Assembly (NCBI GenBank): GCA_016458225.1
Contig: JAEMGR010000005.1
Span: forward strand, 496,001-560,000
From: Myxococcaceae bacterium JPH2
GTDB lineage: Bacteria > Myxococcota > Myxococcia > Myxococcales > Myxococcaceae
Length of the DNA stretch: 64,000 nucleotides
Direction: 5' to 3'
In this document: positions 1 through 64,000 of the stretch, in pieces
Position numbering within the stretch: the first letter of the stretch is position 1
Layout: every line of letters starts with the position of its first letter
Notes under the pieces: generated by a model
The model's input: the letters and a program-made list of their open reading frames with translations, nothing else
The model's database searches: none
Told to the model about the DNA's origin: nothing
Translations under genes and position numbers: made by a program

Positions 1-1
1 C

Positions 2-1309
2 CTCCAGCATCGAGGCCAGGAGTCCGCCGGCATCGTGGCGTCGGACGGCCATACCCTTCGCGCCCATCGACAGATGGGCCTGGTCGCGGACATCTTCACC
101 GCACCCGTGCTCGCCGGCCTGCCTGGCCAGGCAGCCATCGGGCACACGCGCTACTCCACCGCGGGCGGCAGCCGGCTGGAGAACGCCCAGCCCCTCTTCG
201 TCACGTACGCGGGCGGGCAGTTCTCCATCGCGCACAACGGCAACCTGGTGAACGCGCGCGAGCTGAAGGACGCGCTCGAGGCCGACGGCGCCATCTTCCA
301 GTCGGACGCGGACACGGAGGTGGTCATGCACCTCCTCGCCCGCTCCAAGCAGCCGACCTTCGAGGCGAAGCTCGTGGAGGCCCTCAAGAAGGTGGAGGGC
401 GCCTACAGCATCCTGCTGCTCACCGAGAGCAAGCTCATCGCCGCGCGCGACCCCTACGGCTTCCGGCCGCTGGTGCTGGGCAAGATGAAGGAAGGCGCCT
501 TCGTGGTGGCCAGCGAGACGACCGCGCTGGACCTCATCGAGGCCGAGCTGGTGCGCGAGCTGGAGCCCGGCGAGCTGCTCGTCATCGAGAACGGCGTCAT
601 GCGCACCAGCCAGCCGTTCGCGCGAGCGCCACGCCAGGCCCGCTGCATCTTCGAGCAGGTCTACTTCGCCAAGCCGGACTCCGTGCTCTTCGGCAAGAGC
701 GTCTACGAGACGCGCAAGCGCCTGGGCATGCAGTTGGCCCGCGAGCAGCCCGCCCCCAGCGCGGACCTGGTCATCGCGGTGCCGGACTCGGGCGTGCCGG
801 CCGCCATCGGCTTCTCCCAGATGAGCGGCATCCCCTACGACGTGGGCCTCATCCGCAGCCACTACGTGGGCCGCACCTTCATCGAGCCGCAGCAGTCCAT
901 CCGTCACTTCGGCGTGAAGCTGAAGCTGTCCGCCGTGCGCAGCGTGCTCAAGGGCAAGCGCGTGGTGGTGGTGGATGACTCCATCGTGCGCGGCACCACC
1001 AGCCGGAAGATCGTCAAGATGCTCAAGGCCGCCGGCGCCGTGGAGGTGCATCTGCGCATCTCGTCGCCGCCCACGCAGTGGCCCTGCTACTACGGCATCG
1101 ACACGCCCAGCCGGCAGGAGCTCATCGCCTCCAGCCACACCACCGAGGAGATCGCCCGCTACGTGACGGCGGACTCGCTGGGCTACCTCTCGCTGGAAGG
1201 CCTGGGCACCGCGGTGGACGACCCCACGGGCTCCACCTTCTGCACGGCCTGCTTCTCGGGTCAGTACCTCACGGGCGGCTTCACGGCGGACGACAAGCTC
1301 AGCGCCTGA
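2..1309 (+). CDS. purF: Amidophosphoribosyltransferase, 5' end missing
   Basis: This enzyme makes 5-phosphoribosylamine from PRPP and glutamine, the first committed step of cytosolic purine synthesis. The frame is open from base 2 and the first residues read [11 protein letters not shown], the typical PurF N-terminal segment, so the true start and the catalytic N-terminal Cys lie upstream of the window. The glutaminase motif [11 protein letters not shown] follows, and the PRPP loop [13 protein letters not shown] is encoded near 963-1000. A GTG at 35 would cut into the glutaminase domain and is not a credible start. The gene ends 4 bases before the kinase gene. I see no functional tie between them. 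Confidence 0.95.
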
Positions 1310-1313
1310 CCCC

Positions 1314-2956
1314 ATGACCGCCTCGTCCGCGCGGCCCGAGTTCATCCAGGCGGAGCGACAGTTCGTCCGCTCCGTGCTCGCGGGACTCGTGCTGCTGGGG
1401 CTCGTGGCGGTCGCGGGTCCCCTGCTCAGCTACCGCAGCGACGTGGCCGAGGCGCGCGCGCAGTTCCAGCTGCGCGTCGCGCGCGAGGCCCGCGTCTACG
1501 CCGAGGCGCTCGGCCTTCACCTCAACCTGCTCCAGACGGAGCTGCAGCGCGTCTCCGCGAGCGTGGGGCCGGACCTTCAGCACCCCGGCGACCTGGGCAC
1601 CGAGGACCTGCTCGACCTCACCTCCCCCTCGGGCGGCCTGTTCCACGCGGGCCTCATGCTGCTGGACGGCGACGGCCGCGTCCGCTGGAGCGACCCCCCG
1701 CACATCACCGAGGAGTCCTCCTTCGCGGCGCGCCCCTGGTTCCGAGACGTGCTCGCGCGTCAGGTGCCCATCGTCGAGGCCATCGCGCCGGGCTCGTCGT
1801 CCTTCGTCGTCGCCGTTCCCATCACCCATGGCGGTCGCGCCGCGGGCGTGCTCGCGGGCCTGCTCGACACGAGCACCGCGCTGCCGGGCGGCCGGCCGCT
1901 GGGCGAGCACCTGGAGCTGCTCGTCCTCAACGCCGCGGGCGACCTGTTCCTCCCCGGCACGCCGCCGCGCTGGGCCACGCTCCCCCAAGCGGATGCCGAG
2001 CTGCGCGCCGTCATCCACGAGGGCATCCGCCCGCTCGCGTTGGGGCCGGACCTGGAGGTCTTCGCCGCCGCGACGAAGGTGCCGGGCACGGGACTCAACC
2101 TGGTGCTCGCCGCGGACGAGACCGCGATGCTCGCGGGCATCCGCAACCGCTTCCTCGTGCAGCTCATGGTGGTGGCGCTGCTCCAGCTCGGCACGCTGGT
2201 GCTCTTCAGCTTCCACTGGCGCCGCGTGTACGGACTCTTCCTCGACATGGAGGAGCGCGCCGCGAGCCACGAGAAGATGGCCGCGCTCGGCAGCGCCGCG
2301 AGCCTCATCGCGCACGAGGTGAAGAACTCGCTCAACGGCCTGAAGATGGCCGCGGGGCTGGTGTCTCACGAGGGCGAGGGCCCGCTGGTCGCGCGCACCA
2401 TCAACGGCCAGGTGGACCGGCTGTCCCATCTGGCCACCTCGCTGCTGCACTTCGGCAAGCCGCCGGTGACACGGCGCACGGAGGTGGACCTGTCGCAGCT
2501 CGTGCGCGACGTCGTCTCTGGCCTGCGCGCCTTGCCCGAAGCCGACGAAGTCCGCCTGGATGTGGTGCTGCCCGAGCGCGCGCCCCTCTCGTGTGATCCG
2601 CTGCTGCTGGCCACCGCGCTGGACAACCTCTTGCGCAACGCCATGGAGGCCACGGTGGCCGCCAAGGACCTGGGGCAGCTCGCCGCGCCCGAGGTGCGCG
2701 TGGTCGCCACGCTTCGGGAGAACGAGGCCGTGGTCAGCGTGGAGGACAACGCGGGCGGACCGCCCACCACCGTGGAGGGCCGCCTCTTCGAGCCCTTCGT
2801 CACCTCCAAGGCCAAGGGCATCGGCCTGGGGCTCGCCATGACGCGGCAGGCCCTGGAGCAGCAGGGCGGGATGCTGACCTTCGAGCGCATTCCCGGAGGC
2901 AGCCGGTTCCAGGTACACCTGCCCCTGCCCCTCTCCTCCTCCGAGGCGCCCCGGAC

Positions 2957-2960
<4 letters not shown>
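1314..2960 (+). CDS. Membrane sensor histidine kinase
   Basis: Sensor kinase of 548 residues, probably the partner of the next gene. An N-terminal membrane segment at about residues 18-40 and a second at about 280-300 enclose a roughly 240-residue extracytoplasmic region, Cache-like in layout (inferred). The cytoplasmic part has an H-box AHEVKNSLNG with the phospho-acceptor His334, an N-box LDNLLRNAMEAT, a G1 box EDNAGG and a G2 box GIGLGLAM. The stop overlaps the next start as ATGA, so the two are translationally coupled. The downstream metal-efflux operon suggests that it senses periplasmic metal or envelope stress. That role is inferred from position only. Confidence 0.9.
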
Positions 2961-4309
<1,349 letters not shown>

Positions 4310-4315
4310 AAGCAT

Positions 4316-4360
4316 TTTGAAGTGCGCGGCGCCGCTGCAAGGAATTTGAACCGCGCGGCG
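4316..4360 (+). promoter_or_regulatory. Tandem repeat, candidate enhancer for the efflux operon
   Basis: Two 16-base direct repeats, tttgaagtgcgcggcg (4316-4331) and tttgaaccgcgcggcg (4345-4360), differ at 2 positions. They lie 29 bases apart start to start, about 60-105 bases before the predicted start of transcription. That is the usual distance for an activator site of a sigma54 promoter. The function is inferred. Confidence 0.4.
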
Positions 4361-4393
4361 GACGCAGCTCCTCGAAATCACTGAGGAATCCCC

Positions 4394-4409
4394 GGGCACG
4401 CGCCTTGCC
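4394..4409 (+). promoter_or_regulatory. Sigma54 (-24/-12) promoter of the metal-efflux operon
   Basis: The sequence gggcacgcgccttgcc has the invariant GG (4395-4396) and GC (4407-4408) with exactly 10 bases between them, and matches the consensus GGCACG-N4-TTGC throughout. Transcription should start near 4420, which is downstream of the upstream in-frame ATG at 4410. That ATG therefore cannot be the start of the next gene. Confidence 0.8.
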
Positions 4410-4445
4410 ATGGGACAGGCCGGTACCTCACCGGGAGCCTGCCTC

Positions 4446-5792
4446 GTGCGCCGTCCCTTGCCGTTCCTCGCCGCCCTCCTCGCCCTCGTCGGCCCCGCTG
4501 CTGGGGCGCGCGCGGAGTCGCCGCCTTCCACCTCCACGCCTTCCGCCGGAGCGGCGCTGTCGCTCGCGGCCCTGCCGGACGAGGACCACCTCGCCGCGCT
4601 CCTCTGGGAGCAATCGGCCGAGTTCGCCGCCGTCCGCGCGCGCATCGCCGCGACCCGCGCCGACCTCATCCGAGCCCACGTCCTGCCCAACCCGACGCTG
4701 GACGTGTCCATGAACACGATTCCCATCGGGGCCACCAACCCACCGGGGCTGCACCGCTGGACGGAGGTGCCCAACTACGCCTTCGGTCTCTCGGAGCTGG
4801 TGGAGCTGGGCAAGCGCGGCCCTCGCCAGGACTCGGCGCGCGCGGCGCTCGCGGCCTCCGCGCTGGATGCCCAGGCCACGCTGCGCGCGCGCACGTATGA
4901 CGTGATGGACAAGGCCGCGGACGTGGCCGCCACCGAGGTGCGCCTCGCGCAGCTTCAGGAACTCGCCGACGACGCGGCGAAGCTGACCGAGCTGCAGCGC
5001 GTGCGGCAGCGCCACGGCGACGCGGCGGGCCTGGACGTGGACCGCTCGGTGTTGGAGGAAGAGAGCCTCCAGACCTCGCTGGGCGAGGAGCGCTCCCATC
5101 TGGCCGACGCGCTGCTCGCGTGCGCGCAGACCGCGGGCATGCCCTGCCAGCCCTTCGGAGGACGCAACGCGGCGGCGGCCTTCTTGGAGGCACGACTCGC
5201 CCGCGCGCCCTCGCCCGCGGACATCGAGTCGCGGCCTGACCTGCGCTCGCTGTCGGCGCAGGAGGACTCGGCGCGCGCGGCGCTGACGCTGGCCCGTCGT
5301 CACTGGGTGCCGGACCCCACGGTGCGCGCGGGCTACGTGCGCGACCAGTTCCTCGTCTCCGGCAACCAGCAGAACTCGCTGTTCGTCGGCCTCTCCATCC
5401 CGCTGCCCTTCTTCGACCACGGCCAGGCGGACGCGCACGTGGCCAGCGCTGCCATGGAAGCGGCGCGCGTGTCGCGCGAGAAGCTGGCGGCCCAGTCCGC
5501 GCGAGACGCCTCCTCTTTGGCGAACCAGCTCGCCGCGCTGCGCGAGCGCCGGGAGCGGCTGCGCAACCAGACGCTGCCCATGGCGGCGGGCGTGGTGCAG
5601 CGGTTGGACGCGGCGGTGCGCGCGGGCGGCGCGGCGCTGCAGGACCTGCTGCTCGCCCGACGCACCTACGGCGAGCTGCTGCTGCACGCCGCCGACCTCG
5701 ACCAAGGCGCCTTCCACCTGAGCACCGGCCTGGACCGCGCGCACTCCGCGGGCCCGCGCGCGCCCGAGTCCCTCGCCGAGCCTCGCTCCTGA
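4446..5792 (+). CDS. Outer-membrane efflux channel protein (TolC/CzcC type)
   Basis: Outer-membrane component of a tripartite metal efflux system, 448 residues from the chosen GTG. That start gives a textbook signal peptide, RRPLPFLAALLALVGPAAGARA, preceded by gggagc, and lies about 26 bases after the predicted sigma54 transcription start. The in-frame ATG at 4410 lies inside the promoter. The body is Ala/Arg-rich helix with two repeats of the outer-membrane factor fold and conserved segments such as ELVELGKRGPR and SIPLPFFDHGQAD. It is followed 33 bases later by the adaptor and then the RND pump. The metal is not known from this subunit. Confidence 0.88.
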   Translation: MRRPLPFLAALLALVGPAAGARAESPPSTSTPSAGAALSLAALPDEDHLAALLWEQSAEFAAVRARIAATRADLIRAHVLPNPTLDVSMNTIPIGATNPPGLHRWTEVPNYAFGLSELVELGKRGPRQDSARAALAASALDAQATLRARTYDVMDKAADVAATEVRLAQLQELADDAAKLTELQRVRQRHGDAAGLDVDRSVLEEESLQTSLGEERSHLADALLACAQTAGMPCQPFGGRNAAAAFLEARLARAPSPADIESRPDLRSLSAQEDSARAALTLARRHWVPDPTVRAGYVRDQFLVSGNQQNSLFVGLSIPLPFFDHGQADAHVASAAMEAARVSREKLAAQSARDASSLANQLAALRERRERLRNQTLPMAAGVVQRLDAAVRAGGAALQDLLLARRTYGELLLHAADLDQGAFHLSTGLDRAHSAGPRAPESLAEPRS

Positions 5793-5825
5793 CCTTCTTC
5801 CTCTTTCCTTCTTCGGAGTCACACC

Positions 5826-7019
5826 ATGAGCCTCCCGGATTCGTCTCCTGTTCCTCCCCCCGCTCCCTCGTCCGACCAGCGCCGCCCTGTGTGGCTCGCC
5901 ATCGCGGGCGCCGGCCTCATCGGCACCGCGGGCGTGCTGTACGCGCTCGCGCCCGCGCCCTCCTCGGCCGAGAGCGAGACCGCCAACCCGCGCCCCGCGG
6001 TGAACGGCGAGACCGTCCAAATCCCCGAGGGCGCACCTCAATGGCAGTACGTGGAGCTGGCCGTCGCCTCGGAGGCGCCCCCGCTGGCGCCCCTCCCCGC
6101 CCCCGCGCGCGTGCAGTTCGATGAGACCCGCACCGCCTCCATGGGCGCGCCGCTGGCAGGCCGCGTGGAGGAAGTGCGCGTGCGCCTGGGTGACCGCGTG
6201 AAGGCCGGCGAGCGCCTCTTCAGCGTGCGCTCCGGCGCCTACGCGGACCTCCAGAAGGAGATGCACAGCGCGGAGGCCGAGGCCGCCGAGAAGCGCCGCA
6301 CCGCCGAGCGCCTGAAGGAACTCGTGTCCCTGCAGGCCGCGCCGGAGAAGGACCTGCTCGCCGCGCAGACCGAGCAGAAGCAGGCGGAGCTCGCCCTGGA
6401 AGCCGCGCGCGCCAAGGCCGCCAGCCTGCGCGTGTCCACCGAGGGCGACAACCTCTTCTGGGTGACGGCCCCGCGCGCGGGCACCGTGGTGGACCTGGAT
6501 GTGGTGGCCAGCCTGGAGGTGACGCCGGAGCGCGACAAGCCGCTCTTGCGCCTCTCCGACCTGGACGAGGTGCTGGTGGTGGCGGACCTCCAGGAGGCGG
6601 ACACGTCCGACCTGCGTCCAGGCGCGGCCGTGCTCGTCGGCACGCGAGACGGCACCACGCGGCCGGGCAAGGTGGACCGCGTCTCCGAGGTGGTGGACCC
6701 CACGCGCCGCACGGTGGAGGTCCGCGTGCGCGTGCCCAACACCGACCGCCTGTTCCGCCCCAACGCCTACGTGGAGGTGACGCCCTCGGCGCCGGACGAC
6801 GTGAAGCGCGTGCGCGTGCCGGACAGCGCGGTGGTGACGGATGGCTCGCGCTCGGTCGTCTTCGTGGCGCGAGACGCCCACCGGCTGGAGCGCGTGGCGG
6901 TGACGCCCGGTCGTCGGCGCGGCGGTGAGGTGGAGCTGCGCGGCGGCCTCACGGTCGGCGAGCGCTTCGTCGCCCGAGGCGCGCTGCTCCTGGAGAACCA
7001 GATCGAACTGGCCGACTAG
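5826..7019 (+). CDS. Periplasmic adaptor of RND metal efflux (CusB/CzcB type)
   Basis: Membrane-fusion protein of 397 residues that links the inner-membrane pump to the outer-membrane channel. It has an N-terminal membrane anchor at about residues 24-42 (VWLAIAGAGLIGTAGVLYAL). Next come a first lipoyl half around GRVEEVRVRLGDRVKAGE, a helical hairpin rich in Glu/Ala/Lys, and a second lipoyl half around TVVDLDVVASLEVT. The beta-barrel and membrane-proximal domains end in RGALLLENQIELAD. No His-rich or Met-rich metal-binding N-terminus is seen. An RBS (cggag) lies 8 bases before the ATG. It is the middle gene of the three-gene efflux operon. Confidence 0.92.
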   Translation: MSLPDSSPVPPPAPSSDQRRPVWLAIAGAGLIGTAGVLYALAPAPSSAESETANPRPAVNGETVQIPEGAPQWQYVELAVASEAPPLAPLPAPARVQFDETRTASMGAPLAGRVEEVRVRLGDRVKAGERLFSVRSGAYADLQKEMHSAEAEAAEKRRTAERLKELVSLQAAPEKDLLAAQTEQKQAELALEAARAKAASLRVSTEGDNLFWVTAPRAGTVVDLDVVASLEVTPERDKPLLRLSDLDEVLVVADLQEADTSDLRPGAAVLVGTRDGTTRPGKVDRVSEVVDPTRRTVEVRVRVPNTDRLFRPNAYVEVTPSAPDDVKRVRVPDSAVVTDGSRSVVFVARDAHRLERVAVTPGRRRGGEVELRGGLTVGERFVARGALLLENQIELAD

Positions 7020-7037
7020 GCCCCGGGACTCTCAACC

Positions 7038-10000
7038 ATGTTCGAGAAACTCGTCGAATTCAGTCTCAAGAATCGCGCGGCGGTGGTGTTCCTCGCCCTG
7101 CTCGCCGCCATCTGGGGATGGATCTCCTTCCGCGACCTCACGGTGGAGGCGTTCCCGGATCCCACCGACACGCAGGTCAACGTCATCACGCTCTACCCGG
7201 GCCAGCCCTCCGAGGAGGTCGAGCGTCAGATTGGCCTGCCCTTGGAGCGCGCGCTCAACGGCACCCCGGGCCTGGGGCGCCTGCGCAACCTCTCCCTCTT
7301 CGGCCTGTCCTTCGTCACGCTCACGTTCAACGACGGCGTGGACGCGCTCTTCGCGCGCCAGCAGGTGTTGGAGCGACTGCGCGACGCGGAGCTGCCCGAG
7401 GGAATCACTCCGGAGCTGGGCCCCCTGGCCACGCCCATCGGAGAGATTTATCGGTACACGCTCAAGGGCGCCAAGGGCGACCCCATGAAGCTGCGCACCC
7501 TGCAGGACTGGGTGGTGCAGCCGGGCCTCTTGCGCGTGGATGGCGTGGCGGACGTGGTGAGCTACGGCGGTCTCCTGAAGGAGATCCACGTGCAGCCCAA
7601 CCCGGCGCGGCTCGCCACGTTCGGCCTGACGCTGGAGGACCTGGAGAACGCACTGAAGGAGGGCTCGGCCAACGCCAGCGGCGGCACGCTGGAGCGAGGC
7701 GCGGAGCAGTTCGTCGTGCGCAGCGAGGGCCTCTTCCACAACCTGGAGGACATCCGCGACGTGCGCGTCGCCACGCATGACGGCACGCCCATCTTCATCA
7801 AGGACGTGGCCGAGGTGGTGGAGGGATGGGCCCCGCGCCAGGGCGTGGTGAGCCGCGAGGACGCCAACGACGTGGTGGAGGGCATCGTGCTCATGCGCCG
7901 CGGAGAGAATCCCTCCGTGGTGCTCGCCCGCGTGCGCTCGGCCATCGAGGCGCTCAACACCCGCCTCACCCCCGACGACGTGCGCATCGATCCGTTCTAC
8001 GACCGCACGGACCTCGTGAACACCACGCTCCACACAGTGGGCCACAACCTGCTGGAGGGCGCCATCCTGGTGACGCTGGTGCTCTTCGTCTTCCTGTTGG
8101 ATTTGCGCGCGGCGCTGGTGGTGGGCGTGCTCATCCCGCTGTCGCTGCTCGCGTCGTTCATCTACCTGAAGCTGCGCGGCATGTCCGCCAACCTGCTGTC
8201 CATGGGCGCGGTGGACTTCGGCGTCATCGTGGACGGTGGCGTGGTCATCATCGAGAGCATCCTCTCGCGCCTGTCGGATCCGAAGCGCGAGGCGGAGACC
8301 CCCATGGAGCGCATCTTGCTGGCCACCAAGGCCGTGGTGCGTCCCACGGTGTTCTCGCTGCTCATCATCATCGCGGCCTACCTGCCCATCTTCATGCTCC
8401 AGCGGGTGGAGGGCCGCATCTTCGCCCCCATGGCGAACACGGTGGTGGCCGCGCTGGTGGGCGCCCTGGTGTTCTCCGTCACGCTCATCCCGGTGCTCGC
8501 CTCGTTCGTGTACCGCAAGCCCGTGCACCACAAGGAGTCGCCGGTGTTGCGCGCGGCGGACCGGGCCTATGGTCCCGCGCTGCGCTGGAGCCTCAAGCAC
8601 CCCGCGTGGGTGTTGGCGGTGGCCACCGCGGGCCTGCTCGTGGCGGGCTGGATGTTGCCGCGCATGGGCAGCGAGTTCCTCCCGCAACTCAACGAGGGCG
8701 GCCTGTACCTCACCTTCACCCTGCCCTCCAACGTGTCGCTCTCCGAGGGGCGCAAGCTGGTGCCGCGCCTGACGCAGCTCATCCGCCGCGCGCCCCAGGT
8801 GGACGCGGTGCTCAGCCAGCTCGGTCGTCCCGAGGACGGCACGGACGCCACGCTGACGAACAACCTGGAGTTCTTCGTGAAGCTCAAGCCACCCGACCAG
8901 TGGCCCAAGCGCACGCCCACCCTGGCGGACGTCATCACGGAGATGCAGAACAACGTCGCGGAGGTGCCGGGCCTGGAGGTGAACTTCAGCCAGCCCATCA
9001 GCGACAACGTCAACGAGAGCATCAGCGGACAGTTCGGCCAGGTGGCCGTGAAGCTGTACGGCGACGACCTGAAGGTGCTGCAGGACCAGGCGGAGAAGGT
9101 GAAGAACACCATCGCCCGCGTGGACGGCGTGGCGGACCTGGGCATCGTGAAGAGCGGCGAGGTGCCGGACATCAAGGTCACCCCGGACCGCGTGGCCCTC
9201 GCGCGCTACGGCATGTCGCTGGGTGACTTCCAGCACGTCTTCCAGACGGCGGTGGGAGGTCGTCCGGTGAGCGAGTTCTGGGAGGGCGAGCGCCGCTTCG
9301 ACGTGGTGATGCGCCTGCCCCTGTCCTCGCGTGACGACATCGAGAAGATCGCCCACCTGCGAGTGCCGGTGGAGGGTGGCGTCACGGTGCCGCTCAACGG
9401 GCTCGCCCGAGTGGAGACGGGCTTCGGCCGAGCCTCCATCAACCGCGAGAACGGCCGGCGCTACATCGGCATCCGAATGAACGTGCGAGGGCGAGACCTG
9501 GGCTCGTTCGTCACCGAGGCCCGAGCGCTGGTGGCCCGCGATGCGCCCACGCCAGCGGGGACCAGCATCGAGTGGGGCGGCGAGTTCGAGAACAAGGAGC
9601 GCGCGATGAACCGGCTGCTGTCGGTGGTACCGGTGGCGCTCATCCTCACGCTCATCCTGCTCTTCAAGGCGTTCAACTCGTTCGGTCGCGCGGTCGTCAC
9701 GCTGATGAACGTGCCCTTCGCGCTGATGGGCGGGGTGTTCGGCCTCTACATCGCGGGCATGCCCGTGAGCGTGGCGGCGGCGGTGGGCTTCATCGCGCTC
9801 ATCGGACAAGCGGCGCTCAACGGAGTGCTCGTGATGAGCGCCATCGCGGAGCGGCGCGAAGCAGGCGAGGCCCTGGATGACGCCATCCTCCACGGCAGCC
9901 GCGAGCGCCTGCGCCCGGTGCTGATGACCGCGGCGCTGGCGGCGCTGGGTCTGGTGCCCGCGTGCTTGAGCCAGGGCATCGGCTCGGAGACGCAGAAGCC

Positions 10001-10172
10001 GCTGGCGGTGGTCATCGTCTCGGGGACCATCTCCGCGTGCGTGCTCACGCTGGTGCTGTTGCCCGTGATGTTCCGCCTGTTCGCGCGCTTCACGGAACAG
10101 CTCGCGGATCGCATGCCGGCGAAGCTGCTGCGAGCAGTGCCCGGCACGGAGAACCTCCGCAAGGCGGGCTGA
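7038..10172 (+). CDS. Heavy-metal RND efflux pump (CzcA/CusA family)
   Basis: Inner-membrane proton-driven pump of 1044 residues, full length for the HME-RND family, with two repeats of six membrane segments and large periplasmic loops. The proton-relay segment in the fourth helix reads DFGVIVDGGVVIIES, so Asp393, Asp399 and Glu406 correspond to the essential carboxylates of CzcA. This DFG-type signature resembles divalent-cation (Co/Zn/Cd/Ni) pumps more than the Cu/Ag CusA type, so substrates are probably divalent metals (inference from signature only). It ends the efflux operon, and a strong hairpin follows. Confidence 0.95.
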   Translation: MFEKLVEFSLKNRAAVVFLALLAAIWGWISFRDLTVEAFPDPTDTQVNVITLYPGQPSEEVERQIGLPLERALNGTPGLGRLRNLSLFGLSFVTLTFNDGVDALFARQQVLERLRDAELPEGITPELGPLATPIGEIYRYTLKGAKGDPMKLRTLQDWVVQPGLLRVDGVADVVSYGGLLKEIHVQPNPARLATFGLTLEDLENALKEGSANASGGTLERGAEQFVVRSEGLFHNLEDIRDVRVATHDGTPIFIKDVAEVVEGWAPRQGVVSREDANDVVEGIVLMRRGENPSVVLARVRSAIEALNTRLTPDDVRIDPFYDRTDLVNTTLHTVGHNLLEGAILVTLVLFVFLLDLRAALVVGVLIPLSLLASFIYLKLRGMSANLLSMGAVDFGVIVDGGVVIIESILSRLSDPKREAETPMERILLATKAVVRPTVFSLLIIIAAYLPIFMLQRVEGRIFAPMANTVVAALVGALVFSVTLIPVLASFVYRKPVHHKESPVLRAADRAYGPALRWSLKHPAWVLAVATAGLLVAGWMLPRMGSEFLPQLNEGGLYLTFTLPSNVSLSEGRKLVPRLTQLIRRAPQVDAVLSQLGRPEDGTDATLTNNLEFFVKLKPPDQWPKRTPTLADVITEMQNNVAEVPGLEVNFSQPISDNVNESISGQFGQVAVKLYGDDLKVLQDQAEKVKNTIARVDGVADLGIVKSGEVPDIKVTPDRVALARYGMSLGDFQHVFQTAVGGRPVSEFWEGERRFDVVMRLPLSSRDDIEKIAHLRVPVEGGVTVPLNGLARVETGFGRASINRENGRRYIGIRMNVRGRDLGSFVTEARALVARDAPTPAGTSIEWGGEFENKERAMNRLLSVVPVALILTLILLFKAFNSFGRAVVTLMNVPFALMGGVFGLYIAGMPVSVAAAVGFIALIGQAALNGVLVMSAIAERREAGEALDDAILHGSRERLRPVLMTAALAALGLVPACLSQGIGSETQKPLAVVIVSGTISACVLTLVLLPVMFRLFARFTEQLADRMPAKLLRAVPGTENLRKAG

Positions 10173-10185
10173 CAAGTTGTTGGGG

Positions 10186-10219
10186 GCGGGCGGCATCCAC
10201 GAGCAGGGATGCCGCCCGC
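10186..10219. terminator. Hairpin between convergent genes
   Basis: Perfect 13-base arms gcgggcggcatcc (10186-10198) and ggatgccgcccgc (10207-10219) enclose an 8-base loop. It stands between the end of the pump gene and the end of rluA, which converge. There is no long T-run on either side, so it is terminator-like rather than canonical. Confidence 0.6.
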
Positions 10220-10224
10220 GCAGT

Positions 10225-11304
10225 TCACGCCCCGGACTTCGGGGCCTCGGGCAAAGGCCGGCCCGCGATGAAGTCCTCGAGGTCCGCGGGGAGCGGAGCC
10301 TCGAACGTCATGGGCGTCCGCGTCCCCGGGTGCGCGAAGGAAATGCGCGCCGCATGCAACGCGTGCCGAGGCAGCCGAAGCCGCGCCCACGCCTCCGGCT
10401 CCAAGCAGCGCTTGCTGAACCGATCGAAGTAGCCCGGGTCCGGCCCGTACATCTTGTCCCCGACGAGCGGGTGCCCTGCCTCGCGAAGGTGGATGCGAAT
10501 CTGGTGCTGGCGACCGGTCTCCGGGTAGCAGCGCAAGAGCGCGAACGGAGCACCATCGCGAGTGAACCGCTGCAACACCTCGAAGCGGGTGCGGCTCTCC
10601 TTGCCCTCCACGGGGTCGATGCGCACCGCGATGCGGATGAGGTCAGTGCCTTCCGCGATGGGAGCATCGACCACGAAGGAGTCCTCACGAGGATGGCCCT
10701 CGCAGACCGCGAGGTATTCCTTGTGGACATCGCGAGACAGGAACAGCCGCCCGAGCACGCGACACGACTCCGTCGTGCGGCCACACACCACGAGCCCACT
10801 CGTCTCCCGGTCCAGTCGATGCGCGGGCTCGGCGGCGCGCTCCTCGAAGCGCTCGCGCAGCAACGAGACGAGAGTGCCCTTGTGGTAGCGCGCGGTGGGG
10901 TGGATGGGCAGCCCCGCCGGCTTGTCGAGCACGAGCAGCCAATCATCTTGAAAGACGACCGCCACCTCCGTGGGCGTCTCGGGCTCCTCGCTGGCAGGGC
11001 GCCGCAAGCGGAACGCGAGCCCGGGATAGACAGGCGTGGAGGGCTTGAGGCGGCCCTCGTCACAGAACACACCCCGCTGGATGATGCCGAGCACGCGCTC
11101 GCGCGACGCACGCCGGAGCTTCTCGCGGAGATACCGCTCCAATCGCCAGCCCGCATAGTTGGGCTCGACGACGTAGAGGATGTCGGCGAAGCCCTCGGGC
11201 GGCTCCTCGGCGGAGGAGCCCGCGACATCCACAGACAGCGCTACCGCACCCTTCTCGGGCGCGGTCTCCTCGGAGGACTCGGCGGTGGGCTCCTTCGCGG
11301 TCAT
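10225..11304 (-). CDS. RluA-family pseudouridine synthase
   Basis: RNA-modifying enzyme of 359 residues that isomerises uridine to pseudouridine in rRNA or tRNA. An acidic, low-complexity N-terminus of about 40 residues precedes an S4-like RNA-binding domain (RLERYLREKLRRASRERVL). The catalytic domain follows, with HRLDRETSGLVV carrying the catalytic Asp and GRQHQIRIHLREAGHPLVGD near the C-terminal side. RluA, RluC and RluD cannot be told apart from these motifs, so the target uridine is not assigned. It lies 58 bases downstream of wecB on the same strand and may be co-transcribed. Confidence 0.92.
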   Translation of the reverse strand: MTAKEPTAESSEETAPEKGAVALSVDVAGSSAEEPPEGFADILYVVEPNYAGWRLERYLREKLRRASRERVLGIIQRGVFCDEGRLKPSTPVYPGLAFRLRRPASEEPETPTEVAVVFQDDWLLVLDKPAGLPIHPTARYHKGTLVSLLRERFEERAAEPAHRLDRETSGLVVCGRTTESCRVLGRLFLSRDVHKEYLAVCEGHPREDSFVVDAPIAEGTDLIRIAVRIDPVEGKESRTRFEVLQRFTRDGAPFALLRCYPETGRQHQIRIHLREAGHPLVGDKMYGPDPGYFDRFSKRCLEPEAWARLRLPRHALHAARISFAHPGTRTPMTFEAPLPADLEDFIAGRPLPEAPKSGA

Positions 11305-11362
11305 GGCCCCAGGGCTCTAGCACGCCCGACACGCGGCCAGGGGCCCCGACGCAGAGGCGCCG

Positions 11363-12487
11363 TCACGCGCTCGCGCGAGCGGGCCCCTGCGCGCCAACCG
11401 AGCGCGCATACAGGTCCGCGATGCGTTCGCCCGTACGCCCATCCCACAGTTCCGGCACGCGCCCCTGCTTGCCCTGGCCCGCGAGGATGCGGTCCACGGC
11501 ATCGCGGATGCGAGCGGGGTCCGTGCCCACCACCTCGTTGGTGCCCACCTCCACGGTGATGGGGCGCTCGGTCTGCTCACGAAGCGTGAGGCACGGCACG
11601 CTCAGCGCGGTGGCCTCCTCCTGGAGTCCACCGGAGTCAGTGAGGATGACGCGAGCCTGCGACGTCAGGGCAAGGAACTCCAGGTAGCCCATGGGCTCCA
11701 CCAGCTTCATGCCGGGAGCGCGCTCCAGCTCCGCCAGCAAGCCCTGCTCGGTGAGCATCTTCCGAGTGCGTGGATGGACAGGGAACACCAGGGGCAGACG
11801 CCGAGCCACATCGCGCAGCGAGCCAATCAACCCCACGAGCAGCTTCGGATCATCCACGTTCACGGGCCGGTGCAGCGTGGCCACCGCGTACTGGCGCGGG
11901 CTCAAGCCCAGGTCGCGCAGAGTAGAGAGCTGCTCGGCCTTCTCCTTCGAGGAGAGCAGCGAGTCGATCATCACGTTGCCCACGAAGTGGATGCGCGACG
12001 AAGGCACGCCCTCTTCCAGGAGATTGGCGTCCGCGTCGCGCGAGGGCGTGAGCAGGAACTCCGACAACCGGTCCGTGACGACGCGGTTGACCTCCTCGGG
12101 CTGGTAGCGCTCGCGGCTGCGCAGCCCCGCTTCCACATGCGCGAGCGGAATGGCCAGCTTGGAAGTAACCAGCGCGGCAGCGAGCGTGCTGTTGACGTCC
12201 CCCACGACCGAGACGAGGTCCGGCTTCTCGTGAAGGAAGACCTTCTCCATCTCGACCATCATCCGCGCGGTCTGCTCCGCGTGGCTGCCCGAGCCGATGC
12301 CCAGGTGAACCTCGGGCGCGGGAAGGCCGAGGTCCGAGAAGAAGACGTCGCTCATCTTGACGTCGTAGTGCTGACCCGTGTGAACCAGCCGCTGCTCGAG
12401 CACGCCACGCGCGCGGATGGCCTTGTAGATGGGCGCCACCTTCATGAAGTTGGGGCGCGCGCCAACGATATGGATGACCTTCCTCAT
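11363..12487 (-). CDS. wecB: UDP-N-acetylglucosamine 2-epimerase (non-hydrolysing)
   Basis: Cytosolic enzyme of 374 residues that interconverts UDP-GlcNAc and UDP-ManNAc for surface polysaccharide. The start MRKVIHIVGARPNFMKVAP is typical of the family. Further family segments are HTGQHYDVKMSDVFF, VVGDVNSTLAAAL, HVEAGLRSRERYQPEE and TDSGGLQEEATALSVPCLTLR. The length fits the family. It is divergent from kdsB, another cell-surface sugar gene, with 224 bases between them that hold several inverted repeats. Confidence 0.95.
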   Translation of the reverse strand: MRKVIHIVGARPNFMKVAPIYKAIRARGVLEQRLVHTGQHYDVKMSDVFFSDLGLPAPEVHLGIGSGSHAEQTARMMVEMEKVFLHEKPDLVSVVGDVNSTLAAALVTSKLAIPLAHVEAGLRSRERYQPEEVNRVVTDRLSEFLLTPSRDADANLLEEGVPSSRIHFVGNVMIDSLLSSKEKAEQLSTLRDLGLSPRQYAVATLHRPVNVDDPKLLVGLIGSLRDVARRLPLVFPVHPRTRKMLTEQGLLAELERAPGMKLVEPMGYLEFLALTSQARVILTDSGGLQEEATALSVPCLTLREQTERPITVEVGTNEVVGTDPARIRDAVDRILAGQGKQGRVPELWDGRTGERIADLYARSVGAQGPARASA

Positions 12488-12498
12488 GGGTCGGCAAG

Positions 12499-12524
12499 CT
12501 AGGCACGCTGTGCCACCTGCCTAG
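12499..12524. promoter_or_regulatory. Inverted repeat upstream of wecB
   Basis: Arms ctaggca (12499-12505) and tgcctag (12518-12524) with 12 bases between them lie 11 bases upstream of the wecB start codon. It could be an operator or a 5'-UTR hairpin. No known consensus is recognised. Confidence 0.3.
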
Positions 12525-12610
12525 TGGGGCGGCCCCACCCTCCGGCTGAAGGTCTCGCCATGCGTCCTGAACCCGATAGACGGACAGGACACGCGAGCAA
12601 CCGACCCGGT

Positions 12611-12635
12611 GCCGATTCCAGGGGCTGAAATCGGC
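12611..12635. promoter_or_regulatory. Palindrome GCCGATTCC/GAAATCGGC (copy 1)
   Basis: Inverted repeat with arms gccgattcc and gaaatcggc, one mismatch, separated by 7 bases. It lies in the wecB-kdsB intergenic region. It belongs to the same motif type as the palindromes at 12669-12690 and 35665-35686, of the form CCGATTYC...GRAATCGG. Likely a protein-binding site. The factor is unknown. Confidence 0.45.
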
Positions 12636-12668
12636 GGGCCTCGCGGTCCGGCCTCCCTCGGGCATCCG

Positions 12669-12690
12669 CCGATTCCGGCTCTGGAATCGG
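12669..12690. promoter_or_regulatory. Palindrome CCGATTCC/GGAATCGG (copy 2)
   Basis: Perfect 8-base arms ccgattcc and ggaatcgg with a 6-base spacer end 21 bases before the kdsB start. It could be an operator of kdsB or an RNA hairpin near its ribosome site. The motif is shared with copy 1 and with the site upstream of the pxr promoter. Confidence 0.45.
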
Positions 12691-12711
12691 AATCTGCTAG
12701 ATGAAGGGGTC

Positions 12712-13452
12712 ATGCCCGCGCCCCGCACCGTCGCCGTCATCCCTGCCCGCTATGCCAGCACGCGCTTCCCAGGCAAGCCGCTCGCCCGCATCGCCGGGGT
12801 CCCGATGATCGAGCACGTCTGGAATCGCTGTCGGGAAGCGAACGCCTTCGACGAGGTCTACGTGGCCACGGACGACGCGCGCATCCGCGACGTGGTGGAG
12901 GGCTTCGGGGGTCGCGCGGTGATGACGAGCCCGGACTGCGCCACGGGAACAGACCGAGTGGCCGAGGTCGCGCGCCAGCGACCGGACGTGGACGTCTGGG
13001 TGAACGTGCAGGGCGACGAGCCGCTCGTGGATCCAGCCGCGCTCAAGCTGCTCGCGGGACTCTTCACCGACGACACCGTGAAGATGGGCACGCTGGTGCG
13101 GCCACTCGAAGCAGACGAGGTGGACAGCCCCAACGTGGTGAAGGCGGTGCTGTCACGCAGCGATGACGCGCTGTACTTCAGCCGCGCCGCCATCCCGTTC
13201 GCGCGCGAGCCGGGCACGCTCGTGAATCGCTGGGGGCACATCGGCCTGTATGGCTACCGTCGTGACGTGCTGCTGCGGCTCGCCACGCTGCCGCCCACGC
13301 CACTGGAAGAGACGGAGAAGCTGGAGCAGTTGCGCGCACTGGAGCACGGCATCCCCATCCGTTGTGCGCGCGTGGCGTGGCGCACGGTGGCGGTGGATGT
13401 CCCCGAGGACGTGGCACGCGTCGAGGCAGTCATCCGAGCACGGGGGGAATAG
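12712..13452 (+). CDS. kdsB: CMP-KDO synthetase (3-deoxy-manno-octulosonate cytidylyltransferase)
   Basis: Activates KDO with CTP to CMP-KDO for the inner core of lipopolysaccharide. The protein has 246 residues, the usual length. The N-terminus VAVIPARYASTRFPGKPLA is the nucleotide-binding signature. NVQGDEPLVDP and the C-terminal VDVPEDVARVEAVI also match the family. The sister genes kdsA and a kdsC-type phosphatase are 6 kb away, after pyrG. The next gene starts 2 bases after the stop and is probably co-transcribed. Confidence 0.96.
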   Translation: MPAPRTVAVIPARYASTRFPGKPLARIAGVPMIEHVWNRCREANAFDEVYVATDDARIRDVVEGFGGRAVMTSPDCATGTDRVAEVARQRPDVDVWVNVQGDEPLVDPAALKLLAGLFTDDTVKMGTLVRPLEADEVDSPNVVKAVLSRSDDALYFSRAAIPFAREPGTLVNRWGHIGLYGYRRDVLLRLATLPPTPLEETEKLEQLRALEHGIPIRCARVAWRTVAVDVPEDVARVEAVIRARGE

Positions 13453-13454
13453 TC

Positions 13455-14297
13455 ATGGGCATCTTCAAGGACCTCTTCGGCGGAAAGGAACCCTCCGCTC
13501 CAGCCGAGCCAGCAACGGCGACACCCGTCGCACCAGAAACACAGACACCCCCTCCCCCGTCCCCACCGCCACTCGCGAAACCGAAGCCCCCCAAGCGGCA
13601 ACCCCAAGAGGACGAGAACATGGAGGGTGTTCAGCGGTTGGTGGCAAGGCGCGTGGAGCGGCTGCTCGAGCTGCTCGGCACGGTGGCGACGCGCGTCCGC
13701 ACGGGAGAGGAACTGCCCGCGTTCACCGTCACGTTGCACCTGGCCCATGGACACACGCTGACGGGTGAAGTGGTGGACTACGTGCCCAAGGAGGCGGTGC
13801 TGCTGGCGCTGGGCAAGGAGGGCCTCTTGCGCTCGGCCTCCGTGGCCTACGCCGACGTGAACACCATCGTCGCGGTGTCGGTGACCAACGCGGAGAAGCT
13901 GCTGGAGCTGCCGCAGCTCGTGCGCCCCATCCCCACGCGCCAGGACCTCGCCCAGCTCGCGGAGCGACTGGCGACCAGCATCACCGAGCAGTTCTGGCCG
14001 GGCGAGCTGTCACTGGGAGGCAAGGGCCTGCGCTTCGACGTCGATTGGGTGGGGCTCGATGACGAGCCCGGGCGTCGCGCGTTGGAAGGCTCGATCAACG
14101 TGACGAGCCACGCGTTGCGCGCGCTCGCCACCGAGAGTGGCCGCGAGGTCCTGCGCCGCATCACGGCCGTGAAGTTCGTGAAGGGCCCCAACGCGCGAGC
14201 GACGCGGGACGGAGAGACGGGCACGGTGACAGTCGCGCCCGGCAGCGGTGAGCCCACGCTGACCGCGTTCCGCAAGGGCCTCGGCGCGGGCCTGTAA
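13455..14297 (+). CDS. Conserved-looking protein of unknown function with Pro-rich N-terminus
   Basis: Unrecognised protein of 280 residues. The ATG at 13455, two bases after the kdsB stop, is preferred. Residues 1-15 (MGIFKDLFGGKEPSA) form a short amphipathic start, followed by a Pro/Ala/Thr-rich linker to about residue 50. Residues of about 85-150 contain a beta-rich stretch with GHTLTGEVVDYVP and SVAYADVNTIVAV, which resembles a small Sm-like barrel in pattern only. The C-terminal part has mixed alpha/beta character. No signal peptide or membrane helix is visible. Its role is unknown, and coupling to kdsB may mean an envelope-related task. Confidence 0.75.
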   Translation: MGIFKDLFGGKEPSAPAEPATATPVAPETQTPPPPSPPPLAKPKPPKRQPQEDENMEGVQRLVARRVERLLELLGTVATRVRTGEELPAFTVTLHLAHGHTLTGEVVDYVPKEAVLLALGKEGLLRSASVAYADVNTIVAVSVTNAEKLLELPQLVRPIPTRQDLAQLAERLATSITEQFWPGELSLGGKGLRFDVDWVGLDDEPGRRALEGSINVTSHALRALATESGREVLRRITAVKFVKGPNARATRDGETGTVTVAPGSGEPTLTAFRKGLGAGL

Positions 14298-14301
14298 CCA
14301 C

Positions 14302-14326
14302 CTCGGCGAGGCGCCACACCGCCGAG
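14302..14326. terminator. Hairpin between convergent genes
   Basis: Arms ctcggcg (14302-14308) and cgccgag (14320-14326) stand in the 44-base gap between the end of the unknown gene and the end of the aldo/keto reductase. There is no T-run. Probable weak bidirectional terminator. Confidence 0.4.
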
Positions 14327-14341
14327 CCAGGCGAACCTCCG

Positions 14342-15190
14342 TCAGATGACCGGAAGGCTCGCGGGCTCGGCGCCCAGAGGAAAGGCCTCGTCGATGCGCC
14401 GCAGCTCGTTCGGCGTGAGATGGAGGTTCCCCGCCTCCGCGTTGTCGCGCGCATGGGCCTCACGACTGGCCTTGGGAATGGTGAAGACGGAAGGACGGCG
14501 GACGAGGAAGCGCAGCGCCACCTGGTACGGCGAGGCGTCATGGTCCTGCGCGATGTCCATCAGCACGCGGCCCCCGGGGCTGCGCGGCGACGGGAAGCGC
14601 CCGTTGCCAAAGGGGCTGTAGCCCACCACTGAAACACCGTGGCGCTCGCACCAGGGAATGACGCCATGCTCGATGGCGCGCTCCTCCAGGTGATACAGCA
14701 CCTGATTGCACGCGATGCGATCCGGCCCGGCGATCGCCAGCACTTCGTCCAGCTCATCGACCGCGAAGTTGCTCACGCCCCACGCGCGAATCTTCCCGTC
14801 CCGCACGAGCCGCTCGAAGCCCCGCACGGTGTCCTCCAGCGGGTGCGAGCCCGGCCAGTGCAGCAGGTAGCAATCGAGATGGTCGGTGCGCAGGCGACGC
14901 AGGCTGCGCTCGCACGCGGCCAGCGTCCCAGAGAACGTGGCGTTCGACGGCATCACCTTGGACACGAGGAACACCTCGTCGCGCCGGCCCGCGATGGCCT
15001 CGGCGACGATGGTCTCCTCCACGAGCCCGCGGCCATACAGCTCCGCGGTGTCCAGATGCGTCAACCCCAAGTCGAGGCCGGCGCGCAGCGCGCGAATGGC
15101 GCCCGCGCGGTCGTCGTCCTCCATCTGCCAGGTGCCCTGCCCGATGACGGGAACGCGAGCCCCCGTCCGGCCGAATGCGCGTGTCTCCAT
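14342..15190 (-). CDS. Aldo/keto reductase
   Basis: NADPH-dependent carbonyl reductase family, 282 residues from the ATG at 15190 (METRAFGRTG), which has a ggggggac ribosome site. An upstream in-frame start at 15259 adds 23 unlike residues and is not preferred. Catalytic Asp and Tyr are in LTHLDTAELYGRG, Lys in VFLVSKV, and His in CYLLHWPG. The substrate-binding segment SNFAVDELDEVL and the cofactor segment VFTIPKASREAHARDNAEA follow. The physiological substrate cannot be inferred. Confidence 0.93.
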   Translation of the reverse strand: METRAFGRTGARVPVIGQGTWQMEDDDRAGAIRALRAGLDLGLTHLDTAELYGRGLVEETIVAEAIAGRRDEVFLVSKVMPSNATFSGTLAACERSLRRLRTDHLDCYLLHWPGSHPLEDTVRGFERLVRDGKIRAWGVSNFAVDELDEVLAIAGPDRIACNQVLYHLEERAIEHGVIPWCERHGVSVVGYSPFGNGRFPSPRSPGGRVLMDIAQDHDASPYQVALRFLVRRPSVFTIPKASREAHARDNAEAGNLHLTPNELRRIDEAFPLGAEPASLPVI

Positions 15191-15288
15191 GTCCCCCCCT
15201 GCGTCGGAAACCCTCGCAGGCTTAGCACCGAACGTGGGTCCGCCGCACACCGGCTGCACGCCTCACGCGAGCACGCTAGTCTCCGGCG

Positions 15289-17058
15289 GTGTCCTCTCCC
15301 GCTCCCCCGAACCCATCCAAGCGTCCCTCTCGACTGACCGTCCGCCGGCTGATGCAGCTGGCCCGGCCGGAGGTGCCCACGCTGGCCTTGGCCACCGTCT
15401 TCCTGATGATGGGAAGTGGCGCGAGCCTCGTGTATCCGCAGGCCATCCGCGTGCTCGTGGACGAAGCGCTCGGCGCGCGCGACCACGCCCTCATCGATCG
15501 CGCGGCGCTCATCATGATGGCCGTCTTCGTGGTGCAGGGCGTGGCCATCGCGCTGCGGGCCTACCTCTTCAACACCGCGGGTGAGCGCATCGTGGTGCGG
15601 CTGCGCCAGGACCTCTTCCGCAGCTTGATGAATCAGGAAGTGGCCTTCTTCGACGCGCACCGCACCGGCGAGCTCACCAGCCGGCTCGCCTCGGACACCA
15701 CCGTGCTGCAGAACACGGTGAGCGCGAACATCTCCATGGCGCTGCGCAACGCGGCCCAGGCGGTGGGCGGGCTCGCGCTGCTCTTCTACACCTCGCCCAA
15801 GCTCGCACTGTTGATGCTCGGCATCGTGCCACCCGTGGCGGTGGGCGGCGTGCTGTATGGCCGCCGGTTGCGGGGCCTGTCGCGCAAGGTGCAGGACGCG
15901 GTGTCCGGCGCCAGCGAGGTCGCCGAGGAGAGCCTCTCCGGCCTGCGCACGGTGCGCTCCTTCGCCGCGGAGAAGGCCGAGGTGGAGCGCTACGGCAGCG
16001 CCATCCAGCGCACGTACGAACTCGCCCGCGAGCGCGCCGCGCAGGCCTCCATCTTCATCGGCCTCGCCTCGAGCGCGGGCTACGGCGCCGTGGTGGTGGT
16101 GCTCTGGTACGGCGGCAGGTTGGTGACGGACGGCCAGCTCACCATGGGCGCGCTCACGTCGTTCCTCGTCTACACCATGCTGATGGCGTTCTCGCTCAGC
16201 GCGCTGGTGGACCTGTGGGCGGACTTCATGCGCGCCACGGGCGCCGCCGAGCGCGTCTTCGAGCTGGTGGACCGCGTGCCCACCATCCCCGCTTCGGGCG
16301 GCGAGCGCCCCGCCACGCTGGACGGCCGCGTGGAGTTCCAGGGCGTGCGCTTCGCCTATCCCTCGCGCCCGGACGTCGAGGTCCTCCAGGGCATCGACCT
16401 CACCCTCAACCCCGGCGAGGTCGTGGCGGTGGTGGGCCCGTCTGGCGCGGGCAAGTCCACCCTCGCCTCGCTGATGTCACGGTTCTATGACCCGCTGCAG
16501 GGTCATCTGCGGCTCGACGGCAAGGACCTCACCACGCTCGACCCGGAGTGGCTGCGTCGGCAGCTCGGCATGGTGGCGCAGGAGCCGCTGCTCTTCGCCA
16601 CCTCCATCGCGGAGAACATCCGCTACGGCCGCCCGGAGGCCACCGACGCGCAAGTGGAAGAGGCCGCGCGCGCCGCCAATGCGCACGACTTCATCGTCCG
16701 CTTCCCAGAGGGCTATCGCACCCTGGTGGGCGAGCGAGGCGTCCAGCTCTCCGGTGGACAGAAGCAGCGCGTGGCCATCGCCCGCGCCGTCCTCAAGGAC
16801 CCTCGCCTGCTCGTGCTCGACGAGGCCACCAGCGCCCTGGACGCCGAGAGCGAGCACCTGGTGAAGGACGCGCTGGAGAAGCTCATGCGCGGGCGCACCA
16901 CGCTCATCATCGCCCACCGCCTCTCCACCGTGGCGAGCGCCGACCGCGTGCTGGTGCTGGAGCACGGCCGCGTGGTGCAGAGCGGCAACCACGCCGCGCT
17001 GATGTCCGAAGAGGGCCTCTACCGTCGCCTGGTGGAGAAGCAGGTCGTCGCCGCCTGA
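15289..17058 (+). CDS. ABC exporter, fused membrane and ATPase domains
   Basis: Half-transporter of 589 residues that should work as a homodimer in the inner membrane. An N-terminal tail rich in Ser/Pro/Arg precedes six membrane segments (about residues 30-310). The ATPase domain has Walker A GPSGAGKST, the Q-loop at VAQEPLLFATSI, the signature LSGGQKQR, Walker B LLVLDEATSALD and switch IAHRLSTV. The start is GTG. It resembles MsbA, BmrA and mitochondrial-type exporters, with lipid or drug substrates possible. It is divergent from the aldo/keto reductase, and a structured leader follows. Confidence 0.94.
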   Translation: MSSPAPPNPSKRPSRLTVRRLMQLARPEVPTLALATVFLMMGSGASLVYPQAIRVLVDEALGARDHALIDRAALIMMAVFVVQGVAIALRAYLFNTAGERIVVRLRQDLFRSLMNQEVAFFDAHRTGELTSRLASDTTVLQNTVSANISMALRNAAQAVGGLALLFYTSPKLALLMLGIVPPVAVGGVLYGRRLRGLSRKVQDAVSGASEVAEESLSGLRTVRSFAAEKAEVERYGSAIQRTYELARERAAQASIFIGLASSAGYGAVVVVLWYGGRLVTDGQLTMGALTSFLVYTMLMAFSLSALVDLWADFMRATGAAERVFELVDRVPTIPASGGERPATLDGRVEFQGVRFAYPSRPDVEVLQGIDLTLNPGEVVAVVGPSGAGKSTLASLMSRFYDPLQGHLRLDGKDLTTLDPEWLRRQLGMVAQEPLLFATSIAENIRYGRPEATDAQVEEAARAANAHDFIVRFPEGYRTLVGERGVQLSGGQKQRVAIARAVLKDPRLLVLDEATSALDAESEHLVKDALEKLMRGRTTLIIAHRLSTVASADRVLVLEHGRVVQSGNHAALMSEEGLYRRLVEKQVVAA

Positions 17059-17117
17059 ACGTCTCGCAGCGCTCCGAGTGGCGCGGCATTTTCGGCGGGA
17101 TTAGAAGAAGTCCCCTC

Positions 17118-17209
17118 AGAAAGGAGGTGATGCCTTGACCGACAGTAACCGCAAGGCGTCCACCTCCGCTGCGGTGGCTCGCTAGTCCGAGCCTCCCTGC
17201 GGATGGAGG
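17118..17209 (+). promoter_or_regulatory. Structured leader with extreme Shine-Dalgarno and internal anti-SD copies
   Basis: The 14 bases agaaaggaggtgat (17118-17131) match the expected complement of the 3' end of 16S rRNA. Downstream, cacctcc (17161-17167) can pair with ggaggtg of that site. The same bases can instead form the hairpin ccacc (17160-17164)/ggtgg (17173-17177). A later hairpin cctcc (17192-17196)/ggagg (17205-17209) again carries the two sequences. gccttg (17132-17137) can pair with caaggc (17152-17157) and hide a TTG start. Mutually exclusive folds ending in a terminator are the layout of an attenuator. The ligand or trigger is unknown. Confidence 0.5.
17135..17185 (+). CDS. 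Possible 16-residue leader peptide MTDSNRKASTSAAVAR
   Basis: A TTG stands 7 bases after ggagg of the very strong ribosome site and opens a 16-codon frame that ends in TAG. The alternative ATG at 17130 overlaps the ribosome site and would read only two codons. The peptide has no run of one amino acid, so classical amino-acid attenuation is not suggested. It is followed by two hairpins and an intrinsic terminator. Expression is not proven. The case rests on the ribosome site and spacing. Confidence 0.45.
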   Translation: MTDSNRKASTSAAVAR

Positions 17210-17224
17210 GCGCTCGCTGTAACG

Positions 17225-17261
17225 GTCCGCTCCCGCTTCACTGCGGGGGCGGACTTTTTTT
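17225..17261 (+). terminator. Intrinsic terminator after the leader
   Basis: Arms gtccgctcccgc (17225-17236) and gcgggggcggac (17243-17254) have one G-U pair and a 6-base loop, and are followed at once by seven T (17255-17261). This is the clearest rho-independent terminator in the window. It lies about 100 bases before the next start codon. Confidence 0.9.
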
Positions 17262-17357
17262 CGCGCTCACCCGCCGGGAATGTCCGCGCATTCCCCCTGT
17301 TCCGATGCCGCAGGGGGGAAGCCTACTCACTTCTGTGGCTGTCTTCCGGAGCGTGTC

Positions 17358-17591
17358 GTGTCCATCACCCCCTGCCCCATCCCGCTGCCCTCCGCCCTCC
17401 GCGACGAGGAGATGGTGGAGACCCAGCGCAACCTCTTCTGCCCCAACTACGACTCCTGCCTGCACGCCGTCGTCAAGAAGGGCTGGGAGGGCTGGAGCTG
17501 CCGCCAGTGCGACCTCCGTCAGTTCCGGGTTGGACAGCCGGATCCCCGTGAATTCGCGGTCTCCCGGCACGGCGGATGGGACGGCAACTGA
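17358..17591 (+). CDS. Small Cys-rich protein, probable zinc ribbon
   Basis: Unrecognised protein of 77 residues. The GTG at 17358 with the ribosome site ccggagcg is preferred over the ATG at 17280, which would add 26 residues with no ribosome site and sit close to the terminator. The core reads NLFCPNYDSCLHAVVKKGW and then SCRQCDLRQF, giving a C-x5-C and a C-x2-C pair, a likely metal-binding knuckle. The rest is short and charged. It lies between a leader-terminator and pyrG and may be controlled by the leader. Function unknown. Confidence 0.7.
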   Translation: MSITPCPIPLPSALRDEEMVETQRNLFCPNYDSCLHAVVKKGWEGWSCRQCDLRQFRVGQPDPREFAVSRHGGWDGN

Positions 17592-17644
17592 GCGCTCTTC
17601 CACCCCCGCGCCAGCCCGCCCTCCGTTTCTCACAGAATCATTGA

Positions 17645-20144
<2,500 letters not shown>

Positions 20145-20145
<1 letters not shown>

Positions 20146-20759
20146 TGGATGACGACGCGGGAGGAGTCGAACACACCATGTTGACGCACGCGCCATCCAA
20201 GCCAGGCATGGACGAGTTGACGTCGCTTGCGTCGCGCGTGCGCCTGTTGGTGTTCGACGTCGACGGTGTGCTCACCGACGGTGGTTTGTATTACGGACAT
20301 GACGGAGAGGCGCTCAAGCGCTTCGACGTGAAGGATGGCCATGCGCTCGTCATGGCCCGGCTGGTGGGGTTGCCCGCCGCCATCCTCACCGCGAGAACGT
20401 CACGCATCGTCGAAGCGCGGGGCCGAGAATTGGGCTTCGCCGCCGTGTATCAGGGCCGCAAGGAGAAGGGCCTCGCGCTGTTGGAGTTGCTCGAGGAACT
20501 CAAGGTCCCCGCGGAGGACTGCGCCTATATGGGCGATGACCTCAACGACCTGGACCCAATGTCACACGTGGGGTTGGCCGCATGCCCTGCGGATGCAGTA
20601 GCGGAAGTGCGGCAGGAAGCTCACTTCGTTTCCCAGAGTGGGGGCGGAAGGGGGGCCGCTCGTGAACTCGTCGAACTCTGCCTTCGCGCAAGTGGCCGCT
20701 GGAACAACGCCGTGGGTCTGATGAGAAGATCTGATAAACGCAGGATGAAGGCGGGTTGA
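20145..20759 (+). CDS. kdsC: KDO-8-phosphate phosphatase (HAD family, KdsC type)
   Basis: Removes phosphate from KDO-8-phosphate, completing the kdsA step, 204 residues. The ATG at 20145 overlaps the kdsA stop (TGATG). A second in-frame ATG at 20178 has gggaggag 11 bases upstream and is a real alternative. HAD motifs are LLVFDVDGVLTDGGLYY (nucleophile DxD), AILTARTS, Lys in GRKEKGLALL and GDDLNDLDPM. The short length without a cap domain fits KdsC. The kdsA neighbour makes this specific call likely. Confidence 0.9.
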
Positions 20760-20776
20760 ATTAACCCCGAATTCAA
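20756..20776. promoter_or_regulatory. Inverted repeat TTGAATT-N7-AATTCAA, candidate operator
   Basis: Perfect 7-base arms (20756-20762 and 20770-20776) overlap the kdsC stop and lie in an AT-rich patch 57 bases before the HTH-receiver gene. Its symmetry suits a dimeric DNA-binding protein, perhaps the product of the next gene acting on itself. This is inference. Confidence 0.4.
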
Positions 20777-20832
20777 GGTAGGTGTTTATTTCCATGGCTA
20801 GTGGAACGATGCAATCCGAGGGGAGTACGGCG

Positions 20833-21414
20833 ATGACGGACCAGCTCTACACGACGCACGACATCAGTCGTTTGCTTCAGGTGGACCCGTCGACGGTGAG
20901 CAAGTGGATCGATCGGGGCATCCTGATGGCCTTCCGCACGCCGGGCGGTCACCGGCGCGTGCGCTCGGCGGACCTGCGCACGTTCCTCATCACCCACCAG
21001 ATGCCGGTGCCGGAGGAGCTGGGCAGCGGCACCGTTCGGCTCCTGGTGGTGGACGATGAGCGGCAGGTGCTGGACGCCATCAAGCGCGCGTTCAAGCCCT
21101 ACGCCAACCAGGTCGAGCTGCAGACGACGACGAGCGGCGTGGAAGCGCTCCTGCTCGTGTCCGAGCAGAAGCCGCATGGGATGATCATCGACCTGAACAT
21201 GCCGGACATCGATGGCCTGGAAGTCTGCCGTCGCATCCGCGCCCGCAAGCAGATGGAGGGCGTGCGGCTCATCACCATGACGAGCGCGCACTCGCCTGAC
21301 GTCGTGGAGGCCTCGAAGCAGGCCGGCGCGGTGGCGTGTCTGGCCAAGCCGGTGGACGTGGCCCAGGTGCTCGAGCTGTTCCGGGTGCCGCTTGCGCTCA
21401 ACGTCCGCAAGTAA
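20833..21414 (+). CDS. Response regulator with N-terminal MerR/excisionase-like HTH
   Basis: Protein of 193 residues with the unusual order of DNA-binding domain first, receiver second. Residues of about 5-55 (LYTTHDISRLLQVDPSTVSK, then RTPGGHRRVRSADL) form a MerR/excisionase-type winged HTH. Residues of about 70-185 are a receiver with VVDDER, phospho-acceptor Asp in MIIDLNMPDIDG, Thr in TMTSA and Lys in LAKP. The ATG at 20833 is chosen for its ggggag site. In-frame GTG 20782 and ATG 20794 are alternatives. No kinase is adjacent, so it is an orphan regulator. Confidence 0.88.
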   Translation: MTDQLYTTHDISRLLQVDPSTVSKWIDRGILMAFRTPGGHRRVRSADLRTFLITHQMPVPEELGSGTVRLLVVDDERQVLDAIKRAFKPYANQVELQTTTSGVEALLLVSEQKPHGMIIDLNMPDIDGLEVCRRIRARKQMEGVRLITMTSAHSPDVVEASKQAGAVACLAKPVDVAQVLELFRVPLALNVRK

Positions 21415-21418
21415 CCGA

Positions 21419-21454
21419 CGAGGGCTTCCGCCTCCCCTTCTGCGGAAGCCCTCG
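21419..21454. terminator. Hairpin terminator after the HTH-receiver gene
   Basis: Perfect 13-base arms cgagggcttccgc (21419-21431) and gcggaagccctcg (21442-21454) enclose a pyrimidine-rich loop. It begins 5 bases after the stop. No long T-run follows. It stands between convergent genes and may serve both. Confidence 0.65.
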
Positions 21455-21518
21455 ATTGGACGGTGTTTACAGGAGTCGCCGCGCCCTCGGGACAGCGGCC
21501 TCCCGGCGGGTATGGGCA

Positions 21519-21959
21519 TCAACCCTGGACCTTGACCTCGACGACGCGAGGCTTGGTTGCCTCACTCCGAGGCAGGGTCAGCGTGAGGACGCCGTTCTCG
21601 TAGCGGGCCTCCACGCGAGTGCTGTCGACGGTATCCGGCAGCCCGAAGGAACGGCTGTACACCCCCGATGCGCGCTCCTGGCGGCGCACGGTGACGCCCG
21701 ACTCCCCGGGCTCGGCCTTGCGCTCGGAGCGCACGGTGAGGACGTCGTTCTCCACCTTCACCTGGATGGACTTCGCGTCGTGGCCCGGCAGGTCCACGCG
21801 GATGGTGACGCCCGCCTCGGCCTCGAGGATGTCCGCGGCGGGAGTGAGTTCGCGCGCGTCGTTGGCGCGCGGCGAGGCCAGCTCGCGGAAGAGCAGGTCG
21901 AAGTCGCGCATGAGCGGCAAGGTGACAGCGGCGTTGAACGGATGGCGATAGGTCTGCAT
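21519..21959 (-). CDS. Small heat-shock protein (Hsp20/alpha-crystallin)
   Basis: ATP-independent holdase chaperone, 146 residues from the ATG at 21959 with aggaga 4 bases upstream. An upstream in-frame start at 22055 lacks family character. Residues of about 40-140 form the alpha-crystallin domain, with RVDLPGHDAKSIQVKVENDV, RRQERASGVYSRSFGLP and the GVLTLTLPR beta strand (the conserved x-L-x-L-P). The C-terminus lacks a clear I-x-I tail. The 200 bases upstream hold a ttgaca-like -35 (22092-22097 on this strand) but no convincing -10. Confidence 0.93.
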   Translation of the reverse strand: MQTYRHPFNAAVTLPLMRDFDLLFRELASPRANDARELTPAADILEAEAGVTIRVDLPGHDAKSIQVKVENDVLTVRSERKAEPGESGVTVRRQERASGVYSRSFGLPDTVDSTRVEARYENGVLTLTLPRSEATKPRVVEVKVQG

Positions 21960-22159
21960 GGTCTTCTCCTGTGCGTGTCGCCCCAACGGGCGCACGCCGT
22001 GACATGTGTCGACTGTTTCGAGATCGGCTCGCCGTGCCCGGGTTCGGGGCGGCATCGCCTCACCCCATCAACAGAACCATGCTTCGAAACGTGTCAAGGA
22101 CAGGCCCTGGCCCCGCCTGGGAGCCGTCGCGCCCGCTCGCTCGCCCTACGGGCGCGACC

Positions 22160-22354
22160 TCAGTCGTCCTCGCGGCGCAGCGTCACCGCGGCGCCGTCCT
22201 CGCCGCGTGTCACCTGGACGACCCAGGGTCGGCAGCACACCGGACAGTCCTCGACATAGGACTCCGCGCTCGCGCCCAGGACGTCCACTTCGACTTCCAC
22301 GTCCTCGCCGCAGTACGGGCACATCTGGAGGTCACCTTCCGCGAAGGGTTGCAT
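22160..22354 (-). CDS. Small CPXCG-motif Cys-rich protein
   Basis: Protein of 64 residues that begins MQPFAEGDLQMCPYCGEDV and has a second Cys group in EDCPVCCRPW, giving paired CxxC metal-binding knuckles. This is the layout of the short bacterial CPXCG family, whose function is unknown. The start at 22354 is supported by aaggaga. It lies upstream of hsp20 on the same strand, 200 bases away. Confidence 0.85.
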   Translation of the reverse strand: MQPFAEGDLQMCPYCGEDVEVEVDVLGASAESYVEDCPVCCRPWVVQVTRGEDGAAVTLRREDD

Positions 22355-22435
22355 CGCCGTGTCTCCTTGGCTCCGGAGCAAGTTCGACGCTCCGGACTCT
22401 TCGTCCACGCCTTCAGACGCTAGAATCCTCCTCCC

Positions 22436-23275
22436 ATGGCGCCTCCTTCCCGCAATCGCATCGGTGACATCCTCGTCAAGGCTCGCGTCATCGATGAGCT
22501 TCAGTTCCGCAGCGCGCTGGCTTCGCTGGACCAGTGGGGCGGGCGCCTGGCTCGCACCGTCGCGGACCTGGGCCTCGCCACCGAGGACGTCATCACCGAG
22601 GCCATCTGCCAGGGACTCGGCATGCCGCGGGTGAGCCTGGGAAACCTCACCAAGGACGCGGGTGCGCTCGCGCGCGTGGACGTCGCCCTGGCGGAGCAGA
22701 AGGGCGTCTTCCCGGTGTCCCTCAAGGACAACGGCAAGACGCTGGTGCTCGCGATGTCGGACCCCACGGACCTGGCCACGTTGGATCAGGTGGCTGCGCG
22801 CGCCCGTGCACGCATCGTCCCCATGGTGGCGGGCGACCGCGAAATCGAGACCGCCATCCTGCGCCACTATCGCAACCAGGAGCCCTCGGTCAGCACGCGC
22901 TTCAATCCCACGCGGCGCAAGGACGCCGACACCACGACCAGCGATGAGGACGAGTTCAAGGTCGTGGACATGAGTGGCAACACCGTCGTCAAACGCATCT
23001 CCGACATCACCCCCCCCGCGGCGGCGAGCGCCCCCCGGGCCGCGGCGCCCGCGGAGAAGCCCGCACCCGCCAACTCCAGCGCGGCGGACATCCTGGATGA
23101 GATTCTCGCGGGGGGGACGCCGGCCAACGAGTGGACGGAGGAGAACCTGCAACGGCTCCAGACGGTGCAGCAGAATCAGGAGAAGAGTTCCAAGATTCTC
23201 CGCGCGCTGCTGGAGCTGCTCATCGAGAAGGGACAGCTGCAGCAGCGCGAGCTGGCCACGCGCATGCGGCTGTAG
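22436..23275 (+). CDS. MshEN (GspE N-terminal) domain protein without an ATPase domain
   Basis: Protein of 279 residues. Residues of about 7-160 resemble the N-terminal domain of type II secretion/type IV pilus ATPases. They carry two copies of the MshEN-like pattern, RIGDILVKARVIDELQF and RLARTVADLGLATEDV, in a family known to bind cyclic di-GMP in MshE. A low-complexity, Thr/Ala/Pro-rich linker and a short helical C-terminus follow. No Walker motifs occur, so it is not a secretion ATPase. A free-standing regulator or adaptor of motility machines is possible. Ligand binding is inferred. Confidence 0.8.
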   Translation: MAPPSRNRIGDILVKARVIDELQFRSALASLDQWGGRLARTVADLGLATEDVITEAICQGLGMPRVSLGNLTKDAGALARVDVALAEQKGVFPVSLKDNGKTLVLAMSDPTDLATLDQVAARARARIVPMVAGDREIETAILRHYRNQEPSVSTRFNPTRRKDADTTTSDEDEFKVVDMSGNTVVKRISDITPPAAASAPRAAAPAEKPAPANSSAADILDEILAGGTPANEWTEENLQRLQTVQQNQEKSSKILRALLELLIEKGQLQQRELATRMRL

Positions 23276-23284
23276 CCGCGAGCG

Positions 23285-24481
23285 TCAGCCCACTTCGCGC
23301 AGCTCGCGCGCGGTGAGCCCGAGTAGATACAGGATGGAGTCGAGTCCGCCCGCGGAGATGGACGTGTCCGCGGCCTCGCGCAGCCGGGGCTTGGCGCGAA
23401 ACGCGATGCCCAGTCCCGCCCGCTCCAGCATCCGCAAGTCATTGGCGCCGTCGCCCACGGCGATGACCTGCTCCAGCAAGATGCCCTCCTGGCGCGCCAA
23501 CGTCTCCAGCAGCTCCGCCTTGCGCTGAGCGTTGACGATGGGCCCGAGCGTGCGGCCGGTGAGCTTGCCATCGCGCTCCTCCAGCACGTTCGAGTAGGCG
23601 AAGTCGATTCCCAGCCGTGCACGGAGGGCCTCGGCCGCCACGGAAAAGCCACCGCTGATGACCGCCGTGCGATACCCCAGGCGCTTGAGGACGCGGATGA
23701 GCGTCTCGGCCCCTTCGGTGAGCGGCAGGTTCGCGGCGAGCTCCCTCAGCACCGCCGAGTCGAGCCCCGCGAGCATCGCCACGCGCTGACGCAGCGACTC
23801 GTCGTAGTCGAGTTCGCCGTGCATGGCGCGCTCGGTGATGGCGGACACCTGCGCGTGGACACCGTACGCGCGCGCCAGCTCGTCGATGACCTCGATGCGG
23901 ATGAGCGTGGAGTCCATGTCCATCACCACCATCCGCTTGGCGCGCCGGTAGAGGCTCTCGCGCTGCAAGGCCACGTCGAACGAGGTGCTGCGCATGGACA
24001 GCGCCAGGAGCGCGCGCTTGAGCGCCTCGGGCTCACGCTCGCGAGGCAGCGCGATGTGGAACTCCACCGAGCCGAGCTGCGCGTCACTCAGGCGCACCAC
24101 GCGGTCCAGGCGCGCGCCCTGCCCCGCCAGCTCCGTGGTCAATGCGTGCACCTCGGGCGCGCCCAACGCACGCCCCACCGCGGTGACGACGTAGCGCGGG
24201 GGGCCGTCATCGACATCCGCGGCGCGCGGCGGCTCCGCCACCTGGAAGTCCAGCTCGGCGCCCAGCTCTCGCGCCGCGAGCAACAGCTCCTTCAGCGCGT
24301 CCCTCGCCTCGGGGAGGCGGATGAGCAGGCAGAGGGTCAGCCGTCCCTGCACCACCACCTGCTCCAGGTCGAGCAGCTCCGCGCCCGTCTCGGCGAGGAT
24401 GCCCGTGAGCCGGGCGGTGATGCTGGGATGGTCCTTCCCGGTGACGGTGACGAGGACGCAGTCGGACGCGCGCGAGGTCAT
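23285..24481 (-). CDS. serB: Phosphoserine phosphatase with N-terminal ACT-type region
   Basis: Final step of serine synthesis, 398 residues from the ATG at 24481 (MTSRASDCV). An in-frame start at 24514 would add 11 residues. Residues of about 5-165 look like paired ACT-type regulatory folds (TGKDHPSITARLTGILAETG). The HAD domain follows with the nucleophile in VVMDMDSTLIRIEV, Ser/Thr in AVISGGFSVAA, Lys in GRTLGPIVNAQRKAE and GDGANDLRML. The gene ends 10 bases from the convergent MshEN gene. It lies downstream of the pseudokinase gene on the same strand. Confidence 0.94.
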   Translation of the reverse strand: MTSRASDCVLVTVTGKDHPSITARLTGILAETGAELLDLEQVVVQGRLTLCLLIRLPEARDALKELLLAARELGAELDFQVAEPPRAADVDDGPPRYVVTAVGRALGAPEVHALTTELAGQGARLDRVVRLSDAQLGSVEFHIALPREREPEALKRALLALSMRSTSFDVALQRESLYRRAKRMVVMDMDSTLIRIEVIDELARAYGVHAQVSAITERAMHGELDYDESLRQRVAMLAGLDSAVLRELAANLPLTEGAETLIRVLKRLGYRTAVISGGFSVAAEALRARLGIDFAYSNVLEERDGKLTGRTLGPIVNAQRKAELLETLARQEGILLEQVIAVGDGANDLRMLERAGLGIAFRAKPRLREAADTSISAGGLDSILYLLGLTARELREVG

Positions 24482-24547
24482 GGCTGCGCGCCAGTCTGAC
24501 AGTCCCCTGCGCATCGGGCGAGCCTCGCGTTCGGGCCCGCCCGGCCG

Positions 24548-26122
24548 CTACTCCTTCGGGAGATCCGACGAGAGGATGAGGTCTCCGCGGCTCAGGAAGT
24601 CGCGATCCGGGAAGGCCTTGTAGAAGTCCTCCAGCATCGCGTCCACGTCCGGATAGCGCTGCTCGCGCTTGTCCTGCGTGGCCTTGTCGAAGAGCTGATC
24701 CAACCCGCTCGGGGCTTCGGGGTTCACCTCCGACGGCAGCGGCGAGCGCCGGCCCGGAATCTGTCCGGTGAGCATCTCGTACAGCAGGATGCCCAGCCCG
24801 TAGACGTCCGCCGAGGCGCCCGGCTCCTTGCCGACCCGGTTGATCAGCTCCGGCGCCATGTAGACCATGCCGCCCGTGCCCACGAAGACCTGCGGCATGC
24901 CCTTGGTGGCGTCCACCTCCACCACGCGGCCCAGGCCGAAGTCCGCCAGCTTCGCGTTGCCGGCCGCGTCGAACAGGACGTTCTCTGGCTTGAGGTTGTG
25001 GTGCGTGAGGCCCGAGGCGTGCGCGGCGCGCAGCCCGTAGGCGAGCTGGAGGAACGCGCGCAACGCCAGCGGCACCTCGATGCCCTTGCCCCCGCCCGCG
25101 TCGAGCTTCTCCTTGAGGCTGCCGCGCATCAACTCCACGACGAAGTAGGGGCGAGCCACCTCGACGTTCTGATCCATGATCTGCACGACGCCCGGGTGCC
25201 GCACCTGCGCCTGCGCGCACAGCTCCTTCTTCAGCCGCTTGAGCACCTCGCCGCGCTGCAAGAAGGAGAAGTACCCGAAGATGTCCTTCAGCTCCTTGAT
25301 GCAGATGTCCAGGCCCAGGGCGTTGAAGCGGCCCTTGAAGACGGTGCCCAGCGGGCCCGTGCCGATGGGATCGAACTTCTGGTAGCGGTCCAGCTCGGCG
25401 CCCTTGGGCGCGGCGGAGAGGGAGGCCGAGGCAACGGGGGCGGGCGCGGCGGGAGGAGGAACCATCGGGGAGGGGGCGACAACAGGCGAGGGAGGAGCGA
25501 CCTGGGTGGGCGGAGCCGCGACCGGCGCGGGAGGCACGTCACGGCGCGGCTCGGGAGGCGGAGCCTCGACTCGGGCAGACGGGACCGCGGCCGACGGCGC
25601 GACGATGACGGACGGCGCCGAGGCGGCGGGCGGCGCAACCAGCTCGAGGGCCGGCATGGCGACCCGCGCGGTGCGCGGCGGCGGGATGGGCGGGGGCACC
25701 GAGGAAGTGGGTGCCCCGCCGGGTGCCTCGACCTCGGTCTCGTCGAGCAGGAGCTCCGGAGGAGGAGGAGGCAGCATCAGCTCCTCGCCCTGCGCGATGG
25801 GCGGCTGCTCGTCGCCGCCGTGGAGCTGTTCCTCGAAGTACTCATCCACTTCCAGGGCGAAGCGCTCCTGGAAGTCGCCACCCACCACCCGCTCGCCCTG
25901 ATCGGTGAGCTTGAGCTGGGCCTCGCGGTCCATGGCGATGTAGTGGAACTTGCGCAGGAAGAAGAAGTAGTTGTCGAACTCCAGCGAGACGGACGGCTCG
26001 AGCACGGCCTTGACGTCAGCCAGCTTGTTCGAGCGTCCCAGGCGGCCGTTCTCCCGCAGGTTCTGCAGGATGAACAGCGCCTCGCCACTGACGGTGTCAC
26101 GGTTGATGGCGGGCTTCGTCAT
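24548..26122 (-). CDS. Serine/threonine kinase-like protein, probable pseudokinase
   Basis: Protein of 524 residues. The ATG at 26122 (MTKPAINRD) is preferred. Residues of about 1-115 form a helical, winged-helix-like segment (SGEALFILQNLRENGRLG). Residues of about 115-255 are a Pro/Ala/Val-rich linker. The kinase fold at about 262-505 has the Gly loop GTGPLGTVFKG, a Lys in ICIKELKD and ADFGLGR. The catalytic loop reads THHNLKPEN. Asn376 takes the place of the catalytic Asp of HRD, so phosphotransfer is probably lost or very weak. No membrane helix is seen. It sits between a receiver gene and serB and may scaffold signalling. Confidence 0.9.
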   Translation of the reverse strand: MTKPAINRDTVSGEALFILQNLRENGRLGRSNKLADVKAVLEPSVSLEFDNYFFFLRKFHYIAMDREAQLKLTDQGERVVGGDFQERFALEVDEYFEEQLHGGDEQPPIAQGEELMLPPPPPELLLDETEVEAPGGAPTSSVPPPIPPPRTARVAMPALELVAPPAASAPSVIVAPSAAVPSARVEAPPPEPRRDVPPAPVAAPPTQVAPPSPVVAPSPMVPPPAAPAPVASASLSAAPKGAELDRYQKFDPIGTGPLGTVFKGRFNALGLDICIKELKDIFGYFSFLQRGEVLKRLKKELCAQAQVRHPGVVQIMDQNVEVARPYFVVELMRGSLKEKLDAGGGKGIEVPLALRAFLQLAYGLRAAHASGLTHHNLKPENVLFDAAGNAKLADFGLGRVVEVDATKGMPQVFVGTGGMVYMAPELINRVGKEPGASADVYGLGILLYEMLTGQIPGRRSPLPSEVNPEAPSGLDQLFDKATQDKREQRYPDVDAMLEDFYKAFPDRDFLSRGDLILSSDLPKE

Positions 26123-26208
26123 GTCGGGTGCGCGAACTCTACGCCGCACCCCCGCCACGGCTCAACGCGCGGTGCGGAAAAATACTCCGCGCGCGAAAAA
26201 CGCCCTCA

Positions 26209-26886
26209 CTACTTGATGCGCAGCAGCTGCTTCACCGTCTCCAGGACTTCCACGAAGCGCACCGGCTTGCGCAGGTAGATGTCCACCCCGAGCTGCATGG
26301 CGCGCTCCTGCGCCTCCTTGCCCCCGGCGGAGATGGCGATGATCGGGATGCCGCGGAGCGCCTCTTCCTCGCGGATGCGCTCCACCAGGGCGAAGCCGTC
26401 CATCACCGGCATGTACAGGTCCGTCATGACCAGGCTGAAGCGCCCCTCGCGGAGCATCAACAGCGCGTGGTGCCCGTCCGGCGCGAAGTGGACCTCCAGC
26501 GGGACCTTCCCGTGCAGATCGTTGCTCGCGAGCTTCTTGAGCACGTAGCTGTACATCTCGATGATGTGCGGGTTGTCCTCGACGATGAGCACACGGTAGC
26601 CATCAGGCTCGGTGTGGGACGCGGTGCTGTCAGGTCCTGCCGCACTCAAGATGTCACCCAGTCGCCGCCAATCCTTCGCGTACGCCACGCGGAAGCCGAC
26701 GTCCCCTCGGCACTCGGGGACACCGGCCGCACCTCGGCCACGGTTCCGCTGACTTCTACCGGATCCACGGGCCCCGGGAAAGAAAGTGCCAGCGAACCTC
26801 CTCCTCCGCCCTGGGTCCGCCTGCTCGCTCGCCACCAGATACGTCCACCCGCCCGCCGCCCGGCCGGAACCCAGGCCCGCACGCAC
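26209..26886 (-). CDS. Receiver-domain protein with a PilZ-like upstream region broken by a frameshift
   Basis: The C-terminal 120 residues are a sound receiver: LIVEDNPHII, phospho-acceptor Asp in MTDLYMPVMDG, AISAGG and the Lys in LRKPV. The first 60 or so residues of this frame are Arg/Gly-rich and look non-coding. GFRVAYAKDWRRLGDIL after them looks like the end of a PilZ-type domain whose preceding strands are in another frame. The real start is uncertain. If translated alone, a GTG inside the VAYAKDW segment is one option. It stands upstream of the pseudokinase gene on the same strand. Confidence 0.65.
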   Translation of the reverse strand: MRAGLGSGRAAGGWTYLVASEQADPGRRRRFAGTFFPGARGSGRSQRNRGRGAAGVPECRGDVGFRVAYAKDWRRLGDILSAAGPDSTASHTEPDGYRVLIVEDNPHIIEMYSYVLKKLASNDLHGKVPLEVHFAPDGHHALLMLREGRFSLVMTDLYMPVMDGFALVERIREEEALRGIPIIAISAGGKEAQERAMQLGVDIYLRKPVRFVEVLETVKQLLRIK

Positions 26887-26909
26887 CGGCGCGCACCTCG
26901 ACAGCGCAT
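26646..26909 (-). pseudogene. Probable 5' half of a PilZ-receiver gene, out of frame
   Basis: The minus-strand frame from the ATG at 26909 reads GSLALSFPGPVDPVEVSG and then TVAEVRPVSP. That is the beta-strand pattern of the second half of a PilZ domain, and it runs into the wrong frame near 26700. A single missing base around 26698-26706 would join it to VGFRVAYAKDW of the receiver gene. Either a real frameshift or a sequencing error at the cccc run. Confidence 0.4.
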
Positions 26910-26974
26910 AACAAGGGGTTGAAATCGCTCGGCAATTTGCTGATGGCGACCCAGTCTACAGCCGAGGGTTTATG

Positions 26975-27002
26975 TTGACAACGCGGCCATCGGGGCCATA
27001 CG
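26975..27002 (+). promoter_or_regulatory. Candidate sigma70-type promoter of the nuoE operon
   Basis: A perfect -35 ttgaca (26975-26980), then 16 bases, then catacg (26997-27002) as a weak -10. The predicted transcript would start only about 5 bases before the nuoE ATG, and no ribosome site precedes that ATG, so a leaderless message is possible. Confidence 0.35.
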
Positions 27003-27013
27003 TACGCCCCGCC

Positions 27014-27502
27014 ATGGCGGAGCCCCTGTTCACTCCTGAAGAGCAGAAGAAGTTCGACGCGGGGATCGCGGAGATCCTTTCGCACTATCCCCCCGAGCGC
27101 AAAAGCGCCGGCATGCTGCCCGCGCTGCGCCTGCTCCAGGAGCTCAAGGGTTGGCTCCCGCAGGACGGCTTGCGTCTGGTGGCGAAGCAGCTGGAGGTCA
27201 CGCCGGAGCGCGCCTACGAGGTCGCCAGCTTCTACGTGATGTACCACCTGAAGAAGCCGGGCAAGTACGTCATCGACGTGTGCACCAACCTCTCCTGCTC
27301 CCTCTGGGGCGCGGAGAAGATGCTCGCGTACCTCGAGGACAAGCTCGGGCTCAAGGCGGGCGAGGCGAACGAGAAGTTCACCTTGCGCGAGACCGAGTGC
27401 CTTGCCTCGTGTGGCACGGCTCCGTGCCTGCAGATCAATGAGGATCACCACGAGAGCCTGACCAAGGCGAAGCTGGACGCCATCCTGGCGAAGCTCCCCT
27501 GA
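27014..27502 (+). CDS. nuoE: NADH-quinone oxidoreductase subunit E
   Basis: 24-kDa type subunit of complex I, 162 residues from the ATG at 27014 (MAEPLFTPEEQ). An in-frame ATG at 26972 would add 14 residues. The thioredoxin-like [2Fe-2S] site is complete: Cys90 and Cys95 in DVCTNLSC, Cys129 and Cys133 in TECLASC. It acts with NuoF in NADH oxidation on the cytoplasmic arm. It is first in a rightward nuo cluster and is followed 35 bases later by nuoF. Confidence 0.95.
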   Translation: MAEPLFTPEEQKKFDAGIAEILSHYPPERKSAGMLPALRLLQELKGWLPQDGLRLVAKQLEVTPERAYEVASFYVMYHLKKPGKYVIDVCTNLSCSLWGAEKMLAYLEDKLGLKAGEANEKFTLRETECLASCGTAPCLQINEDHHESLTKAKLDAILAKLP

Positions 27503-27537
27503 GTCACTGATCCTCACCTCTTCCTAGGACGTTCATC

Positions 27538-28874
<1,337 letters not shown>

Positions 28875-28878
<4 letters not shown>

Positions 28879-29381
28879 ACGTCGAGCTTGTCCTCTTCGG
28901 GGCGTTCGCGCTCCTGACGCTGCTGTCAGCCGGCCTGGTCATCCTCGCGCGGAGCCCCATCAACTCCGCCATGGCCCTGGTCTCCACGTTCTTCTTCCTG
29001 GCCGGCATCTACGTGCTGCTCTGGGCGCACACGGTGGCCGTGGTGCAGGTGCTGGTCTACGCCGGCGCCATCATGGTGCTCTTCCTGTTCGTCATCATGC
29101 TGCTGAACCTGGGCGAGTCGGCGCACCGCGGCAAGCCCACGCTGAGCCGCATCCTGGGAGGCGCCTCCGCGGTGGGCCTCCTGGGCGTGCTCGGCATCAC
29201 CCTGAGCCGGGTGCCGGCACAGGCGGCCAACCTTGGCCCCCAGGCCCAGGCCACGTTCGGCACCATGGCGTCCATCGGCCAGAGCATCTTCACCCAGTGG
29301 CTGCTGCCCTTCGAGGCGGTGAGCTTGCTGCTCCTGGTGGCGATGGTGGGCGCGGTGGTGGTGGCCAAGTCGCGGATCTGA
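28875..29381 (+). CDS. nuoJ: NADH-quinone oxidoreductase subunit J
   Basis: Membrane subunit of complex I, 168 residues from a GTG that overlaps the nuoF stop. It has five predicted membrane helices and the conserved segment QVLVYAGAIMVLFLFVIML, which contains the pi-bulge helix region of the family. The joining of nuoF straight to nuoJ shows that nuoG, nuoH and nuoI are not here. Confidence 0.94.
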
Positions 29382-29461
29382 TCCCGCCCCCGAACAACTT
29401 CTGCTAGATGGGCGCGGGCGTGTCTGCCACGCCCCGCCCGCCCGAAAGCCGAGCCCAGGCC

Positions 29462-29764
29462 ATGGTCCCCATCACCTACTACCTCCTGCTTGCCGCCGCG
29501 CTGTTCTGCATGGGCATGTTTGGCGTGCTGGTGCGCACCAACGCGCTGGTCGTCTTCATGTGCGTGGAGCTGATGCTCAACGCGGCGAACCTCACCTTCC
29601 TGGCCTTCGCCCGCATGCACGGCGACGGCATCGGCCATGTGTCCGCCTTCTTCGTCATCGCGGTGGCGGCGGCGGAGGCAGCCATCGGTCTGGCCATCGT
29701 CATCGCGGTGTTCCGCAGCCGCGGGACCGTCAACGTCGACGACATCCGGACGATGAAGCACTGA
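29462..29764 (+). CDS. nuoK: NADH-quinone oxidoreductase subunit K
   Basis: Small membrane subunit of 100 residues with three helices. The ATG at 29462 (MVPITYYLLLAAALF) gives the family length. An earlier frame start at 29408 adds a Pro-rich stretch of 18 residues. The two conserved intramembrane Glu are in FMCVELMLNAANL and AAAEAAIGLAI, part of the proton path. The 80-base gap before it shows no clear terminator. Confidence 0.95.
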   Translation: MVPITYYLLLAAALFCMGMFGVLVRTNALVVFMCVELMLNAANLTFLAFARMHGDGIGHVSAFFVIAVAAAEAAIGLAIVIAVFRSRGTVNVDDIRTMKH

Positions 29765-29789
29765 GCCCCGTCTTTCCCTGAGCCCATCC

Positions 29790-32012
29790 ATGGACGGAAT
29801 CATCGATTTCTTCAGAACGGCCCCCATCCCCCCGGATGTGCTCGCGCCGTCCCTGTGGTTGATCATCGCGCTGCCGCTCTTGGGCGCCTTCGTGTGCGGC
29901 GTGTTCGGCCGGATGTTGGGCCGCGCCAACGTGAACCTCATCGCCTGCTCGGCGGTGGCGGGCGCGTTCGTGCTGAGCGTGCTCACGTTCTGGGCCACCA
30001 GCGACTCGGCCGGCGGCCGGGTGGTGAACTTCCCCAACCCGTTCGGCCTCGAGCGGGACGTGGTTCGCTACGCCCTGGCGCACGACTACGGCACCTGGTT
30101 CGCCGCGGGCGACTTCCGGGTCAACTTCGGTCTCTTGGTGGACCACCTGTCCGGGACCCTGCTGCTGGTCATCACCGGCGTGGGCTTCCTCATCCACCTG
30201 TACTCCACGAGCTACATGGAGCACGACGAGGGCTACGCGCGCTACTTCGCGTACCTGAACCTCTTCGTCGCCGCGATGCTCACGCTGGTGATGGCCGACA
30301 ACCTCGTCCTGCTCTTCGTGGGCTGGGAGGGCGTGGGCATGGCCAGCTACCTGCTGATCGGCTTCTGGTACACGGACTCGGCCAAGGCGTGGGCGGGCCG
30401 CAAGGCGTTCGTCACCAACCGCATCGGCGACTTCGCGTTCCTCATCGGCACGTTCCTCATCGTCCTCCTGGTGGGCGCGTTCAACCGGCAGGCGGATCCG
30501 CGCGACTTCAACGCCGCGGGCACCAGCCGCGAGCGCTACGAGCAGGCGATGTCCGAGCGCGGGCCGGTCAACTTCAAGGGCCTGGAGAAGATGGCCCAGG
30601 GCCTGCCCGAGGGCACCGGTGGCAAGGTCTCGCTGGAGACGCCCATCGAGTCCGGTCCGCTGGAGGGTCGCACCTTTGGCGGTGTGATGACGGTGGCCAT
30701 GCTGCTGTTCCTGCTCGGCGCCGCCGGCAAGAGCGCGCAGCTGCCGCTGTACGTCTGGCTGCCGGACGCCATGGCCGGCCCGACGCCGGTCTCCGCCCTC
30801 ATCCACGCCGCGACGATGGTCACCGCGGGCGTGTACCTGTTCTGCCGCATGAGCTCGCTGCTCGTGCTCAGCCCCACCGCCATGGCGACCATCGCCATCG
30901 TGGGCGCGCTGACCTCGCTGCTCGCGGCGCTGATCGCCTTCGCGCAGGACGACATCAAGAAGGTCCTCGCCTACTCCACGGTGTCCCAGCTGGGCATCAT
31001 GTTCATGGGCGTGGGCATGGGCATCTTCTGGGCGGCCGCGCTGCACCTGGTCACCCACGCCTTCTTCAAGGCCTGCCTCTTCCTCGGCGCCGGCAGCGTG
31101 ATGCACGGCAACGGCGATGAGACGGACATCAAGAAGCTGGGCGGCCTGCGCCACGAGATGAAGTGGACGTGGGGCACCTTCCTGGTGGCCACGTTCGCCA
31201 TCACCGGCATCATCCCCCTGTCCGGCTTCTTCTCGAAGGACGCCATCTTCCACGGCGTGGAGCACAACCACCTGCACGGCCTGCACTGGGTGTCGGAGGT
31301 GGTCTACGCGCTGGGCCTGGTCATCACCGCGTGCACCGCGTTCTACATGTCGCGCGTGTACCTGCTGACCTTCGAGGGCAAGCGCTCCAGCGAGGCCCGC
31401 GTGGCGCACGCTCACGAGAGCGCGTGGCACATGACGCTGCCGCTCGTGGTGCTCGCGGTGCTGAGCGTGGCAGCGGCCGTCTACGCCTTCCCGCTGATGC
31501 CCCGCGCCGGTGGCGGAATGCAGCCGGTGTTCGAGAACTTCCTCAGCCCGGTCCTCCGTCCGGCCGAGAGCGTCGCCAAGCTCGCGGAGACGGTGGAGCT
31601 GGACAACTCGACGCCGAGCTTCTTCGCGTACCTCACCGCGTGGCTGGTGGCCATCAGCGGCGGCGGGCTCGCGGCGTACTTCTACCTGAGCTTCTTCCCG
31701 AAGCGCGCGGGTCAGCCCGTGGGCGCCTTCGCTCGGGCGGTCCGCCGGGTGGCGCACAACAAGTTCTACGTGGATGAGCTGTACGAGTTCATCCTCATCC
31801 GCCCCATCAAGTTCCTGAGCTTCATCCTCTTCCGGGTGGTGGATTCCCTCGTCATCGACACCGTGTTCGTGCGTGGCACGGCGTGGGTGACGGCCCGCGT
31901 GGGCAGCGCGCTGCGCTACCTCCAGTCGGGCGATGCCCAGGCCTATGCCGCGGTCATGGCCGTCGCCCTTCTGGGCGGTGTGGCCTACGCGCTCATCCAG
32001 GTGCTGCAATGA
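29790..32012 (+). CDS. nuoL: NADH-quinone oxidoreductase subunit L
   Basis: Antiporter-like proton-pumping subunit, 740 residues, about 15-16 membrane helices. Family segments are LLFVGWEGVGMASYLLIGFW with the key Glu, PLYVWLPDAMAGPTPVSALIHAATMV, and the Lys of DIKKVLAYSTVSQLG. The C-terminal part includes the lateral helix region and the final anchoring helix. A hydrophilic insert rich in Glu/Gly (about residues 228-290) is longer than in E. coli NuoL. The stop overlaps the nuoM start (ATGA). Confidence 0.96.
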   Translation: MDGIIDFFRTAPIPPDVLAPSLWLIIALPLLGAFVCGVFGRMLGRANVNLIACSAVAGAFVLSVLTFWATSDSAGGRVVNFPNPFGLERDVVRYALAHDYGTWFAAGDFRVNFGLLVDHLSGTLLLVITGVGFLIHLYSTSYMEHDEGYARYFAYLNLFVAAMLTLVMADNLVLLFVGWEGVGMASYLLIGFWYTDSAKAWAGRKAFVTNRIGDFAFLIGTFLIVLLVGAFNRQADPRDFNAAGTSRERYEQAMSERGPVNFKGLEKMAQGLPEGTGGKVSLETPIESGPLEGRTFGGVMTVAMLLFLLGAAGKSAQLPLYVWLPDAMAGPTPVSALIHAATMVTAGVYLFCRMSSLLVLSPTAMATIAIVGALTSLLAALIAFAQDDIKKVLAYSTVSQLGIMFMGVGMGIFWAAALHLVTHAFFKACLFLGAGSVMHGNGDETDIKKLGGLRHEMKWTWGTFLVATFAITGIIPLSGFFSKDAIFHGVEHNHLHGLHWVSEVVYALGLVITACTAFYMSRVYLLTFEGKRSSEARVAHAHESAWHMTLPLVVLAVLSVAAAVYAFPLMPRAGGGMQPVFENFLSPVLRPAESVAKLAETVELDNSTPSFFAYLTAWLVAISGGGLAAYFYLSFFPKRAGQPVGAFARAVRRVAHNKFYVDELYEFILIRPIKFLSFILFRVVDSLVIDTVFVRGTAWVTARVGSALRYLQSGDAQAYAAVMAVALLGGVAYALIQVLQ

Positions 32013-33715
32013 GCTTCTTCGACACCCACCTGCTGAACGTCGTCATCTACCTGCCGCTCGTGTTCGCGGCGCTGGTGCTGATGCTGCCCGCGAGCGAGCC
32101 GGGGCAGATTCGCGCCGTCACCCTCGTGGGCATGCTGCTGGACCTCGTGTTCGGCGCGTGGGCGTACCTGCGCTACGAGCCAGGCGGCCCCGAGTTCCAG
32201 ATGGAGTTCCGGGTGCCGTGGTTCGAGCACTTCGGGACGAGCTACCACCTGGGCGTGGATGGTCTGGCGGCCAGCCTGCTGATGCTCACCGTCTTCCTGG
32301 GACCGTTGGTCGTCCTGGCGTCGACCACGTACATCTCGCACCGCATCAAGGAGTTCCACCTGGCGCTGCTGGTGCTCCAGACGACGATGCTGGGCGCGCT
32401 GGCGTCGATGGACGTCCTGCTCTTCTACATCTTCTTCGAGGCCATGCTCGTCCCCATGTACCTGCTGGTGGGCGTGTGGGGCGCCGAGGACCGCCAGATG
32501 GCGGCGGTGAAGTTCTTCCTCTACACGCTGGTCGGCTCGCTGCTGATGCTGGTGGCCATCGTGTCGCTGTACTTCATCAGCGCCCCGCCGGGAGCGCGCT
32601 CGTTCGACTACGCGACGATGTACAACAACCTCCTGTCCGCCAACCGCTCGCTGGCCGCGTGCGTGAACGGACCTGAAGGCGCGTGCGCGTCACTCACCGG
32701 ACTGGCGAAGCTGCTGCACACCTGGGGGCCGTGGATGTTCGGCGCCTTCGCGCTGGCGTTCGCCATCAAGGTCCCGATGTGGCCGGTGCACACGTGGCTG
32801 CCGGACGCGCACGTCCAGGCGCCCGTCGCGGGCTCCATGATCCTGGCCGGCGTCATGCTGAAGATGGGCACGTACGGCTTCTGGCGCTTCGCCATCCCGT
32901 TCTTCCCGGTGGCCGCGCAGCAGGCCCGGCCGTTCCTGGCCACGCTGGCCGTCATCGGCATCGTGTACGGCGCGCTGATGTGCCTGGCGCAGCGGGACAT
33001 CAAGAAGCTCATCGCCTACTCGTCCGTGAGCCACCTGGGCTACTGCATGCTGGGCATGCTCGCGGTGACGGCCGAGGGCGCCACGGGCAGCGCGTACCAG
33101 ATGCTGAACCACGGCGTGTCCACGGGCGCGCTGTTCCTCCTGTTCGGCTTCCTCTATGAGCGCCGCCACTCGCGCCTGATGTCGGACTTCGGCGGCATCG
33201 CCAAGGTGATGCCGGTGTTCACGGTGGCGTTCATCGTCATCACGTTCTCGTCCATCGCGGTGCCGGGGACCAACGGCTTCATCGGTGAGTTCCTGGTGCT
33301 GCTGGGCACCTTCAAGAGCAGCCTGAGCATGGGCTTCGGCGCGTTCGCCACGCTGGGCGTCATCCTGGGCGCGGCCTACATGCTGTGGATGGTGCAGAAG
33401 GTGTTCTTCGGCGCCCTCACCCACCGCGAGAACCAGCACCTGCGCGACATGAACCTGCGCGAGGTGCTCACCGTGCTGCCCTTCATCATCCTGGTGCCGG
33501 TGATGGGCCTGATGCCGCAGCCCTTCCTGGACCGCATTGCTCCGTCCACCGACCGGTTCGTGGCGCGCGCCAGCGTGGGCGCTCCCGGGGCGCAGGTGAA
33601 GGACGACCAGCTGCGCGTCGAGGCGATGGCCCTGCCCCCTTCCGCCACCGCGGCCGCGCCCTCCGCGCATGTGCCGCACGCCGCCCGCGCCGCGGCTCCC
33701 ACGCCCCGGCCGTAG
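32009..33715 (+). CDS. nuoM: NADH-quinone oxidoreductase subunit M
   Basis: Second antiporter-like subunit, 568 residues from the ATG at 32009, which overlaps nuoL. Seen are FYIFFEAMLVPMYLLVGVWG (key Glu), WPVHTWLPDAHVQAPVAGSM and DIKKLIAYSSVSHLGYCMLG. The final 50 residues are an Ala/Pro/His-rich soluble tail (SATAAAPSAHVPHAARAAAP) not usual in NuoM. Confidence 0.96.
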   Translation: MSFFDTHLLNVVIYLPLVFAALVLMLPASEPGQIRAVTLVGMLLDLVFGAWAYLRYEPGGPEFQMEFRVPWFEHFGTSYHLGVDGLAASLLMLTVFLGPLVVLASTTYISHRIKEFHLALLVLQTTMLGALASMDVLLFYIFFEAMLVPMYLLVGVWGAEDRQMAAVKFFLYTLVGSLLMLVAIVSLYFISAPPGARSFDYATMYNNLLSANRSLAACVNGPEGACASLTGLAKLLHTWGPWMFGAFALAFAIKVPMWPVHTWLPDAHVQAPVAGSMILAGVMLKMGTYGFWRFAIPFFPVAAQQARPFLATLAVIGIVYGALMCLAQRDIKKLIAYSSVSHLGYCMLGMLAVTAEGATGSAYQMLNHGVSTGALFLLFGFLYERRHSRLMSDFGGIAKVMPVFTVAFIVITFSSIAVPGTNGFIGEFLVLLGTFKSSLSMGFGAFATLGVILGAAYMLWMVQKVFFGALTHRENQHLRDMNLREVLTVLPFIILVPVMGLMPQPFLDRIAPSTDRFVARASVGAPGAQVKDDQLRVEAMALPPSATAAAPSAHVPHAARAAAPTPRP

Positions 33716-33730
33716 GCCCAAGAGACTCCC

Positions 33731-35290
33731 ATGACCCTGCCCAACATCACCCTGGCAGACTTCCTCCCGCTGCTACCCGCCCTCATCATGGTGGTGGGCG
33801 CCTCCATCCTGTTGCTGTCGGAGGTGTTCCTCTCCTCCTCGGCGTCCCGCGGGTACCAGGCGGTGCTCACCGTGGCCACGGCGGTGGCGGCCGGCCTGAC
33901 GGCCCTGGGGCTCATGTTCGAGCCGCCGCACGAGGTGTTCCTCGGCTACGGCGTGCTGGACCCCTTCTCCAGCTTCCTCACGCTGGTGGTCTGCGTGGGC
34001 CTGGCGCTGGCCGCGCTCGCGTCGGTGGGCTTCCTGCGCAAGCGCGGGGCGGAGCGCGGTGAGTTCTACGCGCTGATGCTCTTCGCCTCGGCGGGCATGA
34101 GCCTGCTGGCGATGTCCGCCGAGTTCATCACCCTCTTCGTCAACCTCGAGGTCCTCTCCGTCGCGACGTACGCGCTGACGGCGTACCTGCGGCGCGGGAC
34201 GCGGCCCAGCGAGGCGGGCTTCAAGTACTTCATCCTCGGCGCGTTCTCGTCCGCGGTGCTGCTGTACGGCACGGCGCTGCTGTACGGCGCCACGGGCACC
34301 ACGAAGCTGGCGGACATGGCCGGGCCGCTGTCGCAGGCGCTCGCCACCTCTCCGGCGCTCGTCTACACCGGCGCCATCCTGGTGGCCGCGGGCTTCGCCT
34401 TCAAGGTGGCGGCGGTCCCCTTCCACATGTGGACGCCAGACGTCTACGAGGGCGCGCCGACGCCTGTGACGGCGCTGATGAGCGCGGGCGTCAAGGCGGC
34501 GGCCTTCGCGGCCATGGTTCGCGTGTTCCTCACCGTGGGCAAGGGGATGGATCCGCACATGCCGCTGGCGCTGTTCTCCACGCTGGCGCTGCTGACCATG
34601 GTGGTGGGCAACCTGCTCGCCATCCCCCAGCGCAACGTGAAGCGCATGCTGGCGTACTCGTCCATCGCGCACGCGGGCTACCTGCTCCTGGGCGTGGCGG
34701 CGCTGTTCGTCACCGCGCCGGGCGAGCACTTCCGCATCCTGGGCGCCTCGGCGCTGACGGGCGGCACGCCGCTGGACGTGGCGCGCTCGGACGCGCTGCG
34801 CGGCATCCTGTACTACCTCCTGGCCTACACCTTCAGCGCGGTGGGCGCCTTCGCCCTCGTGTCCGCGCTGGAGCGCCGCGAGGACGAGGACAAGGGCACC
34901 GCGTGGGACCTGGAGCGCTTCAGCGGCCTGGCGCAGCGCCGTCCGGGTTGGGCGTTCGCCATGACTGCGTTCATGCTGTCGCTGGGCGGCATTCCGCCCA
35001 CCATCGGATTCATGAGCAAGCTGCTCATCTTCCAGTCCGCCATCGACGTGGGCCTCGTGGGCCTCACCATCGTCGCGGTGCTCTCCAGCGCGGCGGGCGT
35101 CTACTACTACCTGCGCGTGGTCGTTTACATGTTCATGCGGCCGGTCCCCGAGGGCGCCCAGGCGCTGGAGCGCAACTGGGGCACGGAGGTGGCGCTCGTC
35201 ATCTCCACCGTCGCCGTGGTGCTGCTGGGCATCATCCCCGGCCGCGTCAGCGAGTGGCTCGCCCACGCGGGCACCCTGTTCGGCCAGTAG
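33731..35290 (+). CDS. nuoN: NADH-quinone oxidoreductase subunit N
   Basis: Third antiporter-like subunit, 519 residues, 14 or so helices. Family segments are LFVNLEVLSVATYALTAYLR (key Glu), PFHMWTPDVYEGAPTPVTAL and RNVKRMLAYSSIAHAGYLLLG. It ends the nuo cluster. A GC-rich hairpin follows 26 bases later, then the pxr region. In Myxococcus xanthus nuoN is, as I recall, a neighbour of the pxr locus, which fits here. Confidence 0.96.
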   Translation: MTLPNITLADFLPLLPALIMVVGASILLLSEVFLSSSASRGYQAVLTVATAVAAGLTALGLMFEPPHEVFLGYGVLDPFSSFLTLVVCVGLALAALASVGFLRKRGAERGEFYALMLFASAGMSLLAMSAEFITLFVNLEVLSVATYALTAYLRRGTRPSEAGFKYFILGAFSSAVLLYGTALLYGATGTTKLADMAGPLSQALATSPALVYTGAILVAAGFAFKVAAVPFHMWTPDVYEGAPTPVTALMSAGVKAAAFAAMVRVFLTVGKGMDPHMPLALFSTLALLTMVVGNLLAIPQRNVKRMLAYSSIAHAGYLLLGVAALFVTAPGEHFRILGASALTGGTPLDVARSDALRGILYYLLAYTFSAVGAFALVSALERREDEDKGTAWDLERFSGLAQRRPGWAFAMTAFMLSLGGIPPTIGFMSKLLIFQSAIDVGLVGLTIVAVLSSAAGVYYYLRVVVYMFMRPVPEGAQALERNWGTEVALVISTVAVVLLGIIPGRVSEWLAHAGTLFGQ

Positions 35291-35315
35291 CCCTCGGACA
35301 CTTCGGCATCCCCCC

Positions 35316-35345
35316 CGCCCGCCCGGCCTCGTGCCTGGGCGGGCG
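35316..35345 (+). terminator. Terminator of the nuo operon
   Basis: Arms cgcccgccc (35316-35324) and gggcgggcg (35337-35345) with a 12-base loop are followed by ttgtcattt. The hairpin is strong and the T-run partial. Confidence 0.7.
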
Positions 35346-35443
35346 TTGTCATTTCAGGGGCGACGTCAGCACTCCACCCGACACGTAGGCGCGTGAGAGC
35401 GACGGGCCGACATGCCAGGACACGGCGCTTGTGGCAGGAAGGG

Positions 35444-35485
35444 AAAAAGAAGGCGGCCCGGCACCCCAAAAGGGTGTCGGGCCGC
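35444..35485 (-). terminator. Intrinsic terminator of pxr
   Basis: Read on the minus strand, the arms gcggcccgacaccc and gggtgccgggccgc (35485-35472 and 35466-35453), with one G-U pair and a 5-base loop, are followed by cttctttttc. A clear rho-independent terminator for a leftward transcript. Confidence 0.85.
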
Positions 35486-35565
35486 GGGTCTTCTCAAGGT
35501 GACGCACCGGAAGTGCTGAAAGGGTGGGGGGGAACCACTTTCAGCCTCGCTTCGATGTGTCCCGC
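35444..35565 (-). ncRNA. pxr: Small regulatory RNA Pxr, developmental gatekeeper
   Basis: A transcript of about 122 bases runs leftward from the predicted sigma54 start near 35565 to a T-run ending at 35444. Stem-loop 1 has arms gctgaaag and ctttcagc (35513-35543 region), extended by ggt/acc, with a loop holding seven consecutive C (plus-strand G, 35526-35532). A short second hairpin gcac/gtgc follows, then the terminator hairpin. Pxr of M. xanthus is known to block fruiting-body development in rich medium. It has three predicted stem-loops, a seven-cytosine run, and a sigma54 response-regulator gene beside it. All these traits are met. Identity rests on recall, not on an alignment. Confidence 0.8.
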
Positions 35566-35575
35566 CGATTCCTTT

Positions 35576-35591
35576 AGCAGGCGCCATGCCA
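35576..35591 (-). promoter_or_regulatory. Sigma54 (-24/-12) promoter of pxr
   Basis: The minus strand reads tggcatggcgcctgct. The GG (35590-35589) and GC (35578-35577) are 10 bases apart as required, with tggca at -24 and tgc at -12. The predicted start is near 35565. The neighbouring NtrC-family gene supplies a likely activator. Confidence 0.65.
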
Positions 35592-35664
35592 TGCGTGCCG
35601 AGGAGGCAAACTCCAGTTTTCTCAAGCACTTGAAGGAGGTGGGACCTCCGACCGCCCTCCCCTG

Positions 35665-35701
35665 CCGATTTCACAGCTGAAATCGGGTTTCAGATTTGAA
35701 A
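35665..35701. promoter_or_regulatory. Palindromes upstream of the pxr promoter, candidate enhancer sites
   Basis: Arms ccgatttca (35665-35673) and tgaaatcgg (35678-35686) form a perfect palindrome centred about 110 bases upstream of the pxr start. A second, tttcagatttgaaa (35688-35701), follows at once. Position and symmetry fit an NtrC-type activator site. The first palindrome resembles two copies in the wecB-kdsB gap. Confidence 0.55.
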
Positions 35702-35739
35702 AGCCCTAATGGATTCGGGCGGTTGCATTTTTCATGGAT

Positions 35740-35772
35740 GAACCCGGTGGATTTCCCTGCTGCACTGGGTTC
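35740..35772 (-). terminator. Hairpin after the sigma54 activator gene
   Basis: Plus-strand arms gaacccggtg (35740-35749) and cactgggttc (35763-35772) pair with one G-T wobble, 27 bases past the stop of the activator gene. No T-run. It probably separates the selB-kinase-activator message from pxr. Confidence 0.45.
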
Positions 35773-35798
35773 GGACAGGTGGCGGGGCGGGCTCGGGG

Positions 35799-37225
<1,427 letters not shown>

Positions 37226-37229
<4 letters not shown>

Positions 37230-39742
37230 GGGAAGGACGGGGGCTGCGACAGCGGCAGCCGGAAAGTGAAGGTGGTACCACGGCCGGGGGTGCTCTCCAC
37301 GGCAATCTCCCCGTGATGCTCCTCGAGGATGCGCTTCACCACCGCGAGCCCCAGGCCGGTGCCTTGGGCCTTGGTGGTGAAGAAGGGCTCGAAGACGCGG
37401 TGGAGCAGCTCGGCGGGAATGCCCGGGCCCTGGTCCGCCACGTCGATGCGGAGCTGCTCGCGGCCATCGAGGGCCTCGCGGCGCGCGCGCACCTGGAGCA
37501 GCCCGCCCTGGGGCATGGACTGCATGGCGTTGACGGCCACGTTCACCAGCGCCTGCCGGATGAGTCGCCGGTCCATGGGCACCGCGGGCAGCTCCGGCTC
37601 CACCTCCGCCTGGATGCGAACCGGGCGGTCCGCCGCGCCCTGCGCACGCGCTGCCTCCAGCGAGTCCTGGAGCACGCGGCCCAGGTCCTCGGGCTGGAGC
37701 ACGGGCTCGCGCGGGCGCGTGTAGTCCAGCAGGTCGCCCACGATGCGATTGAGGCGGTCGCTCTCCTCCCCCAGGATGTCGAGGAGCATGACCGCGTCTC
37801 CCTCGGGCTGGAGAAGTCGCCGCAGCGACGCCACCGCATTGAAGATGACGCCCAGCGGATTGCGGACCTCGTGGGCCACGATGGCGGACAGTTCACCCAA
37901 GGCCGCGAGCCGCTCCCGCTTCACCATCTCCGCGCGCGTGGCCGCCAACTCCGCGTAGCTGGCCCAGAGCGACTCGTACAGGCGCGCGTTCGCGATGGAG
38001 AGCGCGAGCTGTCCGCACGTGGCCTCGGCCAGGTCGATGAGCTCAGGCCCGAAGGCACGCGAGCGGCGCACGTCATCCAGCATCACCACGCCAATGAGTT
38101 CCTCGCGAGACGTCAGCGGCAGGGCCAGCAGCGCTTTCTCATGCAGCCGCTCGACCAACTCCGTGTCGTAGCCGCCCCGGCTCGTGGCCACGTCCTCGAT
38201 GGCGATGGGCCGCCGCTCCCGAGCCACCCGCGAGGCCAGGCCATCGCCATGCAGCGGAATGGCCACCGAGCGGAAGAACTCGCGATGCGCGCTCGACGCG
38301 GCGGCGCCGCGCAGCAGTCGGGCCTTCTCGTCGTAGAGCAGGATGAAGCAGTTGGAGACATCGAGCAGGTGGACGAGGAAGTCCGCCGCCACGTCCAGGA
38401 TGCTCGCGGTCTCCAGCACGCCCGAGGTCGTGCGGGCAAGGTCCAACAGCAGGCGCGTCTCGGTGAGCTGGCGCGCGGACTCGGCGCGCAGTCGGCGCTG
38501 TTCGAGCAGCGTCACGAGCAACTCCGCCAGCGTGGACAACAGGCGCGCATCACGCGCATCGAAGGGCCACTCGGCCGGACGCAGTATCTGGAGCGCGCCC
38601 ACCACCTCGCCGCCCCGGGTGAGTCGGGCCGCCGCGCCGCTCCCCAGGTTCCCTCCCGAGAACTCCCGCAGCGCGCGAGCGTGCGCATCCTGGGACAGCA
38701 CACCCGTTTCGACCGCGACGGCCCAGGGCGCCAGCACTCCCGCCAGCGCCTCCACCGAGCGGCCCTGCGCCACCACGGGCTCGAGCCCCACGTGCGCCAG
38801 CAGAGAGAGGGCACTGCCCGGCTCGGGCACGACGTGCAGCGTGACGGCGGTGGCGTGCAGCAACTCCGCCACGCGCGCGAGGAAGGCCTCGGGCGTGGGA
38901 GGCACCGGCTGCGCGACGAAGCGCGCCACCTCCGCCACGGCCTCCACTTCCCACCGACTGCGCGCGCCCTCCGCCTGCAAGCGCGCATCGGCGAGCGCGG
39001 CGCCCACCACCTTCGCGAACAGCGTCAGCACCGAGCCATGACGAGGCGCGACCCAAGGCCCCTCGACCCGCAGCACGTCCGCGAACTGCCCGCCGACGGG
39101 GAGATAGACGTGCGTGGGCTCGGAGCGGTCCGCGCCGCCGAACACAGGGCGCGCATCCGCCACCGCCTCCAACGCGAACTCCACGTCCGCGGGCGCGGGG
39201 TGGCCATCCGGAGACAGCAGGCGCTCGCCGTCCCAGCGCAGCAGTCGCGCGCGATAGCCCGCGGCGATGAGCCCCTCCACCGCGATGCGGCGCGCCGCCT
39301 CTTCCGAGTCCGCGGACACCAGCGCGGCGGAGGTCTCCACCAACCGCTCGGCGACCGCCAGCTCCATGGGCGGCTCGGGCAACACCAGACAGTTGACGAG
39401 CAGGCCCTGCCGCCCCTCCTCCAGCAGGATGGACGTGGCGCTGAGCACCACCTCGCGCGAGTGCCCGTCCACGCCGGGCACCAGATAGAAGTGCGACTGG
39501 CCTCCGAGCAGCTCGCCGGACTCCATGAGCCGGCGATAGCGCTCCCCTACCCGGCTGCGCTCCTCGGGCTGGACGAAGTCGAGGAAGGAGCGCCCTTCCA
39601 CCTGCTCGCGCGCCAGGCCCAACAGGCGCAGGTAGGCATCATTGGCGGCACGCACGCGCCCCGCGTCCAGCACCACCATGGGGTTGCCGAAGGGCTCGAT
39701 GAGGCCACGAACGGCCTGCTCGCTGTAGGGCTGGGAGTTCAT
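37226..39742 (-). CDS. Soluble PAS/GAF histidine kinase paired with the pxr activator (PxrK-like)
   Basis: Kinase of 838 residues from the ATG at 39742, which overlaps the selB stop. No membrane helix is seen, so it senses a cytosolic signal. A PAS domain covers about residues 15-100 ([20 protein letters not shown]). A long middle region has GAF-like character, with a clear GAF at about 420-575 ([18 protein letters not shown]). HisKA has His624 in [13 protein letters not shown]. The ATPase has an N-box [14 protein letters not shown] and [13 protein letters not shown]. Between selB and the activator it forms one coupled operon. Nutrient status would be a fitting input (inferred). Confidence 0.93.
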
Positions 39743-41655
39743 CCGCGACGCAGGACTCGCTTCTCGCCGACCCGGAGCGTCACCTTCTCCCGATCGAAAT
39801 ATTCGGACAGGGGGATGACGAACTTGCGGCTCTGGCCCACCAGCTCCTTGAAGGCCTGGGTGGAGATCTCCCGATTCTCTCTCAGGTGCGCCACCAGCCG
39901 CTCGCGGAGCTCCGCGATGGACGCCGCGCTGAAGCACAGCTCGTCGCTCACCTGCACCACGCCTCCTTCCGCCACCATCACGTGCAAGAGCTCGCGCAGA
40001 CGCTGCGAGGGGAGCTGGAGCTTCAGCGCCAGCTCATTGAAGGTCGGCGGCGCCAGCCCCGAGCCCGTCAGCTCCGAGGCGAGCCGCACCCGTGCCGCCT
40101 CATCTCCCAACGTCAGCGTGCGCCCACGGCCTTGCAGGCGCACCACGTCCTTCTCCCCCACCACCGTGCCCGCATCCACCAGCGCCTGCACCACACGCTG
40201 GAAGATGCGCGCGTCCAGCTCCAGGGACAGCCTCTGCCTCAGCTCCTCTCGCGACAACCCCTCGCGCAATGGCTCGCGCTCATGGAATGCGGCCAGCAGT
40301 GCCAGCGCCCGCTGCCGCAGTCCCTCGAACACCTCGCCGGAGACATAGAGTCGTCGCTCCCGGTCCACCAGCAGCACCGCGGCGCGGCTCCCGAGCAACT
40401 CCAGCGCGCGAGCCAGGACACGCGGCCCCAGCCCCGAGCGGCCGAAGAGTTCCGTCTGCGTGAGCCCTCGATAGCCCGCCTGCCGCAACAGCCACGCCAC
40501 CAGCCCCGATGGGTCCGCGTCCAGCAGCGGCTTCACCAGTTCGGCGCCACCCTTGCGACGACGCGGCGGTGAGATGGCGAGCACGCGCCCTCCCGCCACC
40601 GTCGCGCCTCGGCCCGGCAGCGCTCGCGCGCCCCGCAGGATGAAGCGCTGGCCCACCAACGCACCCACGGGCGCATCCAGACGCAGCTGCGCCAGCGCCG
40701 TCTCTCCGGGCTCCAGCGCCTCCAGGTCCAGCAGCGCCACGGTGGCCTCCACCTGCGCGGTGCCCAGATGCAACAGCAGCTTGCGTCGCCGAGGCAGCGC
40801 CGACTCCGCCGCGGGCAGCAGCGACAACTCCACATCCAACATGCGCGTCTCGGGAAGCTCACCCGCGCGCACCAACACCATGCCGCGATGAAGCGCGTCA
40901 GCCTCCACGCCCGCGAGGTTCACCGCCGCGCGCTGCCCTGCTTCCACCGCCTGCACCGCGCGACCATGGGTCTGCAGGCCACGCACGCGCAGCGGCCCCG
41001 GCATCCCCGGCAATAGCGACACGGCGTCTTCCACCGACAACGTCCCGGACAGCAGCGTGCCCGTCACCACGGAGCCGAAGCCCTTGATGGTGAAGGCTCG
41101 GTCCACCGGAAGAAACGCGGGCCCCTCCGCGGGACGCCGAGGCAGCCCCGCCACAGAGCGCGTGAGCGATGCCCGCAGCGCGTCCAAGCCCTCGCCCGTC
41201 TTCGAGGACACCGGCACCACCGGCGCCCCCTCCAGAAACGTGCCCGCGGTGAGCGCCGCGAGGTCCGCCTCCACGAGCGCGCGCCACTCCGGCCCCAGCT
41301 CCGGCAACAGGTCGGACTTGGTGAGCGCGATGACGCCCGCGCGCACGCCGAGGAGCCGGCAGATGTCCAGGTGCTCGCGCGTCTGGGGCATCACGCCCTC
41401 GTCCGACGCCACCACCAGCACCGCGAGGTCCACGCCGCCCGCGCCCGCGGCCATCGCCTTGACGAAGCGCTCGTGGCCGGGGACGTCCACCACACCGGCG
41501 ACCGTGCCGTCGTCCAGCGTGAGGTGAGCGAAGCCCAGCTCCAGGGTGATGCCGCGGCGCTTCTCTTCCTTGAGGCGGTCGGTGTCGATGCCCGTGAGGG
41601 CCTTCACCAGCGACGTCTTGCCGTGGTCGATGTGCCCCGCCGTCCCGATGATCAT
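39739..41655 (-). CDS. selB: Selenocysteine-specific elongation factor
   Basis: GTPase that delivers selenocysteyl-tRNA to UGA codons marked by a SECIS hairpin, 638 residues. The EF-Tu-like part has [19 protein letters not shown], the switch [25 protein letters not shown] and TKSD as G4. The C-terminal region of about 250 residues has the winged-helix repeats that bind SECIS RNA. It implies that the organism makes selenoproteins. selA, selD and the Sec tRNA are not in the window. Its last codon overlaps the kinase start, so selB heads the operon that ends with the pxr activator. Confidence 0.96.
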
Positions 41656-41924
41656 CTCGTGGCGGCCTCAGGTCCCGGAGCGGTCCGGGTCCTCGTTCCA
41701 GCGCCCGTGCTCCACTGCGCTCGGAGAACGCGGGCGGTCATGGATCGAGCCTAGGAAACCAAGGTGACGGGCGCAACGCGACAGCGGGCCCGGTCGACGG
41801 AGCAACCGCTGGCACTGCGCCTTGCACAGTCCGGGTGCGCGGCCCTGAGCCCACGTCGAGAGCACGGGGTGCGCTCGCTTCGTCCCGCCCTGCGCGGGCC
41901 CCAGGAGGACCCGCGCGCGGCGAT

Positions 41925-42638
41925 TCAGGCGCCGGCCTTGTCCGGATCCTCCTCGAAACGTCCGTCACCCGTCACGGGTTCGTAGTCCCAGGGGAAGACA
42001 ATCAGCGCATCGGTGGAGACCGCGCAGAACTCGGGAGCGAAGCCCTCGGGACGCGCCACGAGGCACGCGGTCTTCACCGCCTTCGCGCCCACCTTGAGCG
42101 CGAGCGCGGTGCCCAGCTCCAGCGTGTCACCGCTGGACGCCACGTCGTCGACGATGAGCACGCGGCGGCCCTTCAGCTCGCGCGGCATCTCGCCACTCAC
42201 GCGCGCCTTGCTGGCCGCCTTGTCCGGCCCCGCGTTGCCCTTGTCGCGGCTGCGCCGACTGATGCGCACGGGGAAGAACTCACAGCCCAACGCGGACGAC
42301 AGCGCGCCGCCCACGAAGACACCGCCATGCACCACGCCCACCACGGCCTGCGGCTCGTAGGTCTGGCGGATGGCGCGGGCAAGCTTCTGCACGGAGCGAT
42401 CAAACTCGGCCCAGGACAGCTCCTGCACCCCCGTGGACTTCTTGCGGGAGTGGTCGCGCCCGGTGGGCAGTCGCGGTGCCTCGGCTTGCGGCGCCAGGAC
42501 GAGGTCTCCTGGGATGGAGACCAGCTTCTGCGCCTGCTTGCGCGAGGCAGCGGGGCGACGAGACTTCGATGCGGATTTCGGGGAGGGCTTGCGCTTGCCC
42601 TGGGCCTTCGACCCAGGCGCTGCCCGCTTGGTAGCCAC
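41925..42638 (-). CDS. Phosphoribosyltransferase with basic N-terminal tail
   Basis: Protein of 237 residues. The PRPP-binding motif VLIVDDVASSGDTLELG is complete, and VVGVVHGGVFVGGAL precedes it, as in type I purine-type phosphoribosyltransferases. The C-terminus VSTDALIVFPWDYEPV is shared with hypoxanthine/xanthine-type members. Residues 1-38 are a Lys/Arg/Ser/Ala/Pro-rich tail (KRKPSPKSASKSRRPAAS) not usual in the family and possibly nucleic-acid-binding. The substrate is not assigned. It is flanked by gaps of 269 and 118 bases in which I see no further gene. Confidence 0.88.
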   Translation of the reverse strand: MATKRAAPGSKAQGKRKPSPKSASKSRRPAASRKQAQKLVSIPGDLVLAPQAEAPRLPTGRDHSRKKSTGVQELSWAEFDRSVQKLARAIRQTYEPQAVVGVVHGGVFVGGALSSALGCEFFPVRISRRSRDKGNAGPDKAASKARVSGEMPRELKGRRVLIVDDVASSGDTLELGTALALKVGAKAVKTACLVARPEGFAPEFCAVSTDALIVFPWDYEPVTGDGRFEEDPDKAGA

Positions 42639-42756
42639 GGCGTGAGCTCCGGATGAGGTGCGGCCCCGTCATACCCCGAGCCTCGCGCCCTGGCCACATC
42701 CCGCGTGTCGCAAGCCTCCACTCGGCGTACCCGAGCGGAGGCCGTCACGCGACAGC

Positions 42757-43788
42757 TCAGGCCGCCAGCTTCTCTTCCACGATGCGATCCGCCACCTGCT
42801 CGGGCCGCAGACCGGACGACTTCGCGCGCGTCAGCACCTCGTCAATCGTGTCGAAGATGCGCTCGGCGCGGGCGTAGGCCTTGGCGCGGTCGTACCCGGC
42901 CCACTCCTGCGCCACGTTGATGAGGCCGCCCGCGTTGGCCGCGTAGTCCGGCACATACGTGATGCCGCGCTGCGCCAGCTGCTCTCCATGGCGAGGCGTC
43001 AAGAGCTGGTTGTTCGCCGCGCCACACACCGCCTTCACCTTCAGCAGCGGCAGGGTGGTGTCGTTGATGGCGCCGCCCAGCGCGCACGGCGCGTAGACAT
43101 CCGCCTCCATCCGCAGCAGCTCGTCCGGGGTGACGGCAGTCGCGCCGTACTGCTTCACGGCGTGCTCGACGCTCGCCGCGTTGACGTCGCTGACCCACAC
43201 CTTCGCGCCGCGCTCGTGCAGCTCCTTCACCAGCGGCATGCCCACGTGGCCCACGCCCAGCACCGTCACGCGCAGGCCCTTGAGGTCCGGGCGCCCGAAG
43301 ACGTGCTTGGCCGTGGCCTCCATGGCGCGCGTCACGCCGAACGCCGTCACCGGCGACGGGTCCCCGCTCTGCTCCTTCAGGCCCACCACGTACTTCGTCT
43401 GCCGGCGCACGTACTCCATGTCGTCCGGGCTGGTGCCGCTGTCCTCCGTGGTGATGTAGCGCCCGCCGAGCGACTCCACCGCGCGGCCAAACGACTCGAA
43501 CAGCTTCACCCGGTCGAACGGGCCCTTGGGCAGCATGATGACGGCCTTGCCGCCACCGTGCGGCAGGCCCGCCAGCGCGGCCTTGTAGGTCATGCCGCGC
43601 GCCAGGCGGAGCGCGTCGATGACCGCGTCATCCTCGCTGGCGTACGTGGCCAGGGCGCGCGTGCCGCCCAGGCCCGGGCCCAGCTTCGTGTTGTGCATGC
43701 CCACGATGGCGCGCAGGCCCGTCTTGGAATCCGTCAGGAGATGGACGGCCTCATAGCCGCCCTCGAGCAGGTGCGTGAAGTAACTCAT
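42757..43788 (-). CDS. Leu/Phe/Val-type amino-acid dehydrogenase
   Basis: NAD-dependent oxidative deaminase of branched-chain or aromatic amino acids, 343 residues, the leucine-dehydrogenase length. It has GPGLGGTRALATYAS, the catalytic Lys region GMTYKAALAGLPHGGGKAV, and the Rossmann motif VLGVGHVGMPLVKEL. Leucine dehydrogenase would supply branched-chain keto acids for iso-fatty acids, which are abundant and developmentally important in myxobacteria. That link is knowledge of the group, not shown here. Leu and Phe specificity cannot be told apart. Confidence 0.92.
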   Translation of the reverse strand: MSYFTHLLEGGYEAVHLLTDSKTGLRAIVGMHNTKLGPGLGGTRALATYASEDDAVIDALRLARGMTYKAALAGLPHGGGKAVIMLPKGPFDRVKLFESFGRAVESLGGRYITTEDSGTSPDDMEYVRRQTKYVVGLKEQSGDPSPVTAFGVTRAMEATAKHVFGRPDLKGLRVTVLGVGHVGMPLVKELHERGAKVWVSDVNAASVEHAVKQYGATAVTPDELLRMEADVYAPCALGGAINDTTLPLLKVKAVCGAANNQLLTPRHGEQLAQRGITYVPDYAANAGGLINVAQEWAGYDRAKAYARAERIFDTIDEVLTRAKSSGLRPEQVADRIVEEKLAA

Positions 43789-43821
43789 GGCGCGCGCCTG
43801 TACCGGGCAAGGCCATACATG

Positions 43822-44715
43822 TCAAACCGCGCCGCTCGCCAGCATGCTGCGAATTTCATCTCCTGAAATGACATATCGCGTCGTGCAGAATTGGCAGGTC
43901 GCTTCCGCCTGCCCCTCCTTGTCCAACAAGTCCTGCAATTCCTCACGGCCCATGGCGAGCAGCGCACGCTTCACACGTTCAGCACTGCACGAGCAGGTGA
44001 AGCGCAAGGGATAGCGAGACATCACCTCCAGGTTCATTTCTGGAAACAGCGCGTGCAAGAGAACAGACGCGCTCTCGCCCGCATGGGCCTGGACCACGGG
44101 GAGGAACTCCTGGCGCAGGCGCTCGCCGTGCTCCTGGAAGGCCGCCAGGTCCCCGCTCGGCAGCGGCTGGACGAGCAGGCCCACCACGGTGCCGAGCGGA
44201 TCCACCGCGCCGTCCACCTGCGATGGCACCTGGGCCATGAGCAGACGCGAGGCCACCTGATCGGACTGGTGGAAGTAGCGCTCCAGGTCCTCGACCAGGT
44301 CGAAGCGCTCCAGCTCGACGGAGGAGCGGTAGTACTCGCCGCCGCCCTGGTCCTTGAGGACGGACAGGAACCCCTTGTTCCCGAGCACGGGACGCCAGTG
44401 ATACTGGCCCTCGGTGCCCACGTATTCGACGTAGGTGTTCTTCACGTAACCGCGCAGCACTCCCTGGCCGTCTCCGTCCGCGAAGAGGCCGCGCACCGGA
44501 CCGTCGCACTCCAACTGGAGGTTGATGCGCGCCTGCGCGTCCTTCTGGAGCGACGCCATCAACGCGACGGCGGTGAGGCCCTGGGACAGGAGCGCGGCGG
44601 AGGCCTGGGCGCTCTGGTGGGTGGCACGGGCCTGCCGCGACAGGTCTCCCGTGGTGGCCAGCACCACGCGCAGGTCCGCCTTCTTCAACAGTCCACTGAC
44701 AAGCTCATCGGGCAT
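43822..44715 (-). CDS. hslO: Redox-regulated chaperone Hsp33
   Basis: Holdase switched on by oxidation, 297 residues. The zinc-binding redox switch is complete: Cys241 and Cys243 in FTCSCSAERV, Cys274 and Cys277 in ATCQFCTTRY. The N-terminal substrate domain has TRATHQ-like RQARATHQSAQASAAL and the family segment NTYVEYVGTEGQYHW. The gene is 33 bases upstream of the dehydrogenase start on the same strand and may share its message. The gap to sdhC (44716-44990) shows no further gene. Confidence 0.95.
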   Translation of the reverse strand: MPDELVSGLLKKADLRVVLATTGDLSRQARATHQSAQASAALLSQGLTAVALMASLQKDAQARINLQLECDGPVRGLFADGDGQGVLRGYVKNTYVEYVGTEGQYHWRPVLGNKGFLSVLKDQGGGEYYRSSVELERFDLVEDLERYFHQSDQVASRLLMAQVPSQVDGAVDPLGTVVGLLVQPLPSGDLAAFQEHGERLRQEFLPVVQAHAGESASVLLHALFPEMNLEVMSRYPLRFTCSCSAERVKRALLAMGREELQDLLDKEGQAEATCQFCTTRYVISGDEIRSMLASGAV

Positions 44716-44990
44716 GGGGAAATCTTTAAGGGTGCCTCACCCCTCGCCGCCCGCCAACGGAAGACGGCGTCCCCGGCGGCGCTCGGCCGGCGGGTAGCAG
44801 CCGGACCGAGGGGAAGCATCGCCGGGACTTATGACTCCCTGTGTCCCGGCTGCCAGACGGGGCGCTCCGGGGGTGCGGAAGAAATCCAGCGGGGGGACGG
44901 GACCGGCTATAAACCGGCCCCAGAGCGTCACGTCGCCTTGACTCGGCCCCGCGGTCCGCATCCCGCGATCAGCCGTCCGCTGGAGATTCG

Positions 44991-45668
44991 ATGAGCACCC
45001 AAGCCGCCACAGCCGACTCCGTCCCCGCCCGGACGCCCCTCCTCAAGTCCCGCCTGGGCTCGTTCCTCGCGGTGATGCCCCTGAGCTTCTGGGTCATCAA
45101 CCACCTGTGGAACAACCTGTCCGCCTTCAGCGGCGCCGAGGCGTGGCAGGCCTCCGTGACGAGCTACGCGAACCCGTTCGCGCAGGCCTTCACGTTCCTC
45201 ATCGTCATGCTGCCCCTGCTCCTGCACACCGGCTGGGGCCTGGTTCGCATCTTCAGCTTCAAGCCCAACAACAACCGGTACAACAACTACGGCAACCTCA
45301 AGTACCTGGTGCAGCGCATCGCGGGCCTGGGCGTGCTCGCGTTCCTGGGCGCCCACATCTGGCTGGCCTTCCTCCACCCGCGGCTGATGGAGGGTGGCGC
45401 CGAGCAGTTCGCCGACATCGCCAGCGAGATGCACCACCACATGCCCACGCTCATCGTCTACCTCCTGGGCACGCTGGGCACCTCGTACCACCTGGCCAAC
45501 GGCATCCAGACGTTTTGCATGGGCTGGGGCATCCTCGCCAGCGAGCGCTCCATGCGCCGCTTCGAGCCCGTCTCCATCCTCATCTTCCTGGTGCTCCTGG
45601 CGATGAGCTGGGGCGTCATCTACGCGCTCTACACCGCGGGCGCGCAGTTCCCCCCGACGGTCGACTGA
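44991..45668 (+). CDS. sdhC: Succinate dehydrogenase cytochrome b subunit, isolated
   Basis: Membrane anchor of complex II, 225 residues with five helices, the single-subunit diheme type of Bacillus and Wolinella. Conserved His include those in WVINHLWNNL, LLLHTGWGLVRI, LGAHIWLAFLHP and SYHLANGIQTF. sdhA and sdhB normally follow, but here ssb converges directly after, so the other subunits must be elsewhere if complex II is intact. A tataaa at 44908-44913 may be a -10 box. No -35 is clear. Confidence 0.88.
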   Translation: MSTQAATADSVPARTPLLKSRLGSFLAVMPLSFWVINHLWNNLSAFSGAEAWQASVTSYANPFAQAFTFLIVMLPLLLHTGWGLVRIFSFKPNNNRYNNYGNLKYLVQRIAGLGVLAFLGAHIWLAFLHPRLMEGGAEQFADIASEMHHHMPTLIVYLLGTLGTSYHLANGIQTFCMGWGILASERSMRRFEPVSILIFLVLLAMSWGVIYALYTAGAQFPPTVD

Positions 45669-45722
45669 CGCGAGCCTTCGCCTTCCTGGCGAGGGCCTCG
45701 CGCCCTCGCTCCCGGAACGCAA

Positions 45723-45756
45723 AACCGGCCGCCCCCTTCCCAGGGAGCGGCCGGTT
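45723..45756. terminator. Bidirectional terminator between sdhC and ssb
   Basis: Perfect arms aaccggccgc (45723-45732) and gcggccggtt (45747-45756), with further inner pairing, are flanked by aa on the left and a later ttt on the right. It can end both convergent messages. Confidence 0.8.
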
Positions 45757-45784
45757 CGCGTTTCAGGGCCTGTCGCCCGGGGCA

Positions 45785-46285
45785 CTAGAACGGGATGTCG
45801 TCGTCCCCGCCGCCACCGCCCGGGGGGCCACCGCCCATCCCGCCATCGTCCATGGGGGGCGCCTGACCGAAGCCGTCGTCCATGCCACCGCCGCGCTGCG
45901 GAGGGCCGGAGCGACGTCCACCACCGCCGCCGCCCATGCCATCGCCGGCGTCGCGGCCACCGAGGAACGTCACCGACGTGGCGACCACCTCCGTGGTGTA
46001 GTTCTTCCGGTTCTCCTTGTCCGTCCACTCACGCGTCTGCAGACGGCCCTCGACGTAGCACTGCCGTCCCTTCTTCAGGTACTCGCCGCACAGCTCCGCG
46101 AGCTTTCCCCAGACGACGATGCGGTGCCACTCGGTGCGCTCCTGCTTCTGGCCATTCTTGTCGTTCCAGCTCTCGCTGGTGGCGATGCGGAAGTTCGCCA
46201 CCGCCTGCCCCCCGGGAGTGAAACGGACCTCGGGGTCTGCCCCCAGGTTGCCGATGAGAATGACCTTGTTCACGCCTCCAGCCAT
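45785..46285 (-). CDS. ssb: Single-stranded DNA-binding protein
   Basis: Protein of 166 residues from the ATG at 46285 with gggaggaa upstream. An in-frame extension to 46369 is not preferred. The OB fold reads [30 protein letters not shown] and [16 protein letters not shown] Gly-rich linker follows, and the acidic tip DDDIPF, which binds partner proteins, is intact. It coats single strands in replication and repair. Confidence 0.96.
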
Positions 46286-46477
46286 GGTTCCTCCCGAGCA
46301 CAGCCCCACCTCGGGGCAGTGACTACCTCCAGGGTGCACTCCCTGGCAGGTTTGCTTCCGCCTTAGCATCTCCCACTGACACCCGCGGGGCCAGATTCCG
46401 GCCGGTGTCAGAGCGCAGACTCGCCCGCCCGCCCCACCGGGGGACGGACGGGGCGGAAGCCCTCGGTGGGGGGTGGA

Positions 46478-48721
46478 CTACCCTCCCGGGCGGGTCTCGG
46501 CGGTGGGCAGGTCGCGATCCGGTCCCGCGCGCGTGCCGGCGTTGCCGCTCGGGGCCACGACCTGCACGGGCTCTCGCGGCAGGGCCCGGGCCTCGGCCAC
46601 CTTGGGCGCCAGCGTCGCATCCAGTCCCTTGCAGAAGGCGGCGAGCGGCGCGTCCGGCGAGCCCCCCAACCGGCGCAACGCCTTCCAGAAGGGATGTTCC
46701 GCGTCGCCCGTGCGGACGATGCCGCGCGCCAGCACCCCCGTGGACGCGTCCCGGTCCGCGGGGCTCGCGGTCCGGAGCGCCAAGACGAGCGCCTCGGGCG
46801 AGGTGCGCGCCAGCTCGCCCAGGGACTCCGCCATGTCGCGCTGCGCCTCCGCGTCCGCGCCCGCGGCGGCGGACAGCTCCACCACGCGGGACATCGCCTC
46901 GGCGTTCCCGCTCGCGGCCAGCTCCACCACGCTGCCGACGCCCGGGACCTCCACGGAGAGCACGCGCGCCACCTGGCGCAGCCGGCCGTAGACGTCGTCA
47001 CCCGGCGAGTAGCTGTCGAGCAGCGTGCGCGCGCCCAGGTAGTCATGCGGGTTGGACTGGTAGAGGCCATCGGCCAGGACCGCGCGGACCGCCGGGTCCT
47101 TCTCGCTGCGCCACGCCGTGCGCAGGAAGCCGAGGTTGCGCGGGTCTCGCTGACGGGCCAGCTCCAGGTACGTCTTGATGCGCGTGGCCATCTCCGACAC
47201 CGCGCCCGAGCGACTCCCGTCCCCCAGCGCCGCCACCGCCGTGGACGGGCCCAGCGAGGAGCCCGTGGCGGCCACCGCCGCGCCCAGCGCATCCAGGCCC
47301 GCCACCACCGGACCCGAGCGACCGGGGTAGTCATTCACCATGATGGAGAACGTGAACTTCTCCCCGCCTGCCGACTGGACGAAGCCGCTGAGGGCCGAGA
47401 CGTTCTCCAGCGTGCCCGTCTTCGCGCGCAGGCGGCCCACGGCGTCGGTGCCCTCGAAGCGGTACTTGAGCGTGCCGTCCTTGCCCGCGATGCCGAGCGA
47501 GGACAGGTACTCGGGCGACACCGGGAAGCGCGAGTACATGTGCCGGAGGATGCGGTCGAGCTGCGTGGCGGAGAACCGGTTCGCGTCGTTGAGGCCGCTG
47601 CCGTTCTTCATCACGTAGGTGCCGCGCGGGATGCCCACGTCGCGGTCCAGGAACTCCTCCACCACGTCGATGCCCTTGGCGAACGAGCCCGGCGCGCCCC
47701 GCGCCTCCGCGCCCATCGTCTTGAGGAGCGTCTCCGCGATGAAGTTGCTGGAGAGCTTGTTGAGCCGCTTGAGGACGATGTCGAACGTGTCCGACTGGGC
47801 CACGTGCACCATGCGCGCGCGCGGAGGCGTTGCGCCCAGCTTCACCTTGCCCTTCACCTTCATGCCCCGTGAGACGAGCAGTTGCTTGAAGGTGTAGCCA
47901 AAGTACATGGGCGGGTTGTCGATCTTCTTCCAGACGCTCACGCTGCCGCGCTCGTCCGCGATCTGCCCGCGCACGACAATCTTCTGCTTGTCCCCCGAGG
48001 GGTCCGACGTGACGGAGACGCGGCGCGCCCGGCCGCTGCCCGTGACGACGTTGCTCTCGATGACGAAGTAGTCGCTCGGCGGCTCCATCTCCACCACGCC
48101 CCGCGCACCGGGCCCCGAGCCCGCGCGCAGGTAGATGGCCGCCGCGTTCCAGTTGAGGCTCACCGCCCCGGTGGGCGCCATGTACGCGCGATCCGAGTCC
48201 TCCTGGTCATAGCCCGGCGGCGTGCGCTCGGCGTCGAACCAGGAGTCGTCCACGACGATGTCCTGCACCTCGCGGATGCCGGCGTGCCACAGCTCGCCCG
48301 TGACGCCCCAGAGGCGCTCGGTCGTCATGGTGGGGTCGCCCTTGCCGCGCACGAAGAGCGTCTTCACCTTGCCGTCGGCGGGCAGCTCCGGCTCCACCAG
48401 GAACTCGGTGTCGAAGCGGTACTCGGGCCCCAGCGTGGACAGCGCCGCGGCGGAGGTGACGAGCTTCACGTTGGACGCGGGGTTGAGCAGCTCGTCCGCG
48501 TTGTGGGTGAACACGACGGAGCCGTCATCCAGGCTCTGCATGTGCATGCCCACGCGGCTCATCTTCAGCGGCGAGCGTTGGAGCACCTGGAGCAGCGCGT
48601 TCTTCAGCGCCTCACGCTCGGCGCGCTTGTCGGCGGGAGCGGGGGCGGCTCGCGCGATGAGGGGCAATCCCAAGACAATGGCCGCCGCCGCCATGAAGAA
48701 TCTGGCTCGAAAAAACCGCAC
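46478..48721 (-). CDS. Class C penicillin-binding protein (D-Ala-D-Ala carboxypeptidase) with extra C-terminal domain
   Basis: Exported peptidase of the S13/DacB family, 747 residues from the GTG at 48721. That start has cggag upstream and gives the signal peptide RFFRARFFMAAAAIVLGLPL. An ATG at 48748 overlaps the predicted -10 box and is rejected. The active-site motifs are all present: SNVK with the nucleophile Ser, SSN in LNKLSSNFIAE, and KTG in LRAKTGTLENVSALSG. After the peptidase domain (about residue 480) come some 260 residues of short helical repeats (ELARQRDPRNLGFLRTAWRS, VRAVLADGLYQSNP). These are absent from E. coli DacB and resemble HEAT-like folds. Confidence 0.92.
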   Translation of the reverse strand: MRFFRARFFMAAAAIVLGLPLIARAAPAPADKRAEREALKNALLQVLQRSPLKMSRVGMHMQSLDDGSVVFTHNADELLNPASNVKLVTSAAALSTLGPEYRFDTEFLVEPELPADGKVKTLFVRGKGDPTMTTERLWGVTGELWHAGIREVQDIVVDDSWFDAERTPPGYDQEDSDRAYMAPTGAVSLNWNAAAIYLRAGSGPGARGVVEMEPPSDYFVIESNVVTGSGRARRVSVTSDPSGDKQKIVVRGQIADERGSVSVWKKIDNPPMYFGYTFKQLLVSRGMKVKGKVKLGATPPRARMVHVAQSDTFDIVLKRLNKLSSNFIAETLLKTMGAEARGAPGSFAKGIDVVEEFLDRDVGIPRGTYVMKNGSGLNDANRFSATQLDRILRHMYSRFPVSPEYLSSLGIAGKDGTLKYRFEGTDAVGRLRAKTGTLENVSALSGFVQSAGGEKFTFSIMVNDYPGRSGPVVAGLDALGAAVAATGSSLGPSTAVAALGDGSRSGAVSEMATRIKTYLELARQRDPRNLGFLRTAWRSEKDPAVRAVLADGLYQSNPHDYLGARTLLDSYSPGDDVYGRLRQVARVLSVEVPGVGSVVELAASGNAEAMSRVVELSAAAGADAEAQRDMAESLGELARTSPEALVLALRTASPADRDASTGVLARGIVRTGDAEHPFWKALRRLGGSPDAPLAAFCKGLDATLAPKVAEARALPREPVQVVAPSGNAGTRAGPDRDLPTAETRPGG

Positions 48722-48746
48722 ACTCGCTCCGGGAAGGTCGCCGGCC

Positions 48747-48776
48747 ATTATGGGGAGGTCCCGAAAGGGGCGGCAA
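48747..48776 (-). promoter_or_regulatory. Candidate sigma70-type promoter of the penicillin-binding-protein gene
   Basis: Minus-strand -35 ttgccg (48776-48771), 18 bases, then -10 cataat (48752-48747). The start of transcription near 48740 leaves a leader of about 18 bases with the cggag site before GTG 48721. Confidence 0.5.
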
Positions 48777-49054
48777 GGGAGGGTCTCATTCGCCGTCCAT
48801 GTCTGGGCGCTCGCTCTTCCGCCAGGTTGAAAGCTTGTGACCTTCATGTGGCCTGGACCGCATTGCGCTCCCTGGCCAACAGGCTCCCCGCTGGGTCGTC
48901 GCGTTCTGAGAGTCCAAGACTGCACGGAGACAGCGTGCCCGCTGACTCTGACATGCACGGGTGTCGCGCACCCCACGAGGTCGCCCACTGGGAGCGCCGC
49001 GCTTGCCGCATCCGCACCGCCCTGGCAGGAAGGTGCCACGGAGGTGACGCGCGC
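48777..49054. other. Intergenic region between the penicillin-binding protein and dtd
   Basis: Apart from the promoter just to its left, this stretch of about 280 bases shows no ORF with coding character, no tRNA-like fold and no strong inverted repeat. The promoter of dtd should lie here but I cannot pick it out. The dtd ribosome site ggaggtg is at its right end. Confidence 0.5.
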
Positions 49055-49522
49055 ATGAAGGCCGTGGTTCAGCGGGTGCTGGAGGCGTCCGTGACGGTGG
49101 AGGGCCAGCGGGTGAGCGAGATGGGCCCGGGGCTGCTCGTGCTCTTGGGCGTGGGCAAGGGGGACACCCAGGCGGAGGTCGCGTGGATGGTGGAGAAGCT
49201 CGCCACGCTGCGCATCTTCGAGGACGCCGCCGGGAAGATGAACCTCTCGCTGGAGGACACCTCGCGGCAGCTCATCGTCGTGAGCCAGTTCACCCTCTAC
49301 GGGGACGCGCGGAAGGGACGGCGCCCCAGCTTCATCGACGCGGAGGAGCCCACGGCCGCCAAGGCCCTCTACGAGCGCGCGTGCGAGCTGCTGCGCCAGC
49401 GCGGCCTCACGGTGGGCACCGGCATCTTCGCGGCGGACATGAAGGTGGCGCTCGTCAACGACGGCCCCGTCACCCTCCTCCTGGAGAGCCCGCCTCGGAC
49501 GGACACTCCCGCCAAGGCCTAG
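49055..49522 (+). CDS. dtd: D-aminoacyl-tRNA deacylase
   Basis: Proofreading enzyme of 155 residues that frees tRNA from D-amino acids. The ATG at 49055 has ggaggtg 8 bases upstream. Family motifs are MKAVVQRVLEASVTVEG, the SQFTLYGD signature and the cis-Pro loop NDGPVTLLLES. Length is normal (about 145-155). Its TAG stop shares the palindrome ctag with the stop of the convergent hydrolase gene. Confidence 0.96.
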   Translation: MKAVVQRVLEASVTVEGQRVSEMGPGLLVLLGVGKGDTQAEVAWMVEKLATLRIFEDAAGKMNLSLEDTSRQLIVVSQFTLYGDARKGRRPSFIDAEEPTAAKALYERACELLRQRGLTVGTGIFAADMKVALVNDGPVTLLLESPPRTDTPAKA

Positions 49523-50589
49523 CGAACGCCCAGCGTCTGGGTGAAGAACTCGAGCGCCGCGTCTTGCGCGCGCGTGTGGATGTCCGCGCGCGCGCCCGCC
49601 ACGGCGTCCCGGCACAGCTCGGGCGTCGCCCGAAGGCCCACCGCCGTGCACTCCGGCAGGAAGGAGTAGTGGCCGGCCTCGTTGACCACCCACACGCGCG
49701 TCGAGGCAGGCAGCTGCCCGGCCAGGCGCATCCCGCACGCCTCATGGGGCATCAGCTCATCCCCGCGCGCGAGCATCAAGGCGACGGGGACGGAGATGCC
49801 CGCCACGTCCCGTGAGGCATAGGTGCCCGCCATCCCGGGGGCCATCGCGAAGGCCGACTTCACGCGCGGGTCCCGGTACGAGGCGCGGGACACGGCCCGA
49901 TCAATCTTGCTGTAGTCCACGTCGCGCAGCATCTCGCAGCCCGCGGACTCCCGGGTCGCTGGCGCGGTGCAGAACTGAGCGATGGGCTCCAGGTTGAGCG
50001 TCGCGCCCGCGAGCGCCAGCGCCGTGTAGCCGCCCATGGAATGGCCCGCCGCGCCAATGCGCTCCGGATCGATGCGCGGTCCCCAGGCCGGGTCCTTCAG
50101 CACCGCATCCAACACGAAGGTGAAGTCCTTGGGCCGCTCCCAGGCCCGCGCGTAGCCCTCCGGGCTGTTGTCCCCCGCCATGTTGCCCGCATGGTTCACG
50201 GCGATGACGATGAAGCCATGGGCGGCCAGGTGCGTGGCCAGCCACGACTGGTTGAGGGAGCTGCCCCCGCTGCCATGGGACATCAGCACCACGGGATAGC
50301 GCTCGCGGGCGTCCGCGATGGGCGCGCCCGGGGCCGAGAGGAAGGGGCTGAAGATGTCGGCGGCGGGCTGGAGCGTCATCTCCGTCCGCTCCGAGGCGGG
50401 GTACCAGAACACGGTGCGCAGCGAGCGCTGCCGGGCCTCGTCGCGGTACACGGCGGACTGGGTCCCCACGTGGAAGGGGGCCGCGCTGCGCACCGGCGGA
50501 CTCGACCTCAAGGGCCCGGCACAGGCCGCCATGACGCAAGGGACCACGAGCAGCATCACGGCGGACAGGACGCGACGAAGAGCAGTCAT
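49519..50589 (-). CDS. Lipoprotein alpha/beta hydrolase
   Basis: Probable outer-membrane or periplasmic lipoprotein of 356 residues. The signal ends in the lipobox VMAAC with Cys23. The alpha/beta hydrolase part has MSHGSGGSSLNQSW (oxyanion region) and the nucleophile elbow GAAGHSMGGYTALAL. A late His in NEAGHYSFLP probably completes the triad. It resembles dienelactone-hydrolase/PAF-acetylhydrolase-like proteins. The substrate is unknown. Its stop overlaps the dtd stop by four bases. Confidence 0.88.
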   Translation of the reverse strand: MTALRRVLSAVMLLVVPCVMAACAGPLRSSPPVRSAAPFHVGTQSAVYRDEARQRSLRTVFWYPASERTEMTLQPAADIFSPFLSAPGAPIADARERYPVVLMSHGSGGSSLNQSWLATHLAAHGFIVIAVNHAGNMAGDNSPEGYARAWERPKDFTFVLDAVLKDPAWGPRIDPERIGAAGHSMGGYTALALAGATLNLEPIAQFCTAPATRESAGCEMLRDVDYSKIDRAVSRASYRDPRVKSAFAMAPGMAGTYASRDVAGISVPVALMLARGDELMPHEACGMRLAGQLPASTRVWVVNEAGHYSFLPECTAVGLRATPELCRDAVAGARADIHTRAQDAALEFFTQTLGVR

Positions 50590-50659
50590 AAGGGCGCACT
50601 GAGGACAACGGGTTCGCCGCGAACCTACGGCCGAATCCTGACACCGATTGCGCCCGCCC

Positions 50660-51505
50660 TCACAGGCGGACGGTGGTGCCGCGCGTCACGAGCGAGGCAA
50701 GCCCTTGTCGCGTCTGCGCGGCGGAGCGCACATGCGCGGTGAGCGCGCCCAGCTCGCGGATCCACGAGGCGGCCCGAGGCCCCAGCCCCGAGAAGGCCAC
50801 GGTGAGCGGCGGCGGCTGCGGCACCTTGCCCAGCCAGTACGCGAGGACCTCGTCGCGCTCTGGTAACGAGCTCAGGCGCATGCGCTCCTGCTCGCGGGAC
50901 AGCAGTCGCTCCAGCTTGCGCGGCAGGTTCACCTGCCAGTGCGCCACCGCGCGCGCCGGGCGCCAGGCCCAGTCCGCGAAGGCGAAGCGCTCGCGAGGCT
51001 GATACTCGCCGCGGCCCTGGGTCGCGAAGACGCGATCGGGCGGAAACTCGGGGAAGGGCTCCCACTGTCCGGCGAGCAGCGAGGCCAGGCCCACGTCGCC
51101 GCGGGGTCGCAGGCGGAAGGCATCCCGCACCGCGCGCGCCTCACGTGCCTCCCAGTAGGGATAGGCGGGGTCCTCCACCATCAGCGCGACGTGGAGGGCC
51201 TCGTCCCAATCATCGGCGTAGCCCTCGTGCATCCCGCCCACGTCCCAGCCGGCCGGGTCCTCTCGCCAGGGCATGAAGACGAGCCTGTCCACCAGGTCCA
51301 TCCAGGCGTCGGTGTCCACCGAGTTCACGCCCCCGGGCACCGACGTGGCCACCAGTCGCTCGCAGAGGACTCGGGCCTGCGCATCTCCCAGGTGAACGCC
51401 GAGCGACTCGAGCGCGCCAGCCGCGTCGCCCATCGCACGGGTGAGGAACGGCAGCACCAACTCCTGGAGGAACCGGTCGTTGATGGGCCGAAGGACGACA
51501 TCCAT
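50660..51505 (-). CDS. Protein of unknown function downstream of ptsN
   Basis: Unrecognised cytosolic protein of 281 residues. The ATG at 51505 (MDVVLRPINDRFLQE) with ggggggac upstream is preferred. A longer in-frame reading to 51748 runs inside ptsN and has shadow composition. It is rich in Trp, Arg and Glu (DWDEALHVALMVEDPAYPYW, FAFADWAWRPARAVAHWQVN), with no signal peptide, no membrane helix and no motif I know. It starts 23 bases after the ptsN stop and is likely co-transcribed with it. Confidence 0.75.
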   Translation of the reverse strand: MDVVLRPINDRFLQELVLPFLTRAMGDAAGALESLGVHLGDAQARVLCERLVATSVPGGVNSVDTDAWMDLVDRLVFMPWREDPAGWDVGGMHEGYADDWDEALHVALMVEDPAYPYWEAREARAVRDAFRLRPRGDVGLASLLAGQWEPFPEFPPDRVFATQGRGEYQPRERFAFADWAWRPARAVAHWQVNLPRKLERLLSREQERMRLSSLPERDEVLAYWLGKVPQPPPLTVAFSGLGPRAASWIRELGALTAHVRSAAQTRQGLASLVTRGTTVRL

Positions 51506-51527
51506 TCGTTCGTCCCCCCGGACGGCC

Positions 51528-52025
51528 TCAGGGCCGTGCGTCTTCCTGGATGATGAGGGCGTGGATGTCCGCGGCCGAGGGCGCCTCGAGGATGGAGGCG
51601 CGGAAGCGCGGGTTCTTGAAGAGCCGGGAGATGCGCGCCAGCGCCTTGAGGTGCACGCCCGCGCTGTTCTCGGGGGCCACCAGGGCGAAGAAGAGGTGCG
51701 TGGGCCGGCTGTCGATGGAGTCGAAGTCCACCCCGGCGCGGGACACACCGAAGGCGGCCTGGAGCTGCGACATCCCCGAGAGCTTGCCGTGAGGAATCGC
51801 CACGCCCTCGCCGATGCCGGTGCTGCCCAGCTTCTCGCGCTCGCGCAGCACCTCGACCAGCTTGTCCTCGTTGAGTTCCGGGTGCGCGCGCACCAGCGTG
51901 GCGCTCAACTCGCGCAAGACCTCGGGCTTCGTCCGAGATTGCATGTCCGCGATGACGGCTTGAGGGCTGAGGAACTCGGCGATTCTCAACTGGCGCTCCC
52001 GCGGCTGGCGCTCCTGGGCGGGCAA
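51528..52025 (-). CDS. ptsN: PTS IIA-Ntr regulatory protein
   Basis: Phosphocarrier of the nitrogen-related PTS, 165 residues from a TTG at 52025 with the site gaggag. A second TTG at 51989 would give the more usual start RIAEFLSPQAVIADM and has cgggag upstream, so the start is open. The phosphorylated His is in GVAIPHGKLSG. LFFALVAPENSAGVHLKALARIS follows, as in the family. It lies 210 bases after hpf in the order rpoN-hpf-ptsN. Confidence 0.94.
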   Translation of the reverse strand: MPAQERQPRERQLRIAEFLSPQAVIADMQSRTKPEVLRELSATLVRAHPELNEDKLVEVLREREKLGSTGIGEGVAIPHGKLSGMSQLQAAFGVSRAGVDFDSIDSRPTHLFFALVAPENSAGVHLKALARISRLFKNPRFRASILEAPSAADIHALIIQEDARP

Positions 52026-52170
52026 TTACTCCTCACCCCGGATTCGCGCAAGAGTCGCCTGGGCCTCCCGGGCCGCTTCGCTCACTGCGCGGCACGCAAG
52101 GGAGGGATCCGCGCGACCCGCTGCCACCCCGGAGGTGAGGTTCCGGGGCGGCCGCGTCGGCCCTCTCGGC

Positions 52171-52220
52171 GGGTCGAGGGCGGAAGCATCCGCCCTCGTG
52201 GCTGGGTCGAGGGCGGAAGC
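52171..52220 (-). repeat. 17-base direct repeat and hairpin between hpf and ptsN
   Basis: gggtcgagggcggaagc occurs at 52171-52187 and 52204-52220. The first copy forms a perfect hairpin with the intervening bases: cgagggcgga (52175-52184) and tccgccctcg (52189-52198). There is no T-run. It may be an RNA-processing or attenuation element, or a simple duplication. Confidence 0.5.
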
Positions 52221-52235
52221 CAGACAGGCAGACGC

Positions 52236-52874
52236 TCAGGCGCCGGGCGCGTGGGGCTCGATGATGCCGTACTGGCCATCCTTGCGACGGTAGATGATGC
52301 ACATGGCATTGCCCGCTTCCACGTTCTGGAAGACGTAGAAGTCGTTGTCCATGAGGTCCATCTGCATCACGGCCTCGTCCACGCGCAGCGCCTTGACGGT
52401 GAGATGGGTGGCGCGGACCACCTTCGTCGCGGAGGCGGCCGGGGACGCCGCGGGGGCGCTCGCCACGGAGGGAGTCGCCGCGGGCGCGGCCTCGGCGCTC
52501 TCCGGGGTCTCGGGCATCTCGAAGACCGAGTGCCGCACCTTGAGCTGGTTCACCAATTCCTGACGGTGGTGCACACGCTCACGGCCGTGGTGGCTCTTGA
52601 GCTTGTCTCGGTAGCGGCGCAGCTGCCGTTCAATCTTGTCCATCGCCAGGTCGATGGACGCGTACATGTCATCGCTCTTGTCACGCCCCCGCAGGACCCA
52701 CGCGCCCGAGTGGATGGTGATGTCCGCGTGATGGAGGTGACGCTCCAGGGAGAGAACCACGTGGGCGTCACCCGCCCTGTCCAGCAATCGGTTCACCCGT
52801 TCGACCTTCTCGCGGGCGTACTCTTTGAGAGAATCCGACGCTCCGAACTGACGGAAGGTGATGTTGAGCTGCAT
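52236..52874 (-). CDS. hpf: Long-form ribosome hibernation promoting factor
   Basis: Binds the 30S subunit and, in the long form, drives 100S dimer formation in stationary phase, 212 residues. The N-terminal domain (about residues 1-105) has ITFRQFGASDSLKEYAREKV and SDDMYASIDLAMDKIERQL. An Ala/Pro/Ser-rich linker of about 40 residues follows. The C-terminal dimerisation domain has DEAVMQMDLMDNDFYVFQN and VIYRRKDG-like IIYRRKDGQYGIIEP. It follows the classical rpoN-hpf-ptsN order, with two genes inserted after rpoN. Confidence 0.96.
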   Translation of the reverse strand: MQLNITFRQFGASDSLKEYAREKVERVNRLLDRAGDAHVVLSLERHLHHADITIHSGAWVLRGRDKSDDMYASIDLAMDKIERQLRRYRDKLKSHHGRERVHHRQELVNQLKVRHSVFEMPETPESAEAAPAATPSVASAPAASPAASATKVVRATHLTVKALRVDEAVMQMDLMDNDFYVFQNVEAGNAMCIIYRRKDGQYGIIEPHAPGA

Positions 52875-53055
52875 GCGCGGCTGCCTCCTAGGGTGAGAGG
52901 TAAGCTCCGTGACAAATCAGAGACGGAGCGCCTTGCGAAAGCAACCCGCCCCCCCAGGTTGGAACTTCCCGGACGCACCGCTCGCCCGACCCCAGTCATC
53001 CTCCCGACACCTCGGGTCGCTGGCATCGCTCCCGAGGGCAGGAGAGGCCGCCTGC

Positions 53056-53841
53056 TCAGGGCACCACGGAGACCGAGAAGTCCTGTGAGTGGAAGACGGC
53101 GCCCGAGCACGATGTCACACCCTGACAGTCCAGCACCTTCCCCGGGACGGTTGCGCTGAGCGTCAGCACGTGATTGGCCAGCGGCGTGCCCGCGGGCAAG
53201 GTGAAGCTGACCTTGCCACCCTCCTGAGTCACCGCGAGCGTGGCGGCCGCGCTGCCGCCCTCGCGCAGCAGTGTGGCGGTGATGGGGCCTGGCACCTCCG
53301 ACTCGGGCTGCCAGACGAAGCTGTACGTCTGACCGCGACGCAGCCGGTCCACCGTGCCCGGCCCCTGGAACGCGAACAGGCGCTTCACCTTCGCGTCCTC
53401 GATGATGAGCGAGAGGGTGGCGGTGTCATCCTGGAGCAGGATGCGCGCATCCTCGGTGGGCTCGGTGGTCCACGCGGCGGGATCAAAATCGAACCACGCC
53501 CGCGTGGCCTCGCACGCATCGCCGCGGCCATCCACGTCCGGCGCGCCGCCCCCCTCCAGGTGCATGGGCTGCCCGTTGAAGGTGGCCGTCACGCCCTCCG
53601 CCAGCTTCGTGCACGCGTCACCCTCCGCCAGGGAGAAGGCCACCGTGAAGCGGTGCGCGCCGAGCGCGTCCGGCGTCTCCGCGTCATCCACATCCGCCAG
53701 CGCGAACGTGAGGGTCCGGTCCGAGAGGCCCGCCAACGAGACGGGCTCGGAGGCGGTGCGGCCACAACTGGCGAGCAGGCCCACCGCAGCGAGCGAGGCC
53801 AGTCCGCGCGACAGGCGGGAGGAAACAAAGGTCTGAGACAT
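53056..53841 (-). CDS. Lipoprotein of unknown function
   Basis: Unrecognised protein of 261 residues. The ATG at 53841 (MSQTFVSSRL) gives a signal ending in the lipobox LLASC with Cys26. The rest is beta-rich with four further Cys (DACTKL, DACEATR, DCQGVTSC), suggesting disulfides outside the cytoplasm. ATLLREGGSAAATLAV and AGTPLANHVLTLSATV look like Ig-type strands. It is inserted between the acetyltransferase and hpf and starts 17 bases after the acetyltransferase stop. Confidence 0.78.
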   Translation of the reverse strand: MSQTFVSSRLSRGLASLAAVGLLASCGRTASEPVSLAGLSDRTLTFALADVDDAETPDALGAHRFTVAFSLAEGDACTKLAEGVTATFNGQPMHLEGGGAPDVDGRGDACEATRAWFDFDPAAWTTEPTEDARILLQDDTATLSLIIEDAKVKRLFAFQGPGTVDRLRRGQTYSFVWQPESEVPGPITATLLREGGSAAATLAVTQEGGKVSFTLPAGTPLANHVLTLSATVPGKVLDCQGVTSCSGAVFHSQDFSVSVVP

Positions 53842-53858
53842 GGCGGCGGACCCTACCA

Positions 53859-54491
53859 TCACCGCTGAAGGAAACCCTCCAGGCGAGCCTTCACCTCGGG
53901 CCAGTCCGTGTCGATGACGCCATAATACGCGCTGTCACGAACCACGCCGCCGCGCACGAGCATGTGGTTGCGCAGGATGCCCTCGAACTTCGCGCCCATG
54001 CGCTCGATGGCCGCGCGCGAGCGGGCGTTGTAGCGGTCCGTCTTGAGCTGCACGCGCATCACCTGGAGCTGCTCGAAGGCGTGGCGCAGCAGCAGGTACT
54101 TGCACTCGGTGTTCACCCGCGTGCGCCAGGACCGGCGGCCCAGCCACGTGGAGCCAATCTCGAGCGTCCGGTTGTCGCGCTGGATGTCCAGGTAGCGCGT
54201 GGAGCCCAGCGGCTCGCCGGTGGCCTTCTCCAGGATGACGAACGCCTGCTCGGTGCCTTGCTTGGCGGCCGACAGAGCGCTGGTGATGAACGCCTCCACG
54301 TCCGCGCGCGTGCGCAAGACGCGCGAGAACTGCGCGAAGACCTCCTCCTCACAGAGGGCCGCGAGCGCGGGCGCGTGCTCCAGGGCCAGGGGAGCAAGGC
54401 GCACGTCCCGCCCTTCCAGGGTGACGGGCGGGACGATGAGCGGCACGGGCTCCCGGTGAGAGCGCTCCGAATCAGGGGGAATCGAGGTCAT
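53859..54491 (-). CDS. GNAT-family N-acetyltransferase (RimJ/RimL-like)
   Basis: Acetyl-CoA-dependent transferase of 210 residues. Segments typical of the RimJ/RimL group are LEGRDVRLAPLALEHAPALA, GSTRYLDIQRDNRTLEIG, STWLGRRSWRTRVNTECKYL and LKTDRYNARSRAAIERMGAKFEG. The last is the acetyl-CoA pyrophosphate and C-terminal motif. The substrate (protein N-terminus or antibiotic) is unknown. It starts 39 bases after rpoN and interrupts the usual rpoN-hpf neighbourhood. Confidence 0.9.
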   Translation of the reverse strand: MTSIPPDSERSHREPVPLIVPPVTLEGRDVRLAPLALEHAPALAALCEEEVFAQFSRVLRTRADVEAFITSALSAAKQGTEQAFVILEKATGEPLGSTRYLDIQRDNRTLEIGSTWLGRRSWRTRVNTECKYLLLRHAFEQLQVMRVQLKTDRYNARSRAAIERMGAKFEGILRNHMLVRGGVVRDSAYYGVIDTDWPEVKARLEGFLQR

Positions 54492-54530
54492 GCCGCCGAG
54501 CGTGCCTCAGACACGCTCGGCGGTCATCCC

Positions 54531-56048
<1,518 letters not shown>

Positions 56049-56096
56049 GTGAGGCGTCTCCCCGAGCCTTCCTGTGTCGCTCGATGGGAACGGCCC

Positions 56097-56112
56097 ATCA
56101 AGGACCGTGCCA
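56097..56112 (-). promoter_or_regulatory. Near-match to a sigma54 promoter upstream of rpoN
   Basis: The minus strand reads tggcacggtccttgat. The -24 half is perfect, but the -12 GC is GA. Since that GC is nearly invariant, activity is doubtful. Its position 49 bases before the rpoN start raises the idea of autoregulation. Confidence 0.25.
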
Positions 56113-56165
56113 ACGTAACAAGGCCCCCTGACTTCGTCTAGTGGCGACCTCCATGGCCCCCTGCT

Positions 56166-56195
56166 TGCATATCTTCAATTCCACAATAAATTCAA
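56166..56195 (-). promoter_or_regulatory. AT-rich candidate sigma70-type promoter of rpoN
   Basis: Minus-strand -35 ttgaat (56195-56190), 18 bases, then tatgca (56171-56166), inside an unusually AT-rich patch (about 56164-56206). It would start rpoN transcripts about 110 bases upstream of its ATG. Confidence 0.45.
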
Positions 56196-56243
56196 ATAGT
56201 TGGAAGCACTCAGAGTGCGCCCGGGCTGTTCAGCCCACGACGC

Positions 56244-56267
56244 AAAAGCGAGGCCAACCCACCTCGC
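56244..56267 (-). terminator. Terminator after lptB
   Basis: Read on the minus strand, gcgagg (56267-56262), an 8-base loop and cctcgc (56253-56248) are followed by tttt (56247-56244). It should end the lpt message before rpoN. Confidence 0.6.
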
Positions 56268-56298
56268 AGCGGCCTTGTGTTGTTGTCCGGAGCGTGCT

Positions 56299-57036
56299 TC
56301 AGAGCGCCTGGAGTTGGAACCGCTCGCCCAGATAGACGGCGCGGGCGCGGGAGGACGCGGCGATCTGCGCCGGCGTGCCCTCTTCCAGGATTTGCCCCTG
56401 TGCGATGATGTACGCCCGATCACAGATGCCCAGGGTGTCCTGGACGTTGTGGTCGGTGATGAGGATGCCCAGGCCGCGCTCGCGCAGGAGCTGAATCTGA
56501 CGCTGGAGGTCGCCCACGTTGATGGGGTCCACGCCGGCGAAGGGCTCGTCGAAGAGGATGAAGCGGGGCTCGGGGATGAGGCTGCGAGCAATCTCGGCGC
56601 GGCGGCGCTCGCCTCCGGACAGGGTCTCCCCGAGAGACTCGGCGACGTGGCCCAGTCCGAACTCCTGGAGCAAGGTGTCCGCGTGCCGGGACCGAGCGCG
56701 CGCGTCCAGGCCCTTCTGCAGCTCCAGGACGGCCAGGAAGTTCTGGCGGACGGTGAGCTTGCGGAAGACCGAGGCTTCCTGCGGCAGATAGCCCAGCCCG
56801 CGCCGCGCACGGCGGTGCATGGGCAGGTGCGTGAGGTCCTCGTCTCCCACGTGGACGCGGCCGGCGTCGGGGGACACCAGGCCCACCACCATGTTGAAGC
56901 TCGTCGTCTTCCCGGCGCCGTTGGGGCCCAAGAGGCCCACCACCTCGCCCGGGGCGACGTTGAAGGAGACGCCCTGGACGACCTTGCGTCGCCGGTAGGT
57001 CTTCTGCAGCCCCTCCGCGGACAGCTTCGCGCTCAC
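56299..57036 (-). CDS. lptB: LPS export ABC transporter ATPase
   Basis: Cytoplasmic ATPase of the Lpt machine that drives lipopolysaccharide from inner to outer membrane, 245 residues from a GTG that overlaps the lptA stop. Motifs are Walker [15 protein letters not shown], the Q-loop at [14 protein letters not shown], the signature [14 protein letters not shown], Walker [14 protein letters not shown] and switch His in [10 protein letters not shown]. The C-terminal region matches LptB rather than amino-acid importers. lptF and lptG are not in the window. Confidence 0.96.
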
Positions 57037-57662
57037 TTCGAGCCGCCTCCCTGGGGTGGCGTGCCCGCCGTGGGAGGGGGGCTCCCGCGCTTGCGGCCTC
57101 CCAGCGGGGCGCCGGCCTGGGACTCCACGAGGATGCGGGCGTTCTCCACTTCCAGCCGCTCGCTGCCCAGCGTCAGGCGCACCTTGGTGCCCGTCACGTA
57201 GGTGGTGCCCTGGCGCGCCTCGGGGGAGCCCGTCACGACGAGCACGCCGGTGGGCACGTCGTAGTCGGCGCGGTCGCCTCGGGCCGTGCGGTCGCCGTCC
57301 ACCGCGCGCACGTTGCCGGTGCACACCACCCGCGTCACCTCCTGCGGCTGGGTGTAGTAGGCGATCATCTTGTCGCACCGCAGATCCAACGTCCGGTGCT
57401 TCACCTGCACGTCGCCCGTGAGGATGGACTGCTTGCGGTCCCCCGTGACGAGCTGTGCGGAGATCTGCACCGGGTCGCGATAGTTCGTGGCCCCCAGCGC
57501 GCCGCTCGCGGGCGCGGGAGACGACGGAGGCGCGGCGGCCGGGACCTTGCCCGAGGCCGGCGTGGTCACCGGGGCCTGGCTCGCCGAGGGGGTCGTCCCC
57601 GTCGCGGCCACCACGGGCGACGGCGGGGCGAGGAAGAAGGCCATCACGAGGAAGTCAATCAC
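57033..57662 (-). CDS. lptA: LPS transport periplasmic protein LptA
   Basis: Bridge protein that passes lipopolysaccharide across the periplasm, 209 residues. The GTG at 57662 overlaps the lptC stop by 8 bases. A signal peptide ([19 protein letters not shown]) and a Pro/Ala/Thr linker to about residue 55 precede the OstA-like repeat strands ([40 protein letters not shown]). The Gly/Pro-rich tail [17 protein letters not shown] is longer than in E. coli. Position between lptC and lptB supports the call. Confidence 0.92.
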
Positions 57663-58203
57663 GCTGCGCTCCCAGCACGGTCCGCACCGAGCCCTCGAAG
57701 GTGTACGACTCGTCAGGGAGCGACAACGCGAAGCGCTCCGCGCTCAGCCGGTAGTCCGGACCCTTCACCGTCAATCCCTCGTTTCCATGCGCATTCCGGG
57801 CAGTGGCGTCGTACGTCAACCGCGGCGTGTTCGCGACCATGCCCTCCTCGGTGCGAACCACCACGCCGCCCAGCCCGGTCCACTGCTTGGACGCCAGGCT
57901 GCCTTCCATCTGGGGGGCGTGGATGTCCACCCCGCTGGCCGAGGCGAACGGTGAGTCGCTCGCCCCCGGTGCGCGCGGCAGGTGCACGAGGACGGTGGTG
58001 CCCAGCACGTCACCGCTCGTCCGCTGATAGGTCACCTGCTCCGCCCGGCCGGACACCACCAGCGTCTCGCCCTCGAAGGAGCGCAGCCGCGCGCCGTGCA
58101 ACGTCACGGTGGGCGGCGGCTCCGCGGACTCCTCCCGCGCGCGACGGGGCGTGCACGCGACCGCGAGGAGGCCCAGCGAGCTGACGAGGAGGATGCGCGA
58201 CAC
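57655..58203 (-). CDS. lptC: LptC-like LPS export protein, predicted lipoprotein
   Basis: Protein of 182 residues. The N-terminus MSRILLVSSLGLLAVAC has a lipobox with Cys17 where the usual LptC has a membrane anchor, so it may be a lipoprotein. The rest has the LptC/OstA beta pattern (GARLRSFEGETLVVSGRAEQ, LTYDATARNAHGNEGLTVKG). It is joined to lptA by an 8-base overlap. Inner-membrane retention would be needed for contact with LptBFG. The residue after Cys is Thr, and sorting rules for myxobacteria (Lys at +2) do not settle it. Confidence 0.82.
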   Translation of the reverse strand: MSRILLVSSLGLLAVACTPRRAREESAEPPPTVTLHGARLRSFEGETLVVSGRAEQVTYQRTSGDVLGTTVLVHLPRAPGASDSPFASASGVDIHAPQMEGSLASKQWTGLGGVVVRTEEGMVANTPRLTYDATARNAHGNEGLTVKGPDYRLSAERFALSLPDESYTFEGSVRTVLGAQRD

Positions 58204-58215
58204 GCCGTCTTCCTA

Positions 58216-59142
58216 TCACCGCACCGCCACCGCTGGCGCGGTCGGACGTGTCTTCCAGCGCTGGTGCATCCACACCCACTGCTCCGGGGCGCGGCGGATG
58301 GCGGCCTCGATGCGCGCGTTGAGCGCGGCGGTGAGCGCGAGCACCCCCGCCTCTCGGTCCTCCGCCGGTGGGGCCGGAACCTCTTCCATGAACAGGCGGT
58401 AGCCCTTGCCCGAGCGCTGGCAGAAGCCCACCACCACAGCGGCGCCCGTGCGCAGCGCGAGGTCCGCGGCGGCGCGCGGCGTGGCGGCCAGTTCGCCAAA
58501 GAAGGGCACGAACACGGACTGCACCTTCGTGTCCTGGTCGATGAGGATGCCGAGGATTTCCCCCGAGCGCAGGGCCCGGAGCATCGCTCGGGCCGCGCCC
58601 TCCTGGCCGCGCCAGATGCTGCGCACCCCACCCCGCGCCCGGAAGTCTCCGACCAGTGCCGTGAGGCGGGGATCCGACGTCTCCTTCGCGATGCTCTGGC
58701 TGGGGTAGCCCGAGCGCGCCACGCGGCGGGCCAACAGCTCCCAGTTCCCCACATGTCCGGAGACGAAGACGACCCCCTTGCCCCGAGCCAACGCGGCCTC
58801 CAGCACCGCTCGGTCGGCCTGGGGCCACTCCACCCACCCCTCCAACGCCGGGTCGAGCGTCCGCGCGCACGAGACCTCCAGCGCGGCGGCGCCCAGGTGG
58901 CGGAAACAGGCCCTCGCCAGGGCCAGGCGCTCCGCCTCGGACTTCTCCGGGAAGGCCTGCGCCAACGACTTCAAGGCCTTGCGCCGCTCCCCGCCGGCCA
59001 GGTGGAAGCCCAGGGCGCCCAGGGTGGCTCCCAGGGACGTGGCCAACCCCAGGGGGAGGAATTGGAGAAGGACCAACACCCCTCGGATGAGCACGTAGCG
59101 GAGGAAACGCTTGAGGCGCTTTGCTAAGGGTGGTCGCTCCAC
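58216..59142 (-). CDS. Lipid A acyltransferase (LpxL/HtrB family)
   Basis: Inner-membrane acyltransferase of 308 residues that adds secondary acyl chains to lipid A or a related lipid. The GTG at 59142 has ggag 7 bases upstream. A longer frame is open upstream but lies in antisense of astB. One membrane helix at about residues 16-36 (VLIRGVLVLLQFLPLGLATS) precedes the HxxxxE catalytic motif in VSGHVGNWELLA, followed by RGGVRSIWRGQEGA and DQDTKVQSVFVPFFG. It heads the leftward lptC-lptA-lptB set, 12 bases before lptC. Confidence 0.92.
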   Translation of the reverse strand: MERPPLAKRLKRFLRYVLIRGVLVLLQFLPLGLATSLGATLGALGFHLAGGERRKALKSLAQAFPEKSEAERLALARACFRHLGAAALEVSCARTLDPALEGWVEWPQADRAVLEAALARGKGVVFVSGHVGNWELLARRVARSGYPSQSIAKETSDPRLTALVGDFRARGGVRSIWRGQEGAARAMLRALRSGEILGILIDQDTKVQSVFVPFFGELAATPRAAADLALRTGAAVVVGFCQRSGKGYRLFMEEVPAPPAEDREAGVLALTAALNARIEAAIRRAPEQWVWMHQRWKTRPTAPAVAVR

Positions 59143-59160
59143 AAGGCGTCTCCATATCCC

Positions 59161-60483
59161 ATGCGCGAATACAACTTCGACGGGCTCGTCGGTCCCACCC
59201 ACAATTTCGCCGGACTGTCGCCCGGCAACCTGGCGTCCCAGAGTCACGGCGGCGAGCCGAGCCACCCTCGCGAGGCCGCGCTCCAAGGCCTGGAGAAGAT
59301 GCGCTTCGTTGCGGGGCTCGGCGTTGGACAGGCGGTGCTTCCGCCCCAGCCGCGCCCGTCGCTGCGCACCCTGCGTTCGCTCGGCTTCACCGGCTCGGAT
59401 GAGGAGGTCATCACCCGCGCCGCGCGCGAGTCCGAGCACCTGCTGCGGCTGACCTCCAGCGCCTCCGCCATGTGGACGGCCAACGCGGCCACCATCGCGC
59501 CGTCCTCGGACACCGCGGATGGGCGCCTTCACGTGACGCCCGCGAACCTGTCCCAGATGTTCCACCGGGCCATCGAGGCGGACACCACGCACGCGGTGCT
59601 CCGCTCCATCTTCTCCGACGCGCGCCACTTCGCGGTGCACCCGCCGCTCCCGCCCGGCAGCCACTTCGCGGACGAGGGCGCGGCCAACCACACGCGGCTG
59701 TCCACGCCGGGCCACTCCGCCGTGCACCTGCTCGCGTGGGGACGCGGCGCGTGGCACGACGTGGCGGGGCCCAAGCGCTTCCCCGCGCGCCAGACGCTGG
59801 AGGCCAGTCAGGCCCTGGCGCGGCTGCACCAGCTGGACATGCGCCAGGTGCTCTTCCCCCAGCAGCACCCCGACGGCATCGACGCGGGCGCGTTCCACAC
59901 TGACGTGCTCGCGGTGGGCAACGGCGCGTTCCTCATGCTGCATGAGCTGGCCTTCGTGGACCATCCCGGCCTGCTCCAGATGCTGCGCGAGAAGCTGGGC
60001 TCGGACTTCCGCGCCATCGTCGCCACGAACGCCGAGCTGCCCGTGCAGGACGCCGTGCGCGCCTACCCGTTCAACTCGCAGGTGCTGACGCTTCCGGACG
60101 GCAGCATGGCCATCGTCGCGCCGGTGGAGAGCCGGGAGACGCCCGCCGCGCGCCGCTTCCTCGAGCGCGTGGTGGCGGAGGACTCGCCCGTGACGGCGGT
60201 GCACTACCTGGACGTGCGCCAGTCCATGAACAATGGCGGCGGCCCCGCGTGCCTCCGTCAGCGCATCTCGCTCACCGACGCCGAGCGCGGCGCCATCACC
60301 GCCGACGTCTTCTACACGCCGGCCCTGCATGACTCGCTCGCGGCCTGGGTGCGGCGCAACTACCGCGAGGTGCTGCGCCCCCGCGACCTGCAGGACCCGC
60401 AGCTCGCGCGCGAGACGATGACCGCGCTCGATGAGCTGACGCGCATCCTGAAGCTCGGCAGCGTCTACGACTTCCAGCAGTAG
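59161..60483 (+). CDS. astB: N-succinylarginine dihydrolase
   Basis: Second step of the arginine succinyltransferase (AST) pathway, releasing ammonia and CO2 from succinylarginine, 440 residues, the normal length. The N-terminus EYNFDGLVGPTHNFAGLS is highly typical. Further motifs are SASAMWTANAATIAPSSDT, ANHTRLS, FHTDVLAVGNGAFLMLHE and NNGGGPACLRQRI with the catalytic Cys. No other ast gene is near. Its start is 18 bases from that of the divergent acyltransferase gene. Confidence 0.97.
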   Translation: MREYNFDGLVGPTHNFAGLSPGNLASQSHGGEPSHPREAALQGLEKMRFVAGLGVGQAVLPPQPRPSLRTLRSLGFTGSDEEVITRAARESEHLLRLTSSASAMWTANAATIAPSSDTADGRLHVTPANLSQMFHRAIEADTTHAVLRSIFSDARHFAVHPPLPPGSHFADEGAANHTRLSTPGHSAVHLLAWGRGAWHDVAGPKRFPARQTLEASQALARLHQLDMRQVLFPQQHPDGIDAGAFHTDVLAVGNGAFLMLHELAFVDHPGLLQMLREKLGSDFRAIVATNAELPVQDAVRAYPFNSQVLTLPDGSMAIVAPVESRETPAARRFLERVVAEDSPVTAVHYLDVRQSMNNGGGPACLRQRISLTDAERGAITADVFYTPALHDSLAAWVRRNYREVLRPRDLQDPQLARETMTALDELTRILKLGSVYDFQQ

Positions 60484-60626
60484 CGACGTGTGCCGCCAGC
60501 CCGACGACGGTTGAGCCAGGGCGCTGCCTCCCTGGCCGCCTCGGGGGCTGGCGCGCACGGAATCTCTCCGGGGACGGCATCCCGCGGCCGGATGTCCACC
60601 TTCCGAAAGGGAGGCGACCGCCGGCC

Positions 60627-61148
60627 ATGATTCCAGAATCCATCCAGCACTATCTGCAACGCCACCAGGTGCGCTTCGAGCGATACGCGCACGCTCGCGC
60701 CATCAGCGGGCAGGAACTCGCCGCGACCCTGCACGTGTCGGGTTGGCGCGTGGCCAAGTCCGTCATCGTGAAGGCGGACCGACGCCTGTGGATCGCCGTC
60801 GTCCCCGCCGCGGGCGCGGTGGACCTGGAGCAACTGGGACGGGCCATTGGCGCGAGCCACATCCGGCTCGCCACCGAGGCCGAGTTCCGCGACGCCTTCC
60901 CCGAGTGCGAAGTGGGCGCGGAGCCACCCTTCGGCGAGCTGTATGGGTTCCCCGTCGCCGTGGACGAGAGCGTCGGGATGAACGAGCGCGTGCTCTTCCG
61001 TGCGGGCTCACACGAAGAGGCGCTGGAGATGCGCTTCCAGGACTTCGCGACGCTGGAGTGGCCCGTCGTCGCGTCGTTCCTGCGCGATGCGCCCCATGCT
61101 CCGCCGCCGCTGTCCGTCTGGGAGATTGAAGCGCGCGTCGGGCCGTGA
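60627..61148 (+). CDS. YbaK/EbsC-type aminoacyl-tRNA deacylase
   Basis: Protein of 173 residues with the YbaK/ProX fold that clears mischarged tRNA in trans. Seen are FERYAHARAISGQELAATLH, the conserved Lys in RVAKSVIVKADRR and VAVDESVGMNERVLFRAGSH. An extra tail (DFATLEWPVVASFLRDAP) is typical of the longer variants. The amino-acid specificity is not known. The ATG at 60627 has a gaaagggagg site 13-22 bases upstream, rather distant. The 143-base gap before it holds no clear site. Confidence 0.92.
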   Translation: MIPESIQHYLQRHQVRFERYAHARAISGQELAATLHVSGWRVAKSVIVKADRRLWIAVVPAAGAVDLEQLGRAIGASHIRLATEAEFRDAFPECEVGAEPPFGELYGFPVAVDESVGMNERVLFRAGSHEEALEMRFQDFATLEWPVVASFLRDAPHAPPPLSVWEIEARVGP

Positions 61149-61166
61149 GGTGACATCCACGTCGCG

Positions 61167-63839
61167 CTACGGCATCGCGCCATCTCCGACGGCATCGGGG
61201 GTGCGGAGGTAGTGCTCCAGCTCCTGCGCGCGCGGGTCCTCGACGAGTTCCTTGCGCCGAGCCTCCACGCGTCCCCGCTCGACGGCCTCCAACCTCGCCG
61301 CCCATGCCTCCGCGTCCTTGCGCGTGCCCGGGGGCATCAGCCGCAGGCCGTCGTGCACTGAGCGCGCCGCCGCGTCGTAGCGCTGGAGCGCCTCCTGCAA
61401 TCGCGCCACGGCGAAGTAGGCATCCGGGCTGGGCTGAAGCCGCGCGACGGACTGACGCCGCTCCACGGCGCGAGACAGCAGCCCCTCGTGCTCGAAGCAC
61501 GCCGCCTCCAGGGCCAGCAGCCGCGCACGTTGCTGGAAGTCCGTGAGGAAGGGGCCGACACCGTCCAGCGTGTCGCGAGCGCGGCGAGTCAGGCCCGCGT
61601 CCAGCTCTCGCGCGGCCAGCGTGAAGGACAGCTCCACGTTGCCAGGGAAGCGCGCCAGCAAACGCTCCAGCGACTGCAGCGCCTCGTCGCCCTTGCCCTG
61701 GGCTCGCAGCACGTCCGCTCGCAGCAGCAGCGTGCTCAATGCCTCGGGCTCGCGCTGCTCCACTTCAGCGCATGCGGCGGAGGCGGCCTCGGACTCTCCG
61801 CGCGCGAGCCGGAGACGGGCCTCGCGCGCCCAGAGCGCCGCCATGCCCACACGGCCCTCGAAGTGCTCGCGAGCCCAGGCCAGATAGTCCCGCGCCGCGT
61901 CTTGTCTTCCGGGCGTGTTGAGCAACGCATCGGCGAGCCGCACCGCATCCTCGGTCGTGTCCGGCGTCATCGCCGACAGCTCGTCCACGGTGCGGGCACG
62001 CGGGAGGGCCTCGGCCAGCAGGACGTTCACGTCACCGGCCTCGTGCGCCAACCGGTACTCCAAGAAGCCTTGCGCGCGGCGCCCCAGGACGAGCAGCGCC
62101 CGTGCCGCCACGCGATGCGAGGGCGCGTCCACGGGCCGCAGGTAGAGCGCGCGGTTCACGAACGCGAGCGCGGATCCCGCCTGCGCGGAGCCCTGATTGG
62201 CGTACGCCACGCCCACCGCCTGGTACAGCAGGTAGTCGGACGGGTGCAGGTCGATGAGCGCCAGGCCCCGCTCGCGCACCTGCTCCAGTGGGGCCTTCGC
62301 AGCCACGAGCCCCACCAGCTCGGACTCCGCCGACTCCAGGTCGTGGCGCCCCAGCCACGCCGCCCCGAGCGACAGCGCGCCGAGCCCCACCGCCCAGGCC
62401 ATCGCGGGCCGAGGCCGCACGCTGCGCAGCGCCGAACCCGCGCGAGCCTTGTCCTCGGAGGGACGCGCCACGGTGCCCAGCACCACCCACGCGGCGACCG
62501 CGCACGCGGGCAACTCCAGGCTGAAGTCGAAGAGGTTGTGCAAGCCCAACGCGGCCACACCGCCGAGCGCGGCCAGCTCCGCCGCGCCATGCCCCTCCTG
62601 CCGCAGCAGTCGCAGGAAGGCCCATGCGCCCAACACCAGCAGCATGAGCCCCGGGACACCGAACTCCGCGCCCCACTGGAGCACGACGTTCTCCGGATGG
62701 GTGAGCGTGTTGGGATTGGGCTCCGTCTGGTAGCGCGGGAAGGTGGGCTCGAACGCGCCGCGCCCCATGCCGAGCACGGGGAAGGACTCCGCGGCCCGCA
62801 CCATCATCGGCCACAGCTCCACCTTGCTGTGGCGCAGCTTGTCCACGCTGTCCGCCGTGCGCGCCTCGGCCCACAGGCGATCCGCGGCCAGATAGGCGCC
62901 CGACGCCAGCACGGCCAGGAGCCCGAACAGCACCGCCGCGCTGCGCCCCCACATGGGCATCGGTCGGCCCTCACCGCCGCGCCGCTGCCGGATGAGCAGC
63001 AGCGCCAGCAGCACCTGACCGAACACGAAGAACACGATGCCGCCGCGAGACAGCGACAGCAGCACACCCGCGCCCGACACGAGCGCGGCCAGCGCAAACA
63101 GGAGCGCCCGCACCCGCTCGCCCACCGTCAACGCCAGCCCCAAGGACACCGTGGCCGCCAGCCCCAGGAAGCCCGCCAGGTGGTTGGGATTGGCGAAGAA
63201 CGTCACCAGCGTCGGCTGCGCGTGCACCCACGGCAGCACGCCAAACAGCGCGTTGACGCCAAACAGCGCGTGACCGAATCCCACCGCCGCCACGCCCGCG
63301 CCCGTGAAGGCCACCACCGACAGCAACCGTTGCCGCGAAGCGCGCGAGCGACACACCTGCACGGCCGCGAGGAACGCCATGAGGTAGGCGAGGTGCTTCG
63401 CCAGCTCCCGCCACGTGGCCGGAGGATCCATCGACACCGGCCGAAGCCCCGTGAGCCCCAACGGAACGAGCGCGAACTCGCGCAGGGACGCCGCCTCGGG
63501 GCTGAAGACCTCGAGCACCGCCGTGGGCAACGGCACCAACTGCGCGAGACACAGCGCGATGGCGCCCACCAGCGGCGCCGCGAGCCAGGGCACCAAGAAG
63601 GACTGTCCCTGCCGCCGCGCGCCCACCGAGGCCAGCCCCAGTGCCAACCCGGCCACCACGCCCAGCGGCACGAGTCCCCAGCGAGCCGCGCCACCCAGGG
63701 ACAAGGGCCCCATGACGACGAGCACCGCGAGCGCGGCTTCCGCGAACACGGTGAACCGAGAGGTACGACGAGAAGCGGGGGACATGGGGGCGCGCGCGAT
63801 TATGTCACGAGCGCGCGGCCGCGCCCGATTCCGGCCCAT
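61167..63839 (-). CDS. O-antigen-ligase-like membrane protein with TPR-like C-terminus
   Basis: Protein of 890 residues from the ATG at 63839, which has gaggag 7 bases upstream. An in-frame ATG at 63785 has no ribosome site. About 12 membrane helices fill residues 35-470. A ligase/polymerase-type loop at about 365-395 reads VLGMGRGAFEPTFPRYQTEP and NTLTHPENVVLQWGAEFGVP, the Wzy_C/WaaL family signature. The last 380 residues are helical and TPR-like (SFLEYRLAHE-type repeats, LLARFPGNVELSFTLAAREL). It could ligate O-antigen, polymerise polysaccharide or glycosylate pili. The exact role is open. Confidence 0.88.
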   Translation of the reverse strand: MGRNRARPRARDIIARAPMSPASRRTSRFTVFAEAALAVLVVMGPLSLGGAARWGLVPLGVVAGLALGLASVGARRQGQSFLVPWLAAPLVGAIALCLAQLVPLPTAVLEVFSPEAASLREFALVPLGLTGLRPVSMDPPATWRELAKHLAYLMAFLAAVQVCRSRASRQRLLSVVAFTGAGVAAVGFGHALFGVNALFGVLPWVHAQPTLVTFFANPNHLAGFLGLAATVSLGLALTVGERVRALLFALAALVSGAGVLLSLSRGGIVFFVFGQVLLALLLIRQRRGGEGRPMPMWGRSAAVLFGLLAVLASGAYLAADRLWAEARTADSVDKLRHSKVELWPMMVRAAESFPVLGMGRGAFEPTFPRYQTEPNPNTLTHPENVVLQWGAEFGVPGLMLLVLGAWAFLRLLRQEGHGAAELAALGGVAALGLHNLFDFSLELPACAVAAWVVLGTVARPSEDKARAGSALRSVRPRPAMAWAVGLGALSLGAAWLGRHDLESAESELVGLVAAKAPLEQVRERGLALIDLHPSDYLLYQAVGVAYANQGSAQAGSALAFVNRALYLRPVDAPSHRVAARALLVLGRRAQGFLEYRLAHEAGDVNVLLAEALPRARTVDELSAMTPDTTEDAVRLADALLNTPGRQDAARDYLAWAREHFEGRVGMAALWAREARLRLARGESEAASAACAEVEQREPEALSTLLLRADVLRAQGKGDEALQSLERLLARFPGNVELSFTLAARELDAGLTRRARDTLDGVGPFLTDFQQRARLLALEAACFEHEGLLSRAVERRQSVARLQPSPDAYFAVARLQEALQRYDAAARSVHDGLRLMPPGTRKDAEAWAARLEAVERGRVEARRKELVEDPRAQELEHYLRTPDAVGDGAMP

Positions 63840-64000
63840 GCTGGCTCCTCGGACGCCCGCCGAGCACGCGCGTCACGGCCCCTGAAACACGCCGGATGAA
63901 ACAAGCTCAGAGCCCCCTGAGCGTCGGGCGCTTCGCCCTCGGGTCGCACACGCCTGGTCAAAGGCGGACACCCGGCCCCGCCCCGAAGGCAGCTCCATCA
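63840..64000. other. Right end of window, no gene seen
   Basis: The last 161 bases hold the ribosome site of the ligase-like gene and probably its promoter. No coding frame with convincing composition begins here, and the neighbour lies outside the window. Confidence 0.4.

Follow-up and report, generated by a model that had tools for sequence, protein, structure and literature searches.

The closest described system is the small RNA Pxr of M. xanthus (Rfam family RF01812), which has a stem-loop with seven C (SL1), a terminator stem-loop (SL3) and a sigma54 promoter, with PxrK-PxrR encoded upstream and a gene for NADH dehydrogenase beyond (PMC5568312). Synthesis of Pxr in M. xanthus requires PxrR (PMC10217877), and changing C to A in the loop abolishes its function (PMC5568312, PMC5684412). 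pxrA (MXAN_1079), a proposed target, adjoins pxr downstream in this species (PMC11928866). Tandem pxr paralogs with their own sigma54 promoters, members of the same RNA family, are known from Cystobacter, and Pxr homologs taken from species with one copy control M. xanthus development (both PMC5568312). Earlier work presents Pxr as an innovation of recent date that is linked to fruiting-body development (PMC5568312, PMC8538405).

The window (the whole 64,000-nucleotide stretch of the Myxococcaceae bacterium JPH2 genome analysed here) shares with the M. xanthus system the seven-C SL1, the SL3 terminator, the sigma54 promoter, the PxrK-PxrR genes upstream and the NADH dehydrogenase gene beyond. 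Positions 35445-35552 of the minus strand match RF01812 with 122.8 bits (cut-off 80, E 1.2e-22), and the covariance-model alignment, which scores above the gathering cut-off, covers all 109 model positions. The encoded RNA is identical to that of genome G073 over 108 nt. Unlike the tandem paralogs of Cystobacter, only one pxr copy was found in the 8.99-Mb genome. The gene order is SelB, PxrK, PxrR, pxr, nuoN; the distance from pxr to nuoN is 154 bases, leaving no room for a pxrA. By itself, the locus is an ordinary new member of the known Pxr family. Its parts are as follows:

33731..35290, plus strand: nuoN, convergent neighbour of pxr (NCBIfam TIGR01770)
35316..35345, plus strand: terminator-like hairpin directly 3' of nuoN (terminator scan)
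35445..35552, minus strand: Pxr sRNA, span of the Rfam model (RF01812, 122.8 bits; sole copy found in the genome)
about 35447..35495, minus strand: SL3, intrinsic terminator, then CTTCTTTTT (predicted fold and terminator scan)
about 35498..35508, minus strand: SL2 hairpin of the published type, GGUG/CACC, competing with leader helix P1 (fold without leader)
35515..35548, minus strand: SL1 stem-loop, also P2 (predicted fold and Rfam structure)
35526..35532, minus strand: seven-C run in the SL1 loop, presumed seed (sequence; alignment A1)
35577..35591, minus strand: sigma54 -24/-12 promoter TGGCATGGCGCCTGC, GG-N10-GC (sequence; conservation across genomes)
35799..37229, minus strand: pxrR, NtrC-like sigma54 activator (domain match; relatives in other genomes)
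37226..39745, minus strand: pxrK, sensor histidine kinase, start uncertain (domain match)
39739..41655, minus strand: selB, selenocysteine elongation factor, adjoining pxrK (domain match)

An earlier note, made from the letters of the window, had proposed a pxr locus here, and most of its claims held. The identification passed both alignment and the covariance-model check, over SL1 and over the whole RNA. The minus-strand -24/-12 promoter, which the note put at 35576-35591, is placed at 35577-35591; the stem-loop with seven consecutive C is present, as is the intrinsic terminator, the small hairpin forms when the RNA is folded without its leader, and the neighbours named (nuoN on one side, an activator and a kinase on the other) are NuoN, the NtrC-like PxrR and PxrK. 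The description as three stem-loops is perhaps an incomplete picture, as pairing between the leader and the SL2 region is possible. The claimed role as a developmental switch rests on the published M. xanthus work; transcription and control of development in this bacterium are inferred. We expect the RNA to start near 35566, an inference for which no transcript has been measured.

Upstream of the promoter we identified candidate sites for PxrR:

35688..35701, minus strand: predicted PxrR box 1, TTTCAAATCTGAAA (palindrome, genome pattern scan, conservation)
35669..35682, minus strand: predicted PxrR box 2, TTTCAGCTGTGAAA (palindrome, genome pattern scan, conservation)
35730..35743, minus strand: third box, imperfect, GTTCATCCATGAAA (sequence; a similar site lies upstream of pxr in G121)

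Boxes 1 and 2 are perfect TTTCA-N4-TGAAA palindromes with five bases between them. Allowing up to three mismatches, the tandem pair occurs at a single place in the 9.0-Mb genome, and the reversed pattern does not occur. Among 48 PxrR-bearing genomes of the family to which pxr is confined by its Rfam model (f1), all 48 have a box (TTTCAN4TGMAA, at most one mismatch) upstream of pxr, compared with 46 of 2400 shuffles, and two boxes with at most two mismatches each are present in 46 (37 of 2400 shuffles). Within the 75 nt immediately preceding pxr, 47 of the 48 have the sigma54 pattern TGG[CA]N9GC, versus 140 of 2400 Markov shuffles. These tests used one sequence per genome, with G142 counted on its PxrR fragment, and left out G073 (almost a copy of the window) as well as a G064 copy with short upstream sequence. 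An upstream enhancer binding region has been mentioned for pxr (PMC5684412); no sequence for it was found in the text consulted. Assignment of the palindromes to PxrR is, to this extent, new here, and it remains a prediction without binding data.

Lacking a box upstream of pxr are all six genomes in which pxr was found without PxrR (G140, G141, G143-G145 and G104). Three of these (G140, G141 and G104) are also without the sigma54 pattern and have, by eye, sigma70-like promoter sequences instead. The sigma54 pattern is retained in the remaining three, which belong to genus g23 (2.1-2.7 Mb), and the rpoN family was found in two of them. Thus, PxrR is not needed for every pxr. In the three g23 genomes, which are placed in the same family f1, pxr adjoins nuoN.

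At E up to 0.001, RF01812 was found in 93 of 195 genomes from the phylum, exclusively in f1 (93/96), and it scores above the cut-off in 61 of the 195. PxrR was identified in 87 of the 96 f1 genomes (E up to 1e-120, best match at least 71% identity) and as a fragment in G142; in several deep f1 lineages no complete PxrK is encoded next to PxrR. selB sits directly before pxrR in several deep lineages. A second model, R1, built from 52 sequences, additionally recovered pxr in G104 and, cut by a contig end, in G067, where no PxrR was found. We therefore withdrew the idea of a joint loss of pxr and PxrR in G067, G104 and G152. No pxr was found with either RF01812 or R1 in G152 (85% complete).

The RNA appears to be longer at its 5' end than the Rfam model allows. 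A model of the simpler hairpins described below (mini-Pxr) matched canonical Pxr and also took in bases that precede the start of the Rfam model, the leader pairing with the published SL2 region to form a helix, P1:

35553..35561, minus strand: leader helix P1, 5' arm GACACATCG (fold; coevolution test)
35501..35509, minus strand: leader helix P1, 3' arm CGGTGCGTC (predicted fold)

P1 is present in the predicted fold of both the window RNA and that of G121 when 18 bases of leader are included. Without the leader, SL2 forms in the window RNA (-53.5 kcal/mol), and with the 18 nt of leader P1 replaces it (-61.8 kcal/mol, for a longer RNA). Support also comes from coevolution across 27 lineages, represented by one RNA each, in which partners were swapped among lineages: the duplex energies of the leaders with their own SL2 regions sum to -474.5, versus a permuted mean of -330.8 (sd 16.0), a value reached in none of 20000 permutations. 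The result was again 0/20000 with eight crown genera excluded and with two other choices of segments. For most crown genera the own P1 pair was no better than swapped pairs, because those sequences are alike, and P1 in the window RNA is thus inferred from its fold and from the deeper lineages. We conclude, on this sequence evidence, that the leader, which lies outside the Rfam model and is new here, coevolves with its partner in the SL2 region. P1 and SL2 share bases, from which we infer that they are mutually exclusive. The choice between them could possibly bear on the processing of Pxr-L to Pxr-S; this is no more than a proposal, and the nuclease making the active short form Pxr-S is still unknown (PMC10217877).

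Outside f1, PxrR relatives (57-67% identity) are encoded in 39 of the 49 genomes of the order, and short C-loop hairpins of the mini-Pxr kind lie downstream of PxrR in families f3 and f6, with three in tandem in G059. R1 matched f3 only weakly (31-36 bits). The loci of G036 and G031 comprise a kinase (48%), PxrR (58-60%), boxes, TGGCAC- or TGGCAT-N5-TTGC, a hairpin of ~75 nt (C8 loop, stem running into a U-tract) and nuoN; kinase matches adjoin PxrR in loci of f2, f3, f6 and f9. Mini-Pxr shares with Pxr the C-run loop, a long stem like P1 plus SL1, the predicted PxrR boxes and the sigma54 promoter. Unlike Pxr, it is about 75 nt long, its stem runs straight into the U-tract, and it has neither SL3 nor the published SL2. 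RF01812 gave no match at E up to 1 in the eight mini-Pxr loci searched, and these RNAs are therefore not filed under RF01812. Nevertheless, among the loci searched, a model built from mini-Pxr alone finds canonical Pxr including its leader (38.7 bits in L046, 30.1 bits in the window), and the canonical model finds the G036 element at 35.9 bits.

The mini-Pxr stem is 95.5% paired in an alignment of 17 sequences (A2). Eight pairs change on both sides, a number reached in one of 500 shuffles, and there are 27 double-change cells compared with a shuffled mean of 7.5 (0/500). The count of further pair types goes in the opposite direction (17 versus a shuffled mean of 20.2).

At E up to 0.001, a mini-Pxr model, R2, finds a match in 30 of the 49 genomes that belong to the order but not to f1, and in one of 50 outside the order. 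Within the order outside f1, its matches track PxrR, with 29 of 39 PxrR-bearing genomes matched versus one of ten without PxrR (G023, 28 bits; Fisher p 0.0003). This test is partly circular, as R2 was built from 15 of the tested genomes; without these source genomes the counts are 14/24 and 1/10 (p 0.02). Ten of the 39 PxrR-bearing genomes of the order outside f1 have no R2 match, and in two of these (G038 and G162) contigs end inside or at the element. At three loci (L272, L281, L289) assemblies break or enter N or long C runs at the expected C-loop hairpin. The RNA may thus be absent from drafts for technical reasons. Within f1, R2 reaches E 0.001 in 48 of 96 genomes, not including that of the window.

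Near PxrR, mini-Pxr is preceded by the sigma54 pattern in 16 of 16 cases and by a box in 15 of 16. Hairpins with boxes and sigma54 patterns also occur away from PxrR, in f2, f5, f7 and f8; elsewhere than near PxrR the counts are 18/19 for the sigma54 pattern and 16/19 for the box, with L318 taken at its corrected place. Among these 19 are L330, which probably matches by chance within coding sequence, L258, with a terminator of its own, and L322, a weak case. Altogether, mini-Pxr was identified in six other families of the order (f2, f3, f5, f6, f7 and f8), with weaker, altered forms in G040, G041, G048 and G049. None was found in the single genome of f4, and in f9 the G162 contig ends at or inside the element. 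Outside the order, one genome alone (G188) encodes a PxrR (62%) with two perfect TTTCATATATGAAA boxes, TGGCATTATATTTGC and a hairpin within about 300 bases; mini-Pxr is absent from the 500 bases downstream of PxrR in G014, G163 and G164. We propose a family of PxrR-driven C-loop sRNAs, defined by the hairpin, the sigma54 pattern and the TTTCAN4TGMAA box, its PxrR-dependent transcription being inferred from sequence alone.

Variation is slight in the SL1 loop and in the three pairs that close it, GGU/ACC. Six of the seven loop C are invariant in an alignment of 52 sequences (A1); the first C varies, the commonest loop change being C to U at this position, which would retain pairing to G. The run ranges from six to nine C. 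We searched five genomes on both strands for GTGGGGGGGAACC with up to one mismatch, using the reversed pattern as control, and obtained 17 sites versus 7 in G000, 18 versus 11 in G073, 17 versus 10 in G121, 13 versus 4 in G076 and 24 versus 20 in G097, each count including the genome's own pxr site. No conserved G-run target emerged: of the 84 non-pxr sites, one is common to all five genomes, in apparent coding sequence. Given the small excess over the control, we do not count this search as support. A tblastx comparison was swamped by GC-rich noise and was not used.

We are highly confident that the locus as a whole is best explained as a pxr gene run by PxrK-PxrR and derived from an order-wide family of C-loop sRNAs, an explanation for which there are no transcript, binding or phenotype data. 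We infer that PxrK phosphorylates PxrR, which is predicted to bind the two TTTCA-N4-TGAAA palindromes and would then drive sigma54 transcription of Pxr. The RNA would fold as one long interrupted hairpin (leader helix P1 and SL1 with its C7 loop), followed by the terminator SL3, a fold for which the evidence is that of sequence. The C7 loop is presumably a seed for G-runs in target mRNAs and would hold starvation genes off during growth, an inference for which no target was found. Pxr would be the derived, longer form of the family, and mini-Pxr the simpler form.

The alternative that survives best, which we nevertheless consider unlikely, is that Pxr is a real sRNA whose C-run loop binds protein, so that it acts by titrating an RNA-binding protein. 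In favour are the near constancy of the loop and its three closing pairs and the lack of a conserved target, which leaves titration open. Against it, C to U as the commonest loop change keeps pairing to G, and a run of 6 to 9 C suits pairing better than a fixed protein site; neither point is decisive.

Base pairing by the loop remains the preferred reading, and two further alternatives have much less in their favour. One is that mini-Pxr hairpins outside Myxococcaceae are unrelated C-loop terminators, alike by convergence. RF01812 misses the eight mini-Pxr loci, SL3 and the published SL2 are lacking, and the mini-Pxr model reaches E 0.001 in only half of the f1 genomes, without that of the window. 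Against this stand the same position between PxrR and nuoN in several genomes, the same boxes and promoter, the ability of the mini-Pxr and canonical models to find each other's loci, and the association of R2 matches with PxrR, which persists without the model genomes. We regard convergence as very improbable. Harder still to sustain is the view that there is no separate sRNA, and that the element merely serves the pxrK-pxrR transcript as its terminator or 3' UTR, or insulates against nuo read-through. The element does end in an intrinsic terminator and nuoN is convergent. Arguing against a mere terminator are the element's own sigma54 pattern (47/48) and box (48/48), the inversion of pxr relative to pxrR in three genomes, the box-like and promoter-like sequences of unlinked copies and the mostly invariant C-run. 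That the window pxr is a decayed relic without function, for which one can cite only the absence of expression data, is all but excluded by its intact structural elements and its identity with the G073 RNA.

The proposed PxrR-driven family also bears on where Pxr came from. In a tree of PxrR with 86 rows, all six families represented by at least two rows come out as single groups (support 100/98 or better). Family f7 lies beside f1 (98/96), on a long branch flagged as unsure by the tool, and carries both mini-Pxr (L311) and a Pxr that has a terminator of its own (L258). Support is weak (91/70) at the forks closest to the midpoint root. Most simply, we infer, mini-Pxr is ancestral and SL3 was gained at the base of f1 or earlier.

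Pxr apparently arose within Cystobacterineae, and members of Anaeromyxobacter form no multicellular fruits (PMC8538405); a passage of that paper on dehalogenans gives devRS and fruCD as lacking (PMC8538405). We take f3 (G031, G036) to include Anaeromyxobacter, on the basis of genome length and taxon layout and without a named record. No Pxr homolog was reported for Anaeromyxobacter in the open-access literature searched, which did not cover the 2014 pxr-origin paper. The presence of a mini-Pxr circuit in probable non-fruiting genomes indicates that the circuit probably predates the developmental role of Pxr. On a bolder reading of its presence in non-fruiting bacteria, its first job was another decision. 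We think it likely that Pxr arose late, as an elaboration of an ancient sRNA circuit in this phylum, in which PxrK-PxrR would act via tandem TTTCA-N4-TGAAA sites on a sigma54 promoter, and whose first task, perhaps the choice between growth and starvation, was later taken over by fruiting.

The main interest thus lies in the wider family and its shorter form in probable non-fruiting relatives. With a simpler relative under the same regulator in non-fruiting lineages, the origin of a multicellularity switch becomes testable in a unicellular relative. How Pxr is switched on, and what the processing nuclease might recognise, can be approached through the predicted PxrR sites and the leader helix.

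Several observations concern the placement and copy number of pxr. A DNA pattern scan of species-representative contigs returned 55 stretches, 51 of them titled as myxobacteria or Deltaproteobacteria. Of the remaining four, one titled Comamonas sp. KCTC 72670 (L108) carries a Myxococcus-type pxr, and its public name looks wrong; the other three, from Desulfovirgula and two Streptomyces (L099, L104, L126), are chance-like and were rejected, R1 giving a single match, of 14 bases, in L099 and nothing in L104 or L126. Also dropped were additional RF01812 matches without the C-loop in G073 (L074) and G093 (L075), and weak R1 matches (L259, L263, L264, L266-L268) in which no C-loop element could be read. 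Unlinked extra pxr-like copies with box-like and promoter-like sequences (L071, L072, L055, L073, L265) occur in G105, G110, G139 and G147; these assemblies are fragmented, and contamination is thus possible. pxr is inverted relative to pxrR in G068, G072 and G147 (L037, L041, L063), and we infer that the cassette is able to invert as a whole. In genera g3 and g6, up to five pxr copies lie side by side in arrays (L032-L036, L042-L045).
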